From the NCBI GenBank assembly GCA_028223395.1, contig JAOIUG010000010.1:1-46790 (forward strand): a stretch of DNA of 46,790 bases, written 5' to 3'. The notes beneath the pieces were generated by a model. The model was not told the origin of the DNA. It searched no databases and worked only from the letters and a program-made list of their open reading frames with translations. Source of the DNA: Shewanella sp. (GTDB lineage Bacteria > Pseudomonadota > Gammaproteobacteria > Enterobacterales > Shewanellaceae). Made by a program: the position numbers and the translations under genes. Positions 1 through 46,790 of this stretch are shown piece by piece. Numbering within the stretch: position 1 is the stretch's first letter; every line of letters begins with the position of its first letter.

Positions 1-129
1 GTGTCGTACGAGGCAAGACTGCTTAAACAATACAATGCCATGGATCTTATTGTGGCAAATTTAAACTCTCAATCATCAAGTTTAGCAAGCCGACTTGACT
101 CGCTGCCAGGTGTTGTGCGCAATAATTAA
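1..129 (+). CDS. fliD: FliD flagellar filament cap, C-terminal fragment (5' end outside window)
   Basis: The frame is open from base 1 and ends at TAA 127-129, giving 42 residues. It includes YNAMDLIVANLNSQSSSLASRLDSLP spread over residues 11-36, which is the typical end of FliD: an Asn/Ser-rich helix followed by LDSLPG. FliD forms the cap at the distal end of the filament and guides flagellin assembly. The next genes (small FlaI/FliT-like gene, fliS, flrA) are those that usually follow fliD in polar flagellar clusters, which supports the call. Base 1 is probably internal to the gene, although GTG happens to be the first codon. The fragment is too short to judge domain integrity. Confidence 0.85.
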   Translation: MSYEARLLKQYNAMDLIVANLNSQSSSLASRLDSLPGVVRNN

Positions 130-196
130 TGGCCAATTTTACCATGAAGATCTCCTGTCGTATTAAGGAGAATAACCACTTACAGGATTGTGCTCG

Positions 197-529
197 ATGA
201 GTGACATCAAAGCATCATTAGATAACGTCAATATCGCGATTGACCAGCTGCTAGAGCATGCGGCGGATCTGCTGTTTGAAGATGAAAAATCAGATACCTT
301 GGTATTTAAATTGCATGAAGCCATTAGTGCACGTCAACATTTCATTGATCAGCTCGTGGGCGATAGCCAATTTGAAGATAAACAGTACCTTCAGCAACAA
401 GTGAGTCTGACTGAAAAGTTTGCACAGCAAGCCACAATAATACGCGTTGATCGCGAAGCCCTATTGCGCGGGATGCGTAAAGGTCAGCAGCAAACCAACT
501 TATATAAAACAATAAACGCAAAGAGGTAA
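197..529 (+). CDS. FlaI/FliT-like small flagellar protein
   Basis: This 110-residue, mostly helical, acidic protein has no signal peptide or membrane segment. It sits between fliD and fliS, the slot occupied by flaI in Vibrio and by FliT-like export chaperones elsewhere. Such proteins are thought to hold the cap protein FliD before export, but the sequence is divergent, so the function rests on position. I chose ATG 197 because AGGA at 184-187 is well spaced. An in-frame TTG at 188 is possible but less likely. The stop is 6 bases before the fliS start, so the two are co-transcribed. Confidence 0.65.
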   Translation: MSDIKASLDNVNIAIDQLLEHAADLLFEDEKSDTLVFKLHEAISARQHFIDQLVGDSQFEDKQYLQQQVSLTEKFAQQATIIRVDREALLRGMRKGQQQTNLYKTINAKR

Positions 530-535
530 GTATTT

Positions 536-935
536 ATGAGAGGATCGCTTCAGTCATATCGCAAAGTGGCACTTGAAAGCACCATTGCCGTTGCATCACC
601 ACATAAAGTGATTCAAATGATGTTTTCAGGCGCCTTAGAGCGTTTGGCGCAGGGACGTTATGCTATTGTCCCTGCGCCAAACGCTCTAAGGGGTAAGTTT
701 AGGCAAGGCCATAGGCATTGTTGCGGGGCTAAACAGTAGCCTTAATATGGATACCGAAGGTGAGATTGCGGCAAATTTGAATGCACTGTATGACTTTATG
801 TTGCAAAAGATCTCCCAAGCGAACATGAATAACGACATTAATGCTATTGATGAAGCGGCCAGCGTGCTGCGGATCATTAAAGAAGCATGGGATACCATCC
901 CCGTTGAGCAGCACGAACTTTCCTCAGAAAGCTAA
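536..935 (+). pseudogene. fliS: fliS flagellin chaperone, disrupted by an inverted-copy insertion/frameshift
   Basis: FliS binds the flagellin C-terminus in the cytosol and prevents premature polymerisation. The start (MRGSLQSYRKVALEST, residues 1-16) through ALERLAQGRYAI (to residue 44, base 667) is normal FliS. The remainder (VSLGKAIGIVAGLNSSLNMD, then EIAANLNALYDFML, to TAA 933-935) is also normal FliS but in another frame, from base 693. Between them, bases 668-691 are an exact reverse complement of bases 633-656, in place of the roughly 27 bases expected for a segment like EQGDIAAKG. The first frame stops at TAG 737-739. The second has an in-frame TAA at 687 just upstream and no good start before ATG 747. 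As written, no full-length FliS (about 130-135 residues) can be made. The cause could be a true mutation or a hairpin-derived sequencing or assembly error. Confidence 0.85.
633..691. repeat. Perfect 24-bp inverted repeat with 11-nt loop inside fliS
   Basis: Bases 633-656 and 668-691 are exact reverse complements, separated by the 11-base loop GTTATGCTATT (657-667). The left arm is native fliS coding sequence (ALERLAQG region). The right arm replaces native sequence and causes the frameshift. The right edge falls at TAAGGGGTA, where a native AAGGGG context would give microhomology for rejoining. The mRNA would form a very stable hairpin with no U tract, so it is not a normal terminator. Confidence 0.95.
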
Positions 936-1320
936 CGGTCAACAAGACACTATGTCGATCAACATCGGTGTTTAAACCGGTAAAAAGTCGGTGAACAGTG
1001 GTAAATGGCGCTCAACAGGCCATTTTGATTACGATAGAGGCATTAGCCATTGGCGGTCATAAAACAAAAAATACGTTACTTTTTTGTTGACGAGCGTCAA
1101 AATAATGCCGCTCCAATCTATGTTGGTGGTTACTTTTTAAGCGCTAATAGATTGGTTTCTCATAATATTCATCATAGGCTTGCTAATGGCGAGCCGATAA
1201 TACACTATTCACGTTGGTAGTGAGTTTGACGAGTTTTTTGGCAAAAACTGCCAGTTAGAAACAAGCAACGAACACTAATAATTAATGCGCTGATACATAT
1301 TACGCCTAACGGCCTTCGGA
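936..1320. other. Intergenic region upstream of flrA (385 bp)
   Basis: No gene is visible here. The stretch probably holds the flrA promoter. I see an isolated GCCGATAA at 1193-1200, identical to the usual sigma-28 -10 element, but 15 bases upstream there is ATAG rather than TAAA. I therefore do not call a sigma-28 promoter. An 8-bp palindrome GTTTAAAC lies near 970-977. No -24/-12 element with correct spacing was found. Confidence 0.6.
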
Positions 1321-2754
1321 ATGATGCAAACAGATCAACGAATTCTACTTGTCGGTAACCAATCTGAGCGAATTAATCGCTTGTCTTGTGTATTTGAGTT
1401 TTTAGGTGAAAAAGTCGAATTAATCGATTTAGACAAACTTGAATTACAAACGAAACAGACACGCTATCGCGCGGTTGTATTACCTTCTGAAAATAAACCC
1501 AAAGCTCTTATTCAGTCTTTGGCTGGCGCGCTTCCTTGGCAGCCTTTTTTGCTGCTCGGTAACGTATATGATGCGACAGCGCCTAACGTATTAGGTTGTA
1601 TTGAAGAGCCGCTCAATTACCCTCAACTGACAGAGTTACTGCATTTTTGTCAGGTGTATGGTCAAGTGAAGCGTGCCGAAGTCCCCATTAGCGCTAACCA
1701 AACTAAACTTTTTCGTAGCCTCGTCGGCCGAAGTGAAGGCGTGGCAAATGTGCGTCATTTGATCAGTCAAGTGGCCAGCTCTGATGCCACAGTGCTTGTG
1801 CTTGGGCAGTCCGGTACCGGTAAAGAGGTGGTGGCGCGCAACATCCATTATCTTTCTGAGCGCCGAGAAGGGCCATTTATTCCCGTCAATTGTGGTGCTA
1901 TTCCTCCAGAATTACTGGAAAGTGAATTATTTGGCCATGAAAAAGGCTCTTTTACCGGTGCGATCAGCGCTCGTAAAGGGCGTTTTGAACTGGCTGAAAA
2001 AGGCACGCTCTTTCTAGATGAAATAGGCGACATGCCACTGCAAATGCAAGTAAAATTGCTGCGGGTATTGCAAGAGCGAGTGTTTGAGCGTGTTGGTGGC
2101 AGTAAGTCGATCACCACGGATGTTCGCATCGTGGCTGCAACGCACCGTCATCTTGAGCACATGATTGAAAAGGGCGAGTTTAGGGAAGATCTTTATTATC
2201 GTTTAAACGTATTTCCTATTGAAATGCCTGCCTTGTGTGAACGCAAAGAAGACATTCCTTTATTGTTGCAAGAGTTGATCAGCCGAGTGTATAACGAAGG
2301 CCGAGGTCGCGTGCGTTTTACACAAAGAGCGATTGATTCACTTAAAGAGCATGCGTGGTCTGGTAATGTGCGTGAGTTATCCAATCTAGTCGAGCGCTTG
2401 ACTATTCTCTATCCTGGAGGATTGGTTGATGTCAATGACTTACCGGTTAAGTATCGCCACATTGATGTGCCAGAATATTATGTTGAAGTTAATGAAGAGC
2501 AGTTAGAGCGTGACGCCTTAGCCTCTATCTTTAATGACGATGAGCCGATTGATATCCCAGATTCTCGCTTCCCTAGTGAGTTACCCCCTGAAGGGGTAAA
2601 CCTGAAAGATCTCTTAGCTGAGCTTGAAATTGATATGATCAGGCAAGCACTCGAGCAGCAAGACAATGTGGTGGCACGTGCGGCCGAAATGCTCGGGATC
2701 CGCCGTACCACTTTGGTTGAGAAAATGCGAAAATACGGTTTAGGTAAAGACTAG
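1321..2754 (+). CDS. flrA: FlrA/FleQ-type sigma-54 enhancer-binding master flagellar regulator
   Basis: This 477-residue protein activates sigma-54 promoters of early flagellar genes and in relatives also responds to c-di-GMP. The N-terminus (about 1-120) is a degenerate receiver-like FleQ domain without a clear phosphoacceptor Asp. The AAA+ domain follows, with Walker A GQSGTGKE (about 161-168), the sigma-54 contact loop as GSFTGA (209-214), Walker B TLFLDEIGDMP, and arginine-finger region REDLYYRLNVF. The C-terminal Fis-type helix-turn-helix is at about 450-475 (ARAAEMLGIRRTTLVEKM). ATG 1321 and ATG 1324 are both possible starts, and the ribosome site is weak (CGGA just upstream). The GAFTGA loop carries Ser for Ala. 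It precedes flrBC, as in Vibrio and Shewanella. Confidence 0.93.
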   Translation: MMQTDQRILLVGNQSERINRLSCVFEFLGEKVELIDLDKLELQTKQTRYRAVVLPSENKPKALIQSLAGALPWQPFLLLGNVYDATAPNVLGCIEEPLNYPQLTELLHFCQVYGQVKRAEVPISANQTKLFRSLVGRSEGVANVRHLISQVASSDATVLVLGQSGTGKEVVARNIHYLSERREGPFIPVNCGAIPPELLESELFGHEKGSFTGAISARKGRFELAEKGTLFLDEIGDMPLQMQVKLLRVLQERVFERVGGSKSITTDVRIVAATHRHLEHMIEKGEFREDLYYRLNVFPIEMPALCERKEDIPLLLQELISRVYNEGRGRVRFTQRAIDSLKEHAWSGNVRELSNLVERLTILYPGGLVDVNDLPVKYRHIDVPEYYVEVNEEQLERDALASIFNDDEPIDIPDSRFPSELPPEGVNLKDLLAELEIDMIRQALEQQDNVVARAAEMLGIRRTTLVEKMRKYGLGKD

Positions 2755-2845
2755 GCCCAGCTGATCTTTCAGGCTTTGTTAGCGCAGATAATTGACAATG
2801 TTTACAAAGCAAAGGCGATGTGGCTTAACCGTTTTAAGCGTCATC

Positions 2846-2871
2846 ACCAAAGCCTTGCACCAAAGCCTTGC
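2846..2871. repeat. Two tandem copies of a 13-bp unit
   Basis: ACCAAAGCCTTGC occurs at 2846-2858 and again at 2859-2871, head to tail with no spacer, in the flrA-flrB intergenic region. It is probably a small slippage duplication. No function is evident. Confidence 0.85.
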
Positions 2872-2928
2872 ACTAAAACACGCTAAAGCACCGAGCAAAC
2901 CCTAAGCTCGAAAGGTACGTCGCCCCAA

Positions 2929-2974
2929 TTAGCAGACAAGCTTATATCTTTAAGGTATCAGCTTGTGTTGCTAA
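2929..2974. other. Long imperfect dyad between flrA and flrB
   Basis: The left arm (2929-2946) starts TTAGCAGACAAGCT and the right arm (2956-2974) ends AGCTTGTGTTGCTAA. They can pair over about 16 positions with one small bulge and one mismatch around a 9-base loop. The dyad lies 43 bases before the -24 element of the flrB promoter. It could be an activator (FlrA) site or a flrA terminator, since a pyrimidine/T-rich run follows at about 2980-3001. Neither reading is proven. Confidence 0.45.
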
Positions 2975-3016
2975 TAATGACACTCTCTTCTCTTCTTTTT
3001 TATAAAATGTATAGGT

Positions 3017-3032
3017 TGGCATAAAAAATGCT
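3017..3032 (+). promoter_or_regulatory. Sigma-54 promoter of flrBC
   Basis: TGGCATAAAAAATGCT has the invariant GG (3018-3019) and GC (3030-3031) separated by exactly 10 bases, fitting TGGCAC-N5-TTGCW. The predicted transcript start near 3043 lies before ATG 3071 of flrB. That position also rules out a translation start at TTG 3038. In related bacteria FlrA activates this promoter. Confidence 0.85.
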
Positions 3033-3070
3033 TTAACTTGGTCAAATATCGTTTTTTTGACGGAGCCTAT

Positions 3071-4141
3071 ATGTCCGCAATGCCTCAACCTCAATGTGAA
3101 GCGCCATTAGGGACTCGTCCCCAATGGGGAGATGTCCAGCAAGCGGCAAATATGTCCAATCGCATGGAGCATATTTTGCAAGCGATGCCCTCAGGTGTGG
3201 TGATCATTAATGGTGATGGCATCGTGACAGATGCTAACCCCGTCGCACTTGAGCTATTGGGTGGACCACTACAAGGCTTGCGTTGGTTTAACATTATTAA
3301 CCAAGCGTTTTCTCCTAAAGATGACGACGGGCATGAGGTGTCATTGCGCAATGGCCGGCGCGTGAAATTGGCGATCACGCCGCTCACGCCTGAGCCCGGA
3401 CAATTGATCGTGCTGACCGATCTCACGGAAACACGTCTACTGCAAAAGAACTTGTCTCATCTGCAAAGGTTGTCGGCGCTAGGTAAAATGGTCGCGACAC
3501 TGGCACATCAAGTGCGCACTCCTTTGAGTGCAGCCTTGCTCTACGCATCTAATTTGGGCAGCGCAAACATTTCACCGCTTGCTCGCAAACGCTTTCAAGG
3601 TAAATTGATCGATAGGCTAAATGAGTTAGAGCACCAAGTCAGTGATATGTTATTGATGGCTAAAGGCCGTCAGCAAGATCTTGATACCCTAGTTGCGATT
3701 GATGAGGTTATCGACAGCGTAATGAATAACTGCCAGCCCATTGCGGCGCAAAAAGGCTGTGAGCTGCAAGTTGTTAACCACAGCACACACTGCATACGTG
3801 CAAACGCCTCAGCGCTCAGCTCAGCCATTAATAATTTGGTCATCAACAGCACAGAAGCAGGCGCCAGCAGCATCAAAATCCATTGTTACGAAAGCCAACA
3901 AGCGTTGCATTTGGATGTGATCGACAACGGTAAAGGGCTTGATGCTGAACTACAACAACAAGTGCTCGAACCTTTTTTTACGACCAAAACACAAGGCACA
4001 GGATTAGGGCTAGCAGTGGTGCAGTCAGTGATCAATCACCATGGCGGCAGTTTACGTCTGAGTTGTCGTGTCGGCTTAGGCTGCACCGCCGCACTGACTT
4101 TTCCGTTAGCAGCGCCGCACCTTAGCGTAATGGGAGGGTAA
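3071..4141 (+). CDS. flrB: FlrB/FleS-type sensor histidine kinase
   Basis: This 356-residue soluble kinase phosphorylates FlrC. A PAS-like domain spans about 35-120 (ILQAMPSGVVIINGDG onward). The HisKA segment carries His146 in AHQVRTPL. The HATPase has an N box NNLVINSTEAG, a G1 box DVIDNGKGLD and a G2 region TQGTGLGLAVVQS. No membrane segments are present, as expected for FlrB/FleS. I place the start at ATG 3071 with ACGGAG at 3060-3065 in front and the sigma-54 start site upstream. The gene ends 2 bases before flrC, so the pair is one transcript. Confidence 0.92.
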   Translation: MSAMPQPQCEAPLGTRPQWGDVQQAANMSNRMEHILQAMPSGVVIINGDGIVTDANPVALELLGGPLQGLRWFNIINQAFSPKDDDGHEVSLRNGRRVKLAITPLTPEPGQLIVLTDLTETRLLQKNLSHLQRLSALGKMVATLAHQVRTPLSAALLYASNLGSANISPLARKRFQGKLIDRLNELEHQVSDMLLMAKGRQQDLDTLVAIDEVIDSVMNNCQPIAAQKGCELQVVNHSTHCIRANASALSSAINNLVINSTEAGASSIKIHCYESQQALHLDVIDNGKGLDAELQQQVLEPFFTTKTQGTGLGLAVVQSVINHHGGSLRLSCRVGLGCTAALTFPLAAPHLSVMGG

Positions 4142-4143
4142 AT

Positions 4144-5499
4144 ATGTCAGAAGGTAAACTTCTTCTAGTCGAAGATGACGCCTCATTAAGAGAGGCGCTA
4201 CTGGATACCTTATTACTTGCGCAATATGACTGCATTGACGTCGACTCGGCAGAAGCGGCAATTATCGCGTTAAAAAGTACGACGTTTGATTTAGTCATCA
4301 GTGATGTCCAGATGGAAGGAATTGGCGGCTTAGGCTTACTGACCTATATACAACAGCAACATCCAAAAGTGCCGCTGCTGTTAATGACAGCCTATGCCAC
4401 GATTGATCATGCGGTTAATGCAATGAAGTTGGGCGCGGTGGATTACTTATCTAAACCTTTTTCGCCAGAAGTGCTGCTTAATCAAGTGTCTCGCTACCTA
4501 CCTGAAAAGATCATAGAAGGTCAACCTGTGGTCGCCGATGAAAAAAGCCTCGCATTGTTGGCATTAGCTGAGCGAGTGGCGAGATCCGATGCGTCAGTGA
4601 TGATCATGGGCCCAAGCGGCAGTGGTAAAGAAGTATTAGCGCGCTACATACACCAGCACAGTGAGCGTACAGACGCGCCTTTTGTGGCAATAAACTGCGC
4701 TGCTATCCCCGAGAATATGCTTGAAGCGACACTGTTTGGTTATGAGAAAGGCGCTTTTACCGGTGCATATCAAGCGTGCCCTGGCAAATTTGAGCAAGCA
4801 CAAGGCGGCACGTTACTGTTAGATGAGATCTCTGAGATGGAAGTGGGCTTGCAAGCGAAGCTGCTGCGAGTGTTGCAAGAGCGCGAAGTTGAGCGGCTTG
4901 GTGGACGTAAAACCATCAAACTGAATGTGCGAGTGTTAGCCACATCTAACCGCGATCTTAAAGCCATGGCAGCAGCTGGCCAATTCAGGGAAGATCTTTA
5001 CTATCGTATTAATGTGTTTCCACTGACATGGCCGGCACTGGCGCAGCGCCCAGCGGATATTTTACCGCTAGCAAAACACTTAATTGTGCGACATGCCAGC
5101 ATGATCAATAAAGCCGACGTCCCGACGCTGGGATCTTGTGCGGTGCAAAAATTATTGACCCACAACTGGCCAGGCAATGTGCGAGAGTTAGATAATGTCG
5201 TGCAGCGCGCGCTGATCTTGCACATGGGCCGCGAGATCCGAGTGGATGATATTATTATTGACGCCACAGACATCACATTAACCGCGCCAGCCGTTAGCAC
5301 GATAGCGCCACAAGTTAGCCAAGAAGTCGAAGGCTTAGGTCATGAGCTTAAAGTGCAAGAGCATGTCATTATTTTAGATGCGCTGCACCAATGTCACGGC
5401 AGCCGTAAAGAGGTGGCCGATAAGCTTGGGATCAGCGCTCGCACCTTACGTTACAAAATGGCCAAGATGCGTGCTGCCGGCATTGAGATCCCCGCTTAA
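4144..5499 (+). CDS. flrC: FlrC/FleR-type sigma-54 response regulator
   Basis: This 451-residue activator of later flagellar operons has three parts. The receiver (1-120) has acidic pocket E10-D11-D12, phosphoacceptor D54 in VISDVQM and Lys in YLSKPF. The AAA+ domain has Walker A GPSGSGKE, a canonical GAFTGA loop, Walker B TLLLDEISEM and the REDLYYRINVF segment. The Fis-type helix-turn-helix is near the end (RKEVADKLGISARTLRYKM). GGGAGGG lies 6 bases before ATG 4144. FlrB is the cognate kinase. By analogy with Vibrio and Pseudomonas, its targets include the fliE and flhA promoters in this window. Confidence 0.93.
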   Translation: MSEGKLLLVEDDASLREALLDTLLLAQYDCIDVDSAEAAIIALKSTTFDLVISDVQMEGIGGLGLLTYIQQQHPKVPLLLMTAYATIDHAVNAMKLGAVDYLSKPFSPEVLLNQVSRYLPEKIIEGQPVVADEKSLALLALAERVARSDASVMIMGPSGSGKEVLARYIHQHSERTDAPFVAINCAAIPENMLEATLFGYEKGAFTGAYQACPGKFEQAQGGTLLLDEISEMEVGLQAKLLRVLQEREVERLGGRKTIKLNVRVLATSNRDLKAMAAAGQFREDLYYRINVFPLTWPALAQRPADILPLAKHLIVRHASMINKADVPTLGSCAVQKLLTHNWPGNVRELDNVVQRALILHMGREIRVDDIIIDATDITLTAPAVSTIAPQVSQEVEGLGHELKVQEHVIILDALHQCHGSRKEVADKLGISARTLRYKMAKMRAAGIEIPA

Positions 5500-5545
5500 C
5501 GCTCGACTTATTTGCTCCTCCTCTTCTTTGCATATTTCCTACTAT

Positions 5546-5581
5546 TTCGCCTTCATTGACGCACAAGTCGATGAGGGCGAA
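5546..5581. terminator. Hairpin between flrC and fliE (possible terminator)
   Basis: TTCGCCTTCAT (5546-5556) pairs with ATGAGGGCGAA (5571-5581) with one G-U pair. Pairing can continue inward to a 6-base GCACAA loop. No T run follows, so intrinsic termination would be weak. It separates the flrBC transcript from the fliE promoter. Confidence 0.4.
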
Positions 5582-5603
5582 GCGCTGCGTTAGATTTAAA
5601 AGC

Positions 5604-5619
5604 TGGCACGATTAATGCT
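5604..5619 (+). promoter_or_regulatory. Sigma-54 promoter of the fliE operon
   Basis: TGGCACGATTAATGCT has GG at 5605-5606 and GC at 5617-5618 with exactly 10 bases between, and a perfect TGGCAC -24 block. ATG 5672 of fliE is 53 bases downstream, leaving room for a short leader and the AAGGA site. It probably drives fliE through at least fliJ. Confidence 0.88.
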
Positions 5620-5671
5620 TTATCTAGTTCAATAATAAAATTTGTCAAGAAAACGACATAAGGAAATTAGA

Positions 5672-6004
5672 ATGCAAATAGGTGCCAATTCTTTATTACA
5701 AGAAATGCAATCACTTAACGGCCAAATTGGCACGCAAGGCATGCAAAGCAATGTGACTCGCCAAGTCAACAACACCTCTGGCGCTGATTTTGGTCAACTG
5801 TTGTCACAAGCTGTTGGAAATGTGAGCGAACTTCAGTCGAATGCAGCTAATTTAGCCACTCGTCTTGATATGGGCGATACCACAGTGTCATTATCTGATA
5901 CCGTAATCGCGCGTGAAAAATCCAGTGTTGCTTTTGAAGCAACAGTGCAAGTGAGAAATAAGCTCATAGAAGCTTATAAAGACATAATGAGTATGCCTGT
6001 TTAG
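5672..6004 (+). CDS. fliE: FliE basal-body MS-ring/rod junction protein
   Basis: This 110-residue protein has the usual length of the family. FliE is exported early and links the FliF MS ring to the proximal rod. The conserved C-terminal part is plain: SDTVIAREKSSVAFEATVQV, RNKLIEAYKDIMSMPV. I placed the start at ATG 5672 because AAGGA at 5660-5664 is well spaced. An upstream in-frame TTG has no ribosome site. It is the first gene of the long basal body/export operon behind the sigma-54 promoter, and fliF follows 29 bases later. Confidence 0.92.
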   Translation: MQIGANSLLQEMQSLNGQIGTQGMQSNVTRQVNNTSGADFGQLLSQAVGNVSELQSNAANLATRLDMGDTTVSLSDTVIAREKSSVAFEATVQVRNKLIEAYKDIMSMPV

Positions 6005-6033
6005 GCCTTTATCACGGATAGCAGGTAGCAATA

Positions 6034-7743
6034 GTGAGTACAGACATGGTGGTAGGTGCAGGTTCAAATGTTGCCGCAGGCGAACAAGCCAGCGGAGTGC
6101 AAGAAGAGCATAAGCCTGGAGTGATGGGCGCGATTGGCAATGTTGATTTGTTACGTCAAGTGACGATGATTTTGGCGTTGGCCATTTGCTTAGCACTTGC
6201 CGTCTTTGTGATGATCTGGGCACAAGAGCCTGAATATCGTCCATTAGGGCAGATGACCACTCAAGAAATGGTACAGGTACTTGATGAACTGGATAAAAAT
6301 CAGATCTCATATCAGATCCAAGGCGATGTTGTCAAAGTGCCGGAAGATAAATACCAAGCTGTTAAAATGTTGCTCAGCCGTGCAGGGTTAGATCAAAGCG
6401 CGGCTGATGATGACTATCTCAGTAAAGACAGCGGCTTTGGTGTCAGTCAGCGTATGGAGCAAGCTCGCTTAAAGCACAGTCAAGAGCAAAACTTAGCTCG
6501 CGCAATTGAAGAATTAAAAAGTATCACCCGCGCAAAAGTGATCTTAGCTTTACCTAAAGAAAACGTATTTGCCCGCAATCGCTCCAAGCCCAGTGCAACC
6601 GTGGTAGTGAGTATACGTAGAGGCTCGTTAGGCCAAGAAGAAATTGATGCCATTGTCGATATTGTCGCCTCAGCGGTGCACAATTTAGAACCCAATAAAG
6701 TCACAGTAACAGATGCTAATGGTCGTTTGCTCAACTCTGGCAGCCAAGATGGAGCCTCTGCGATTGCTCGGCGTGAGTTAGAGATCACCCAGCAAAAAGA
6801 ATCAGAATACCGCAATAAAGTCGCGTCCATCTTAATGCCGATCTTAGGACCAGAGAATTTCACCTCCCAAGTGGATGTGAGCATGGACTTTACCGCAGTA
6901 GAGCAAACAGAGAAGCGTTACAACCCGGTCATGTCAGCCCTGCGCAGCGAGATGTTAATTGAAAACAACACGCAAGGCGGCACCTCGGGCGGCATTCCTG
7001 GGGCCTTATCAAACCAGCCGCCTTTGAATGCACAGATCCCAGAAGAAGCGAACAGTGCCACCAGTACGCACACTAGCGGTAATGGCACGCACCATAAAGA
7101 AGCCACACGTAACTTTGAAATTGACACCACGATCAGCAATACCAGACAACAGGTCGGCACGTTACAACGGGTGAGCGTCTCTGTTGCCGTTGACTTTAAA
7201 AATGCCACCGCAGCCGATGGCAGCGTGACTCGCATCGCACGAACGGCGCAAGAATTGGCGAATATCCGCCGCTTACTGGAAGGTGCAGTGGGCTTTAATA
7301 GTCAACGTGGTGACATTATTGAAGTGGTTAGCGTGCCCTTTATGGATCAGCTAATCGAAGCCGCCCCCGCGCCTGAAATGTGGGAGCAACCTTGGTTTTG
7401 GCGCGCAGTCAAATGGGGCTTAGGCACCATCGTGGCATTAGCCATAGTGATTTTTATTATTAGCCCAATGTTGAAACGCGTTGTGTACCCTGACACTAAG
7501 TTGCCTGAAGAACCCAAAATCGGTGATGAACTGGCTGAAATTGAAGATCAATACGCTGCAGATACATTAGGCATGCTAGAGCGGCCTGAAGCCGAATACA
7601 GTTACGCCGATGACGGATCGATATTAATTCCCGATCTTCATAAAGATGATGACATGATTAAAGCCATTCGTGCGATAGTGGCGAATGAACCTGAACTATC
7701 GACCCAAGTCGTGAAAAATTGGTTACTAGACGATGACAAATAA
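6034..7743 (+). CDS. fliF: FliF MS-ring protein
   Basis: This 569-residue inner-membrane protein assembles the MS ring that houses the export gate. Transmembrane segment 1 is at about 43-63 (VTMILALAICLALAVFVMIW). The periplasmic YscJ/FliF ring-building part follows (YRPLGQMTTQEMVQVLDELD; LARAIEELKSI; ARVILALPKE-like segment), then a Gly/Ser/Thr-rich stretch at about 310-350. Transmembrane segment 2 is at about 461-480 (GLGTIVALAIVIFIISP). The cytoplasmic C-terminal tail ends with TQVVKNWLLDDD, the FliG-binding part. GTG 6034 is the start. The 3' end overlaps fliG by 11 bases, implying translational coupling. Confidence 0.94.
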   Translation: MSTDMVVGAGSNVAAGEQASGVQEEHKPGVMGAIGNVDLLRQVTMILALAICLALAVFVMIWAQEPEYRPLGQMTTQEMVQVLDELDKNQISYQIQGDVVKVPEDKYQAVKMLLSRAGLDQSAADDDYLSKDSGFGVSQRMEQARLKHSQEQNLARAIEELKSITRAKVILALPKENVFARNRSKPSATVVVSIRRGSLGQEEIDAIVDIVASAVHNLEPNKVTVTDANGRLLNSGSQDGASAIARRELEITQQKESEYRNKVASILMPILGPENFTSQVDVSMDFTAVEQTEKRYNPVMSALRSEMLIENNTQGGTSGGIPGALSNQPPLNAQIPEEANSATSTHTSGNGTHHKEATRNFEIDTTISNTRQQVGTLQRVSVSVAVDFKNATAADGSVTRIARTAQELANIRRLLEGAVGFNSQRGDIIEVVSVPFMDQLIEAAPAPEMWEQPWFWRAVKWGLGTIVALAIVIFIISPMLKRVVYPDTKLPEEPKIGDELAEIEDQYAADTLGMLERPEAEYSYADDGSILIPDLHKDDDMIKAIRAIVANEPELSTQVVKNWLLDDDK

Positions 7744-8782
7744 GACATTCGCAGAAGGGCAAGTGGCCACTTCAGGCTTTAAAGTTGAGGAACTCAGCGG
7801 CATTGAAAAAACCGCCATTTTACTATTGAGTCTCAGTGAAAGTGATGCCGCTTCTGTTTTAAAGCACTTAGAGCCAAAACAAGTGCAAAAAGTGGGCATG
7901 GCGATGGCCGCGATGGAAGAGTTTGGCCAAGAAAAAGTGATTGGCGTTCATAAATTATTTTTAGATGAAATCCAGAAATACTCTTCCATTGGCTTTAACA
8001 GCGAAGAGTTTGTCCGCAAAGCGCTCACTGCTGCACTGGGCGAAGACAAAGCCGGTAATCTCATCGAGCAGATCATCATGGGCAGCGGCGCAAAAGGGCT
8101 AGATTCATTAAAGTGGATGGATGCAAGGCAAGTGGCCACTATTATTCAAAATGAACACCCGCAGATCCAAACGATTGTCCTGTCGTATTTAGAGCCTGAT
8201 CAAGCCGCAGAGATTTTTGCACAATTTCCTGAAAATACCCGTTTAGATCTCATGATGCGGATCGCGAATTTAGAGGAAGTGCAACCCGCGGCGTTGCAAG
8301 AACTTAACGACATCATGGAGAAACAGTTTGCAGGCCAAGGAGGCGCACAAGCTGCCAAGATGGGCGGCTTAAAAGCGGCAGCCAACATTATGAACTATCT
8401 CGATACCGGTGTAGAAAGCCAGCTGATGGAAACCATGCGTGGCTCGGATGAAGAAATGGCGCAGCAAATTCAAGATCTCATGTTTGTATTTGAAAACTTA
8501 GCCGACATGGACGACAGCGGTATTCAGGTATTACTCAGAGAAGTGCAACAAGATGTGCTGATGAAAGCGCTCAAAGGCACCGATGATCAATTGAAAGAGA
8601 AGCTGCTTAAAAACATGTCTAAACGGGCAGCAGAATTACTACGTGATGACTTAGAGGCCATGGGGCCGATAAGGATCAGCGAAGTTGAAGTGGCACAAAA
8701 AGAGATATTATCAATCGCACGTCGCCTCAGTGAAAGCGGTGAATTGGCGCTGGGCAGCGGCGCCAGTGAAGAGTTCTTATAA
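7733..8782 (+). CDS. fliG: FliG motor switch/torque protein
   Basis: FliG (349 residues, normal length) is the C-ring protein that contacts FliF at its N-terminus and the stators at its C-terminus. The N-terminal SGIEKTAILLLSLSE, the middle-domain EHPQ motif (NEHPQIQTIVLSYL) and the C-terminal charged torque helix (LLREVQQDVLMKALKG, followed by MSKRAAELLRDDLEAMGP) are all intact. It starts within the last codons of fliF and its stop overlaps the fliH start by one base (TAATG). Confidence 0.95.
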   Translation: MTNKTFAEGQVATSGFKVEELSGIEKTAILLLSLSESDAASVLKHLEPKQVQKVGMAMAAMEEFGQEKVIGVHKLFLDEIQKYSSIGFNSEEFVRKALTAALGEDKAGNLIEQIIMGSGAKGLDSLKWMDARQVATIIQNEHPQIQTIVLSYLEPDQAAEIFAQFPENTRLDLMMRIANLEEVQPAALQELNDIMEKQFAGQGGAQAAKMGGLKAAANIMNYLDTGVESQLMETMRGSDEEMAQQIQDLMFVFENLADMDDSGIQVLLREVQQDVLMKALKGTDDQLKEKLLKNMSKRAAELLRDDLEAMGPIRISEVEVAQKEILSIARRLSESGELALGSGASEEFL

Positions 8783-9747
8783 TGTCAGAATCGACTCACA
8801 AACCCAAAGGGGCCACACTGAACACCACCGATGAGTTTGGTCATTGGGATCTCCCCGAGATCAGCGAAAAGAATGAAGATGCGGCGTTAAATATGTTTGG
8901 CCGCGGCACCTTGAATAAACAGGTTGAAACCGTCGTTGAAGCGACGCCTGTTTTACCGCCCACGTTAAGTGAAATTGAAGATATTCGTGCGCACGCTGAA
9001 CAAGAAGGCTTTAGTCAAGGCCACAAAAAAGGCCATGCGAGCGGACTGGAAAAAGGGCGCTTAACAGGCCTTGAACAAGGCCACAGTGAAGGATTTGAGC
9101 AAGGTAAAGAGCAAGGCTATGAAGCAGGGCTACTGGCGGCCAATGACATGTTAAAACGCTTTGAAACATTACTCGAGCAATTTGAGCAGCCGTTAAATAT
9201 ACTGGATCTTGAAATAGAAAAAGCACTATTATCCACGAGTATGAGTCTTGCAAAAAGTGTTATTGGTCATGAGCTTAAAACACATCCTGAACATATTTTG
9301 AGTGCGTTACGCCAAGGTATTGACGCGTTGCCGATAAAGAAGCAACAAGTCAACATTCGGGTGACTCCAGCTGACGAAACACTGATCTCCAGCTTATACA
9401 GCGCTGCACAGCTGACGCGAAATCGCTGGGATCTTGAAGCCGATCCGAGTTTGTCTGCTGGAGATTGTGTGATCACTAGCGGCCGCAGTCATATCGACAT
9501 GACTGTTGAGTCACGCATTGAGCACGTTTTTTTTGAGTTAGTGAAAACAGAGCAAGATTTACTGTTACAGCAAGAGCAACAGCAAGATGCGTTGTTCAAT
9601 CAGCAGGCCAATCGCGCGGCAGTGACGGCGGACAGTGAAGCAACCCCGTCGACGCACACCTCCACGCAGGCAGATAAGCAACCCGCTCAACAATCCGACT
9701 TTGTTACTGAAGGTGAACATGCCGACACGCTCACACCGGTTACGTAA
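8782..9747 (+). CDS. fliH: FliH export ATPase regulator with extended GxxxG repeat
   Basis: FliH binds FliI and FliN and tethers the export ATPase at the C ring. This version has 321 residues, longer than the roughly 230-260 common in enterics. A GxxxG repeat holds eleven glycines at strict four-residue spacing (G76 to G116), a family hallmark. The C-terminal FliH/HrpE domain follows (about 130-260, with [17 protein letters not shown]). The last 50 or so residues are a Gln/Thr/Ala-rich low-complexity tail. The end overlaps fliI by 29 bases, and part of the tail is encoded in that overlap. Confidence 0.92.
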
Positions 9748-11059
9748 TAAACTGGCTCAACACCAGAAAAAAATCTGCCCATTGATGGTCGAAGCCAGTG
9801 GACAGCTTGTCCGCGTGGTCGGCTTAACACTGGAAGCCAGTGGATGCCGAGCGGCAGTGGGTAGTCTTTGCTCAATTGAAACGTTGTCAGGAAACTTAGT
9901 GGCAGAAGTTATCGGCTTTGACGATCAACTGCTGTATTTAATGCCCATCGAAGAGCTCAGTGGCGTGTTACCTGGCGCAAAAGTGACGCCGCTTGGGCAG
10001 CAATCAGGGCTCAGTGTTGGCTTGGCTTTATTAGGCAGAGTGCTTGATGGCAGCGGGCAACCTATTGATGGATTAGGTCATTTACAAACAGATCAAAAAG
10101 CCCCTACGCACGCCCCAGCGATTAACCCGCTGGCTCGGCGGGCGATCAGTGAACCTTTAGATGTCGGAGTGCGCGCCATCAACGCCATGTTAACCGTCGG
10201 AAAAGGGCAGCGAATGGGCTTGTTTGCAGGTTCGGGCGTCGGTAAAAGTGTGCTGTTAGGCATGATGACACGTGGTACCACCGCTGACATTATTGTGGTG
10301 GGTTTGGTCGGTGAACGTGGCCGAGAAGTGAAAGAGTTTATTGAAGAAATTCTAGGCCCAGAAGGCCGCGCTCGCGCTGTGGTGGTGGCCGCGCCGGCTG
10401 ACACCTCGCCATTAATGCGACTAAGGGCATGCGAAACCTCAACTCGCATTGCAGAATACTTTCGTGACATGGGTTATAACGTCTTATTATTGATGGATAG
10501 CTTGACTCGCTATGCCCAAGCGCAACGTGAAATTGCATTGGCCGTTGGCGAACCACCCGCAACAAAAGGTTATCCGCCTTCGGTATTTGCAAAGTTGCCC
10601 AAGTTAGTTGAGCGGGCGGGTAATGGTGGCGGTAAACAAGGCTCTATTACAGCATTTTACACGGTATTGACTGAAGGTGATGATCTGCAAGATCCTATTG
10701 CCGATGCCTCACGTGCGATCCTCGACGGTCATATCGTATTGTCTCGAGCGTTGGCTGATTCAGGTCATTATCCTGCGATTGATATCGAAGCCTCGATTAG
10801 TCGAGTCGCGCCGATGGTGATTAGCACTGAGCATCTAGAAGCGATGCGACGAGTGAAGCAAGTTTATTCTTTATATCAACAAAATAAAGACTTGATCTCC
10901 ATTGGTGCTTATACACAAGGCAGCGATCCGCGTATTGATAATGCCATGCGCTTGCAACCTGCGATGAATGCGTTTTTACGTCAAACGATGAAAGATGCCA
11001 TTACTTTTGATAGCAGCGCCTTAATGTTAAGTCAGTTAGGTGCACAGTGTCAGGTGTAA
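9719..11059 (+). CDS. fliI: FliI flagellar export ATPase
   Basis: This 446-residue F1-beta-like ATPase energises unfolding and entry of export substrates. Walker A AGSGVGKS is at about 170-177, followed by [14 protein letters not shown], Walker [19 protein letters not shown], and the type III ATPase signature [22 protein letters not shown] chose ATG 9719 ([12 protein letters not shown]) because GAAGGTG sits just before it and the length then matches the family. A start further upstream would add 28 residues that read as the out-of-frame shadow of the fliH tail. Confidence 0.94.
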
Positions 11060-11086
11060 CATTACTGCTAAGTGAGCGACAAATAA

Positions 11087-11533
11087 ATGGCTAAATCCGA
11101 TCCGTTATTAACGGTACTTAAATTAAATAAAGACGCTGAAGAGCAAGCCTCATTGCAAGTACGTTCAGCGCAGTTAGCATTGCAAAAACAGCAAAATCAA
11201 TTGGATGCGCTGCAAAATTACCGCTTAGATTACATGAAGCAGATGGAGCAGCAACAGGGTCAAAATATTAGCGCTAGTCACTATCATCAGTTTCATCAGT
11301 TTGTGCGACAAATTGATGCTGCCATTGTGCAACAGGTCAATTCCGTGCAAGAAGCCAGTAAACAGCAACAATATCGGCAGATTAACTGGCAAGAAAAGCA
11401 GCAGAAACGTAAAGCAGTTGAGTTGTTATTAGCAAATAAAGCAGAAAAAGCCCAGTTACTTGAACAACGTAAAGAGCAAAAATTGGTTGATGAATTCGCA
11501 TCACAACAGTTTTATCGACAATCCCGCCGCTAG
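11087..11533 (+). CDS. fliJ: FliJ export chaperone/ATPase stalk
   Basis: This 148-residue, Gln/Lys-rich, almost wholly coiled-coil protein has the family's usual length. FliJ is the gamma-subunit-like stalk of the FliI hexamer and contacts FlhA. Sequence identity is weak in this family. The call rests on the long heptad pattern (LALQKQQNQLDALQNYRLDYMKQM at about residues 30-53 and the ELLLANKAEKAQLLEQRKEQ stretch) and on the position directly after fliI. Confidence 0.88.
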   Translation: MAKSDPLLTVLKLNKDAEEQASLQVRSAQLALQKQQNQLDALQNYRLDYMKQMEQQQGQNISASHYHQFHQFVRQIDAAIVQQVNSVQEASKQQQYRQINWQEKQQKRKAVELLLANKAEKAQLLEQRKEQKLVDEFASQQFYRQSRR

Positions 11534-11603
11534 ATCTTATTTCTACCTCATCTTGTTTGTTGGCATCATAATTGCTTTGTTTTTATAACAGATGATTGAG
11601 TGA

Positions 11604-11630
11604 TGAATAATGGCCATCGTTGGCCGATAT
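11604..11630 (+). promoter_or_regulatory. Candidate sigma-28 promoter upstream of fliK
   Basis: TGAA (11604-11607), then 15 bases, then GCCGATAT (11623-11630). This differs by one base in each box from the FliA consensus TAAA-N15-GCCGATAA. It lies 63 bases before fliK in the only sizeable gap (159 bp) in this operon. The match is suggestive only. Confidence 0.35.
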
Positions 11631-11692
11631 TTTGACAGTCACTCTCATTATTGATGCGCTTTTATTTAAGGTCACGCTGACGGAGATGTTTA

Positions 11693-13153
11693 ATGCAGCA
11701 ATTAATTCATACACTATTTACGCGTGTTGATGGCGCCGCGACGCACTCATCAATGCTCAGTCAACCTGAATTGATCGCTGACAATGATGATTTTTCTGCA
11801 GCCTTAGACAAAGCAAGCCAAGCAGAGACTACTGTTGAGACGCAAAGTGACGCGGTTGAACCTCAGCAGCGTACTGATGCAGAACAAGGCGTTGCAGACG
11901 CCGAGCGCGATGAGGTCAGCCAAGTATTGGCACAAATTCAGTTAGCACAAAGTCAATCTGCAGAAACTTTCAATGAGAATGCGAAAGACGCACAAGCAGG
12001 CATAGAAGCAGACACAGAAATAGGCACGGAAATAAGCACAGAAATAGACACACGCGCGACTCTGACTGACGGTGAAAACTTGCCGTTAGGGCAAAATCAA
12101 AATCAAAACCAAAACCAAAGCCAAAATCAAAATCAAAACCAAAGCCAAAGTCAAAGCCAAAAAGGTGAACCGCTGTCTTTAAGCAATGTGACCTTAGGCA
12201 AACAGCCTCACGCTGACGCTGCATTATCTGGGGTGGTGACCCACGCGCCAGTGCATCAAAGCAGTGATGTTGACTCGAGCCTTGCTCAGCAGCATCGCAA
12301 CAACGGCATAGGTGTATCCTTGCAGGCAGCACCGAATACCCCGGGACAGGTAAATCCAGAGGCAGCCAATCATGCCGGCCAAGCAAGGGCGGAGGTTATT
12401 ACGCGCACAGCCGATGTAGTTGACGCTAATATGGCTAACAATATCACGCCGCAAGAGGGCGTCGATGGCAATAAGGATAAACATATGGCTCCGGGGCTTA
12501 ATGCCACTGTAGAGTCATTAAAAGCGGCAGATCTGAGCGTCAAATTATCACCTATCCAACAGGGACTTACTGCGGGCTTGGACAGCGGTGCGAGTTCGGA
12601 CGCTTTATCAGCGCTTGAGAGTAAAAGTGTTTCAGCGGGGCAGTCTGAGTCAATTGGGGCGCAGAGCCTCACTCGTGCAGAACCGCAGCAGATCCAATTG
12701 GCATTGAAACAATATGGCGATCAAGCAAGTCAAATGCAAGCGATGATCCAGCGTTTTTCACCGGTAATGAAACAACAATTGATCACTATGGTCAGCCAAG
12801 GGATCCAGCAAGCAGAGATCAGGCTTGATCCTGCAGAACTGGGCAGCATGATAGTACGGATCCAAGTGCAGGGCGACAGCACACAAGTGCAGTTTCAAGT
12901 CGCTCAAGCACAAACTCGCGAGCTGGTTGAGCAAGCGCTGCCACGACTTCGCGATATGTTAGCGGAGCAAGGAATGCAACTGACAGAGGGACAAGTGTCG
13001 CAAGATCACCGTGGTGGAGACTCATCAGCGCAGCAACAAGGTGACGCGCAAGGTCAATATCTTGCTGAAATGGATGATTTTTCAGCAGAAGAGCCATTGA
13101 TAGACACAAATCAGGTCACAAGTACTGTTTCAGCTATAGATTATTATGCATAA
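11693..13153 (+). CDS. fliK: FliK hook-length control protein
   Basis: FliK (486 residues) is the secreted ruler that signals FlhB to switch export from hook to filament substrates. The N-terminal two thirds are low in hydrophobics and rich in Gln, Ala, Ser and Glu, with a 24-residue Gln-Asn/Gln-Ser run at about 134-157. The C-terminal hook-length domain (about 330-440) is intact, with ALKQYGDQASQMQAM, EIRLDPAELGSMIVRIQVQG, then VQFQVAQAQTRELVEQALPRLRDML. ATG 11693 has ACGGAG at the proper distance. A second FliK-like gene is found at 32615-34216 on the other strand. Confidence 0.93.
   Translation: MQQLIHTLFTRVDGAATHSSMLSQPELIADNDDFSAALDKASQAETTVETQSDAVEPQQRTDAEQGVADAERDEVSQVLAQIQLAQSQSAETFNENAKDAQAGIEADTEIGTEISTEIDTRATLTDGENLPLGQNQNQNQNQSQNQNQNQSQSQSQKGEPLSLSNVTLGKQPHADAALSGVVTHAPVHQSSDVDSSLAQQHRNNGIGVSLQAAPNTPGQVNPEAANHAGQARAEVITRTADVVDANMANNITPQEGVDGNKDKHMAPGLNATVESLKAADLSVKLSPIQQGLTAGLDSGASSDALSALESKSVSAGQSESIGAQSLTRAEPQQIQLALKQYGDQASQMQAMIQRFSPVMKQQLITMVSQGIQQAEIRLDPAELGSMIVRIQVQGDSTQVQFQVAQAQTRELVEQALPRLRDMLAEQGMQLTEGQVSQDHRGGDSSAQQQGDAQGQYLAEMDDFSAEEPLIDTNQVTSTVSAIDYYA
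12092..12163 (+). repeat. Hexanucleotide CAAARY tandem repeat in fliK
   Basis: Eleven units of CAAAAT, CAAAAC, CAAAGC or CAAAGT, plus a twelfth CAAAAA, run without interruption. They encode alternating Gln-Asn and Gln-Ser. Because the unit is 6 bases, gain or loss of units keeps the frame and alters only the length of the FliK ruler region. Confidence 0.92.
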
Positions 13154-13234
13154 GCAGGTAACCTATAGCGCTGCGATAAAAAGAACAGAGTTTGGATCGT
13201 CAGTTAAAATAGATAAGACAAAATAGGGAAATCA

Positions 13235-13747
13235 ATGGCAGAAGAATCATTAGAGCTTAAAGTCAATGACAAGCCAAATAATCGCAAGCAGTTGATGCTT
13301 TTTGGCGCGATAGCCAGTGTGTTGATTTTAGTGATTGCGGCGACATTGTGGCGAGTATTGGCCCATGACGACGTCGCGGTCCCAGAGGATACTGCAATGC
13401 TCAGTATGGTGGCGATCTCAGATAGAAATGAAGCGTTTTACGCCGCCATGCCTCGGCCTTTTTTGTTTAATTTACCGGGCAATGGTCGCACTCGCTTGGT
13501 AGAGATCAAAGTGCAGTTAATGGTGCGTGGTAAAGACGATGATGTGTTGATTAAAAAGCATATCCCCTTAATTGAAGATGCGTTGTTAACCACATTCAGC
13601 GGTGCTGATGTGGATAAACTCAGTACGTTAGCTGGCAAAGATGAGCTAAGACTACTCGCTCTACTTAATGTGCAAAATACACTGCAAGCGATCGCAGGCC
13701 ATAAAGTGGTCGAGAAAATATTATTTACCGGCTTTGTGATGCAGTAA
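13235..13747 (+). CDS. fliL: FliL basal-body/stator-associated protein
   Basis: This 170-residue protein has a short cytoplasmic N-terminus and one transmembrane helix at about 21-41 (LMLFGAIASVLILVIAATLW). The periplasmic stomatin-like domain follows, with FYAAMPRPFLFNLPGNGRTRLVEIKVQLMVRG split around residues 67-100. FliL forms rings around stators in polar flagella and supports torque. AGGGA precedes ATG 13235. Gene order fliK-fliL-fliM is canonical. Confidence 0.92.
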   Translation: MAEESLELKVNDKPNNRKQLMLFGAIASVLILVIAATLWRVLAHDDVAVPEDTAMLSMVAISDRNEAFYAAMPRPFLFNLPGNGRTRLVEIKVQLMVRGKDDDVLIKKHIPLIEDALLTTFSGADVDKLSTLAGKDELRLLALLNVQNTLQAIAGHKVVEKILFTGFVMQ

Positions 13748-13800
13748 ATGTGCAGCGCTTTTTGTAAACCAAACGTTTGATATAGGCAAAAGGTCATATC

Positions 13801-14829
13801 GTGAGTGATTTATTAAGCCAAGACGAAATTGATGCGCTGTTACACGGTGTTGATGATGTTGAAGAAGATTTGCTTGAAGACAACGAGTTAGATGCTCGTA
13901 CGTATGACTTTTCGTCGCAAGATCGCATTGTTCGAGGGCGGATGCCCACGCTTGAGATTGTGAATGAGCGCTTTGCACGCCATTTACGGGTGAGCATGTT
14001 TAATATGATGCGCCGAGCGGCGGAAGTGTCAATTAATGGTGTGCAAATGCTTAAGTTTGGAGAATATGTTCACACCTTATTTGTGCCCACCAGTTTAAAT
14101 ATGGTGCGTTTTAGTCCGCTAAAAGGCACGGCACTGATCACGATGGAAGCCAGATTAGTCTTTATTTTAGTGGATAACTTTTTTGGCGGTGATGGGCGTT
14201 TTCATGCCAAAATTGAAGGTCGAGAGTTTACCCCAACAGAGCGTAGAATTGTGCAACTGTTGTTGAAAATCATTTTTGAAGATTATAAAGAGGCATGGGC
14301 GCCGGTGATGGATGTCGAGTTTGATTACCTCGACTCCGAAGTGAATCCAGCGATGGCGAATATTGTTAGCCCAACTGAAGTGGTCGTGGTCAGTTCTTTT
14401 CATATTGAGGTTGACGGCGGAGGAGGCGATTTTCATATCACGATGCCTTATTCCATGATAGAGCCTATCCGTGAATTACTGGACGCTGGCGTGCAAAGTG
14501 ATACTCAAGATACGGACATGCGTTGGTCACAGGCACTGCGCGATGAGATCATGGACGTCGACGTAGGCATTGATGCCACGGTGGTAGAGCATAAAGTGAC
14601 CTTGCGTGATGTGCTGGACTTTAAAGCCGGGGATGTGATTGAGGTTGAACTGCCCGAGCATATCATTTTAAAAGTGGAAGATTTACCCACTTATCGCTGT
14701 AAAATGGGCAAAACAAAAGATAATCTAGCATTAAAGATCTGCGAACAAATTCAAAGACCTGAAACGGTTAAATCAGAGTTACAGTTGGTGACACTTAAAA
14801 GTAAGTCACGCGAAGGTTCTCAATTATAA
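13801..14829 (+). CDS. fliM: FliM switch protein (CheY-P receptor)
   Basis: This 342-residue C-ring protein has the N-terminal CheY-P-binding peptide LSQDEIDALLHGV at residues 5-17. The middle CheC-like domain follows (FARHLRVSMFNMMRRAAEV; GGDGRFHAKIEGREFTPTERRI), then the C-terminal SpoA domain (about 250-325). GTG 13801 is the start. It should pair with fliN, 12 bases downstream, and with the CheY encoded at 24.1 kb. The N-terminal peptide closely resembles three repeats in CheA. Confidence 0.95.
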   Translation: MSDLLSQDEIDALLHGVDDVEEDLLEDNELDARTYDFSSQDRIVRGRMPTLEIVNERFARHLRVSMFNMMRRAAEVSINGVQMLKFGEYVHTLFVPTSLNMVRFSPLKGTALITMEARLVFILVDNFFGGDGRFHAKIEGREFTPTERRIVQLLLKIIFEDYKEAWAPVMDVEFDYLDSEVNPAMANIVSPTEVVVVSSFHIEVDGGGGDFHITMPYSMIEPIRELLDAGVQSDTQDTDMRWSQALRDEIMDVDVGIDATVVEHKVTLRDVLDFKAGDVIEVELPEHIILKVEDLPTYRCKMGKTKDNLALKICEQIQRPETVKSELQLVTLKSKSREGSQL

Positions 14830-14841
14830 AGGTGATACAAA

Positions 14842-15222
14842 ATGAGTACAGAAACCGGTGATGATTGGGCTGCTGCGATGGCAGAGCAAGCGATTGAAGA
14901 AGCACAAGCGGTTGAACTTGATGAGTTTAATAATGACGCCAAGCCACTCAATGAAGAGGAAGCTTCCAAGCTCGATGCGATCATGGATATTCCGGTCACT
15001 ATCTCGATGGAAGTGGGCCGTAGTTTTATTAATATCCGTAACTTACTGCAGCTGAACCAAGGTTCGGTTGTTGAGCTCGATCGCGTGGCGGGAGAGCCAT
15101 TAGATGTGATGGTTAATGGCACGCTTATCGCGCATGGCGAAGTAGTGGTGGTTAACGATAAATTTGGGATCCGTCTAACCGACGTTATTAGCCAAACAGA
15201 GCGTATTAAAAAACTGAAATAA
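14842..15222 (+). CDS. fliN: FliN switch protein
   Basis: This 126-residue protein has an acidic N-terminus (MSTETGDDWAAAMAEQAIEE) and a C-terminal SpoA domain from about residue 48 (MDIPVTISMEVGRSFINIRN; GSVVELDRVAGEPLDVMVNG; FGIRLTDVIS). FliN forms the base of the C ring with FliM and docks FliH. Length and motifs are typical. AAGG lies upstream of ATG 14842. Confidence 0.95.
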   Translation: MSTETGDDWAAAMAEQAIEEAQAVELDEFNNDAKPLNEEEASKLDAIMDIPVTISMEVGRSFINIRNLLQLNQGSVVELDRVAGEPLDVMVNGTLIAHGEVVVVNDKFGIRLTDVISQTERIKKLK

Positions 15223-15233
15223 AAGGATTTAGC

Positions 15234-15614
15234 ATGAGTATTCCGCTTATACTTACAAGCTTAGCCAGTGCCGCCGTCCCCGTTGAGGCTGCGGCCTCTT
15301 CTGCGCCCTCTACAGTGGCTACACTGACGAGCATGGTAGGCGGGCTGATTGTGGTATTACTGCTCATTTTTGTGTTGGCATATATCGTGAAACGGCTTAA
15401 CTTGGTGCCGAGCAGTCAAGGAGCGTTAAAAACAGTGGCGATGACATCGTTAGGGCAGAAAGAAAAACTGGTGCTAATCGATGTCGATGGCCAACAATAC
15501 CTGTTAGGTGTGACAGCGCAGCAAGTCAACCTTATCGATAAATTAGACACGCCGGTCGATGTTGCTGCAGAGTCATTTGCCAGTCGTTTACGTCAAGCGA
15601 AATCATCACAATGA
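15234..15614 (+). CDS. fliO: FliO export-gate assembly protein
   Basis: This 126-residue protein has a possible N-terminal signal-like stretch, then one strong transmembrane helix at about 33-53 ([19 protein letters not shown]), then a cytoplasmic domain ([35 protein letters not shown]). FliO helps FliP fold and form the gate. AAGGA precedes ATG 15234, and the stop overlaps the fliP start by 4 bases (ATGA). Confidence 0.92.
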
Positions 15615-16360
15615 AGCAATGTTTCCTTTTTTTAGCGACGCTGCTCCTCGGCGTGATTTCTCCCAGCGTTTACGCTGATCCAGGCATATTACCGGCTGTT
15701 ACGGTGTCAACCGGGGCGGATGGCTCAACACAATATTCTGTGACCATGCAGATTTTGCTGTTGATGACCGCGTTGAGTTTTATTCCCGCCGCCGTAATTA
15801 TGTTGACCTCTTTTACCCGCATTATTGTGGTGTTATCTATCTTGCGCCAAGCCATTGGGTTACAACAAGCACCGTCCAATCAGATTTTAATTGGCATAAG
15901 TTTGTTTATGACATTTTTTATTATGTCGCCGGTATTTGATAAAATTTACGATCAAGCCGTTAAACCCTATATTGAACAAGGAATGCCTATCCAAGATGCA
16001 TTCAATACTGGCAAAGGGCCGCTGAAAGAGTTTATGTTGTCACAAACGCGCCTCACAGATCTCGACACTTTTATCGATATTTCAGGTTATCAGAACATTA
16101 ACAGCCCTGAAGATGCGCCGATGAGCGTGGTGATCCCTGCGTTTATCACCAGCGAACTCAAAACGGCCTTCCAAATTGGCTTTATGTTGTTTGTGCCATT
16201 TTTAGTTCTCGATCTGGTGGTCGCCAGTATTTTAATGGCAATGGGGATGATGATGTTGTCACCCATGATTGTGTCTTTGCCATTTAAAATCATGCTTTTT
16301 GTATTGGTGGACGGTTGGAGCTTAGTCATGGGCACATTGGCTAACAGCTTTGGTTTATAG
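15611..16360 (+). CDS. fliP: FliP export-gate membrane protein
   Basis: This 249-residue protein is a normal-length FliP with a cleavable signal peptide (about 1-22, ending SVYA). The conserved membrane helices and signature follow: [37 protein letters not shown], then [20 protein letters not shown], and [12 protein letters not shown]. FliP forms the FliPQR pore. It is coupled to fliO by a 4-base overlap. Confidence 0.96.
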
Positions 16361-16435
16361 AGGCCTTATAGTGTTGATGTTGCAGTAAAATGCTCCGTCA
16401 AGCTCCGGTCTTAATCAACGTATATTGAGCGTGTA

Positions 16436-16705
16436 ATGACACCTGAAGCACTGATAGATATTTTTCGTGAAGCATTGGCGGTGATTGTGACTATCGTCTC
16501 GATGATCATTGTGCCTGGGCTGATAGTTGGGTTAATTGTGGCTGTTTTTCAAGCCGCTACGTCAATCAATGAACAAACATTGAGTTTTTTACCGCGCCTA
16601 CTGACAACATTATTAGGTTTGATGTTAATGGGGCATTTACTGGTGCAAACCATGATGGAATTTTTTATGCAGATGGTGAATATGATCCCGCAAGTTATTG
16701 GTTAA
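16436..16705 (+). CDS. fliQ: FliQ export-gate membrane protein
   Basis: This 89-residue protein has two transmembrane helices (about 15-38 and 50-75) and the family signature VGLIVAVFQAATSINEQTLSFLP. FliQ surrounds the FliPR core of the export gate. Its length is typical. It lies 75 bases after fliP. Confidence 0.95.
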   Translation: MTPEALIDIFREALAVIVTIVSMIIVPGLIVGLIVAVFQAATSINEQTLSFLPRLLTTLLGLMLMGHLLVQTMMEFFMQMVNMIPQVIG

Positions 16706-16769
16706 GTATGGCGACCTTTTCCAGCCTTTTTGTTATACACCCAAAAGCCAGCAACAGAGCCAACGAATA

Positions 16770-17570
16770 ATGGCTATCTTACTTGAGACAATCATGGGAG
16801 GGATCGCCGGCTACATTTGGCCGCTGACACGGATCTCCAGCATGTTTATGGTGATGGCGGTATTTGGCGCAACCACCACGCCATCGCGAGTGAGATTGTT
16901 GCTTTCTGTGGCTGTAACCGCCGCGGTTGTGCCAGTATTGCCACCGATGCCGACTATCGAATTATTATCATTGAGTGCGGTATTTGTGACATTTCAGCAG
17001 ATCATCATTGGGGTCTCAATGGGGTTTGCGACTTTAATGCTGATGCAAACTTTTGTGTTAACAGGGCAGATTATTGGTATGCAAACCAGCCTAGGTTTTG
17101 CTTCTATGATCGATCCCAGTTCTGGTCAGCAAACACCGGTCGTTGCCAATTTTTTCTTATTATTAACCACGTTGATTTTCCTTGCGGTTGATGGCCACTT
17201 GGTCATGATCAAAATGGTTGTGGCCAGCTTTGAGTCCATTCCGGTCGCCATGGAAGGGCTAAGCTTGAGCAGCTATCGATTATTTAGCGAGTTTGTTGGT
17301 TATATGTTTGGGGCGGCATTAACGATGTCGCTGTCGGCTATTGTGGCCTTGCTGACGATTAATTTGGCTTTTGGCGTGATGACACGGGCGTCCCCGCAGC
17401 TGAACATTTTTGCCATTGGTTTTCCGGTGACCATGGTCAGCGGGCTGTTTATTCTTTGGCTCACCTTAACGCCAATTATGTCTCATTTTGATGAAGTGTG
17501 GCGTGCTACCCAAATTTTACTGTGTAATGCATTGCAGCTGCAATGTGATCTAGATGGAGGATTAAATTAG
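16770..17570 (+). CDS. fliR: FliR export-gate membrane protein
   Basis: This 266-residue polytopic protein has about six hydrophobic segments and the FliR signatures WPLTRISSMFMVMAVFG, IIGVSMGFATLMLMQTFVLTGQIIGMQ and LGFASMIDPSSGQQTPVV split along residues 70-130. I place the start at ATG 16770 (MAILLETIMGG), which fits the family N-terminus. An in-frame TTG further upstream would add a non-conserved extension overlapping fliQ. The ribosome site is weak, so translation may be coupled to fliQ. Confidence 0.92.
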   Translation: MAILLETIMGGIAGYIWPLTRISSMFMVMAVFGATTTPSRVRLLLSVAVTAAVVPVLPPMPTIELLSLSAVFVTFQQIIIGVSMGFATLMLMQTFVLTGQIIGMQTSLGFASMIDPSSGQQTPVVANFFLLLTTLIFLAVDGHLVMIKMVVASFESIPVAMEGLSLSSYRLFSEFVGYMFGAALTMSLSAIVALLTINLAFGVMTRASPQLNIFAIGFPVTMVSGLFILWLTLTPIMSHFDEVWRATQILLCNALQLQCDLDGGLN

Positions 17571-17630
17571 TGGTTGTCTGCAGCGTATTGATTGCTGTAG
17601 CAGCTCGCTTAATAACGGAGGCGTGCTGTT

Positions 17631-18761
17631 ATGTCTGATGACAGTAGTCAAGAAAAAACAGAAGAAGCCACCTCCAGGAAGTTGCAACAGGCCAAAGATA
17701 AAGGGCAGGTTGCACGATCAAAAGATCTAGGCACCTCAGCGGTGTTGATCGCCGCCGCCGTGGGCTTAGTGATGACCGGTCCGAGTATCGCTAAAGCGAT
17801 GTATATCATCATGATTGATTTGTTTACATTAAATCGAGAAGAGATTTTTGACACCCGGCAAATGATGAACATTTGGAGCATGATAGGTGGGGAGTTGGCC
17901 GCACCTTTAATAGGCTTTATTTTACTGTTAGCGGTAATGGCTTTTGCCGGCAATGTGGCGTTGGGCGGCATGTCATTTTCGGGCAAAGCGTGTATGCCAA
18001 AGCCGAGTAAACTCAGCCCTGTGGCGGGCTTAAAACGTATGTTTGGTGTACAAGCGGTGGTTGAGCTCACAAAAGGGATCGCCAAATTTTTGGTGGTGGC
18101 GGTCACGGCTTATTGGGTGTTGAATATTTATCTCAATGATATTTTGCTGTTATCGCAAGATCACTTGCCGGGGAACATCTACCATGCGCTGGATTTAATG
18201 GGTTGGATTTTTATTTTATTGTGCGCGTCAACGTTTCTGATTGTCGCCATTGATGTGCCGTATCAGATCTGGCATCACGCTAAACAATTAAAAATGACGA
18301 AGCAAGAAGTTAAAGACGAATATAAAGACACTGAAGGTAAGCCGGAAGTTAAAGGTCGTATTCGTCAGTTACAACAAGAAATGGCGCAGCGTAGAATGAT
18401 GGGAGAAGTGCCTAATGCCGATGTCATTGTGGTTAATCCTGAGCATTATGCGGTGGCGGTTAAATATGATGCACTGAAGTCGACTGCGCCTTTTGTGTTG
18501 GCAAAAGGGGTAGATGAAGTTGCGTTTAAAATTCGAGAGATCGCGCGCGAGCATGATGTGGCTATCGTGACCGCAGCGCCTTTAGCTCGCGCCATTTTCC
18601 ACACCACTAAAATAGATCAAGAGATCCCCGAAGGCCTGTTTACCGCAGTCGCACAAGTGCTCGCGTATGTGTTTCAGTTACGTCAATACCAAAAAGGCAA
18701 AGGTCGTAAACCCAATGCTATCCCCATTAAGCAGCCGATCCCGGACGAGCTTAAACATTAA
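17631..18761 (+). CDS. flhB: FlhB export substrate-specificity switch
   Basis: This 376-residue protein has a soluble N-terminus with the DSSQEKTEEATSRKLQQAKDKGQ signature split over residues 3-25, four transmembrane helices, and the cytoplasmic FlhBC domain. The autocleavage motif is N269-P270-E271-H272 (VVNPEHYAVAVKYD), at the same residue number as Salmonella NPTH but with Glu for Thr. FlhBC self-cleaves at N/P and, with FliK, flips export from hook to filament. GGAG lies 10 bases before ATG 17631. A short FlhB C-terminal-like paralogue is at 32270-32578. Confidence 0.95.
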   Translation: MSDDSSQEKTEEATSRKLQQAKDKGQVARSKDLGTSAVLIAAAVGLVMTGPSIAKAMYIIMIDLFTLNREEIFDTRQMMNIWSMIGGELAAPLIGFILLLAVMAFAGNVALGGMSFSGKACMPKPSKLSPVAGLKRMFGVQAVVELTKGIAKFLVVAVTAYWVLNIYLNDILLLSQDHLPGNIYHALDLMGWIFILLCASTFLIVAIDVPYQIWHHAKQLKMTKQEVKDEYKDTEGKPEVKGRIRQLQQEMAQRRMMGEVPNADVIVVNPEHYAVAVKYDALKSTAPFVLAKGVDEVAFKIREIAREHDVAIVTAAPLARAIFHTTKIDQEIPEGLFTAVAQVLAYVFQLRQYQKGKGRKPNAIPIKQPIPDELKH

Positions 18762-18921
18762 AGTGTCGATAACGAAGCTAGATCGACTTTATTTGGCAGT
18801 TCTCTCAGTGATTTCATTATTATAAGTATAATAATTAACCACTTGTTTGATGCTCGATTCTTTGTTAGCGCGTTTCAAGGTATAGTGTGCCTCACAGTTA
18901 ATGTATTGCTGACACTCATGT

Positions 18922-18937
18922 TGGTACTTAAATTGCA
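18922..18937 (+). promoter_or_regulatory. Sigma-54 promoter of flhA
   Basis: TGGTACTTAAATTGCA has GG (18923-18924) and GC (18935-18936) with exactly 10 bases between, and a perfect TTGCA -12 block. ATG 18975 of flhA is 38 bases downstream. The preceding gap also holds a 9-bp AT-only dyad at 18816-18835 of unknown role. Confidence 0.87.
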
Positions 18938-18974
18938 TTAAAAAGTCTATTAGTGTCAAAGACTGGTAAGGTGA

Positions 18975-21074
18975 ATGGAACTTAGTGCAAAGCTCGGGCA
19001 GTTAAAGCAATTAAAGCCCTCACAATTTAAAGGGGCAGGAACACCATTATTGGTTTTAGCCGCATTGGCGATGATCATTTTGCCCATGCCTGCTTTTCTA
19101 CTCGATATTTTGTTCGCTTTCAATATTGCGCTGGCATTAGTCGTTTTATTGGTGGCCATTTACAGTGATCGTCCACTTGATTTTGCGGCTTTTCCAACGG
19201 TATTACTGGTGGCAACGCTATTGCGATTGGCATTAAATGTGGCCTCCACCCGAGTGGTATTACTGGAAGGGCATAATGGTGGAGATGCAGCCGGTAAAGT
19301 GATAGAGGCTTTTGGCTCTGTGGTCATCGGTGGTAACTATGCTGTCGGTTTAGTGGTGTTTTTGATCTTAATTATCATTAACTTCGCTGTTGTGACTAAA
19401 GGTGCTGGACGGATCTCTGAGGTGAGTGCTCGCTTTACACTGGATGCGATGCCCGGTAAGCAAATGGCAATTGATGCCGATCTTAATGCTGGTTTACTCA
19501 CTCAAGAACAGGCGCGCGCTCGACGTGCAGAAGTGACCCGTGAGGCTGACTTTTACGGCGCTATGGATGGGGCGTCAAAGTTTGTTAAAGGCGATGCCAT
19601 TGCGGGAATATTAATCTTAGTGATCAATATTCTGGGTGGGTTTGTCATTGGCATGGCGCAGCATGGTCTGAGCTTTTCTGATGCGATAGAAATTTATACC
19701 TTACTGACAATTGGTGACGGCTTAGTCGCGCAGATCCCCGGTTTATTATTGTCAATTGCCGCAGCTTTAATGGTGACACGCCAAAATGAGTCCGGTGACA
19801 TGGGCGAGATGGTGATGAGTCAGATGTTTGACAGTCCCAAAGCCTTAGCGATTGCCGCTGCTGTGATGTTCGTGATGGGGATTGTGCCGGGAATGCCGCA
19901 TTTTGTATTTCTTTCACTTGCCGCAATGGCCGGTGGCGCGGCTTATATTATTAATAAAAAGCAGGCGAGTGATAAAGTCAAAGCGCTGGAACTGGCTAAG
20001 TCAGGACCGGTGGAAAAGCAAAATGCTCAGCCAAAAGAGTTGAGTTGGGATGATGTGCAACATGTTGATACTATTGGATTAGAAGTTGGTTATCGCTTGA
20101 TCCCACTGGTCGATAAAGGCCAAGGTGGAGAATTGTTAAGTCGCATTAAAGGTGTGCGTAAAAAGCTGTCTCAAGAATTAGGTTTTTTAGTGCCAGCGGT
20201 GCATATTCGCGATAATTTAGATTTGTCACCCAATGCGTATCAGATCTCACTGATGGGCGTGTCTTCAGGAGAAGGTGAGATCCGTCACGATTGTGAATTA
20301 GCCATTAATCCAGGCCAAGTCTTTGGCAAGCTCGAGGGGATCGAAACGACCGATCCTGCATTTGGTTTAGAGGCGGTTTGGATAGCACCAGATCTAAGAG
20401 AGCATGCACAAACATTGGGCTATACGGTGGTTGACGCCGCGACAGTTGTGGCCACACACATCAGCCAGTTGCTCACCAATAATGCTTCAAAACTATTAGG
20501 TTACGAAGAAGTGCAACAGCTACTTGATATGTTAGCAAAGCACTCGCCTAAATTGGTCGATGGCTTTATTCCTGATGTGATGCCATTAGGCACGGTGGTC
20601 AAAGTGATGCAAAACCTGCTTAATGAGGGGGTGTCAATTCGGGATATGAAGACCATTGTGCAGACGTTATTAGAGTATGGGCCTAAGAGTGCAGACACTG
20701 AAGTGTTAACTGCTGCGGTGCGTATTGCGTTAAAGCGCATGATAGTACAAGAGATCAGTGGCCCTGAGTTGGAAATTCCCGTCATAACTTTGGCGCCAGA
20801 GTTGGAACAAATGTTGCATCAGTCTATGCAAGCAACCGGCAGTGAAGGGCCTAATATAGAGCCAAGTCTCGCTGAACGTATGCAAAAGTCGTTAGTGGAT
20901 GCAACACAGCGGCAAGAAATGGTTGGGCAACCGGCGATTTTATTAACATCGGGTATGTTGCGTTCAACATTATCACGGTTTGTTAAGCATACGATCCCAA
21001 ATCTACGGGTGATCTCTTATCAAGAGGTGCCTGATGAGAAACAGATCCGTATCGTGTCCGCAGTTGGACAGTAG
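18975..21074 (+). CDS. flhA: FlhA export-gate protein
   Basis: This 699-residue protein is full length. The N-terminal half carries about eight membrane helices with FHIPEP signatures (LDILFAFNIALALVVLLVAI; FPTVLLVATLLRLALNVAST; VSARFTLDAMPGKQMAIDAD; RRAEVTREADFYGAMDGASK). The cytoplasmic C-terminal domain forms the nonameric ring that receives substrates and chaperones (SAMPLE: IRDMKTIVQTLLEYGP and TLSRFVKHTIPNLRVISYQE segments). AAGGTG lies just before ATG 18975. It is the first gene of the flhA-flhF-flhG-fliA-che transcript driven by the sigma-54 promoter. Confidence 0.96.
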   Translation: MELSAKLGQLKQLKPSQFKGAGTPLLVLAALAMIILPMPAFLLDILFAFNIALALVVLLVAIYSDRPLDFAAFPTVLLVATLLRLALNVASTRVVLLEGHNGGDAAGKVIEAFGSVVIGGNYAVGLVVFLILIIINFAVVTKGAGRISEVSARFTLDAMPGKQMAIDADLNAGLLTQEQARARRAEVTREADFYGAMDGASKFVKGDAIAGILILVINILGGFVIGMAQHGLSFSDAIEIYTLLTIGDGLVAQIPGLLLSIAAALMVTRQNESGDMGEMVMSQMFDSPKALAIAAAVMFVMGIVPGMPHFVFLSLAAMAGGAAYIINKKQASDKVKALELAKSGPVEKQNAQPKELSWDDVQHVDTIGLEVGYRLIPLVDKGQGGELLSRIKGVRKKLSQELGFLVPAVHIRDNLDLSPNAYQISLMGVSSGEGEIRHDCELAINPGQVFGKLEGIETTDPAFGLEAVWIAPDLREHAQTLGYTVVDAATVVATHISQLLTNNASKLLGYEEVQQLLDMLAKHSPKLVDGFIPDVMPLGTVVKVMQNLLNEGVSIRDMKTIVQTLLEYGPKSADTEVLTAAVRIALKRMIVQEISGPELEIPVITLAPELEQMLHQSMQATGSEGPNIEPSLAERMQKSLVDATQRQEMVGQPAILLTSGMLRSTLSRFVKHTIPNLRVISYQEVPDEKQIRIVSAVGQ

Positions 21075-21085
21075 AGGGCGAATAA

Positions 21086-22474
21086 TTGAAGATTAAGAGA
21101 TTTTTAGCAAAAGATATGCGCTCAGCCTTAGCGCAAGTGAAAGAAACTCTGGGTTCTGACGCGGTCATTATGTCCAATAAAAAGGTGACAGGAGGGATTG
21201 AGATCGTTGCCGCTGTGGACTATGACGATCCTAAGCCGCAAATTGCCGCGGCCCCCTTGGCTGAGCTCAGTGACGAGAAAGTGACGCTAGGTGCACGTGC
21301 GAACGTGAAAGCGCAGACACAGACTCAATCAACGCCTGCTGCAGATTCATTACAAGCGCTGCTTGAACGTCAACAAAGCAGAGTTGATCAGCAAATGTCA
21401 TCGAGTGCGAGTGAAGAGCTGACAATGCCAGATTGGGCGAAAGGCTTGCAAGCGCAAGTTACGCCAGCAAAGAAAACCCCCACAAAAGCTGAATTTACCC
21501 CGCATAGAGCACCTGATAGCGTGACGCGTACCTCCAGCAGCGATCGCACAGAACTGGATGCGATGAAAGAGGAATTGTCATCGCTGCGCAATTTATTGAC
21601 GCACCAAGTGAGTACGTTAATGTCTGAGCAGAAAAAGCGTAACGATCCTGTTGGGGCGATGTTAGAAAGTAAATTGCTTGAAGCTGAATTTTCTCCTGAT
21701 GTAGCCAAAAAATTGTCTAACTTGAGCGAGCATTATGCACCCGCAGAGTTAGTGGCTTCACTGCCACGTAGCTTGGCCAATATGCTGGATAATCAAGGTG
21801 ATGATATTGTGCGTCAAGGCGGTGTCGTGGCCTTTGTAGGGCCTACAGGGGTCGGAAAAACGACCACGGTGGCGAAATTAGCCGCTCGATTTGCTGCACA
21901 TCATGGTACTGAGCAAGTGGCGTTGATCACGACAGATCACTATCGTATTGGCGCGTTTGAGCAATTGGCCACGTACGGAAAAATAATGGGTTGTCCGGTC
22001 AAACAGGCGCATGATTTTAATGAATTAGAGCAAGTGTTGTACCAATTTAGAAACCGTAAGTTAGTGCTTATCGATACCGCCGGTATGAGCCAGCGCGATC
22101 TGCGATTATTTCAACAGCTCGACAATTTAACGGCAAATAACCGCATACCTATTCGTAGTTATCTGGTACTGTCTGCCACCGGCCAGCGTCGCGTACTTGA
22201 AGATGCGGTCAAACAATTTACCCGTATCCCGCTTTCAGGCGCGGTACTGACCAAGTTAGATGAATCAGTGTCATTAGCGCCAGCGTTAAGTGTGTTGATT
22301 CAAAGTGGGTTACCTTTGAGTTATATCACTGATGGACAACGTGTTCCTGAAGACATGCAAGTGGCAGACACGTTGGCTCTGGCCAATCGCGCCCTAGCTG
22401 CATTAGATAACCAACCAATAGAACCATTACAGAATAGTGAACGGTCAGCAGCAATGACCCATGCATTTGAGTAG
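21086..22474 (+). CDS. flhF: FlhF SRP-type GTPase for polar flagellar placement
   Basis: This 462-residue GTPase sets the site of flagellar assembly at the cell pole. The N-terminal B domain begins MKIKRFLAKDMRSALAQVKE, the canonical start, so TTG 21086 is the start codon. AGAGGG at 21073-21078 supports it. The middle is disordered and Gln/Ser/Thr-rich. The NG domain has G1 GPTGVGKTTT, TTDHYRIGAFEQL, G3 DTAGMSQRD and G4 TKLDES. The use of TTG may keep expression low. FlhG follows and is the known antagonist. Confidence 0.94.
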   Translation: MKIKRFLAKDMRSALAQVKETLGSDAVIMSNKKVTGGIEIVAAVDYDDPKPQIAAAPLAELSDEKVTLGARANVKAQTQTQSTPAADSLQALLERQQSRVDQQMSSSASEELTMPDWAKGLQAQVTPAKKTPTKAEFTPHRAPDSVTRTSSSDRTELDAMKEELSSLRNLLTHQVSTLMSEQKKRNDPVGAMLESKLLEAEFSPDVAKKLSNLSEHYAPAELVASLPRSLANMLDNQGDDIVRQGGVVAFVGPTGVGKTTTVAKLAARFAAHHGTEQVALITTDHYRIGAFEQLATYGKIMGCPVKQAHDFNELEQVLYQFRNRKLVLIDTAGMSQRDLRLFQQLDNLTANNRIPIRSYLVLSATGQRRVLEDAVKQFTRIPLSGAVLTKLDESVSLAPALSVLIQSGLPLSYITDGQRVPEDMQVADTLALANRALAALDNQPIEPLQNSERSAAMTHAFE

Positions 22475-22478
22475 AAAC

Positions 22479-23360
22479 ATGACTTCCGATCAAGCAAGCG
22501 GTTTACGTATGATGAATCAGCCAAATAATGAAAAAGTAAAAGTTATCGCCGTCTCTGGTGGTAAAGGTGGCGTTGGTAAAACCAGCGTGTCAATTAACAC
22601 CGCCGCAGCGTTGGCGGAAAAAGGCAAACGGGTATTAGTGCTAGACGCGGATCTGGGCCTGGCAAACGTCGATGTTATGTTAGGACTACGTGCAGATAAA
22701 AATTTATCTCATGTTTTGTCCGGCGAGGCCGAATTAGATGATGTCATTTTAAGAGGCCCAAAAGGAATTGGTATTATTCCTGCCACATCGGGCTCTCAAG
22801 CGATGGTGGAACTAAACCAAGCACAACATGCAGGTTTGATCCGAGCATTTAGTGAAATGAAAACGCAGTTTGATGTACTCATTGTTGATACCGCCGCGGG
22901 CATTTCTGACATGGTATTAAGCTTTTCGCGAGCATCGCAAGACGTATTGATTGTGGTGTGTGATGAACCGACATCCATCACAGATGCTTATGCGCTCATT
23001 AAAATCTTAAGCCGTGAACATGGCGTGTTCCGTTTTAAGATTGTGGCGAATATGGTGCGCAGCTTACGCGAAGGTATGGAGCTGTTTGCCAAACTCAGTA
23101 AAGTCACCGATAGATTTTTAGACGTGGCATTAGAACTGGTGGCAACCGTACCATTTGATGAAAATTTACGGAAATCGGTCAGAAAGCAAAAATTGATTGT
23201 GGAAGCGTTTCCTAAGTCTCCAGCTGCGATTGCTTATCACGGTCTTGCGAACAAAATTATGAGCTGGCCTATTCCTTCTCAGCCAGGAGGACACCTAGAG
23301 TTTTTTGTTGAAAGATTAGTGCAACGCACTGACTATCAAGAGGATAATTCAGGTGAATAA
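22479..23360 (+). CDS. flhG: FlhG/FleN MinD-like ATPase controlling flagellar number
   Basis: This 293-residue MinD-type ATPase stimulates FlhF GTPase and restrains FlrA in relatives, keeping one polar flagellum. The N-terminal activation helix is DQASGLRMMNQ (residues 4-14). The deviant Walker A is SGGKGGVGKTS, switch I is DADLGLANVDVMLGL, and VDTAAGIS is Walker B. A C-terminal amphipathic region is present. I prefer ATG 22479 (MTSDQASGL), 4 bases after the flhF stop. ATG 22461 is an in-frame alternative overlapping flhF. No strong ribosome site is seen, which suggests coupling. Confidence 0.93.
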   Translation: MTSDQASGLRMMNQPNNEKVKVIAVSGGKGGVGKTSVSINTAAALAEKGKRVLVLDADLGLANVDVMLGLRADKNLSHVLSGEAELDDVILRGPKGIGIIPATSGSQAMVELNQAQHAGLIRAFSEMKTQFDVLIVDTAAGISDMVLSFSRASQDVLIVVCDEPTSITDAYALIKILSREHGVFRFKIVANMVRSLREGMELFAKLSKVTDRFLDVALELVATVPFDENLRKSVRKQKLIVEAFPKSPAAIAYHGLANKIMSWPIPSQPGGHLEFFVERLVQRTDYQEDNSGE

Positions 23361-24069
23361 AGCAGCCGCGTATACAAGTTTAGATAATAAGACCTCTATC
23401 GTTGAACTGTATGCACCGCTTGTGAAAAAAATTGCCCACCATCTATTGGCGCGTTTGCCCGCGTCAGTGCAGCTAGATGATTTACTGCAAGCAGGGATGA
23501 TGGGGCTGTTAGAGGCGTCATCAAAGTTTGATGGCAGTAAAGGAGCAAAGTTTGAAACCTTTGCCGGGATCCGTATTCGCGGTTCGATGCTTGATGAAAT
23601 CAGGCGTGGAGATTGGGTACCACGCTCGGTGCATCGTAATCAGCGCCGAGTGGCTCAAGTGATTGATGAGTTGGAACAAGAGTTGGGCCGTGATGCACGC
23701 GATCCTGAAATCGCCGCGCGGTTAGACATGTCGCTCGATGAATATTACAGCATTTTGAATGATGTCAGTGTTGGTAAAGTGGTTGGGATTGAGGATCTAG
23801 GCGTCGATGTCGACACTATTAATCATGAAGATAACCAAGATGTTGCGTATCAATCATTGGCTGAAGTTGAATTTCATTCAGCATTGGTAGCGGGGTTAAA
23901 GCTGTTACCAGAACGTGATGCTTTGGTATTATCTTTGTATTACGATGAAGCATTAAATTTAAAAGAAATTGGGGCCATACTTGAAGTCAGTGAGTCGAGG
24001 GTTAGTCAGATCCACAGTCAGGCGATGCTCAGGCTCAAAGGCAAACTCAAGCATTGGACACAAACATAA
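23353..24069 (+). CDS. fliA: FliA sigma-28 factor
   Basis: This 238-residue flagellar sigma factor recognises TAAA-N15-GCCGATAA promoters of late genes. Region 2 is YAPLVKKIAHHLLARLPASV through FDGSKGAKFETFAGIRIRGSMLDEIR. Region 3 is VHRNQRRVAQVIDELEQELGR. Region 4 is LSLYYDEALNLKEIGAILEVSESRVSQIHSQAMLRL, with its helix-turn-helix. GTG 23353 overlaps the flhG stop by 8 bases and has AGAGGA at 23338-23343. Its anti-sigma partner FlgM is outside the window. Confidence 0.95.
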   Translation: MNKAAAYTSLDNKTSIVELYAPLVKKIAHHLLARLPASVQLDDLLQAGMMGLLEASSKFDGSKGAKFETFAGIRIRGSMLDEIRRGDWVPRSVHRNQRRVAQVIDELEQELGRDARDPEIAARLDMSLDEYYSILNDVSVGKVVGIEDLGVDVDTINHEDNQDVAYQSLAEVEFHSALVAGLKLLPERDALVLSLYYDEALNLKEIGAILEVSESRVSQIHSQAMLRLKGKLKHWTQT

Positions 24070-24110
24070 CAGTAAACGCACATTAAAAATAACGCTCCAC
24101 GGAGGATACC

Positions 24111-24494
24111 TTGGACAAGAATATGAAGATTCTCGTAGTTGATGACTTCTCAACAATGAGACGGATCATTAAGAATTTGCTGCGTGACTTGGGGTTTAAC
24201 AACACTCAAGAAGCCGACGATGGTTCAACAGCACTACCGATGTTACAAAAAGGTGAGTTTGATTTTGTCGTGACAGACTGGAATATGCCGGGAATGCAAG
24301 GCATAGATCTGTTAAAAGCAATTCGAGCCGATGATTCACTCAAGCATTTACCTGTCTTAATGGTGACAGCTGAAGCTAAGCGTGAGCAAATTATCGCTGC
24401 CGCGCAAGCTGGAGTGAATGGCTACGTGGTCAAACCTTTTACCGCTGCGACGTTAAAAGAAAAGCTAGATAAAATTTTCGAGCGACTCGGCTAA
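24111..24494 (+). CDS. cheY: CheY chemotaxis response regulator
   Basis: This single-domain receiver of 127 residues, when phosphorylated by CheA, binds FliM to reverse rotation. Acidic pocket D11-D12, phosphoacceptor D56 (VVTDWNMPG), T86 (VTAEAK) and K108 (VVKPF) are present. Two starts are possible. TTG 24111 has GGAGG at 24101-24105 five bases upstream. ATG 24123 (MKILVVDDF) leaves that site 17 bases away. I favour TTG 24111, giving MDKNMKIL, with ATG as the alternative. It begins the chemotaxis part of the transcript. Confidence 0.95.
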
Positions 24495-24507
24495 GCAGGG
24501 ATCTTTG

Positions 24508-25245
24508 ATGCAACAACAGATGACAGAACTCATCACGCTCGAACAAGCTGAGAGCCTCGTGGCATTGCTTCGTGACGGTGAGCAAGCAAAAGCCGATGAA
24601 TTGGTGAGAGAAATTGCATCACCGATCCAAAAAGAGCTCTTTGATGAAGTCGGCCGTTTAACGCGTCAACTTCACAGTGCAATCGTTGATTTTCAAGTAG
24701 ATAATCGCTTGATTGAACTGGCAAGCACAGAGATCCCAGACGCTAAAGAGCGTCTGACTTACGTGATTGATATGACGGAGCAAGCAGCCAATAAAACCAT
24801 GGATGCGGTGGAAGAGTGTTTGCCGTTAGCCAACGCACTAAGTGATAACATTCAAGCGATTAAACCGTCATGGGACAAACTCATGCGCCGGGAGTTGCCA
24901 CTGCATGAGTTTAAAGCACTGTGCCATGACATTCAGCAGTTTATTGACCGCAGTGAGTCTGATGCTAACCGAGTGAAAGCATTGCTAAATCAAATTTTGC
25001 TTGCACAAGATTTTCAAGATCTTACCGGACAAATGATCCGCCGAGTGATTGATCTGGTCAGAGAAGTTGAAAATAGTTTAGTGTCCATGCTGACCGTTTT
25101 TGGTGAGCAACCTACGGACACGCAGCCACATTTTAGTGCACGTGATGTTGAAGCCGAAGGCCCGATTATTAATGCGGATAAACGTCAAGACGTGGTGACA
25201 GGTCAAGATGAAGTTGATGATCTGCTTTCAAGCCTAGGTTTTTAA
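24508..25245 (+). CDS. cheZ: CheZ CheY-P phosphatase
   Basis: This 245-residue helical protein dephosphorylates CheY-P. The catalytic segment AQDFQDLTGQMIRRVIDLV includes D171 and Q175, matching the DxxxQ pair of E. coli CheZ (D143/Q147). The C-terminal CheY-binding peptide is DEVDDLLSSLGF, the last 12 residues. ATG 24508 follows an AGGGA-like site. A codon-earlier TTG at 24505 is not needed. Confidence 0.94.
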   Translation: MQQQMTELITLEQAESLVALLRDGEQAKADELVREIASPIQKELFDEVGRLTRQLHSAIVDFQVDNRLIELASTEIPDAKERLTYVIDMTEQAANKTMDAVEECLPLANALSDNIQAIKPSWDKLMRRELPLHEFKALCHDIQQFIDRSESDANRVKALLNQILLAQDFQDLTGQMIRRVIDLVREVENSLVSMLTVFGEQPTDTQPHFSARDVEAEGPIINADKRQDVVTGQDEVDDLLSSLGF

Positions 25246-25257
25246 GGGAGTAAAGGG

Positions 25258-27477
25258 ATGTCCTTTGATGTTGATGAAGAGATACTGCAGGATTTTTTGA
25301 TTGAAGCGGGAGAAATTCTCGAGCTTCTACAAGAACAACTTGTTGCGTTAGAAAATAACCCTGACGATAGCGAATTGCTCAATGCCATATTCAGAGGGTT
25401 TCACACTGTAAAAGGAGGCGCAGGTTTCCTCAGTTTGACGCCGATGGTCGATGTTTGTCATGAAGCTGAAAATACGTTTGACCTACTACGGACAGGCAAA
25501 CGTGAAGTCAGTGCAGAGTTGATGGATGTGATCCTTCAAGCTGTTGACGCAATCAACTCCATGTTTGCGCAAACCCAAGCCGGTGAAACGCAATCTGCTG
25601 CGGATGAATTTCTGCTCGGGCAGTTGAAAATGCTCAGTGCAGGTGAGCAGCTTCCTTCTGAGCGCGTCAGTATTACTAGCACAGACATGCCCGCACTAGC
25701 CGATGACACTCACCTTGAAACGATTGCAGAACCTGCAACCACAGAAATAACACCCAGTGCGGCGCTGACCACACCCGAGGGAGCACATCATGGCATTGAC
25801 GATATCAATGATGTTGAATTTGAAGCATTGCTCGATGCGCTGCATGGCAGCGGCAAAGGCCCAGGTCACGCAGCTAGCTCAACGCAACCGGTAGAGCATA
25901 ACCTGCCCGTCAGTAGCTCAGATGATATCACCGATGATGAATTTGAATCTTTACTTGATGAGCTACATGGATCTGGCCAGTTTAAAGCGACAGCAACACC
26001 ACCTGCAACGCCACCTGAAGTCGAGCGTGGCGCAGCGATCAATAGCGCTGGATCCGATGAGATCTCAGACGATGAATTTGAGCGGTTATTGGATGAGCTT
26101 CATGGTTCAGGCGCAGGGCCAGGTCAAGTGGACTTAACGGAGCCGACTCCTCCTTCTGCAGAGCCTGCAGTGGTTTCGCCAAGCGGAGCAAGTGCAGTCG
26201 TGCCTTCAGCCGCGAAAGCGGTACCTGCTGCGACCAACACGGCGGCGAAAAGTGAAGTGAAAGCGCCCAGTAATAAGGCCGCCGGCAATACGATGCCGCC
26301 CGCTGAAACCACTGTGCGAGTCGATACCGCCCGATTAGATCAGATCATGAATATGGTCGGCGAATTAGTATTAGTACGTAATCGATTGTTAAGCCTTGGG
26401 ATCACCCGTGAAGATGAGGAAATGTCTAAGGCGTTAGCGAATTTAGATCTTGTTACAGCAGATCTGCAAGGTGCGGTAATGAAAACCCGCATGCAACCGA
26501 TTAAAAAAGTATTTGGCCGTTTTCCGCGAGTGGTACGTGACTTAGCGCGCAGCTTGAATAAAGAAATTGACTTGGTCATGGTGGGTGAAGATACCGATCT
26601 GGATAAAAATCTGGTCGAAGCACTAGCCGATCCTTTAGTGCATTTAGTCAGAAACTCCGTGGATCATGGCATTGAAATGCCCGATGTTCGCCAAGCCAAT
26701 GGCAAGGCGCGTAATGGCACTATTACCCTTTCAGCGAGTCAAGAAGGGGATCATATACTGCTTAAAATCGAAGATGATGGCGCAGGAATGGATCCTGAAA
26801 AGCTGAAAAAAATAGCCATAGATCGCGGTGTGCTTGACGAAGATGCCGCGGCAAGAATGACCGATGAAGAAGCTTATAACCTGATTTTTGCGCCAGGATT
26901 TTCGACTAAGGTTGAGATCTCTGATATTTCTGGACGTGGCGTCGGAATGGATGTGGTGAAAACTCGGATCACCCAACTAAATGGCTCAATCTACATTGAC
27001 TCGTTAAAAGGAAAAGGCACTCGACTGGAAATTAAAGTGCCGCTGACATTAGCGATCATGCCAACTTTAATGGTTGAAGTAACAGAACAAGTCTTTGCCT
27101 TGCCTTTATCGAGTGTGAATGAAATATTCCACCTTGATTTAACCAAAACAAATGTAGTCGATGGCCAACTCACGGTGATAGTGCGTGATAAAGCAGTGCC
27201 ATTATTTTATCTCGAAAACTGGTTAACGCGGACTCAATCAACAGAGCAGCATGATAGAGAGCATGGCCATGTTGTTATTGTACAGCTAGGGACGTTACAA
27301 GTTGGTTTTGTAGTCGACTCCTTAATTGGCCAAGAAGAAGTGGTGATTAAGCCTTTAGGCAGCTTGTTACATGGCACACCAGGAATGGCTGGTGCGACAA
27401 TCACCTCTGATGGCGGTATAGCCCTGATCTTGGATGTACCAGGCTTGCTTAAACATTACGCGCGTAATAAAAGCTAG
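25258..27477 (+). CDS. cheA: CheA chemotaxis histidine kinase with repeated linker peptides
   Basis: This 739-residue kinase phosphorylates CheY and CheB. The P1 domain (1-130) has H49 in FHTVKGGAGF. Instead of a recognisable P2 domain, residues 150-350 are a disordered linker carrying three near-identical peptides (181-199, 222-240, 267-285). P3 follows at about 355 (VRVDTARLDQIMNMVGELV). P4 has LVRNSVDHGIE, EDDGAGMD and DISGRGVGMDVVK. The P5 CheW-like domain ends the protein. GGAG is before ATG 25258. I could not exclude a very divergent P2 in the linker. Confidence 0.95.
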   Translation: MSFDVDEEILQDFLIEAGEILELLQEQLVALENNPDDSELLNAIFRGFHTVKGGAGFLSLTPMVDVCHEAENTFDLLRTGKREVSAELMDVILQAVDAINSMFAQTQAGETQSAADEFLLGQLKMLSAGEQLPSERVSITSTDMPALADDTHLETIAEPATTEITPSAALTTPEGAHHGIDDINDVEFEALLDALHGSGKGPGHAASSTQPVEHNLPVSSSDDITDDEFESLLDELHGSGQFKATATPPATPPEVERGAAINSAGSDEISDDEFERLLDELHGSGAGPGQVDLTEPTPPSAEPAVVSPSGASAVVPSAAKAVPAATNTAAKSEVKAPSNKAAGNTMPPAETTVRVDTARLDQIMNMVGELVLVRNRLLSLGITREDEEMSKALANLDLVTADLQGAVMKTRMQPIKKVFGRFPRVVRDLARSLNKEIDLVMVGEDTDLDKNLVEALADPLVHLVRNSVDHGIEMPDVRQANGKARNGTITLSASQEGDHILLKIEDDGAGMDPEKLKKIAIDRGVLDEDAAARMTDEEAYNLIFAPGFSTKVEISDISGRGVGMDVVKTRITQLNGSIYIDSLKGKGTRLEIKVPLTLAIMPTLMVEVTEQVFALPLSSVNEIFHLDLTKTNVVDGQLTVIVRDKAVPLFYLENWLTRTQSTEQHDREHGHVVIVQLGTLQVGFVVDSLIGQEEVVIKPLGSLLHGTPGMAGATITSDGGIALILDVPGLLKHYARNKS
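25798..26112 (+). repeat. Three spaced copies of a 57-bp acidic peptide repeat in cheA
   Basis: The 57-bp units at 25798-25854, 25921-25977 and 26056-26112 encode a peptide of the form D-[DE]-I-x-D-x-E-F-E-x-L-L-D-x-L-H-G-S-G. They differ at only a few residues and are separated by Ser/Thr/Pro/Ala linkers. The peptide shares E-(aromatic/Ile)-x-x-LL-x-LHG with the FliM N-terminus (DEIDALLHG). Confidence 0.9.
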
Positions 27478-27491
27478 TATGGCAATAATCG

Positions 27492-27521
27492 CGGAGCGAA
27501 AGGCTTTCGCTCCGTTTGCCT
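27492..27521 (+). terminator. Hairpin between cheA and cheB
   Basis: CGGAGCGAAA (27492-27501), loop GGC, TTTCGCTCCG (27505-27514), then TTTGCCTCTT. This is a GC-rich 10-bp stem with a short, interrupted T tract. It could act as a partial terminator that lowers cheB and downstream expression relative to cheA. Confidence 0.45.
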
Positions 27522-27560
27522 CTTGCTAAAGCTGGCAGCCAATGTGTGATAGGAAATGAG

Positions 27561-28703
27561 ATGGGTATTAAAGTATTAGTTGTTGATGATTCAAGTTTTT
27601 TTAGACGTCGAGTCAGCGAAATCGTCATTCAAGATCCTGAACTTGAGGTGATTGGCACTGCGGTGAATGGTGCTGAGGCGGTCAAACTGGCGGCGGAGCT
27701 TAATCCGCACGTGATCACAATGGATATTGAAATGCCGATCATGGATGGGATCACAGCGGTTAAACAGATCATGGCCAATCGTCCAGTGCCGATTTTGATG
27801 TTTTCTTCATTAACCCATGATGGAGCCAAAGCAACGTTAGAGGCATTAGAGGCTGGTGCGCTCGACTTTTTACCTAAGCGTTTTGAAGATATCGCCACCA
27901 ATAAAAATCAAGCTATTTTATTACTGCAACAACGGATAAAAACATTAGGCCGTCGACGTTTATTTAAGCCGATTGTTCGCTCAACAATACCGGCGCAGAG
28001 TGCTCGCCGCTCTGTTACTCCAGTGCTTACGCGCGCGAGTATGAGCACAAACAATCAGACGACAACGGCGAATGTTGAAAACGCGACCCCTCGTGCTCAT
28101 GTTATTCATCGTGCTAGCGGTAAAAAATATAAAGCGCTGTTGATTGGTACGTCCACTGGCGGGCCTGTGGCACTGCAAAAAGTATTAACGCAATTTCCGG
28201 CTAATTATCCACACCCTATTTTGCTTGTTCAGCACATGCCTGCGGCCTTTACGCCCACGTTTGCAGCTAGGCTTAATAGTCTATGTCAGATAACTGTTAA
28301 AGAGGCTGAAAATGGGGAGCTATTACGACCAGGTTGCGCCTACTTAGCGCCCGGAGGGATGCAAATGATGCTTGAGCGTCACGGCAACATTGGCCGTATT
28401 AAAATACTGGCGGGCAGGGCAGAGATGAATTACAAGCCGAGTGTTGATATTACTTTTGCTTCCGCTTCTAAGTTATTTGGTGGAGATGTCCTCGCTGTTG
28501 TATTGACCGGAATGGGCGCAGATGGCAGAGAAGGCGCGCGTATGCTTAAAGCCGCAGGCGCAACAATATGGGCTCAAGATGAAGCAAGTTGTGTGGTGTA
28601 CGGTATGCCGCAAGCTGTATCAAAAGTGGGAATTGCCACTCAATCGATAGGTCTGGATCAAATGGCGACGGCGATATTGAAAGAAACCTTTAATGCTAGC
28701 TAG
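27561..28703 (+). CDS. cheB: CheB receptor methylesterase/deamidase
   Basis: This 380-residue enzyme demethylates chemoreceptors for adaptation. The receiver (1-120) has D9-D10 and phosphoacceptor D55 ([12 protein letters not shown]). A linker follows (about 140-190), then the catalytic domain with the Ser of IGTSTGGP, the His of LVQHMP and the Asp of [11 protein letters not shown] 27561 has AGGA upstream. An in-frame upstream TTG falls in the cheA-cheB hairpin and is rejected. No cheR is seen in this window. Confidence 0.95.
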
Positions 28704-29166
28704 CAAAGTGAATCACCCGCGCCCTCATACGCATACCTTGGCCTTATTGCTGATATTTTTACTGAGCACTGCGGTGGTGGCTCTGAGTTTATTGTATGTT
28801 GAATTAGCCAGTAATAATCAGACATTACAAGTACAGGTTGATAAACTCACCGCTGAGCAAGTGTTATTAGTGGTGCCGGATCAACAAGCGGAAGCGATAG
28901 CTCATTGGATGCAAAGCAACCCGCAATGGTTAGCACATCAAGTGCTTCAGGCACGCAAGCATCACAGCAGCATAAGTACGACTATTGGTCCAACTGTTGA
29001 TAGCGCTAAAGCGCCTCAGCCCCTGAGTGCAAATGAGCCCTCCACTGAGCCATTGAAGCAAGCTCATGAGATCACCATGACAGCCGAGGGAGTGAGAATC
29101 ATTAGCTTACCTCACGGTGGAATTCGGATCACGACACGTGAGCTCGAAAATAATAATAAACACTAG
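28693..29166 (+). CDS. Conserved-position small membrane-anchored protein, function unknown
   Basis: I do not recognise this 157-residue protein. One transmembrane helix is at about 16-38 ([23 protein letters not shown]) with a His/Arg-rich N-terminus, followed by a short coiled-coil-like stretch ([19 protein letters not shown]). A soluble, probably periplasmic region follows, with a His/Lys/Ser-rich middle and an end rich in beta-forming residues ([20 protein letters not shown]). It overlaps cheB by 11 bases and precedes parC, so it is in the chemotaxis transcript. A role at the pole or in the array is possible by context only. Confidence 0.6.
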
Positions 29167-29320
29167 CAAAGTTTGAGCAATACCACTGCTGAGATCGTTC
29201 ATCGATAAATAACAGTGTTAATGCTCGATGCCATAAGGCTTGAAACCATCCACAAGATGGGTGTTGATAACATGCGAGTTAACCTCTTTCAGATGACGGT
29301 GCTCCATCATAAGGAACATT

Positions 29321-30115
29321 ATGAAGATTTGGACCATAGCGAATCAGAAAGGGGGAGTAGGCAAAACCACCACTGTGGTCAGCTTAGCTGGCGCATTGGC
29401 CAAACAAGATCAGCGTGTGTTGGTGGTCGATACCGATCCCCATGCTTCTTTGGGGTATTATTTAGGCATTGATAGTGAGGAAGTTCCGAGCTCTTTATAC
29501 GATTTATTTATTGCAAACAAAAGTTTAACTCCTGATAGCATGATGCGCAGCATCGTGCCAACTAATGTTGTGGGCTTAGATTTAATCCCAGCGACAATGG
29601 CACTGGCGACATTAGATCGTAGCTTAGGTCATCAAGAAGGCATGGGATTGATTTTGACTAAAGCATTAGCGTTATTGTCGGATCAATATGATGTCGTGTT
29701 AATTGATTGTCCGCCTGTATTAGGAGTGTTAATGGTCAATGCCTTAGCAGCGAGTCAACATATTATTGTGCCTGTTCAAACCGAATTTTTAGCCATTAAA
29801 GGGCTCGATCGTATGGTGAAAACCATGCTGTTAATGGGGCGTTCAAAGCAAGTGAAATACAGTTATACCATTGTGCCGACTATGTTCGACAAAAGAACAC
29901 GCGCAGCGACAGCAGCGTTGCAGCAGTTAAATGAAGAGTATCAGCAGCATTTGTGGCCCGATGTGATCCCTGTCGACACCAAGTTTAGAGATGCAAGCTT
30001 AAGCCATTTACCGGTATCACATTTCGCGCCTCGCAGCCGCGGCGTTAAAGCCTACAGTAAATTGCTGGCGCATTTACTCACACAGGGGAGCTCACATGTC
30101 AAAGTTAGTGGATGA
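29321..30115 (+). CDS. parC: ParC, ParA-like ATPase positioning chemotaxis arrays
   Basis: This 264-residue ParA/Soj-type ATPase has Walker A NQKGGVGKTTTVVSLAGALA from residue 8, VVDTDPHASLGYYLG, and Walker B VVLIDCPPVLG. In Vibrio, a ParA homologue in this same cheB-parC-parP-cheW arrangement (ParC) localises chemotaxis arrays to the pole. I infer the same role. AAGGA lies before ATG 29321. The 3' end overlaps parP by 20 bases. A chromosome-partition role is unlikely because there is no parB beside it. Confidence 0.85.
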   Translation: MKIWTIANQKGGVGKTTTVVSLAGALAKQDQRVLVVDTDPHASLGYYLGIDSEEVPSSLYDLFIANKSLTPDSMMRSIVPTNVVGLDLIPATMALATLDRSLGHQEGMGLILTKALALLSDQYDVVLIDCPPVLGVLMVNALAASQHIIVPVQTEFLAIKGLDRMVKTMLLMGRSKQVKYSYTIVPTMFDKRTRAATAALQQLNEEYQQHLWPDVIPVDTKFRDASLSHLPVSHFAPRSRGVKAYSKLLAHLLTQGSSHVKVSG

Positions 30116-30929
30116 AGCTGTCAGTGATTTCTTTTCTTTGTTATTGCACGACGACACCGCAGCGACTAAACACGAAGCTGCGTCACCGCTAAAGCGGCCA
30201 TATAAAGCACCAAATGACACTATGCACGCACAAGCGTTAACCACATTGTTATCGCCAGTCAACACTGCGCGCGCTGAAGGGGCGATAGAGCAAGATAAAG
30301 TTGCCGAACAACAAGAGTTAAATACGGACGTTATTAGCAATCGCGCCGCACAGCGTGTGGAAGTTAAAGTCGAGCAAACAGCGCCAAGCGCGACACAAGA
30401 CAAACCGAGCGAGCTGTTAATGGATCAGCTTGATGAAGAGTTTCAAGTGTTATTTTTTAAAGTGGCAGGCTTAACCTTAGCAGTACCATTAGTGACGCTC
30501 GGTGGCATTATCAATCTCACGCGGATTAATCACATCATGGGCCGACCTGACTGGTACCTTGGTGTACAACAACATAGAGAAAGCCAGTTAAATGTAGTTG
30601 ATACTGGTGCTTGGGTTATGCCCGAAAAGTATGATCACGCGTTAGCGCAGCAGGTTAATTATCAGTACATCGTACAGCTGCAAGACAGCGCATGGGGATT
30701 AGCCTGTGAATCGCTGATCAACACGGTCAAGATCAAAAAGTCACAGGTAAATTGGCGTCAGCAAGCAGGTAAACGTCCTTGGCTAGCAGGGGTGGTGAAA
30801 TCACAAATGTGCGGCATTTTAAATGTCGATGCCTTAATTAAACTGCTCAGTAAAGGGCTAGACAGCCAAGCAACACCGCCTGAGGGTTTTAACACAAAGC
30901 ACTTTAAAGGCAATAGGTTACAATATTGA
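30096..30929 (+). CDS. parP: ParP, CheW-domain partner of ParC
   Basis: This 277-residue protein has an N-terminal disordered half rich in Ala, Thr, Glu and Gln (to about 105) and a C-terminal CheW-like domain (EFQVLFFKVAGLTLAVPLVTLGGI; MGRPDWYLGVQQHRESQLNVVDT; WLAGVVKSQMCGILNVDALIKLL). In Vibrio, ParP binds ParC and CheA and prevents array dissociation. GGGGAG lies just before ATG 30096. Length, domain order and position between parC and cheW fit ParP rather than a second CheW. Confidence 0.83.
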   Translation: MSKLVDEAVSDFFSLLLHDDTAATKHEAASPLKRPYKAPNDTMHAQALTTLLSPVNTARAEGAIEQDKVAEQQELNTDVISNRAAQRVEVKVEQTAPSATQDKPSELLMDQLDEEFQVLFFKVAGLTLAVPLVTLGGIINLTRINHIMGRPDWYLGVQQHRESQLNVVDTGAWVMPEKYDHALAQQVNYQYIVQLQDSAWGLACESLINTVKIKKSQVNWRQQAGKRPWLAGVVKSQMCGILNVDALIKLLSKGLDSQATPPEGFNTKHFKGNRLQY

Positions 30930-31017
30930 AAATGAAAGATTGGTTTAAAGTGCATACAAAGATATGCTAACACTGGTATTTAAATAGGTAGTCACAGAAC
31001 TATTGATTGAGGCGATT

Positions 31018-31509
31018 ATGACAAGTTCAAATAACGTAGCCGTAACGGCTAGTAATGATGATGCAGTTTTGCAATGGGTAACCTTTAAGTTAGATAATGA
31101 AACCTATGGTATTAACGTCATGCAAGTGCAAGAAGTGCAGCGCTATACTGACATTGCTCCAGTGCCCGGAGCGCCACATTATGTGCTGGGGATCATTAAT
31201 TTACGCGGCAATGTTGTGACAGTGATTGACACACGCTCTCGTTTTGGCTTGGCATCAGCACAGGTGAATGACGCGACTCGAATTGTGATCATCGAGGCCG
31301 AAAAGCAAGTCATAGGGATACTCGTCGACAGTGTGGCTGAAGTGGTGTACCTACGCCGCTCAGAAATCGACAACGCGCCAAATGTGGGCACAGAAGACAG
31401 CGCTAAATTCATTCAAGGGGTGAGTAATCGTGAAGGTGAACTACTGATTTTAGTTGATCTTGATAAGCTCTTGTCAGATGAAGAATGGATGGAACTGACG
31501 CAGTTATAA
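31018..31509 (+). CDS. cheW: CheW receptor-kinase coupling protein
   Basis: This 163-residue single CheW domain has VTFKLDNETYGINVMQVQEV, PGAPHYVLGIINLRGNVVTV (ending IDTRSRFG), GILVDSVAEVVYL, then GELLILVDLDKLL. It couples CheA to receptors. GAGG at 31009-31012 is well placed for ATG 31018. The in-frame TTG at 31003 lies before that site and is not used in this call. It follows parP by 88 bases. Confidence 0.95.
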   Translation: MTSSNNVAVTASNDDAVLQWVTFKLDNETYGINVMQVQEVQRYTDIAPVPGAPHYVLGIINLRGNVVTVIDTRSRFGLASAQVNDATRIVIIEAEKQVIGILVDSVAEVVYLRRSEIDNAPNVGTEDSAKFIQGVSNREGELLILVDLDKLLSDEEWMELTQL

Positions 31510-31641
31510 AAGACAGATTTGGCTTGAAAGGGCTCATTATTATTGTGCCCGTTCAGTGCTAAGCATCATATTATAGCGATTAAAGTGGGTTAGATTTCAT
31601 CACACCAGTAACTTTAAATAAAATCGATATAACAATGAGCT

Positions 31642-31670
31642 AAGACGTTGACCAGCTGTGCTGACGTCTT
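31642..31670 (+). terminator. Weak hairpin after cheW
   Basis: AAGACGT (31642-31648) and ACGTCTT (31664-31670) form a 7-bp dyad with CAGCTG in the loop, followed by a modestly T-rich stretch. The 256-base gap between cheW and the DUF2802 gene holds no gene. This is the only structure in it that might end the chemotaxis transcript. Confidence 0.25.
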
Positions 31671-31765
31671 GACTGTTACCTATTTTAACTTGAATAAAAC
31701 ACGTAATGTTTAAGTTAGTTTACGCTTTATTATTTATTTGATCCTAACCATTAAAAGAGCCATCC

Positions 31766-32176
31766 ATGATTGTTGAAGAAGTACTCATCGGAGTTATGTT
31801 ATTACTTGTGGTTTCAAGTGTTAGCATATTCTTGTTTTTTAAAAATAAAATATCAGTATTACGCTTACAACTTGATCTTTTGACTAAGCTCGTTGAAGAA
31901 GGAGACAAACAAAGAGGTTCAGTTAAGCGGGAGCTAGAAGAGCTGCGAAGTGGCACCATAGGCGTCGGCCGCAAGACGTTAGAGTTAGAGAAAAAACTCC
32001 AACAACAAGATGCCAAATTAGATGAGAGCCAACAGCAAGATCCTCAAGCTAAGCTTTATTCAAGAGCGATGAAAATGGTGGAATTAGGTGCTGATGTGGA
32101 TGAATTAATTCAAGAGTGTGAGTTGCCGAAAGCCGAAGCAGAACTATTGCTGCGCTTGCATCGAAAGGAGGCGTAA
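31766..32176 (+). CDS. DUF2802-type membrane-anchored coiled-coil protein
   Basis: This 136-residue protein has one N-terminal transmembrane helix (about 5-25), a long coiled coil (about 30-85, with LEELRSGTIGVGRKTLELEKKLQQQ) and a small C-terminal helical motif (YSRAMKMVELGADVDELIQECELPKAEAELLLRLHRK). The family is known as DUF2802 and regularly follows cheW in Pseudomonas and Shewanella. Its function is unknown to me. The C-terminal LGAD...EC.LPKAEAELL pattern looks like a helix-turn-helix-type protein-binding fold. It could link the chemotaxis array to the membrane, but that is inference. Confidence 0.75.
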   Translation: MIVEEVLIGVMLLLVVSSVSIFLFFKNKISVLRLQLDLLTKLVEEGDKQRGSVKRELEELRSGTIGVGRKTLELEKKLQQQDAKLDESQQQDPQAKLYSRAMKMVELGADVDELIQECELPKAEAELLLRLHRKEA

Positions 32177-32269
32177 GCAAACGGAGTCACGCCGAGCGTT
32201 TGAGGATGGTTCTATCGCACAACCGATAATGCACCGGCTACTCATACAGCTGGGTTCAGCTAAAATAAG

Positions 32270-32578
32270 TCAAACTTGATCCAGTATTTTTTGGTGCATA
32301 TTATTCCACTTTTCTGGAAATTTACCATCCAGTACGTATGCAAATGCAATCAGTTCTGCAATCAATAAATACAATGCCTCTGGGATTGTATCGCCCACTG
32401 CCAGTTGCTGTAAAAAATCGCATAATTGCGGATCTTTGTGAATAAACACACCTGCATCTTCGGCTAGTGCAATCATTTCTTGTGCCAATGCCGCTTCTGC
32501 CTTAGCTGAGAGTATTGGCGCAGCGCCTTCTGTATACGTGAGGGCCACCGCTTGCGTTGATCCTGAGTGTGGATCCAT
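32270..32578 (-). CDS. FlhB C-terminal-domain-like protein (FhlB/YlqH type)
   Basis: This 102-residue soluble protein matches only the cytoplasmic tail of FlhB/YscU after the cleavage site: AVALTYTEGAAPILSAKAEA aligns with the AVAVKYDALKSTAPFVLAKG region of FlhB, and IHKDPQLCDFLQQLAVGDTIPEALYLLIAELIAFAY aligns with the end of the autocleaved fragment. It lacks the transmembrane part and the NPxH motif, so it resembles the already cleaved C-terminal half. Related small proteins can substitute for that half in enterics. AAGGAG precedes ATG 32578. It is 36 bases downstream of the FliK-like gene on the same strand. Confidence 0.85.
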   Translation of the reverse strand: MDPHSGSTQAVALTYTEGAAPILSAKAEAALAQEMIALAEDAGVFIHKDPQLCDFLQQLAVGDTIPEALYLLIAELIAFAYVLDGKFPEKWNNMHQKILDQV

Positions 32579-32614
32579 GAGAGTCTCCTTGAGTCATAAT
32601 AGGTGAGTAATGAG

Positions 32615-34216
32615 CTAGGCTTTCACTTTGAACAAGTAGTGATCGCCAGGTAGTAAGGTTGCAGGTACGCTTTGCTGCTCAGTGTGTAAGTTAGAGACCA
32701 CCATGCCCAGTTGTTCGATTTTATTAATGAGACTTGGGCTCAGTTTTTCGATGTTATTGAGTAGCTTTATATCATCACAGGAAAAGGTGATCGTTAAGTT
32801 GGGCTTATCCCTGACAGGCTCGGCTTGTTTGGCATGAGTGGTGATCAACAACGGAATGTTAGACAGGGTAAATTTGAGTCTTAGCACCCAAAGCTCAGAT
32901 CGTCGCTCAGATCCTGATAAATCACTTTTATCTCGTTCAAAATGCCCTTCAAACTGCTCATAAGTATGTGAAATCGAGTAAGGCAAAGTAAAAAACCAGT
33001 GTTCACAGTCCTCTTTTACGCCAGAATGTTGTTGGTATAGGCTGAAATGGTTCAGTAATTCTATAAGAGGCTGTTGCAAGTTTAAGCGCGCGATTTGCTG
33101 AGCGAGTTTAGGCGATAAGCCTAAATAAGTTTGCAGCAGGTTAAGTTTATCGTTAAGTGGCGTCAGTGTTACTGGATCCGACGCTTTTTTCCCTAATAAC
33201 CACTGGCATAAAAAGAGTAACGTATTAGCATGATCTGGTGACGGAGCATGCCAGTGAGTAGGCTGGATATTTAAGCGGGCAAAGCTGAGTAACGCATGTT
33301 GTAGTTGTTGAGGATCGCTTAGCGAAATGAGGGTTTCAGGTAACAACTTAGGTAACGCATGCAAGAGCGTTCGTTTTAAGAGAGCGTTGGTGAGATTGTG
33401 CTTGTCACTGCACTGAGGTAATGCACCAGCCTTAGCTAAGGCGAGTGATAAAAAATCCGCTGCCACCTTATGCTCACCTTTAGTACTTGTAAGATTAGAT
33501 CTTGGCTCCATGGCTTTAGGGGCCTGCTCGAGTTGTGTCAAAAATTGACGGTAGTAAGAACTTACACTTGTTTTGGGCGCCGTGATCTCAGGCGATGTGG
33601 ATATGGAATGAGCCAATGGCGCAGTATCTGTGTGGCGACACTTAGCTGTGATCTCAACAGTGGTTAAAATAGGAGAAAGCTCAAGTAACAGTTGTTGCTC
33701 TTGAGCTTTTATCGCAACAGAAAACGCTCCCTTTATAAAACCTGCTGGAGCAGAAAAAGCGAAACAAAGCCCATTGTTAAAACGTAACTGTTTTGCAGTG
33801 ATAATGGCATTAGGCAGTCGGTATCCATGAGGTTTTGTCGCTAACTTTAATACGCCATTTGTCATTGTTGGATAGCGTTTGATGAAGGAAAGCAGCGTAC
33901 TTGGAACAGCAACAAACACAGGCGGGCCTAATGAGAGTAGTTGGGCAGGCGTGGATACACTGGCGAGCGCATGTGGTTGCACTACACTTAAAAGAAAGGC
34001 GTGAGCGTTAGTAAGATGTACTGAGCTTAATGTTGAGTTGGATGCAGCCTCAAGTTTTATCGGCTCAGATCTGCCCGCCACATGAGCCAATAGCCCCTCA
34101 TTATTATGCGTGAGCGTCACCGGGAGTAGCGATGTCGAGCTCGATATGGGTAAAACACTGGTCGCAGGTTTACTCAGCGGAGTGGGGCGAGATCCTGACG
34201 GGGGAAGATGGTTCAA
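32615..34216 (-). CDS. FliK-like hook-length-control-domain protein
   Basis: This 533-residue protein has no signal peptide or membrane helix. The N-terminal part is Ser/Thr/Pro/Leu-rich (about 1-230) and the middle is helical. The C-terminal domain (about 410-533, with HWFFTLPYSISHTYEQFEGHF split over its start, LWVLRLKFTLSNIPLLITTH, and SLINKIEQLGMVVSNLHTEQ) resembles the FliK C-terminal domain as found in Pseudomonas/Shewanella FliK-like proteins. TTG 34216 is the likely start, with TGAGG 6 bases before it. The first internal Met comes far later. Pairing with the FlhB-tail gene suggests a role in export substrate switching. Similarity to true FliK is low, so confidence is moderate. Confidence 0.7.
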   Translation of the reverse strand: MNHLPPSGSRPTPLSKPATSVLPISSSTSLLPVTLTHNNEGLLAHVAGRSEPIKLEAASNSTLSSVHLTNAHAFLLSVVQPHALASVSTPAQLLSLGPPVFVAVPSTLLSFIKRYPTMTNGVLKLATKPHGYRLPNAIITAKQLRFNNGLCFAFSAPAGFIKGAFSVAIKAQEQQLLLELSPILTTVEITAKCRHTDTAPLAHSISTSPEITAPKTSVSSYYRQFLTQLEQAPKAMEPRSNLTSTKGEHKVAADFLSLALAKAGALPQCSDKHNLTNALLKRTLLHALPKLLPETLISLSDPQQLQHALLSFARLNIQPTHWHAPSPDHANTLLFLCQWLLGKKASDPVTLTPLNDKLNLLQTYLGLSPKLAQQIARLNLQQPLIELLNHFSLYQQHSGVKEDCEHWFFTLPYSISHTYEQFEGHFERDKSDLSGSERRSELWVLRLKFTLSNIPLLITTHAKQAEPVRDKPNLTITFSCDDIKLLNNIEKLSPSLINKIEQLGMVVSNLHTEQQSVPATLLPGDHYLFKVKA

Positions 34217-34516
34217 ACAAACCTCATTAGTGCCGCTGAGCTGACATGTTTTATCACAAAATTATTGTTGAAATTGCTGAGCTGTTGGGTATGCTTAGCA
34301 ACCTTATTTGAAAGTAGCGTACTTACTAGTGAATCATTCTGTTTTAAATCACAATAGTAGCGCATAGCAAGGCAACAGAATCGGTGCTAAATCGGTCAAG
34401 TTGGCAATGTATGGATATTATCCTTACGCTAATACTTTAAACCTATCGGCAATAGTGCGGTAAAACTTTAGCCAAGATCAAAAGTCAGCCGTATATAACG
34501 ATTTAAAGAGATGACT
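34217..34516. other. Divergent intergenic region, FliK-like gene and mlaA
   Basis: These 300 bases separate two divergently read genes and must hold a promoter for each. The half nearest mlaA is AT-rich. I see no convincing -35/-10 pair, -24/-12 element or strong dyad. Confidence 0.5.
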
Positions 34517-35284
34517 ATGAAGTGTAAAGGGATGATGCTTTTTCTCGCTGTATTGGGGGCTCCGGCCTTAGCTGCAGATGAAAGTAGCATAAAGAATAAA
34601 GAAGTGACGGTCACTTATAATGATCCTCGCGATCCGATAGAAGGGTTTAACCGCGCCATGTGGGAACTTAACTATCAGTACATCGATCGATACCTTTTTC
34701 GACCTGTAGCCCACGGGTATAGTGATTACGTTCCCTATCCAGTCAAAAGTGGGATCAATAACTTTGTACTTAACCTAGAAGAGCCCAGTAGCCTTGTTAA
34801 CAATGTATTGCAAGGTAAATGGATGTGGGCTGCCAATGCCGGGGGACGTTTTACGGTCAATAGCACATTTGGTTTACTGGGCACCATAGATGTTGCTGAA
34901 ATGATGGGCATGACGCGTAAGCAAGATAGTTTTAGTGAGGTGTTAGGTTATTACGGTGTGCCTAACGGCCCTTATTTTATGGCGCCTTTTATTGGCCCTT
35001 ATGTGACACGAGAGATCACGACAGATTGGATCGATGATTTGTATTTTCCAGCCTCTGAACTGACCTTTTGGCAAACTGCGCTGATCTGGGGCCTTAAAAG
35101 CATCCACAATCGAGCTGCGGTCATTGACCAAGAAAGGCTGGTAGACAATGCACTGGATCCTTATTCCTTTGTTAAAGATGCCTACTTGCAGCATGTTGAT
35201 TATAAAGTATATGATGGTGATGTCCCGCAACATGATGACGATAACGATGAGCTCCTTGATGAATACATGCAGGAGCTTGATTAA
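34517..35284 (+). CDS. mlaA: MlaA/VacJ outer-membrane phospholipid transport protein
   Basis: MlaA removes misplaced phospholipids from the outer leaflet and hands them to MlaC. This version has 255 residues. Family signatures are clear: DPIEGFNRAMWELNYQYIDR, RPVAHGYSDYVPYPVKSGI, NLEEPSSLVNNVLQG, STFGLLGTIDVAEMMG, VLGYYGVPNGPYFMAPFIGP, and DPYSFVKDAYLQHVDYKVYDG. The N-terminus (MKCKGMMLFLAVLGAPALAADES) reads as a type I signal peptide ending APALA. There is no lipobox Cys, unlike E. coli MlaA. ATG 34517 has AAAGAG six bases before it; ATG 34511 directly abuts that site. The C-terminal 15 residues are very acidic. Confidence 0.92.
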   Translation: MKCKGMMLFLAVLGAPALAADESSIKNKEVTVTYNDPRDPIEGFNRAMWELNYQYIDRYLFRPVAHGYSDYVPYPVKSGINNFVLNLEEPSSLVNNVLQGKWMWAANAGGRFTVNSTFGLLGTIDVAEMMGMTRKQDSFSEVLGYYGVPNGPYFMAPFIGPYVTREITTDWIDDLYFPASELTFWQTALIWGLKSIHNRAAVIDQERLVDNALDPYSFVKDAYLQHVDYKVYDGDVPQHDDDNDELLDEYMQELD

Positions 35285-35377
35285 CTCAAAATCTTGCCAA
35301 ATCAACGTAGCCACGTGGTAGGGCATTAGGCGGAAATATGAGAACAGTGTTTCCGCGATGATAAGCAGAGGTATGCA

Positions 35378-36484
35378 ATGACGCTAAAAGGATTAATGAT
35401 TTTATTAGTGGATGACGACCCTGTTTTTCGAACTTTAGTGACTGACTTTTTAGAGCAGCGCGGAGCAAGTGTTACCGAAGCCGATAATGGTGAGCTTGGT
35501 TTACATTGTTTAAAGCATCAAGTGTTTGATGCCATTATTGTCGATTTAAGCATGCCTAAGCTTGGCGGTTTAGATATGCTAAAAGCGATGAAAAGTTACA
35601 GCTCTAGTGTTCCGACTATTATAGTCTCTGGGAATCAAGCGATGTCAGATGTCGTTGAAGCACTTCGACATGGGGCGAACGATTACCTAGTCAAACCCGT
35701 CTCAGATCTCTTTTTGCTAGAAAATGCCATTCAACAGTGCCTCAATGAGGTGCAAAAAACGTCACAACCGCAGGCTGAATTAGAGTCGCTGTCATACATG
35801 GAGCTTAATCAAAACCTTGATAGATTGAGCGCTGATGACGAGGCTGCCAAAAGTTTACAACACCAGATCCTACCACCTCATCGAACGATCTATAAAAAGG
35901 TGAGCATTCAATATAGTTTGTTTAATGTCAGTGGTGTCAGTGCCCATTTTGTTGATTCTACGATGATCGGTGAATCACATGCGGTGATGTACATGGCGCA
36001 CTTTCATCCAGAGGATAATCGCGCTGTATTTGCCAGCGTTTTACTGAAGAGTTTTTTCACTCATAAACTAAAACAATACTATGAAAAGCACGCTAAAGTG
36101 GTGATAGAGCCGTATAACATGCTGAGTTATTTGAATGAACGGATGACTAAATCTGGTTTGGATATTTATGTTGATATGACTTATGTTGTGATTGATGTGG
36201 TTAGTCGAAATATGACAATCGCTCAGTCTGGCAATGAGTTTCGGTGCTATTTACGCGATCAAAATGACTTAACGCCACTGGCTTTAGCTGAGTCGATGCC
36301 ACTTGGCGTTAGCCATTGGGGCGAGCCTTCTGTGCAATGCCGAACGCTAACACCTGATAGCAGCTTATGCATTGTAAGTAATGTTGCTGCACATAGAGAT
36401 AATTTATTAAAAGGGGAGTTTATTGGTTTAAGATCCAGTGAGGATCAACAACCAGGCGGATATGTAGAGCTGGCTGTAGCTTAG
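35378..36484 (+). CDS. Response regulator with degenerate PP2C/RsbU-like output domain
   Basis: This 368-residue protein has two parts. The receiver (about 6-122) has D12-D13-D14, phosphoacceptor D56 (IIVDLSMP) and Lys in DYLVKPVSD. After a linker helix, residues 165-350 resemble the PP2C-like domain of RssB/RsbU regulators, beginning SLQHQILPPHRTIYKKVSI. The metal-binding aspartates are absent: where RsbU types read GGDyyD and aDvsGhG, this one reads SGVSAHFVD and AHFHPEDN. It is therefore probably a non-catalytic scaffold like RssB. A direct link to sigma-S turnover is not shown. AGAGG precedes ATG 35378. The downstream boundary is a strong terminator. Confidence 0.8.
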   Translation: MTLKGLMILLVDDDPVFRTLVTDFLEQRGASVTEADNGELGLHCLKHQVFDAIIVDLSMPKLGGLDMLKAMKSYSSSVPTIIVSGNQAMSDVVEALRHGANDYLVKPVSDLFLLENAIQQCLNEVQKTSQPQAELESLSYMELNQNLDRLSADDEAAKSLQHQILPPHRTIYKKVSIQYSLFNVSGVSAHFVDSTMIGESHAVMYMAHFHPEDNRAVFASVLLKSFFTHKLKQYYEKHAKVVIEPYNMLSYLNERMTKSGLDIYVDMTYVVIDVVSRNMTIAQSGNEFRCYLRDQNDLTPLALAESMPLGVSHWGEPSVQCRTLTPDSSLCIVSNVAAHRDNLLKGEFIGLRSSEDQQPGGYVELAVA

Positions 36485-36515
36485 TCAATAAGCTTAGGAA
36501 ATAAATCAATGTAAT

Positions 36516-36546
36516 AAAAAGCCAGAAGATGATCTTCTGGCTTTTT
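36516..36546. terminator. Bidirectional rho-independent terminator
   Basis: A perfect 14-bp stem: AAAAAGCCAGAAGA (36516-36529), loop TGA, TCTTCTGGCTTTTT (36533-36546). The A run on one side and T run on the other make it work on both strands. It separates the convergent response-regulator gene (+) and the peptide transporter gene (-). Confidence 0.95.
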
Positions 36547-36623
36547 ATTATCTCAATTCAATAATCATTAGCGTGTTCTGCCACACGCTATAACGATTAT
36601 CGAACCTTATTACTGCTTACAAC

Positions 36624-38126
36624 TTAATGCTTTATACCTTCATGTTCAGCTGTTATAGCAATTTCTTCTTCAAGCATTTTTTCTTCATTTTCATTGTGAC
36701 CTTCAGCGCCATGCATCCAATCAACCAGTTTATCAGCGATAAAGTAAAGAATGATCCCTGAAACCACAGAGGTGATAGCAATGCCGGCAAAAATAGCCAT
36801 AGCATTAGCAAGTTGCTCGTCTTTTCCGCCACCATGACCGATAAACGATCCTACAACACCAGCGATTTTATTTGCGATAGCAACAAACAAGAACCAGGTT
36901 CCCATCATTAATGAGGCAATACGCAGTGGCGCTAATTTAGTCACCATTGAAAGTCCAATTGGCGATAAACATAATTCACCCATGGTGTGGAAGAAGTATG
37001 CACCGACTAGCCACCACATGCTTGATTTTGCAGTGGCATCGCCATTCATCTGTAACACGGCGCCAATCATAAATAGGAAACCGATAGCAAGAAGGAATAA
37101 GCCTAAAGCAAATTTTACCGGTGAATTAGGCTCATTTTTACCCATGCGGATCCAAATAGAGGCAATCACTGGAGCAAAAATAACAATGAATATTGCATTT
37201 AACGATTGGAACCAAGTTGTTGGAACTTCCCAACCGCCAATCATGCGATCAGTAAAATCATTGGTAAATAAGTTCATCAAGCCACCTGCTTGTTCGAACC
37301 CGGCCCAAAAGATAATAGTAAACAGTCCCATTACCATGATTACTTTAATACGATCACGCTCAACTTTAGTTAAAGGCTCTTTACGGACATCACCCGCCGC
37401 TTCTTTTTTACTTCTTTCTAGTTTAGCAGCAGGAGCACGGCCAATATCGCCTAATAGACGTTGCGCAAAAACAAATTGAACAATTAATGAGATAACCATA
37501 CCCACACCGGCACAGAAGAAACCTGCTTGCCAGTTATTGATAAAAACCTCTTTGCCATCAACAACACTTGCGTGACCAAAGTGAGTGTAAGCCCAAGCAA
37601 CAACAATACCAGACAGCGCCGCCCCTAAATTAATACCCATGTAGAAGATAGTAAACGCGCCATCACGACGATGATCGCCTTCCTCATAAAGATCGCCAAC
37701 CATCGTAGAAATGTTAGGTTTGAACAGGCCGTTACCGATAATCAAGATACCTAAGCCTAAATAAAAGATTTGTGTTGCCGAACCTGGCACCCATTCATGA
37801 GGTGCAGCCAGTAAAAACTGGCCTATAGCCATTAATGCACCACCAATGTATATTGATTTTCGCTGACCCAACACATTATCAGCTAACCAACCACCAAATA
37901 AAGGCGTTAAATAAACTAGAGCGGTGAATGTACCATAAAGAGAAAGGGCGTCAGCTTGACTCCACCCTAGTCCCCCCCCTTGTTGGTTTACCTGATCAAC
38001 AAGATACAGCACCAAAATGGCCCGCATTGCATAATAACTAAATCGTTCCCATAGCTCTGTTGTAAACAGCAAGAACAATCCTTTCGGATGTCCAAACATT
38101 GTCCCCTGGGGTTTTACTCCGCTCAT
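36624..38126 (-). CDS. POT/PTR-family proton-dependent oligopeptide transporter
   Basis: This 500-residue inner-membrane protein has about 12-14 predicted helices. POT signatures are present: ELWERFSYYAMRAILVLYL (ExxERF proton-coupling motif at about residues 24-28), a GGWLADNVLGQRKSIYIGG loop, and FTIFYMGINLGAALSGIVV (PTR2 signature). It imports di-/tripeptides with protons, as the Dtp proteins do. The C-terminus is acidic and cytoplasmic. A GGAAGAAGAA purine site precedes ATG 38126. It is monocistronic, ends against the bidirectional terminator, and has no link to its flagellar or polysaccharide neighbours. Confidence 0.92.
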   Translation of the reverse strand: MSGVKPQGTMFGHPKGLFLLFTTELWERFSYYAMRAILVLYLVDQVNQQGGGLGWSQADALSLYGTFTALVYLTPLFGGWLADNVLGQRKSIYIGGALMAIGQFLLAAPHEWVPGSATQIFYLGLGILIIGNGLFKPNISTMVGDLYEEGDHRRDGAFTIFYMGINLGAALSGIVVAWAYTHFGHASVVDGKEVFINNWQAGFFCAGVGMVISLIVQFVFAQRLLGDIGRAPAAKLERSKKEAAGDVRKEPLTKVERDRIKVIMVMGLFTIIFWAGFEQAGGLMNLFTNDFTDRMIGGWEVPTTWFQSLNAIFIVIFAPVIASIWIRMGKNEPNSPVKFALGLFLLAIGFLFMIGAVLQMNGDATAKSSMWWLVGAYFFHTMGELCLSPIGLSMVTKLAPLRIASLMMGTWFLFVAIANKIAGVVGSFIGHGGGKDEQLANAMAIFAGIAITSVVSGIILYFIADKLVDWMHGAEGHNENEEKMLEEEIAITAEHEGIKH

Positions 38127-38424
38127 TTCTTCTTCCGCCTTCAGCTTGTAATTGCCTGTGTGTCAATAAAATTAACACAATCTATTAGTTTTGTTCAGTT
38201 ACATATTATCCGACACATTCACTGTGCTTTTGAGTGTTCGGATAACTGTTTTTTTACCCATTTTCTTACCCAATATTGTTGGGTTTTATTGTATTTTTTA
38301 TAGTTTGAGTCTAAAGCGAGCTCTAACCACGGCAAAACATACCTTATATACACTTTTAAGGTGGTTAAAGTCAATTGTCAGTGCTTGCTTGTTGCTTTTA
38401 TCTACAGTGAATACGGGTTGTTGT

Positions 38425-38455
38425 TTACCGTTGCTTGAACATCAAGCAACGGTAA
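38425..38455. repeat. Perfect 14-bp inverted repeat upstream of rfaH
   Basis: TTACCGTTGCTTGA (38425-38438), loop ACA, TCAAGCAACGGTAA (38442-38455). No T run follows on either strand, so it is not an ordinary terminator. It ends about 20 bases before the candidate rfaH -35 element, a place suited to a regulator site. Confidence 0.85.
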
Positions 38456-38474
38456 GGGAATTGCCAAAATTGAA

Positions 38475-38503
38475 TTGGTTCTCTCCTCATTTTTTGCTAG
38501 TAT
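38475..38503 (+). promoter_or_regulatory. Candidate sigma-70 promoter of rfaH
   Basis: TTGGTT (38475-38480), 17-base spacer, TAGTAT (38498-38503) preceded by TGC, which gives an extended -10. The transcript would start near 38510, 45 bases before ATG 38555. The match to consensus is partial. Confidence 0.4.
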
Positions 38504-38554
38504 CAAATGCGTTGAAAGGATATAACAGATTTATTCTATTTAGGGAGCAGAACA

Positions 38555-39079
38555 ATGAAAGCTTGGTATTTGTTATATTGTAAATCTCGCGGTGAAGCCA
38601 GAGCTCAACAGAATTTAGCGCTTCAAAATATTGAAACGTATATTCCTACTTACCCAGAAGAAAAACAACGTAAAGGACAAAAAACAGTCCAGCGCTCTCC
38701 TCTTTTTCCAAGTTACCTCTTCATCCATTTTGATCCGAAAGAAACCAGTGTGGCGCGTGTGCATAACACTCGTGGCGTGATCCGGATTATCGGCTGCAAA
38801 GAACTGATGACGCCCATTGATGAGACGATTATTAGTGCGATTAAAGCGCGTGAACACAAATGGCTCCATGAATTATTGCCTGAAAATAGTGATAAACCTG
38901 CAGTCACGCTTGCGGTGAAAGAAGGGGACAAAGTCAGGTTTACTGAAGGTCCTTTTGCCGAGTTGGAGGGGATATTTCAAGAGAAAAATGGTGAAAAACG
39001 TTGCTATGTTTTGTTTGATATTATGGGCAAACAACAACGAGTTTCTGTCGATAAATCATCGGTAAGATTAGCAGGCTAG
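38555..39079 (+). CDS. rfaH: RfaH transcription antiterminator (NusG paralogue)
   Basis: This 174-residue protein is recruited to RNA polymerase at ops sites and prevents Rho termination in long polysaccharide operons. It aligns over its N-terminal domain without gaps to E. coli RfaH as I recall it: KAWYLLYCK (2-10), PLFPSYLF (49-56), FDP (59-61), TRGV (72-75). The C-terminal KOW domain is GDKVRFTEGPFAELEGIF, then KNGEKRCYVLFDIMGKQ. Ser48 stands where E. coli has Glu48, and SVAR (65-68) where E. coli has HTTT. AGGGAG precedes ATG 38555. A perfect ops site lies 586 bases downstream, before the exporter gene. NusG itself is ruled out by the LLYCK and TRGV pattern and the context. Confidence 0.92.
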   Translation: MKAWYLLYCKSRGEARAQQNLALQNIETYIPTYPEEKQRKGQKTVQRSPLFPSYLFIHFDPKETSVARVHNTRGVIRIIGCKELMTPIDETIISAIKAREHKWLHELLPENSDKPAVTLAVKEGDKVRFTEGPFAELEGIFQEKNGEKRCYVLFDIMGKQQRVSVDKSSVRLAG

Positions 39080-39488
39080 TGTAGGCGCTGTTTGTATCAT
39101 CGCACTAAAACACGTTTGCCATGTGAATATGCGATTAAAAATGATTGTACTGAGTGAGAATATTTAAATCTTAGGAAACTATTCATTCCTGTATAGATGA
39201 ATAGGGATTGATGTAGAGGTGTGAGGACTGCGTTATTATTGTTAATGCTCTGTTCTGCTGTAGGTGTAACTATTAAATTTTACATGAAGTTAACTTACAA
39301 ACTTACTCTGTATATGCACAATGAATAACGACGCCTGCGTCTTGGTTTACAATGGTAACATCTAACTTACATTGGAGTGGATCACGTATGTGGTGTCAAT
39401 CGATGTTAAATTTTTCCGTTAAGGCTTTTTTTTGAGCGCTTGGTTCAATACCTGAATAAAGTTCCTATTATGGCTATTTCCATTACTG

Positions 39489-39494
39489 TATAAT
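39489..39494 (+). promoter_or_regulatory. Candidate -10 box of the polysaccharide operon
   Basis: An exact TATAAT lies here. No good TTGACA match sits 16-18 bases upstream, so an activator or an extended element would be needed. If used, the leader to the exporter start would be about 340 bases and would include the ops site. Confidence 0.35.
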
Positions 39495-39638
39495 CATCGG
39501 TGTTATGCGTTATATCTTTAAGCTTATAGCATATTAACGGGTTAACGATACCGTATATAAACAATTGTATTACTTTGTTACTCATATTCAATAAAATTTA
39601 ATTCATGTTGTGAAACGTGAACAGTCCGCTTGGCGGAT

Positions 39639-39676
39639 GCGCACTTTGGAAGCCATGATCCATGGGCGGTAGCGTG
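39639..39676 (+). promoter_or_regulatory. JUMPstart sequence with perfect ops element
   Basis: GGCGGTAGCGTG at 39665-39676 is identical to the ops element, where RNA polymerase pauses and recruits RfaH. Upstream, GCGCACTTTGGAAGC (39639-39653) fits the outer JUMPstart part. It sits 163 bases before the exporter start on the coding strand, as in enterobacterial and Vibrio O-antigen/capsule operons. Confidence 0.95.
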
Positions 39677-39838
39677 TTTAAAAATCGTGGTTAAGCGTTT
39701 AGAGTGTCCTTTAAATGACCGTCAATTCTGATGTTCATCTGTAGTTATTTACTTGTTTTAATCATAGTATTAATGAGTTAGCTCATTTTTACTTGGCGAT
39801 TTAATCATGTTGTTCATTTCCTAGGGAGAGAGAATTCG

Positions 39839-42616
39839 GTGTTACATAAAACTAAAAATATTGCCATCGCAGGTGTTGCTGCATTATTGCTATTTTGTGG
39901 CCAAGCACAGGCTGTTATGCCTTCCCCAGAAATGATCGAACAGTTCAAAAACTTACCCGCCTCCGAGCAAGAGCGCTTAGCCAAGCAATACGGTATCGAT
40001 CCATCGATGTTGTCTACAGGTAATAGAAAAAACTCAGCATCACAATTTGAAAACCCAGAGCTTATCAATGAACGGGGTGACTACACGGGTGATGAACGCC
40101 AGCCTTTCTCCTCTGCGATGGACGATAAAAGCAAATATATTAAGCAAGACAATAAACTGACTTTCGAAGAAGAAACAGACAAAAAAGAGTTAAAGCGGTT
40201 CGGTTACGATCTCTTTGCCGGTGAACCAACAACCTTTGCGCCGATTTCTGATGTTCCTGTCCCTAGTGAATATTTAGTCGGTCCTGGTGATAGCATTAAA
40301 GTGCAGCTCTATGGCAAAGAAAATAAAGAATACGAGCTGGTGATTAACCGCGAGAGTGTGATTCAGTTTCCAGAGCTTGGCCCAATTAATGTTGCGGGTT
40401 TGAACTTTAGTGAATTAAGAGCATCATTATCACAGCGCATTAAAAAACAGATGATAGGGATTGAATCCAATATCACCATGGGTGAATTACGTTCAATCCG
40501 CATTTTTATTGCTGGTGATGCTTATAAGCCAGGCTCTTACACTGTGTCGAGTTTGTCGACCGTGACGCAGGCATTATTTGTTGCAGGTGGTGTAAACGAA
40601 ATAGGTTCTTTGCGTAATATTCAAGTGAAGCGTAATGGCCAGTTAGTTGGCACCATGGACTTATACGACTTATTGTTAGATGGTGATGCATCAGGTGATA
40701 TTGGTTTACGTTCAGGAGATGTTGTTTTTATTCCTTCTGTGGGTGGGCTAGTTAGCGTGACCGGTGAAGTGAGGCGTCCTGCTATCTATGAATTGAAAAA
40801 GCATCAAACCGTTGCACAAGTAATGGAAATGGCGGCAGGTGTTAAGCCCGGCGCTTACCCAAGACAAAGCAGTATCGAACGCTTTAATCGCCAAAGCCTT
40901 AAAACAATCGTTAATATCGATTTAACATCAGCAAGCGGTAAAAGTGCGGCAGTGTTTGCCGGCGATGTTATCCGCGTTAAAAGTGCAACATCACAGTATG
41001 AAGACGCCCTAACTGTTGTAGGCGCCGTGGTAAGACCGGGAAAATACCAATGGTATAAAGGGCAAAGGATAAGCGATCTTGTGCCGTCTATTAGAGGGGA
41101 TTTAACCGTTGCCGCTGATTTAGAATATGCCATTATTGTTCGTGAGATAAATAATCAAGGTGACGTTGAAATCCATCAGTTCTCGCCTACACAAGCAATT
41201 AATAGTCATGTAATGACTGAGGATTTGTTACTAGCGCCACGAGATAAAGTCATCTTTTTTAACTTCAGCGACATGTCACAAAATCGATATGAATTAAATA
41301 AATTGGTTAAAGCTCGAGTAGAGAAGGTGCAGTCACTTGCAGGTGACTCACTGATCGGGAATGATTTATTTAAAGCAGGTTTTTCTCAGTTAAATCAACA
41401 AAGTTTTACTGAACGCGCAGAGATCGGTGGCGTGGTGATCCGTAATGAACCAGAAGAAAATGAAACGGTCGCCATAAAAGGTGAAGTTAACAAGATGCTG
41501 GTTAACCTTTTTGAAGACAAAGACTTAATCAAGCTCAGTGGTGTGATGAATCGCGGAGAGCTGCTTTATCCCGTGATTATGAAGCTGAATAATCAAGGCC
41601 GTGCAGGCGCAGGGGTTAGTGTTGTTGCCATTAATGGCAAAGTGAATAACCCAGGAATTTATCCGCTGAGTGTAAACGCGAAGGTGAGCGATTTAATTGC
41701 AGCAGCAGGCGGTTTAGAAGAGGGGGCTTACACTGCACGCGCTGAATTAACCAGTACGAATACGAACCTTGAAGGATCATCCATTAGCCACAAAAATATA
41801 GCATTAGATCGCGCGTTAAAAGGAGAGCTCTCCGATAACTTGCCACTTAAAGGCAGAGATATATTGACCGTGATGACCACACCGGATTGGCAGGAAAATA
41901 AATCAATCGAAATCCGTGGTGAGGTTAAATTCCCAGGAACTTACAACATACGCCGAGGTGAAACCTTAGGCGATGTGCTAACGCGTGCCGGTGGTTTTAC
42001 GGAATATGCCTATTTGCCCTCATCAGTGTTTGTCCGTGAGTCAGTGCGGCAGCAAGAACAGTTAGAAATTAAAAAATTAGCTGATCAGCTACGCCGTGAT
42101 ATCGCGACACGGGGTGTGTCAAAAGACGGTAATGTTGTAAATTATTCAGACGCACAAATGATGTTAACCGATCTCGAAACAATAAAAGCGGTGGGCCGAT
42201 TGGTCGTTGACTTATCGGCTATATCGGTGGGGATCACGCAAGCGGATCTTCAGCTTGAAGATCGTGACATCTTGTACATTCCTTCAACCAAGCAAACCAT
42301 CGCAGTTATGGGTGAGGTGCAGTACTCTGCCACGCATAGATTTAAAGAAGGTAAAACGGTTGAACAATACCTAAATATGTCTGGTGGTGTTAGACAACGT
42401 GCTGATGATGATAGAACTTACGTGATAAAGGCAAACGGATCCGTCATGATCCCGAATCGCTCTTTATGGTTTAGCAATGAATCAAGCTTAGAGCCAGGCG
42501 ACACCATTATTGTACCGCTTGACACAGAGTACAAAGATAACCTGACACTTTGGACGCAAGTGACTCAAATTATTTATAACACTGCAGTTGCATTTGCGAC
42601 GGTGGCCAGACTTTAA
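39839..42616 (+). CDS. Large Wza/OtnA-type polysaccharide export protein with multiple SLBB domains
   Basis: This 925-residue periplasmic/outer-membrane exporter begins with a signal peptide (about 1-25, ending GQAQA). Its single Cys there is preceded by Phe, so a lipobox is doubtful. A Poly_export domain spans about 135-215 (VPSEYLVGPGDSIKVQLYG). Repeated SLBB-type units follow, recognisable by patterns such as IAGDAYKPGSYTV, VTGEVRRPAIYEL, VVGAVVRPGKYQW, INGKVNNPGIYPL, IRGEVKFPGTYNI and MGEVQYSATHRFK. The last 30 residues (LTLWTQVTQIIYNTAVAFATVARL) form an amphipathic helix, as in the Wza outer-membrane barrel. GTG 39839 has AGGGAGAG upstream. It resembles Vibrio OtnA. Its size is more than twice that of E. 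coli Wza. Confidence 0.88.
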   Translation: MLHKTKNIAIAGVAALLLFCGQAQAVMPSPEMIEQFKNLPASEQERLAKQYGIDPSMLSTGNRKNSASQFENPELINERGDYTGDERQPFSSAMDDKSKYIKQDNKLTFEEETDKKELKRFGYDLFAGEPTTFAPISDVPVPSEYLVGPGDSIKVQLYGKENKEYELVINRESVIQFPELGPINVAGLNFSELRASLSQRIKKQMIGIESNITMGELRSIRIFIAGDAYKPGSYTVSSLSTVTQALFVAGGVNEIGSLRNIQVKRNGQLVGTMDLYDLLLDGDASGDIGLRSGDVVFIPSVGGLVSVTGEVRRPAIYELKKHQTVAQVMEMAAGVKPGAYPRQSSIERFNRQSLKTIVNIDLTSASGKSAAVFAGDVIRVKSATSQYEDALTVVGAVVRPGKYQWYKGQRISDLVPSIRGDLTVAADLEYAIIVREINNQGDVEIHQFSPTQAINSHVMTEDLLLAPRDKVIFFNFSDMSQNRYELNKLVKARVEKVQSLAGDSLIGNDLFKAGFSQLNQQSFTERAEIGGVVIRNEPEENETVAIKGEVNKMLVNLFEDKDLIKLSGVMNRGELLYPVIMKLNNQGRAGAGVSVVAINGKVNNPGIYPLSVNAKVSDLIAAAGGLEEGAYTARAELTSTNTNLEGSSISHKNIALDRALKGELSDNLPLKGRDILTVMTTPDWQENKSIEIRGEVKFPGTYNIRRGETLGDVLTRAGGFTEYAYLPSSVFVRESVRQQEQLEIKKLADQLRRDIATRGVSKDGNVVNYSDAQMMLTDLETIKAVGRLVVDLSAISVGITQADLQLEDRDILYIPSTKQTIAVMGEVQYSATHRFKEGKTVEQYLNMSGGVRQRADDDRTYVIKANGSVMIPNRSLWFSNESSLEPGDTIIVPLDTEYKDNLTLWTQVTQIIYNTAVAFATVARL

Positions 42617-42732
42617 GCGGCCACTTAACTGAGACGTTGATGGTTTCACTTCCTGTTAACGTCATTTATCCGGTGCCAATCAGCACGCTATGCATTATTA
42701 AGCATCCTAGAATTTAGAATCTGAAGAAGATA

Positions 42733-43695
42733 ATGAATAAAGACATAAATAAATCGATTACAGACGCCCAGTTTGCCAATGTACAACCCGACGACGAGAT
42801 TGATCTAAGGGAACTCTTTAGCGTTATATGGCAAGGTAAACGGCTCATCATAGCCATTACCGCAGTATTTGCTGTTGGCGCCGTTGTGTTCGCACTATCA
42901 CAGCAAAATACATACAAATCTGAGGCATTGCTGGCTCCTGCGAGTGAAGAGCAAGGAGGTGGGTTAAGCGCCTTAGCTGGTCAATTTGGTGGCCTTGCCA
43001 GCATGGCTGGCATAAACCTCGGTGGCGGTGGCGGCGTTGATAAAACTCAGATGGCCATAGAGGTGATGAAGTCGCGTCAATTTGCCAGCCAATTCATACA
43101 AAACCACCAAATACTGGCAGATTTAATGGCTGTAGAGAAATGGAATTTAAACAATAACTCAATACAATATGATCCTGAACTGTACGACTCGAGCCAAAAT
43201 AAATGGGTGCGAGAGGTTAAAGCGCCGTTTAAACCTGAACCATCAATGCAAGAGGCATATAAAGAGTTTAGTAAAGTCATTTCAGTCAATTCAGCTAAAG
43301 ACACTGGCATGGTAACGGTTTCGGTTGAACATATGTCACCTTATGTCGCTCAACAATGGGCTAACTGGTTGATTGAAGACATTAATAAAGTTATGAAAGA
43401 GCGCGATGTTACAGAAGCCCATCGCAGCAGCGAGTTTTTACAAAATCAAATCGCTAAAACTAACGTTGCAGATATTCGTACAATTCTTTACCAGCTCATT
43501 GAAGAGCAAACCAAAACCATTATGTTTGCTGAAGTTCGCGATGAATATGTTTTTAAAACTATAGATCCAGCACTAGTGCCAGAAGAAAAAGCGGGGCCTA
43601 AAAGAGCATTAATATGTGTCCTTGGTACCTTGCTTGGGGGGATGTTGGCAGTGATGATAGTTCTTATAAGGCACTTCGTTAGAAAAGAAGAGTAG
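42733..43695 (+). CDS. wzz: Wzz/OtnB-type chain-length determinant
   Basis: This 320-residue inner-membrane polysaccharide co-polymerase has two transmembrane helices (about 36-56, RLIIAITAVFAVGAVVFAL; about 290-312, ALICVLGTLLGGMLAVMIVLI) around a periplasmic helical domain. The N-terminal segment EIDLRELFSVIWQGKRLI and the Pro-containing region before helix 2 (IDPALVPEEKAGPKRALI) are family hallmarks. The Gly-rich loop at about 76-104 is common in Vibrio/Shewanella members. No tyrosine-kinase domain is fused, so it is Wzz/PCP-1-like rather than Wzc. It lies between the exporter and wecB. Confidence 0.9.
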   Translation: MNKDINKSITDAQFANVQPDDEIDLRELFSVIWQGKRLIIAITAVFAVGAVVFALSQQNTYKSEALLAPASEEQGGGLSALAGQFGGLASMAGINLGGGGGVDKTQMAIEVMKSRQFASQFIQNHQILADLMAVEKWNLNNNSIQYDPELYDSSQNKWVREVKAPFKPEPSMQEAYKEFSKVISVNSAKDTGMVTVSVEHMSPYVAQQWANWLIEDINKVMKERDVTEAHRSSEFLQNQIAKTNVADIRTILYQLIEEQTKTIMFAEVRDEYVFKTIDPALVPEEKAGPKRALICVLGTLLGGMLAVMIVLIRHFVRKEE

Positions 43696-43729
43696 TGGCC
43701 TTGCTTTTATAGTTTCTAGCAGCCAAGCG

Positions 43730-43745
43730 CTCTAGCCTTCTAGAG
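43730..43745 (+). terminator. Weak hairpin after wzz
   Basis: CTCTAG, loop CCTT, CTAGAG, then TCTTCTTT. The stem is only 6 bp, so at most a weak terminator or pause in the 224-base gap before wecB. RfaH-modified polymerase would be expected to read through. Confidence 0.3.
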
Positions 43746-43919
43746 TCTTCTTTAAAACTCGAAACCCACGGCTTACAAGAGATAGCGCTTACTTAAAAAT
43801 ATAAGCGACTGTCTCAAAATGGATTAAAAATGTCTCAGCTTGGTTCTACAGACTGAGATCGGAAAGTGAGATTATTCAATTCCTCATTCAGAGGAAATAC
43901 TCAAATCAGGTCGGATCTA

Positions 43920-45047
43920 ATGACAAAAAAGAAAGTACTTACGGTATTTGGTACCAGACCGGAAGCTATCAAAATGGCTCCATTAGTTCATGCTTTAGCA
44001 TCGGATGAGCGCTTTGAAGCAAAATGTTGCGTCACTGCTCAGCACCGTGAAATGCTTGATCAAGTTCTTGAACTGTTTGAGATCACGCCAGATTACGATC
44101 TGAATTTGATGAAAGCGGGTCAGACATTAAATGATGTAACGGCTAAGATCATTCAGGAACTGAAACCTGTACTGGAAGATTTTAGACCAGATGTTGTACT
44201 TGTACACGGTGATACTGCTACCACATTTGCTGCAAGTCTTGCTACTTATTACGAGCAGATCCCTGTTGGTCACGTAGAAGCTGGACTTCGTACGGGTAAT
44301 ATATATTCGCCTTGGCCTGAAGAAGGCAATCGCCGCTTAACTGGTGCCTTAACTAAGCTCCACTTTGCTCCTACTGAAACATCTAAGCTTAATCTGCTAA
44401 AAGAAAACTTTAATCCTGTCGACATCACTGTCACAGGTAATACCGTTATCGATGCATTGTTAATGGTTAAAGATAAAATTGAAAGTGATGAAGACTTAAA
44501 GCGAACGCTTGCATCTCAGTTTCCATTCTTAGATGAAGATAAGAAATTGATTCTAGTTACAGGACACCGACGTGAGAGTTTTGGTGGTGGGTTCGAACGT
44601 ATTTGCGAAGCTTTAGCTATTACAGCAAAAGCGCATCCGGATACGCAGATTTTATACCCTATGCACCTTAATCCAAATGTCCGTGAGCCAGTAAATCGTA
44701 TCTTGGCGGGCATTGAGAATATTTATCTCATCGAGCCACAGCAGTACCTTCCATTTATTTATTTAATGATGCGCTCAAATATCATTCTAACAGATTCTGG
44801 TGGTATTCAAGAAGAAGCGCCATCTTTAGGTAAGCCTGTTTTAGTTATGCGTGATACCACTGAGCGACCAGAGGCTGTTGAAGCTGAAACGGTAAAGTTG
44901 GTTGGTACAGATATAAAGGTCATCGTTGATAACTTGAATCTTTTATTAACCAGCGACGAAGCATACAAAAAGATGAGCTTTGCTCATAACCCTTATGGCG
45001 ACGGTTTTGCATGTCAAAAAATTCTTAATGTATTAGAAACAATTTAA
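43920..45047 (+). CDS. wecB: UDP-N-acetylglucosamine 2-epimerase
   Basis: This 375-residue enzyme (E. coli WecB has 376) converts UDP-GlcNAc to UDP-ManNAc. Signatures: [18 protein letters not shown] near the start, [67 protein letters not shown], and [20 protein letters not shown] with LVGTD nearby. All the usual active-site blocks are present. I chose ATG 43920 ([15 protein letters not shown]) because it matches the family length. The GTG at 43866 would add 18 unrelated residues. wecC follows 13 bases later, and its product acts on the UDP-ManNAc. Confidence 0.95.
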
Positions 45048-45060
45048 AGGTAGTAATTAA

Positions 45061-46326
45061 ATGTCTTTCGAAACTATATCAGTTATCGGTTTAGGTTATA
45101 TCGGTCTGCCGACTGCAGCGATGTTTGCATCACGTAAAAAGAAGGTTATTGGTGTTGATGTTAATCAACATGCAGTAGATACGATCAATCAGGGCAAGAT
45201 TCATATTGTAGAGCCTGATTTAGACATGATTGTGCACGCAGCTGTGAGTGAAGGATATTTAAAAGCGGTTTTAAAGCCTGAGCCTGCTGATGCTTTTTTG
45301 ATTGCAGTTCCGACACCTTTTCTACCTTGTGATGAAGGAGACGTGCCTGAGCCTGATTTGAGCTATATTAAATCAGCTTGTGAAGGTATTGCTCCTGTAT
45401 TGAAAAAAGGCGATTTGGTAATTTTAGAATCAACTTCACCAGTAGGCGCGACAGAGCAGGTTGCTGCGTGGTTAGCAGAAGCGAGAACTGATTTAACTTT
45501 CCCTCAAGTGACTGGAGAAAATGCAGATGTAAACGTTGCACATTGTCCAGAACGTGTTTTGCCCGGGCATGTTGTTCGTGAACTAGTAGAAAACGATCGA
45601 GTTATCGGTGGCATGTCTTCGCGTTGTTCTGAACGTTCTGTTGAGTTGTATAAAACATTTGTTCAAGGTGATTGTGTAATTACTAATGCACGCACGGCAG
45701 AAATGGCGAAGCTGACAGAGAATAGTTGTAGGGATGTCCAAATTGCATTTGCTAACGAGCTTTCAATTATTTGTGACAAATTAGATATCAATGTTTGGGA
45801 ATTGATTTCATTAGCTAATCGTCACCCTCGTATTAATATATTGCAGCCAGGCCCTGGAGTTGGTGGTCATTGTATCGCTGTTGATCCTTGGTTTATTGTT
45901 TCCAAGACCCCTGAAGAAGCAAAGTTAATCCACACTGCCAGATTAGTGAATGATGCTAAGCCTGAATGGGTTATCGATAAAGTCAAGCTAGCTGTAGCGG
46001 AGTTTTTGCAAGCTAATCCGACCAAAACGGTTAAAGATGTGACCATTGCTTGCTATGGACTAGCTTTTAAACCTGATATTGACGATTTAAGAGAAAGCCC
46101 TGCACTTAATATAACTAAGCAAATTGCAGAGTTACATTCTGGAAGGGTAGTCACAGTAGAGCCTAATATAAAAGCATTGCCCTTATCACTTGGTAATATC
46201 GAGCTTTTATCTACTGAATCAGCATTTGAATGTGGCGATGTTCATGTGATGCTGGTTGACCATGTAGAATTTAAGGCTCTAAATATTGATTCAGGTATAA
46301 TTGTTGATACTAAAGGGATTTGGTGA
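45061..46326 (+). CDS. wecC: UDP-N-acetyl-D-mannosamine dehydrogenase
   Basis: This 421-residue NAD-dependent enzyme oxidises UDP-ManNAc to UDP-ManNAcA. The N-terminal nucleotide-binding motif is IGLGYIGLPTAAMFASRKKKV. The catalytic Cys271 is in GPGVGGHCIAVDPWF. Lys and Asn of the central domain lie in MAKLTENSCRDVQIAFANEL. The C-terminal domain has CYGLAFKPDIDDLRESPAL. Length fits WecC (420). Together with wecB it supplies ManNAcA for the surface polysaccharide. In other bacteria the same pair serves enterobacterial common antigen; no other ECA genes are in view. Confidence 0.95.
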   Translation: MSFETISVIGLGYIGLPTAAMFASRKKKVIGVDVNQHAVDTINQGKIHIVEPDLDMIVHAAVSEGYLKAVLKPEPADAFLIAVPTPFLPCDEGDVPEPDLSYIKSACEGIAPVLKKGDLVILESTSPVGATEQVAAWLAEARTDLTFPQVTGENADVNVAHCPERVLPGHVVRELVENDRVIGGMSSRCSERSVELYKTFVQGDCVITNARTAEMAKLTENSCRDVQIAFANELSIICDKLDINVWELISLANRHPRINILQPGPGVGGHCIAVDPWFIVSKTPEEAKLIHTARLVNDAKPEWVIDKVKLAVAEFLQANPTKTVKDVTIACYGLAFKPDIDDLRESPALNITKQIAELHSGRVVTVEPNIKALPLSLGNIELLSTESAFECGDVHVMLVDHVEFKALNIDSGIIVDTKGIW

Positions 46327-46337
46327 GGCCTTAGATT

Positions 46338-46790
46338 ATGAAAGTTTGCCTTATTGGTTGTCTACCTGTTGAACTTGGCGGGAGAGTAAACGGGGGGATA
46401 GCAAGCCATATATATGAATTATACAAGAACTTAAAACTTCAAGGTGTTAATGTATCAATATTTTCAAATGAGATTGAGAAGCCTATTTCTAAAGATGTCT
46501 TATCTTATAATTGTAAACTTCAACAGATTGTTTATGCAGTATTTGGTATTGTTAGGTTTCGAACTTGTAAGGTTAAAGGCTATTCAATAAAGGAAAGCTT
46601 AAAGATACTTGCGGATGCAAATCGAATTGCTAGTATTAAAAATCTGAAAGAAACTGTATTTCACGTACATTCCCTTAATAATACTGCTGCTATATCTTGT
46701 GAAATTGCAAATGTTGAATACATAGTTACTGATCACGCTTATTGGCAAGGTAATAAATGTAAGGGTTTGATAAAAGAAAATGTGAAATGT
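46338..46790 (+). CDS. Glycosyltransferase (GT4-like), N-terminal part, runs off the window
   Basis: The frame is open for 151 codons from ATG 46338 to the last base. MKVCLIGCLPVELGGRVNGG and IASHIYELYKNLKLQGVNVS fit the N-terminal GT-B half of family-4 glycosyltransferases: a Gly-rich donor/acceptor loop followed by a helix of the form HxxxLxxxLxxxGxxV. VFHVHSLNN and YIVTDHAYW fit the later HxH and TxHD positions. It starts 12 bases after wecC. The region is visibly richer in A and T than the flagellar genes, as is usual for horizontally exchanged O-antigen genes. Substrate cannot be told. Confidence 0.7.
   Translation, partial: MKVCLIGCLPVELGGRVNGGIASHIYELYKNLKLQGVNVSIFSNEIEKPISKDVLSYNCKLQQIVYAVFGIVRFRTCKVKGYSIKESLKILADANRIASIKNLKETVFHVHSLNNTAAISCEIANVEYIVTDHAYWQGNKCKGLIKENVKC

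Follow-up and report, generated by a model that had tools for sequence, protein, structure and literature searches.

The polar fliS gene near the start of the window, by which we mean the whole stretch of 46,790 nt that was analyzed, is interrupted by a perfect 24-nt hairpin whose downstream arm stands where related genomes carry native fliS codons. We consider it likely that one short-range template switch in the cell made this hairpin and inactivated the gene. The two arms, at positions 633-656 and 668-691 of the forward strand, are exact reverse complements at 24 of 24 nt and are separated by an 11-nt loop at 657-667, which bears out the claim of the first-pass annotation that a 24-base stretch of fliS reappears as an exact inverted copy 11 bases downstream. 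The upstream arm is homologous to the corresponding codons of relatives and is the native source, the loop likewise aligns with relatives as native fliS sequence, and the downstream arm is the copy, lying where relatives carry 26 native nt.

The consequence for the reading frame can be followed by translation. The fliS frame opens at ATG 536, continues through 44 native FliS codons (536-667) and then through 23 foreign codons, and terminates at a stop at 737-739, giving a truncated product of 67 codons, of which 44 are native; the part of its tail that follows the copied arm is read out of frame from native fliS sequence (692-739). The remainder of FliS, 81 codons followed by a stop at 933-935, is encoded on the same strand in a different frame (690-935). 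Both pieces match the Pfam FliS family (PF02561), as had been proposed from the two differently framed flanks: the 5′ piece at family positions 2-36 (E 3.2e-5, 24.6 bits, below the curated cut-off of 26.7), and the 3′ piece at positions 45-114 or 47-114, with an E value of 6.6e-22 for 693-932. The locus thus resembles the family in both of its parts and differs from it in that no single open frame of the window contains the whole domain, which is shared between two frames. No further stop interrupts the 3′ part, its earliest in-frame ATG is at 747, and the 240 nt downstream of the inverted arm align with seven relatives free of gaps and stops. Between the 5′ part and the same relatives we count 3 to 10.5 nonsynonymous differences. 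The intact polar FliS of one of these relatives, G095, matches the solved FliS chains 6ch3, 3iqc, 5maw, 1vh6, and 1orj.

The gene belongs to the Shewanella polar flagellar cluster. In S. oneidensis, the gene order is fliD-SO3234-fliS (PMC3120886), and the gene at 188-529 (forward strand), immediately upstream of the broken frame, occupies the SO3234 position, an assignment made by position only; no Pfam match was found for 191-526 at E 0.1. Downstream, at 1321-2754 on the same strand, is an unbroken flrA-like regulator with FleQ and Sigma54_activat domains, which is found in one piece when compared with G095 and with a second related genome, G080. General decay of the flagellar cluster was considered and rejected, since fliS is the sole split frame in both comparisons. 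With G095, 40 of 41 matched frames (43 frames listed) are in one piece, and the same count, 40 of 41, was obtained with G080 (55 listed), fliS being the exception each time. The frames in this test are open stretches of at least 100 codons with a match rather than proven genes, and the test seeks a second piece elsewhere, not full coverage.

An inverted repeat of this length is not expected by chance. When the 46,790 nt were simulated 10 times under a Markov-1 model, with loops of up to 60 nt allowed, the longest perfect arm was 12 nt, and the second-longest arm in the window itself is 19 nt (36512-36550, 1-nt loop). This second palindrome falls in no open frame of 100 aa and is perhaps a transcription terminator. 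As RNA, the hairpin in fliS is predicted to fold with -62.8 kcal/mol for 121 nt (z -8.6). When the arm was searched against the assembly as DNA, it turned up at no further site; the next best match has an E value of 0.957. A transposon, or a duplicate of the arm at another site, was accordingly rejected: the block has fewer bases than the native segment that it replaces, and the search located its sequence at this site alone, in agreement with the earlier statement that no transposon accounts for the change.

Replacement of a native block

By fliS DNA, G080, G095, and G123 come closest, at 74-76% identity. We aligned the block with these three and with G019, G122, G021, and G124, leaving out G059, G048, and G046. 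In five relatives, the distance from codon 44 to the GTG that opens the conserved VSLGKA motif is 27 nt, encoding EQNNLELKG, vs 25 nt between codon 44 and the corresponding GTA in the window. With the last base set aside, 26 native nt correspond to 24 nt in the window, a net change of -2. The first-pass annotation had held that native codons were replaced with a shift of frame, and this holds, as 26 native bases gave way to 24 while the flanks align with all seven relatives; its guess at the lost codons, approximately EQGDIAAKG, does not agree with the EQNNLELKG read in the nearest relatives.

The content of the block was compared both with the native sequence and with the inverted source. Against the native 26 nt of the seven relatives, the block requires 13-16 edits, and it is no closer than shuffled blocks, which average 15.6 edits (sd 1.4; 2000 shuffles, compared with G095). 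Only 3-7 edits separate it from the upstream arm of each of the same seven genomes once that arm is reverse-complemented. A block as distant as a shuffle from the native sequence and close to the reverse complement of the arm indicates that a reverse-complement copy took the place of the native block. We note that ungapped mismatch counts for the gene's remaining 320 windows of 26 nt have means of 6.0-8.2 and reach maxima of 12-15, so distance by itself does not make the block an outlier. At the level of sequence, what distinguishes it is the exact inverted match. The comparison with the fliS of the closest relatives thereby places the loss of native sequence and the gain of the inverted arm at one site.

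The alignment also bears on the sequence that preceded the change, which we reconstruct from relatives of which the closest is 76% identical over fliS. At the outer end of the block, all seven relatives carry AAGG, matching the CCTT found at window positions 633-636. Since this AAGG, like the first G of the copied arm, is native in 7/7 relatives, the copied length is between 19 and 24 nt. Over ten bases, complementarity in the seven relatives is 5-7/10 at the outer end and 2-3/10 at the inner end. The complementarity seen in the relatives is weak and reveals no strong quasipalindrome at the site, which counts against the template-switch account. We also tried the pN/pS of the 3′ piece as a test of the age of the break and found it uninformative, the relatives being too distant: values for the window vs the seven relatives were 0.135-0.165 for pN and 0.74-0.98 for pS, and G095 vs G122 gave 0.11/0.85.

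Origin of the hairpin

The loss of native sequence and the gain of the inverted arm at one place, with no other copy of the arm in the assembly, make a one-step local template switch the most economical account. Under this account, a single switch during DNA synthesis would have written the reverse complement of approximately 19-24 nt of fliS into a site 11 nt away, and the copy would have replaced 26 native nt to yield the perfect 24-nt hairpin and the -2 change of frame. The most likely starting point of the switch is the outer end, at which CCTT of the arm could have paired with the native AAGG as a 4-nt microhomology. The nascent minus strand would then have taken the other strand as template, extended as far as the loop, and gone back; the distribution of complementarity suggests such an outer start on the other strand followed by a return. 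We infer the single event, its outer start, and its setting in the cell from what is observed directly, namely, the inverted copy, the missing native block, and the broken frame.

The event in the window would be an ordinary member of the known class of quasipalindrome and template-switch mutations: the block reproduces a source close by as its exact reverse complement, the native target is replaced, and the flanks remain in register. Quasipalindrome-associated template-switch mutations have been described in E. coli at a thyA hotspot and with the lacZ reporters QP5 and QP6 (PMC7202029). As in the window, a local template switch perfects an inverted repeat in these cases; as described there, however, an imperfect inverted repeat exists beforehand, whereas the complementarity in relatives of the window, at the outer end, is no more than weak. 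The E. coli cases are also backed by genetics, whereas ours is deduced from sequence. Template-switch mutations defined by four switch points have been reported to create perfect hairpins in microRNA and rRNA genes (PMC8794818). The likeness is close, with a reverse-complement copy placed beside its source to give a perfect stem in one event, but those cases come from phylogenies of RNA genes and the present one from one assembly in which a protein gene is disrupted. In the Saccharomyces lineage, switching between inverted-repeat arms is likewise reported to have caused multinucleotide changes in protein genes (PMC8604942); the arms described there were homogenized within coding genes, whereas the frame of fliS was lost.

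The main alternative is that a polymerase switched templates in vitro, during whole-genome amplification or PCR (for example, in multiple displacement amplification, MDA, of a single cell). We regard this as a serious possibility, if an unlikely one, and we grade no differently its corollary that the product was fixed in the consensus through the few molecules covering a region near a contig end. The event is known from one assembly consensus of one genome. That assembly comprises 2,053,915 bases in 146 contigs, with a completeness of 52.58 and a contamination of 0.09, and the presence among the listed contigs of lengths of 85, 82, and 73 kb despite a completeness of approximately 53% would fit a single-cell genome. 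The break in fliS is approximately 630 bp from the end of its 46.8-kb contig, which is contig 13 of the assembly. MDA is reported to generate mainly inverted chimeras, more than 70% of them primed at 2-21 nt of complementarity, and these resemble the event in the window in having an inverted copy, a loss of sequence, and short complementarity at the junction (PMC1855051). The chimeras described in that report, however, join two segments, and hairpin self-priming and template switching are excluded there as major routes (PMC1855051). A chimera of that kind has a single inverted junction with a deletion, whereas the copy in fliS goes out and back within 24 nt, with two junctions and the register regained. 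A double event in vitro may be a source of two junctions.

The rest of the assembly was surveyed for similar structures. Across 357 kb, covered in stretches no longer than 47 kb, we found no inverted repeat of at least 18 nt other than local hairpins, which counts against an artefact. In 41 stretches amounting to 441,167 bases (21% of the assembly, including 2,939 N), four repeats have arms of at least 16 nt with loops of up to 200 nt; the fliS repeat (24 nt, loop 11) is the longest of them and the only one with a loop above 4 nt, the other three having loops of 1-4 nt. Because the frame is broken at the fliS repeat, it is not counted as lying within an open frame, and that tally does not distinguish it. 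Further hairpins appear with arms of 14-15 nt and loops of 3-10 nt. As controls, 448,000 bases of G095 contain seven repeats of 16-19 nt, three of them with loops of 16-65 nt, and 60,000 bases of G080 contain none with arms of at least 16 nt and loops of up to 200 nt. An ordinary genome does hold 16-nt repeats with longer loops, none as long as 24 nt. The notion of an assembly full of inverted artefacts was dropped, as no such excess was seen in the 21% sampled, and the intactness of 40 of the 41 matched reading frames also argues against an artefact. The single template switch first proposed for this locus stands as the most economical account, and it probably took place during replication in the cell rather than in vitro.

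Two further kinds of explanation were considered. A small deletion or insertion plus substitutions, occurring as separate events, could have built the arm stepwise or by chance. The divergence from the nearest relatives is high, with many substitutions throughout the gene and other 26-nt windows reaching the mismatch maxima given above, but the perfect 24-nt arm is twice as long as the longest in 10 simulations and the block is no nearer to the native sequence than a shuffle while its flanks align; we give this explanation almost no weight. Alternatively, the hairpin could be functional, serving for ribosome bypass, for a split FliS (stop 737-739, re-initiation at ATG 747), or as a motility switch. 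The great predicted stability of the RNA hairpin would suit such a role, as would the position of the following in-frame ATG, the start of 62 codons, only 7 nt beyond the early stop, and the preservation of the 3′ part of fliS, which has no further stop or gap. Against this, the hairpin is absent from all seven aligned relatives, and each of the 128 other genomes of the genus that were searched has a stop-free FliS match; bypass of the entire stem would delete conserved residues, and an undamaged 3′ part is equally explained by a recent loss or an artefact. A functional hairpin is, in our view, very improbable. Hardly less so is a real allele kept by selection, either as an off state of the polar flagellum in an organism with two flagellar systems or as a hairpin-tuned split FliS using the same stop (737-739) and ATG (747).

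If the template switch did occur in the cell, the locus is a clean natural case in which one short switch knocks out a bacterial gene and builds a long perfect hairpin, in a genus where all 128 other genomes searched have at least one unbroken FliS. The case illustrates that comparison with relatives separates a template switch from a plain indel, and that a frameshift of this kind seen only in an assembly needs reads before a pseudogene is called.

FliS in the genus and in the rest of the assembly

All 128 relatives of the genus have a FliS match above the cut-off, with a best E value of 8.0e-34 or lower, and in all 128 the best match is stop-free and covers 111 or more of the 115 positions; polar and lateral copies are counted together in these figures. 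Loss of all FliS was not seen among the 128 other genomes of the genus searched. A DNA match to the fliS of the window at E 0.001 was found in 114/128 relatives, the other 14 being too far by DNA. G080 and G095 each have two FliS matches among the matches listed.

The assembly itself has a second, unbroken FliS, encoded in one frame of 126 aa on a separate contig (C111:5583-5930) and 31% identical to the polar FliS of G095 over 115 aa. By inspection rather than by family search, the region C111:4083-7430 of this 7.5-kb contig holds a fliD-like gene, the unbroken FliS, and a fliK-like gene. With FliS beside fliD- and fliK-like genes, this set is probably the lateral (second) flagellar system. 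The fliD-like protein of the contig contains a run of 17 aspartates.

In S. oneidensis, FliS binds both flagellins in a two-hybrid test, and FliS prevents the polymerization of flagellin in the cytosol (PMC3120886). Judged by its sequence, the 67-codon product of the broken gene should be inactive as a flagellin chaperone. A defect in motility is predicted on this ground, in an assembly where a second, unbroken FliS is present.

Several other features of the assembly were noted in passing. No 16S rRNA was found in it; contig C25 (2,939 bases) consists wholly of N, so that the 16S may have been withheld, and we set its absence aside as a clue to the type of assembly. A full-length 23S rRNA stands alone on a 3,369-bp contig (G000:C14:1-3369, G000 being the assembly studied here). 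At L075:18564-18609 (G000:C1), there is a perfect inverted repeat that has 21-nt arms, a 4-nt loop, and no T run following it and that is situated between a 350-aa frame that by inspection is tyrosine recombinase-like and a 168-aa frame. Within the window, a 533-aa frame on the reverse strand (32615-34216) is approximately 41% identical to its G095 counterpart; most of its neighbors are 70-97% identical to theirs, and a few others are low, at 31-54%.
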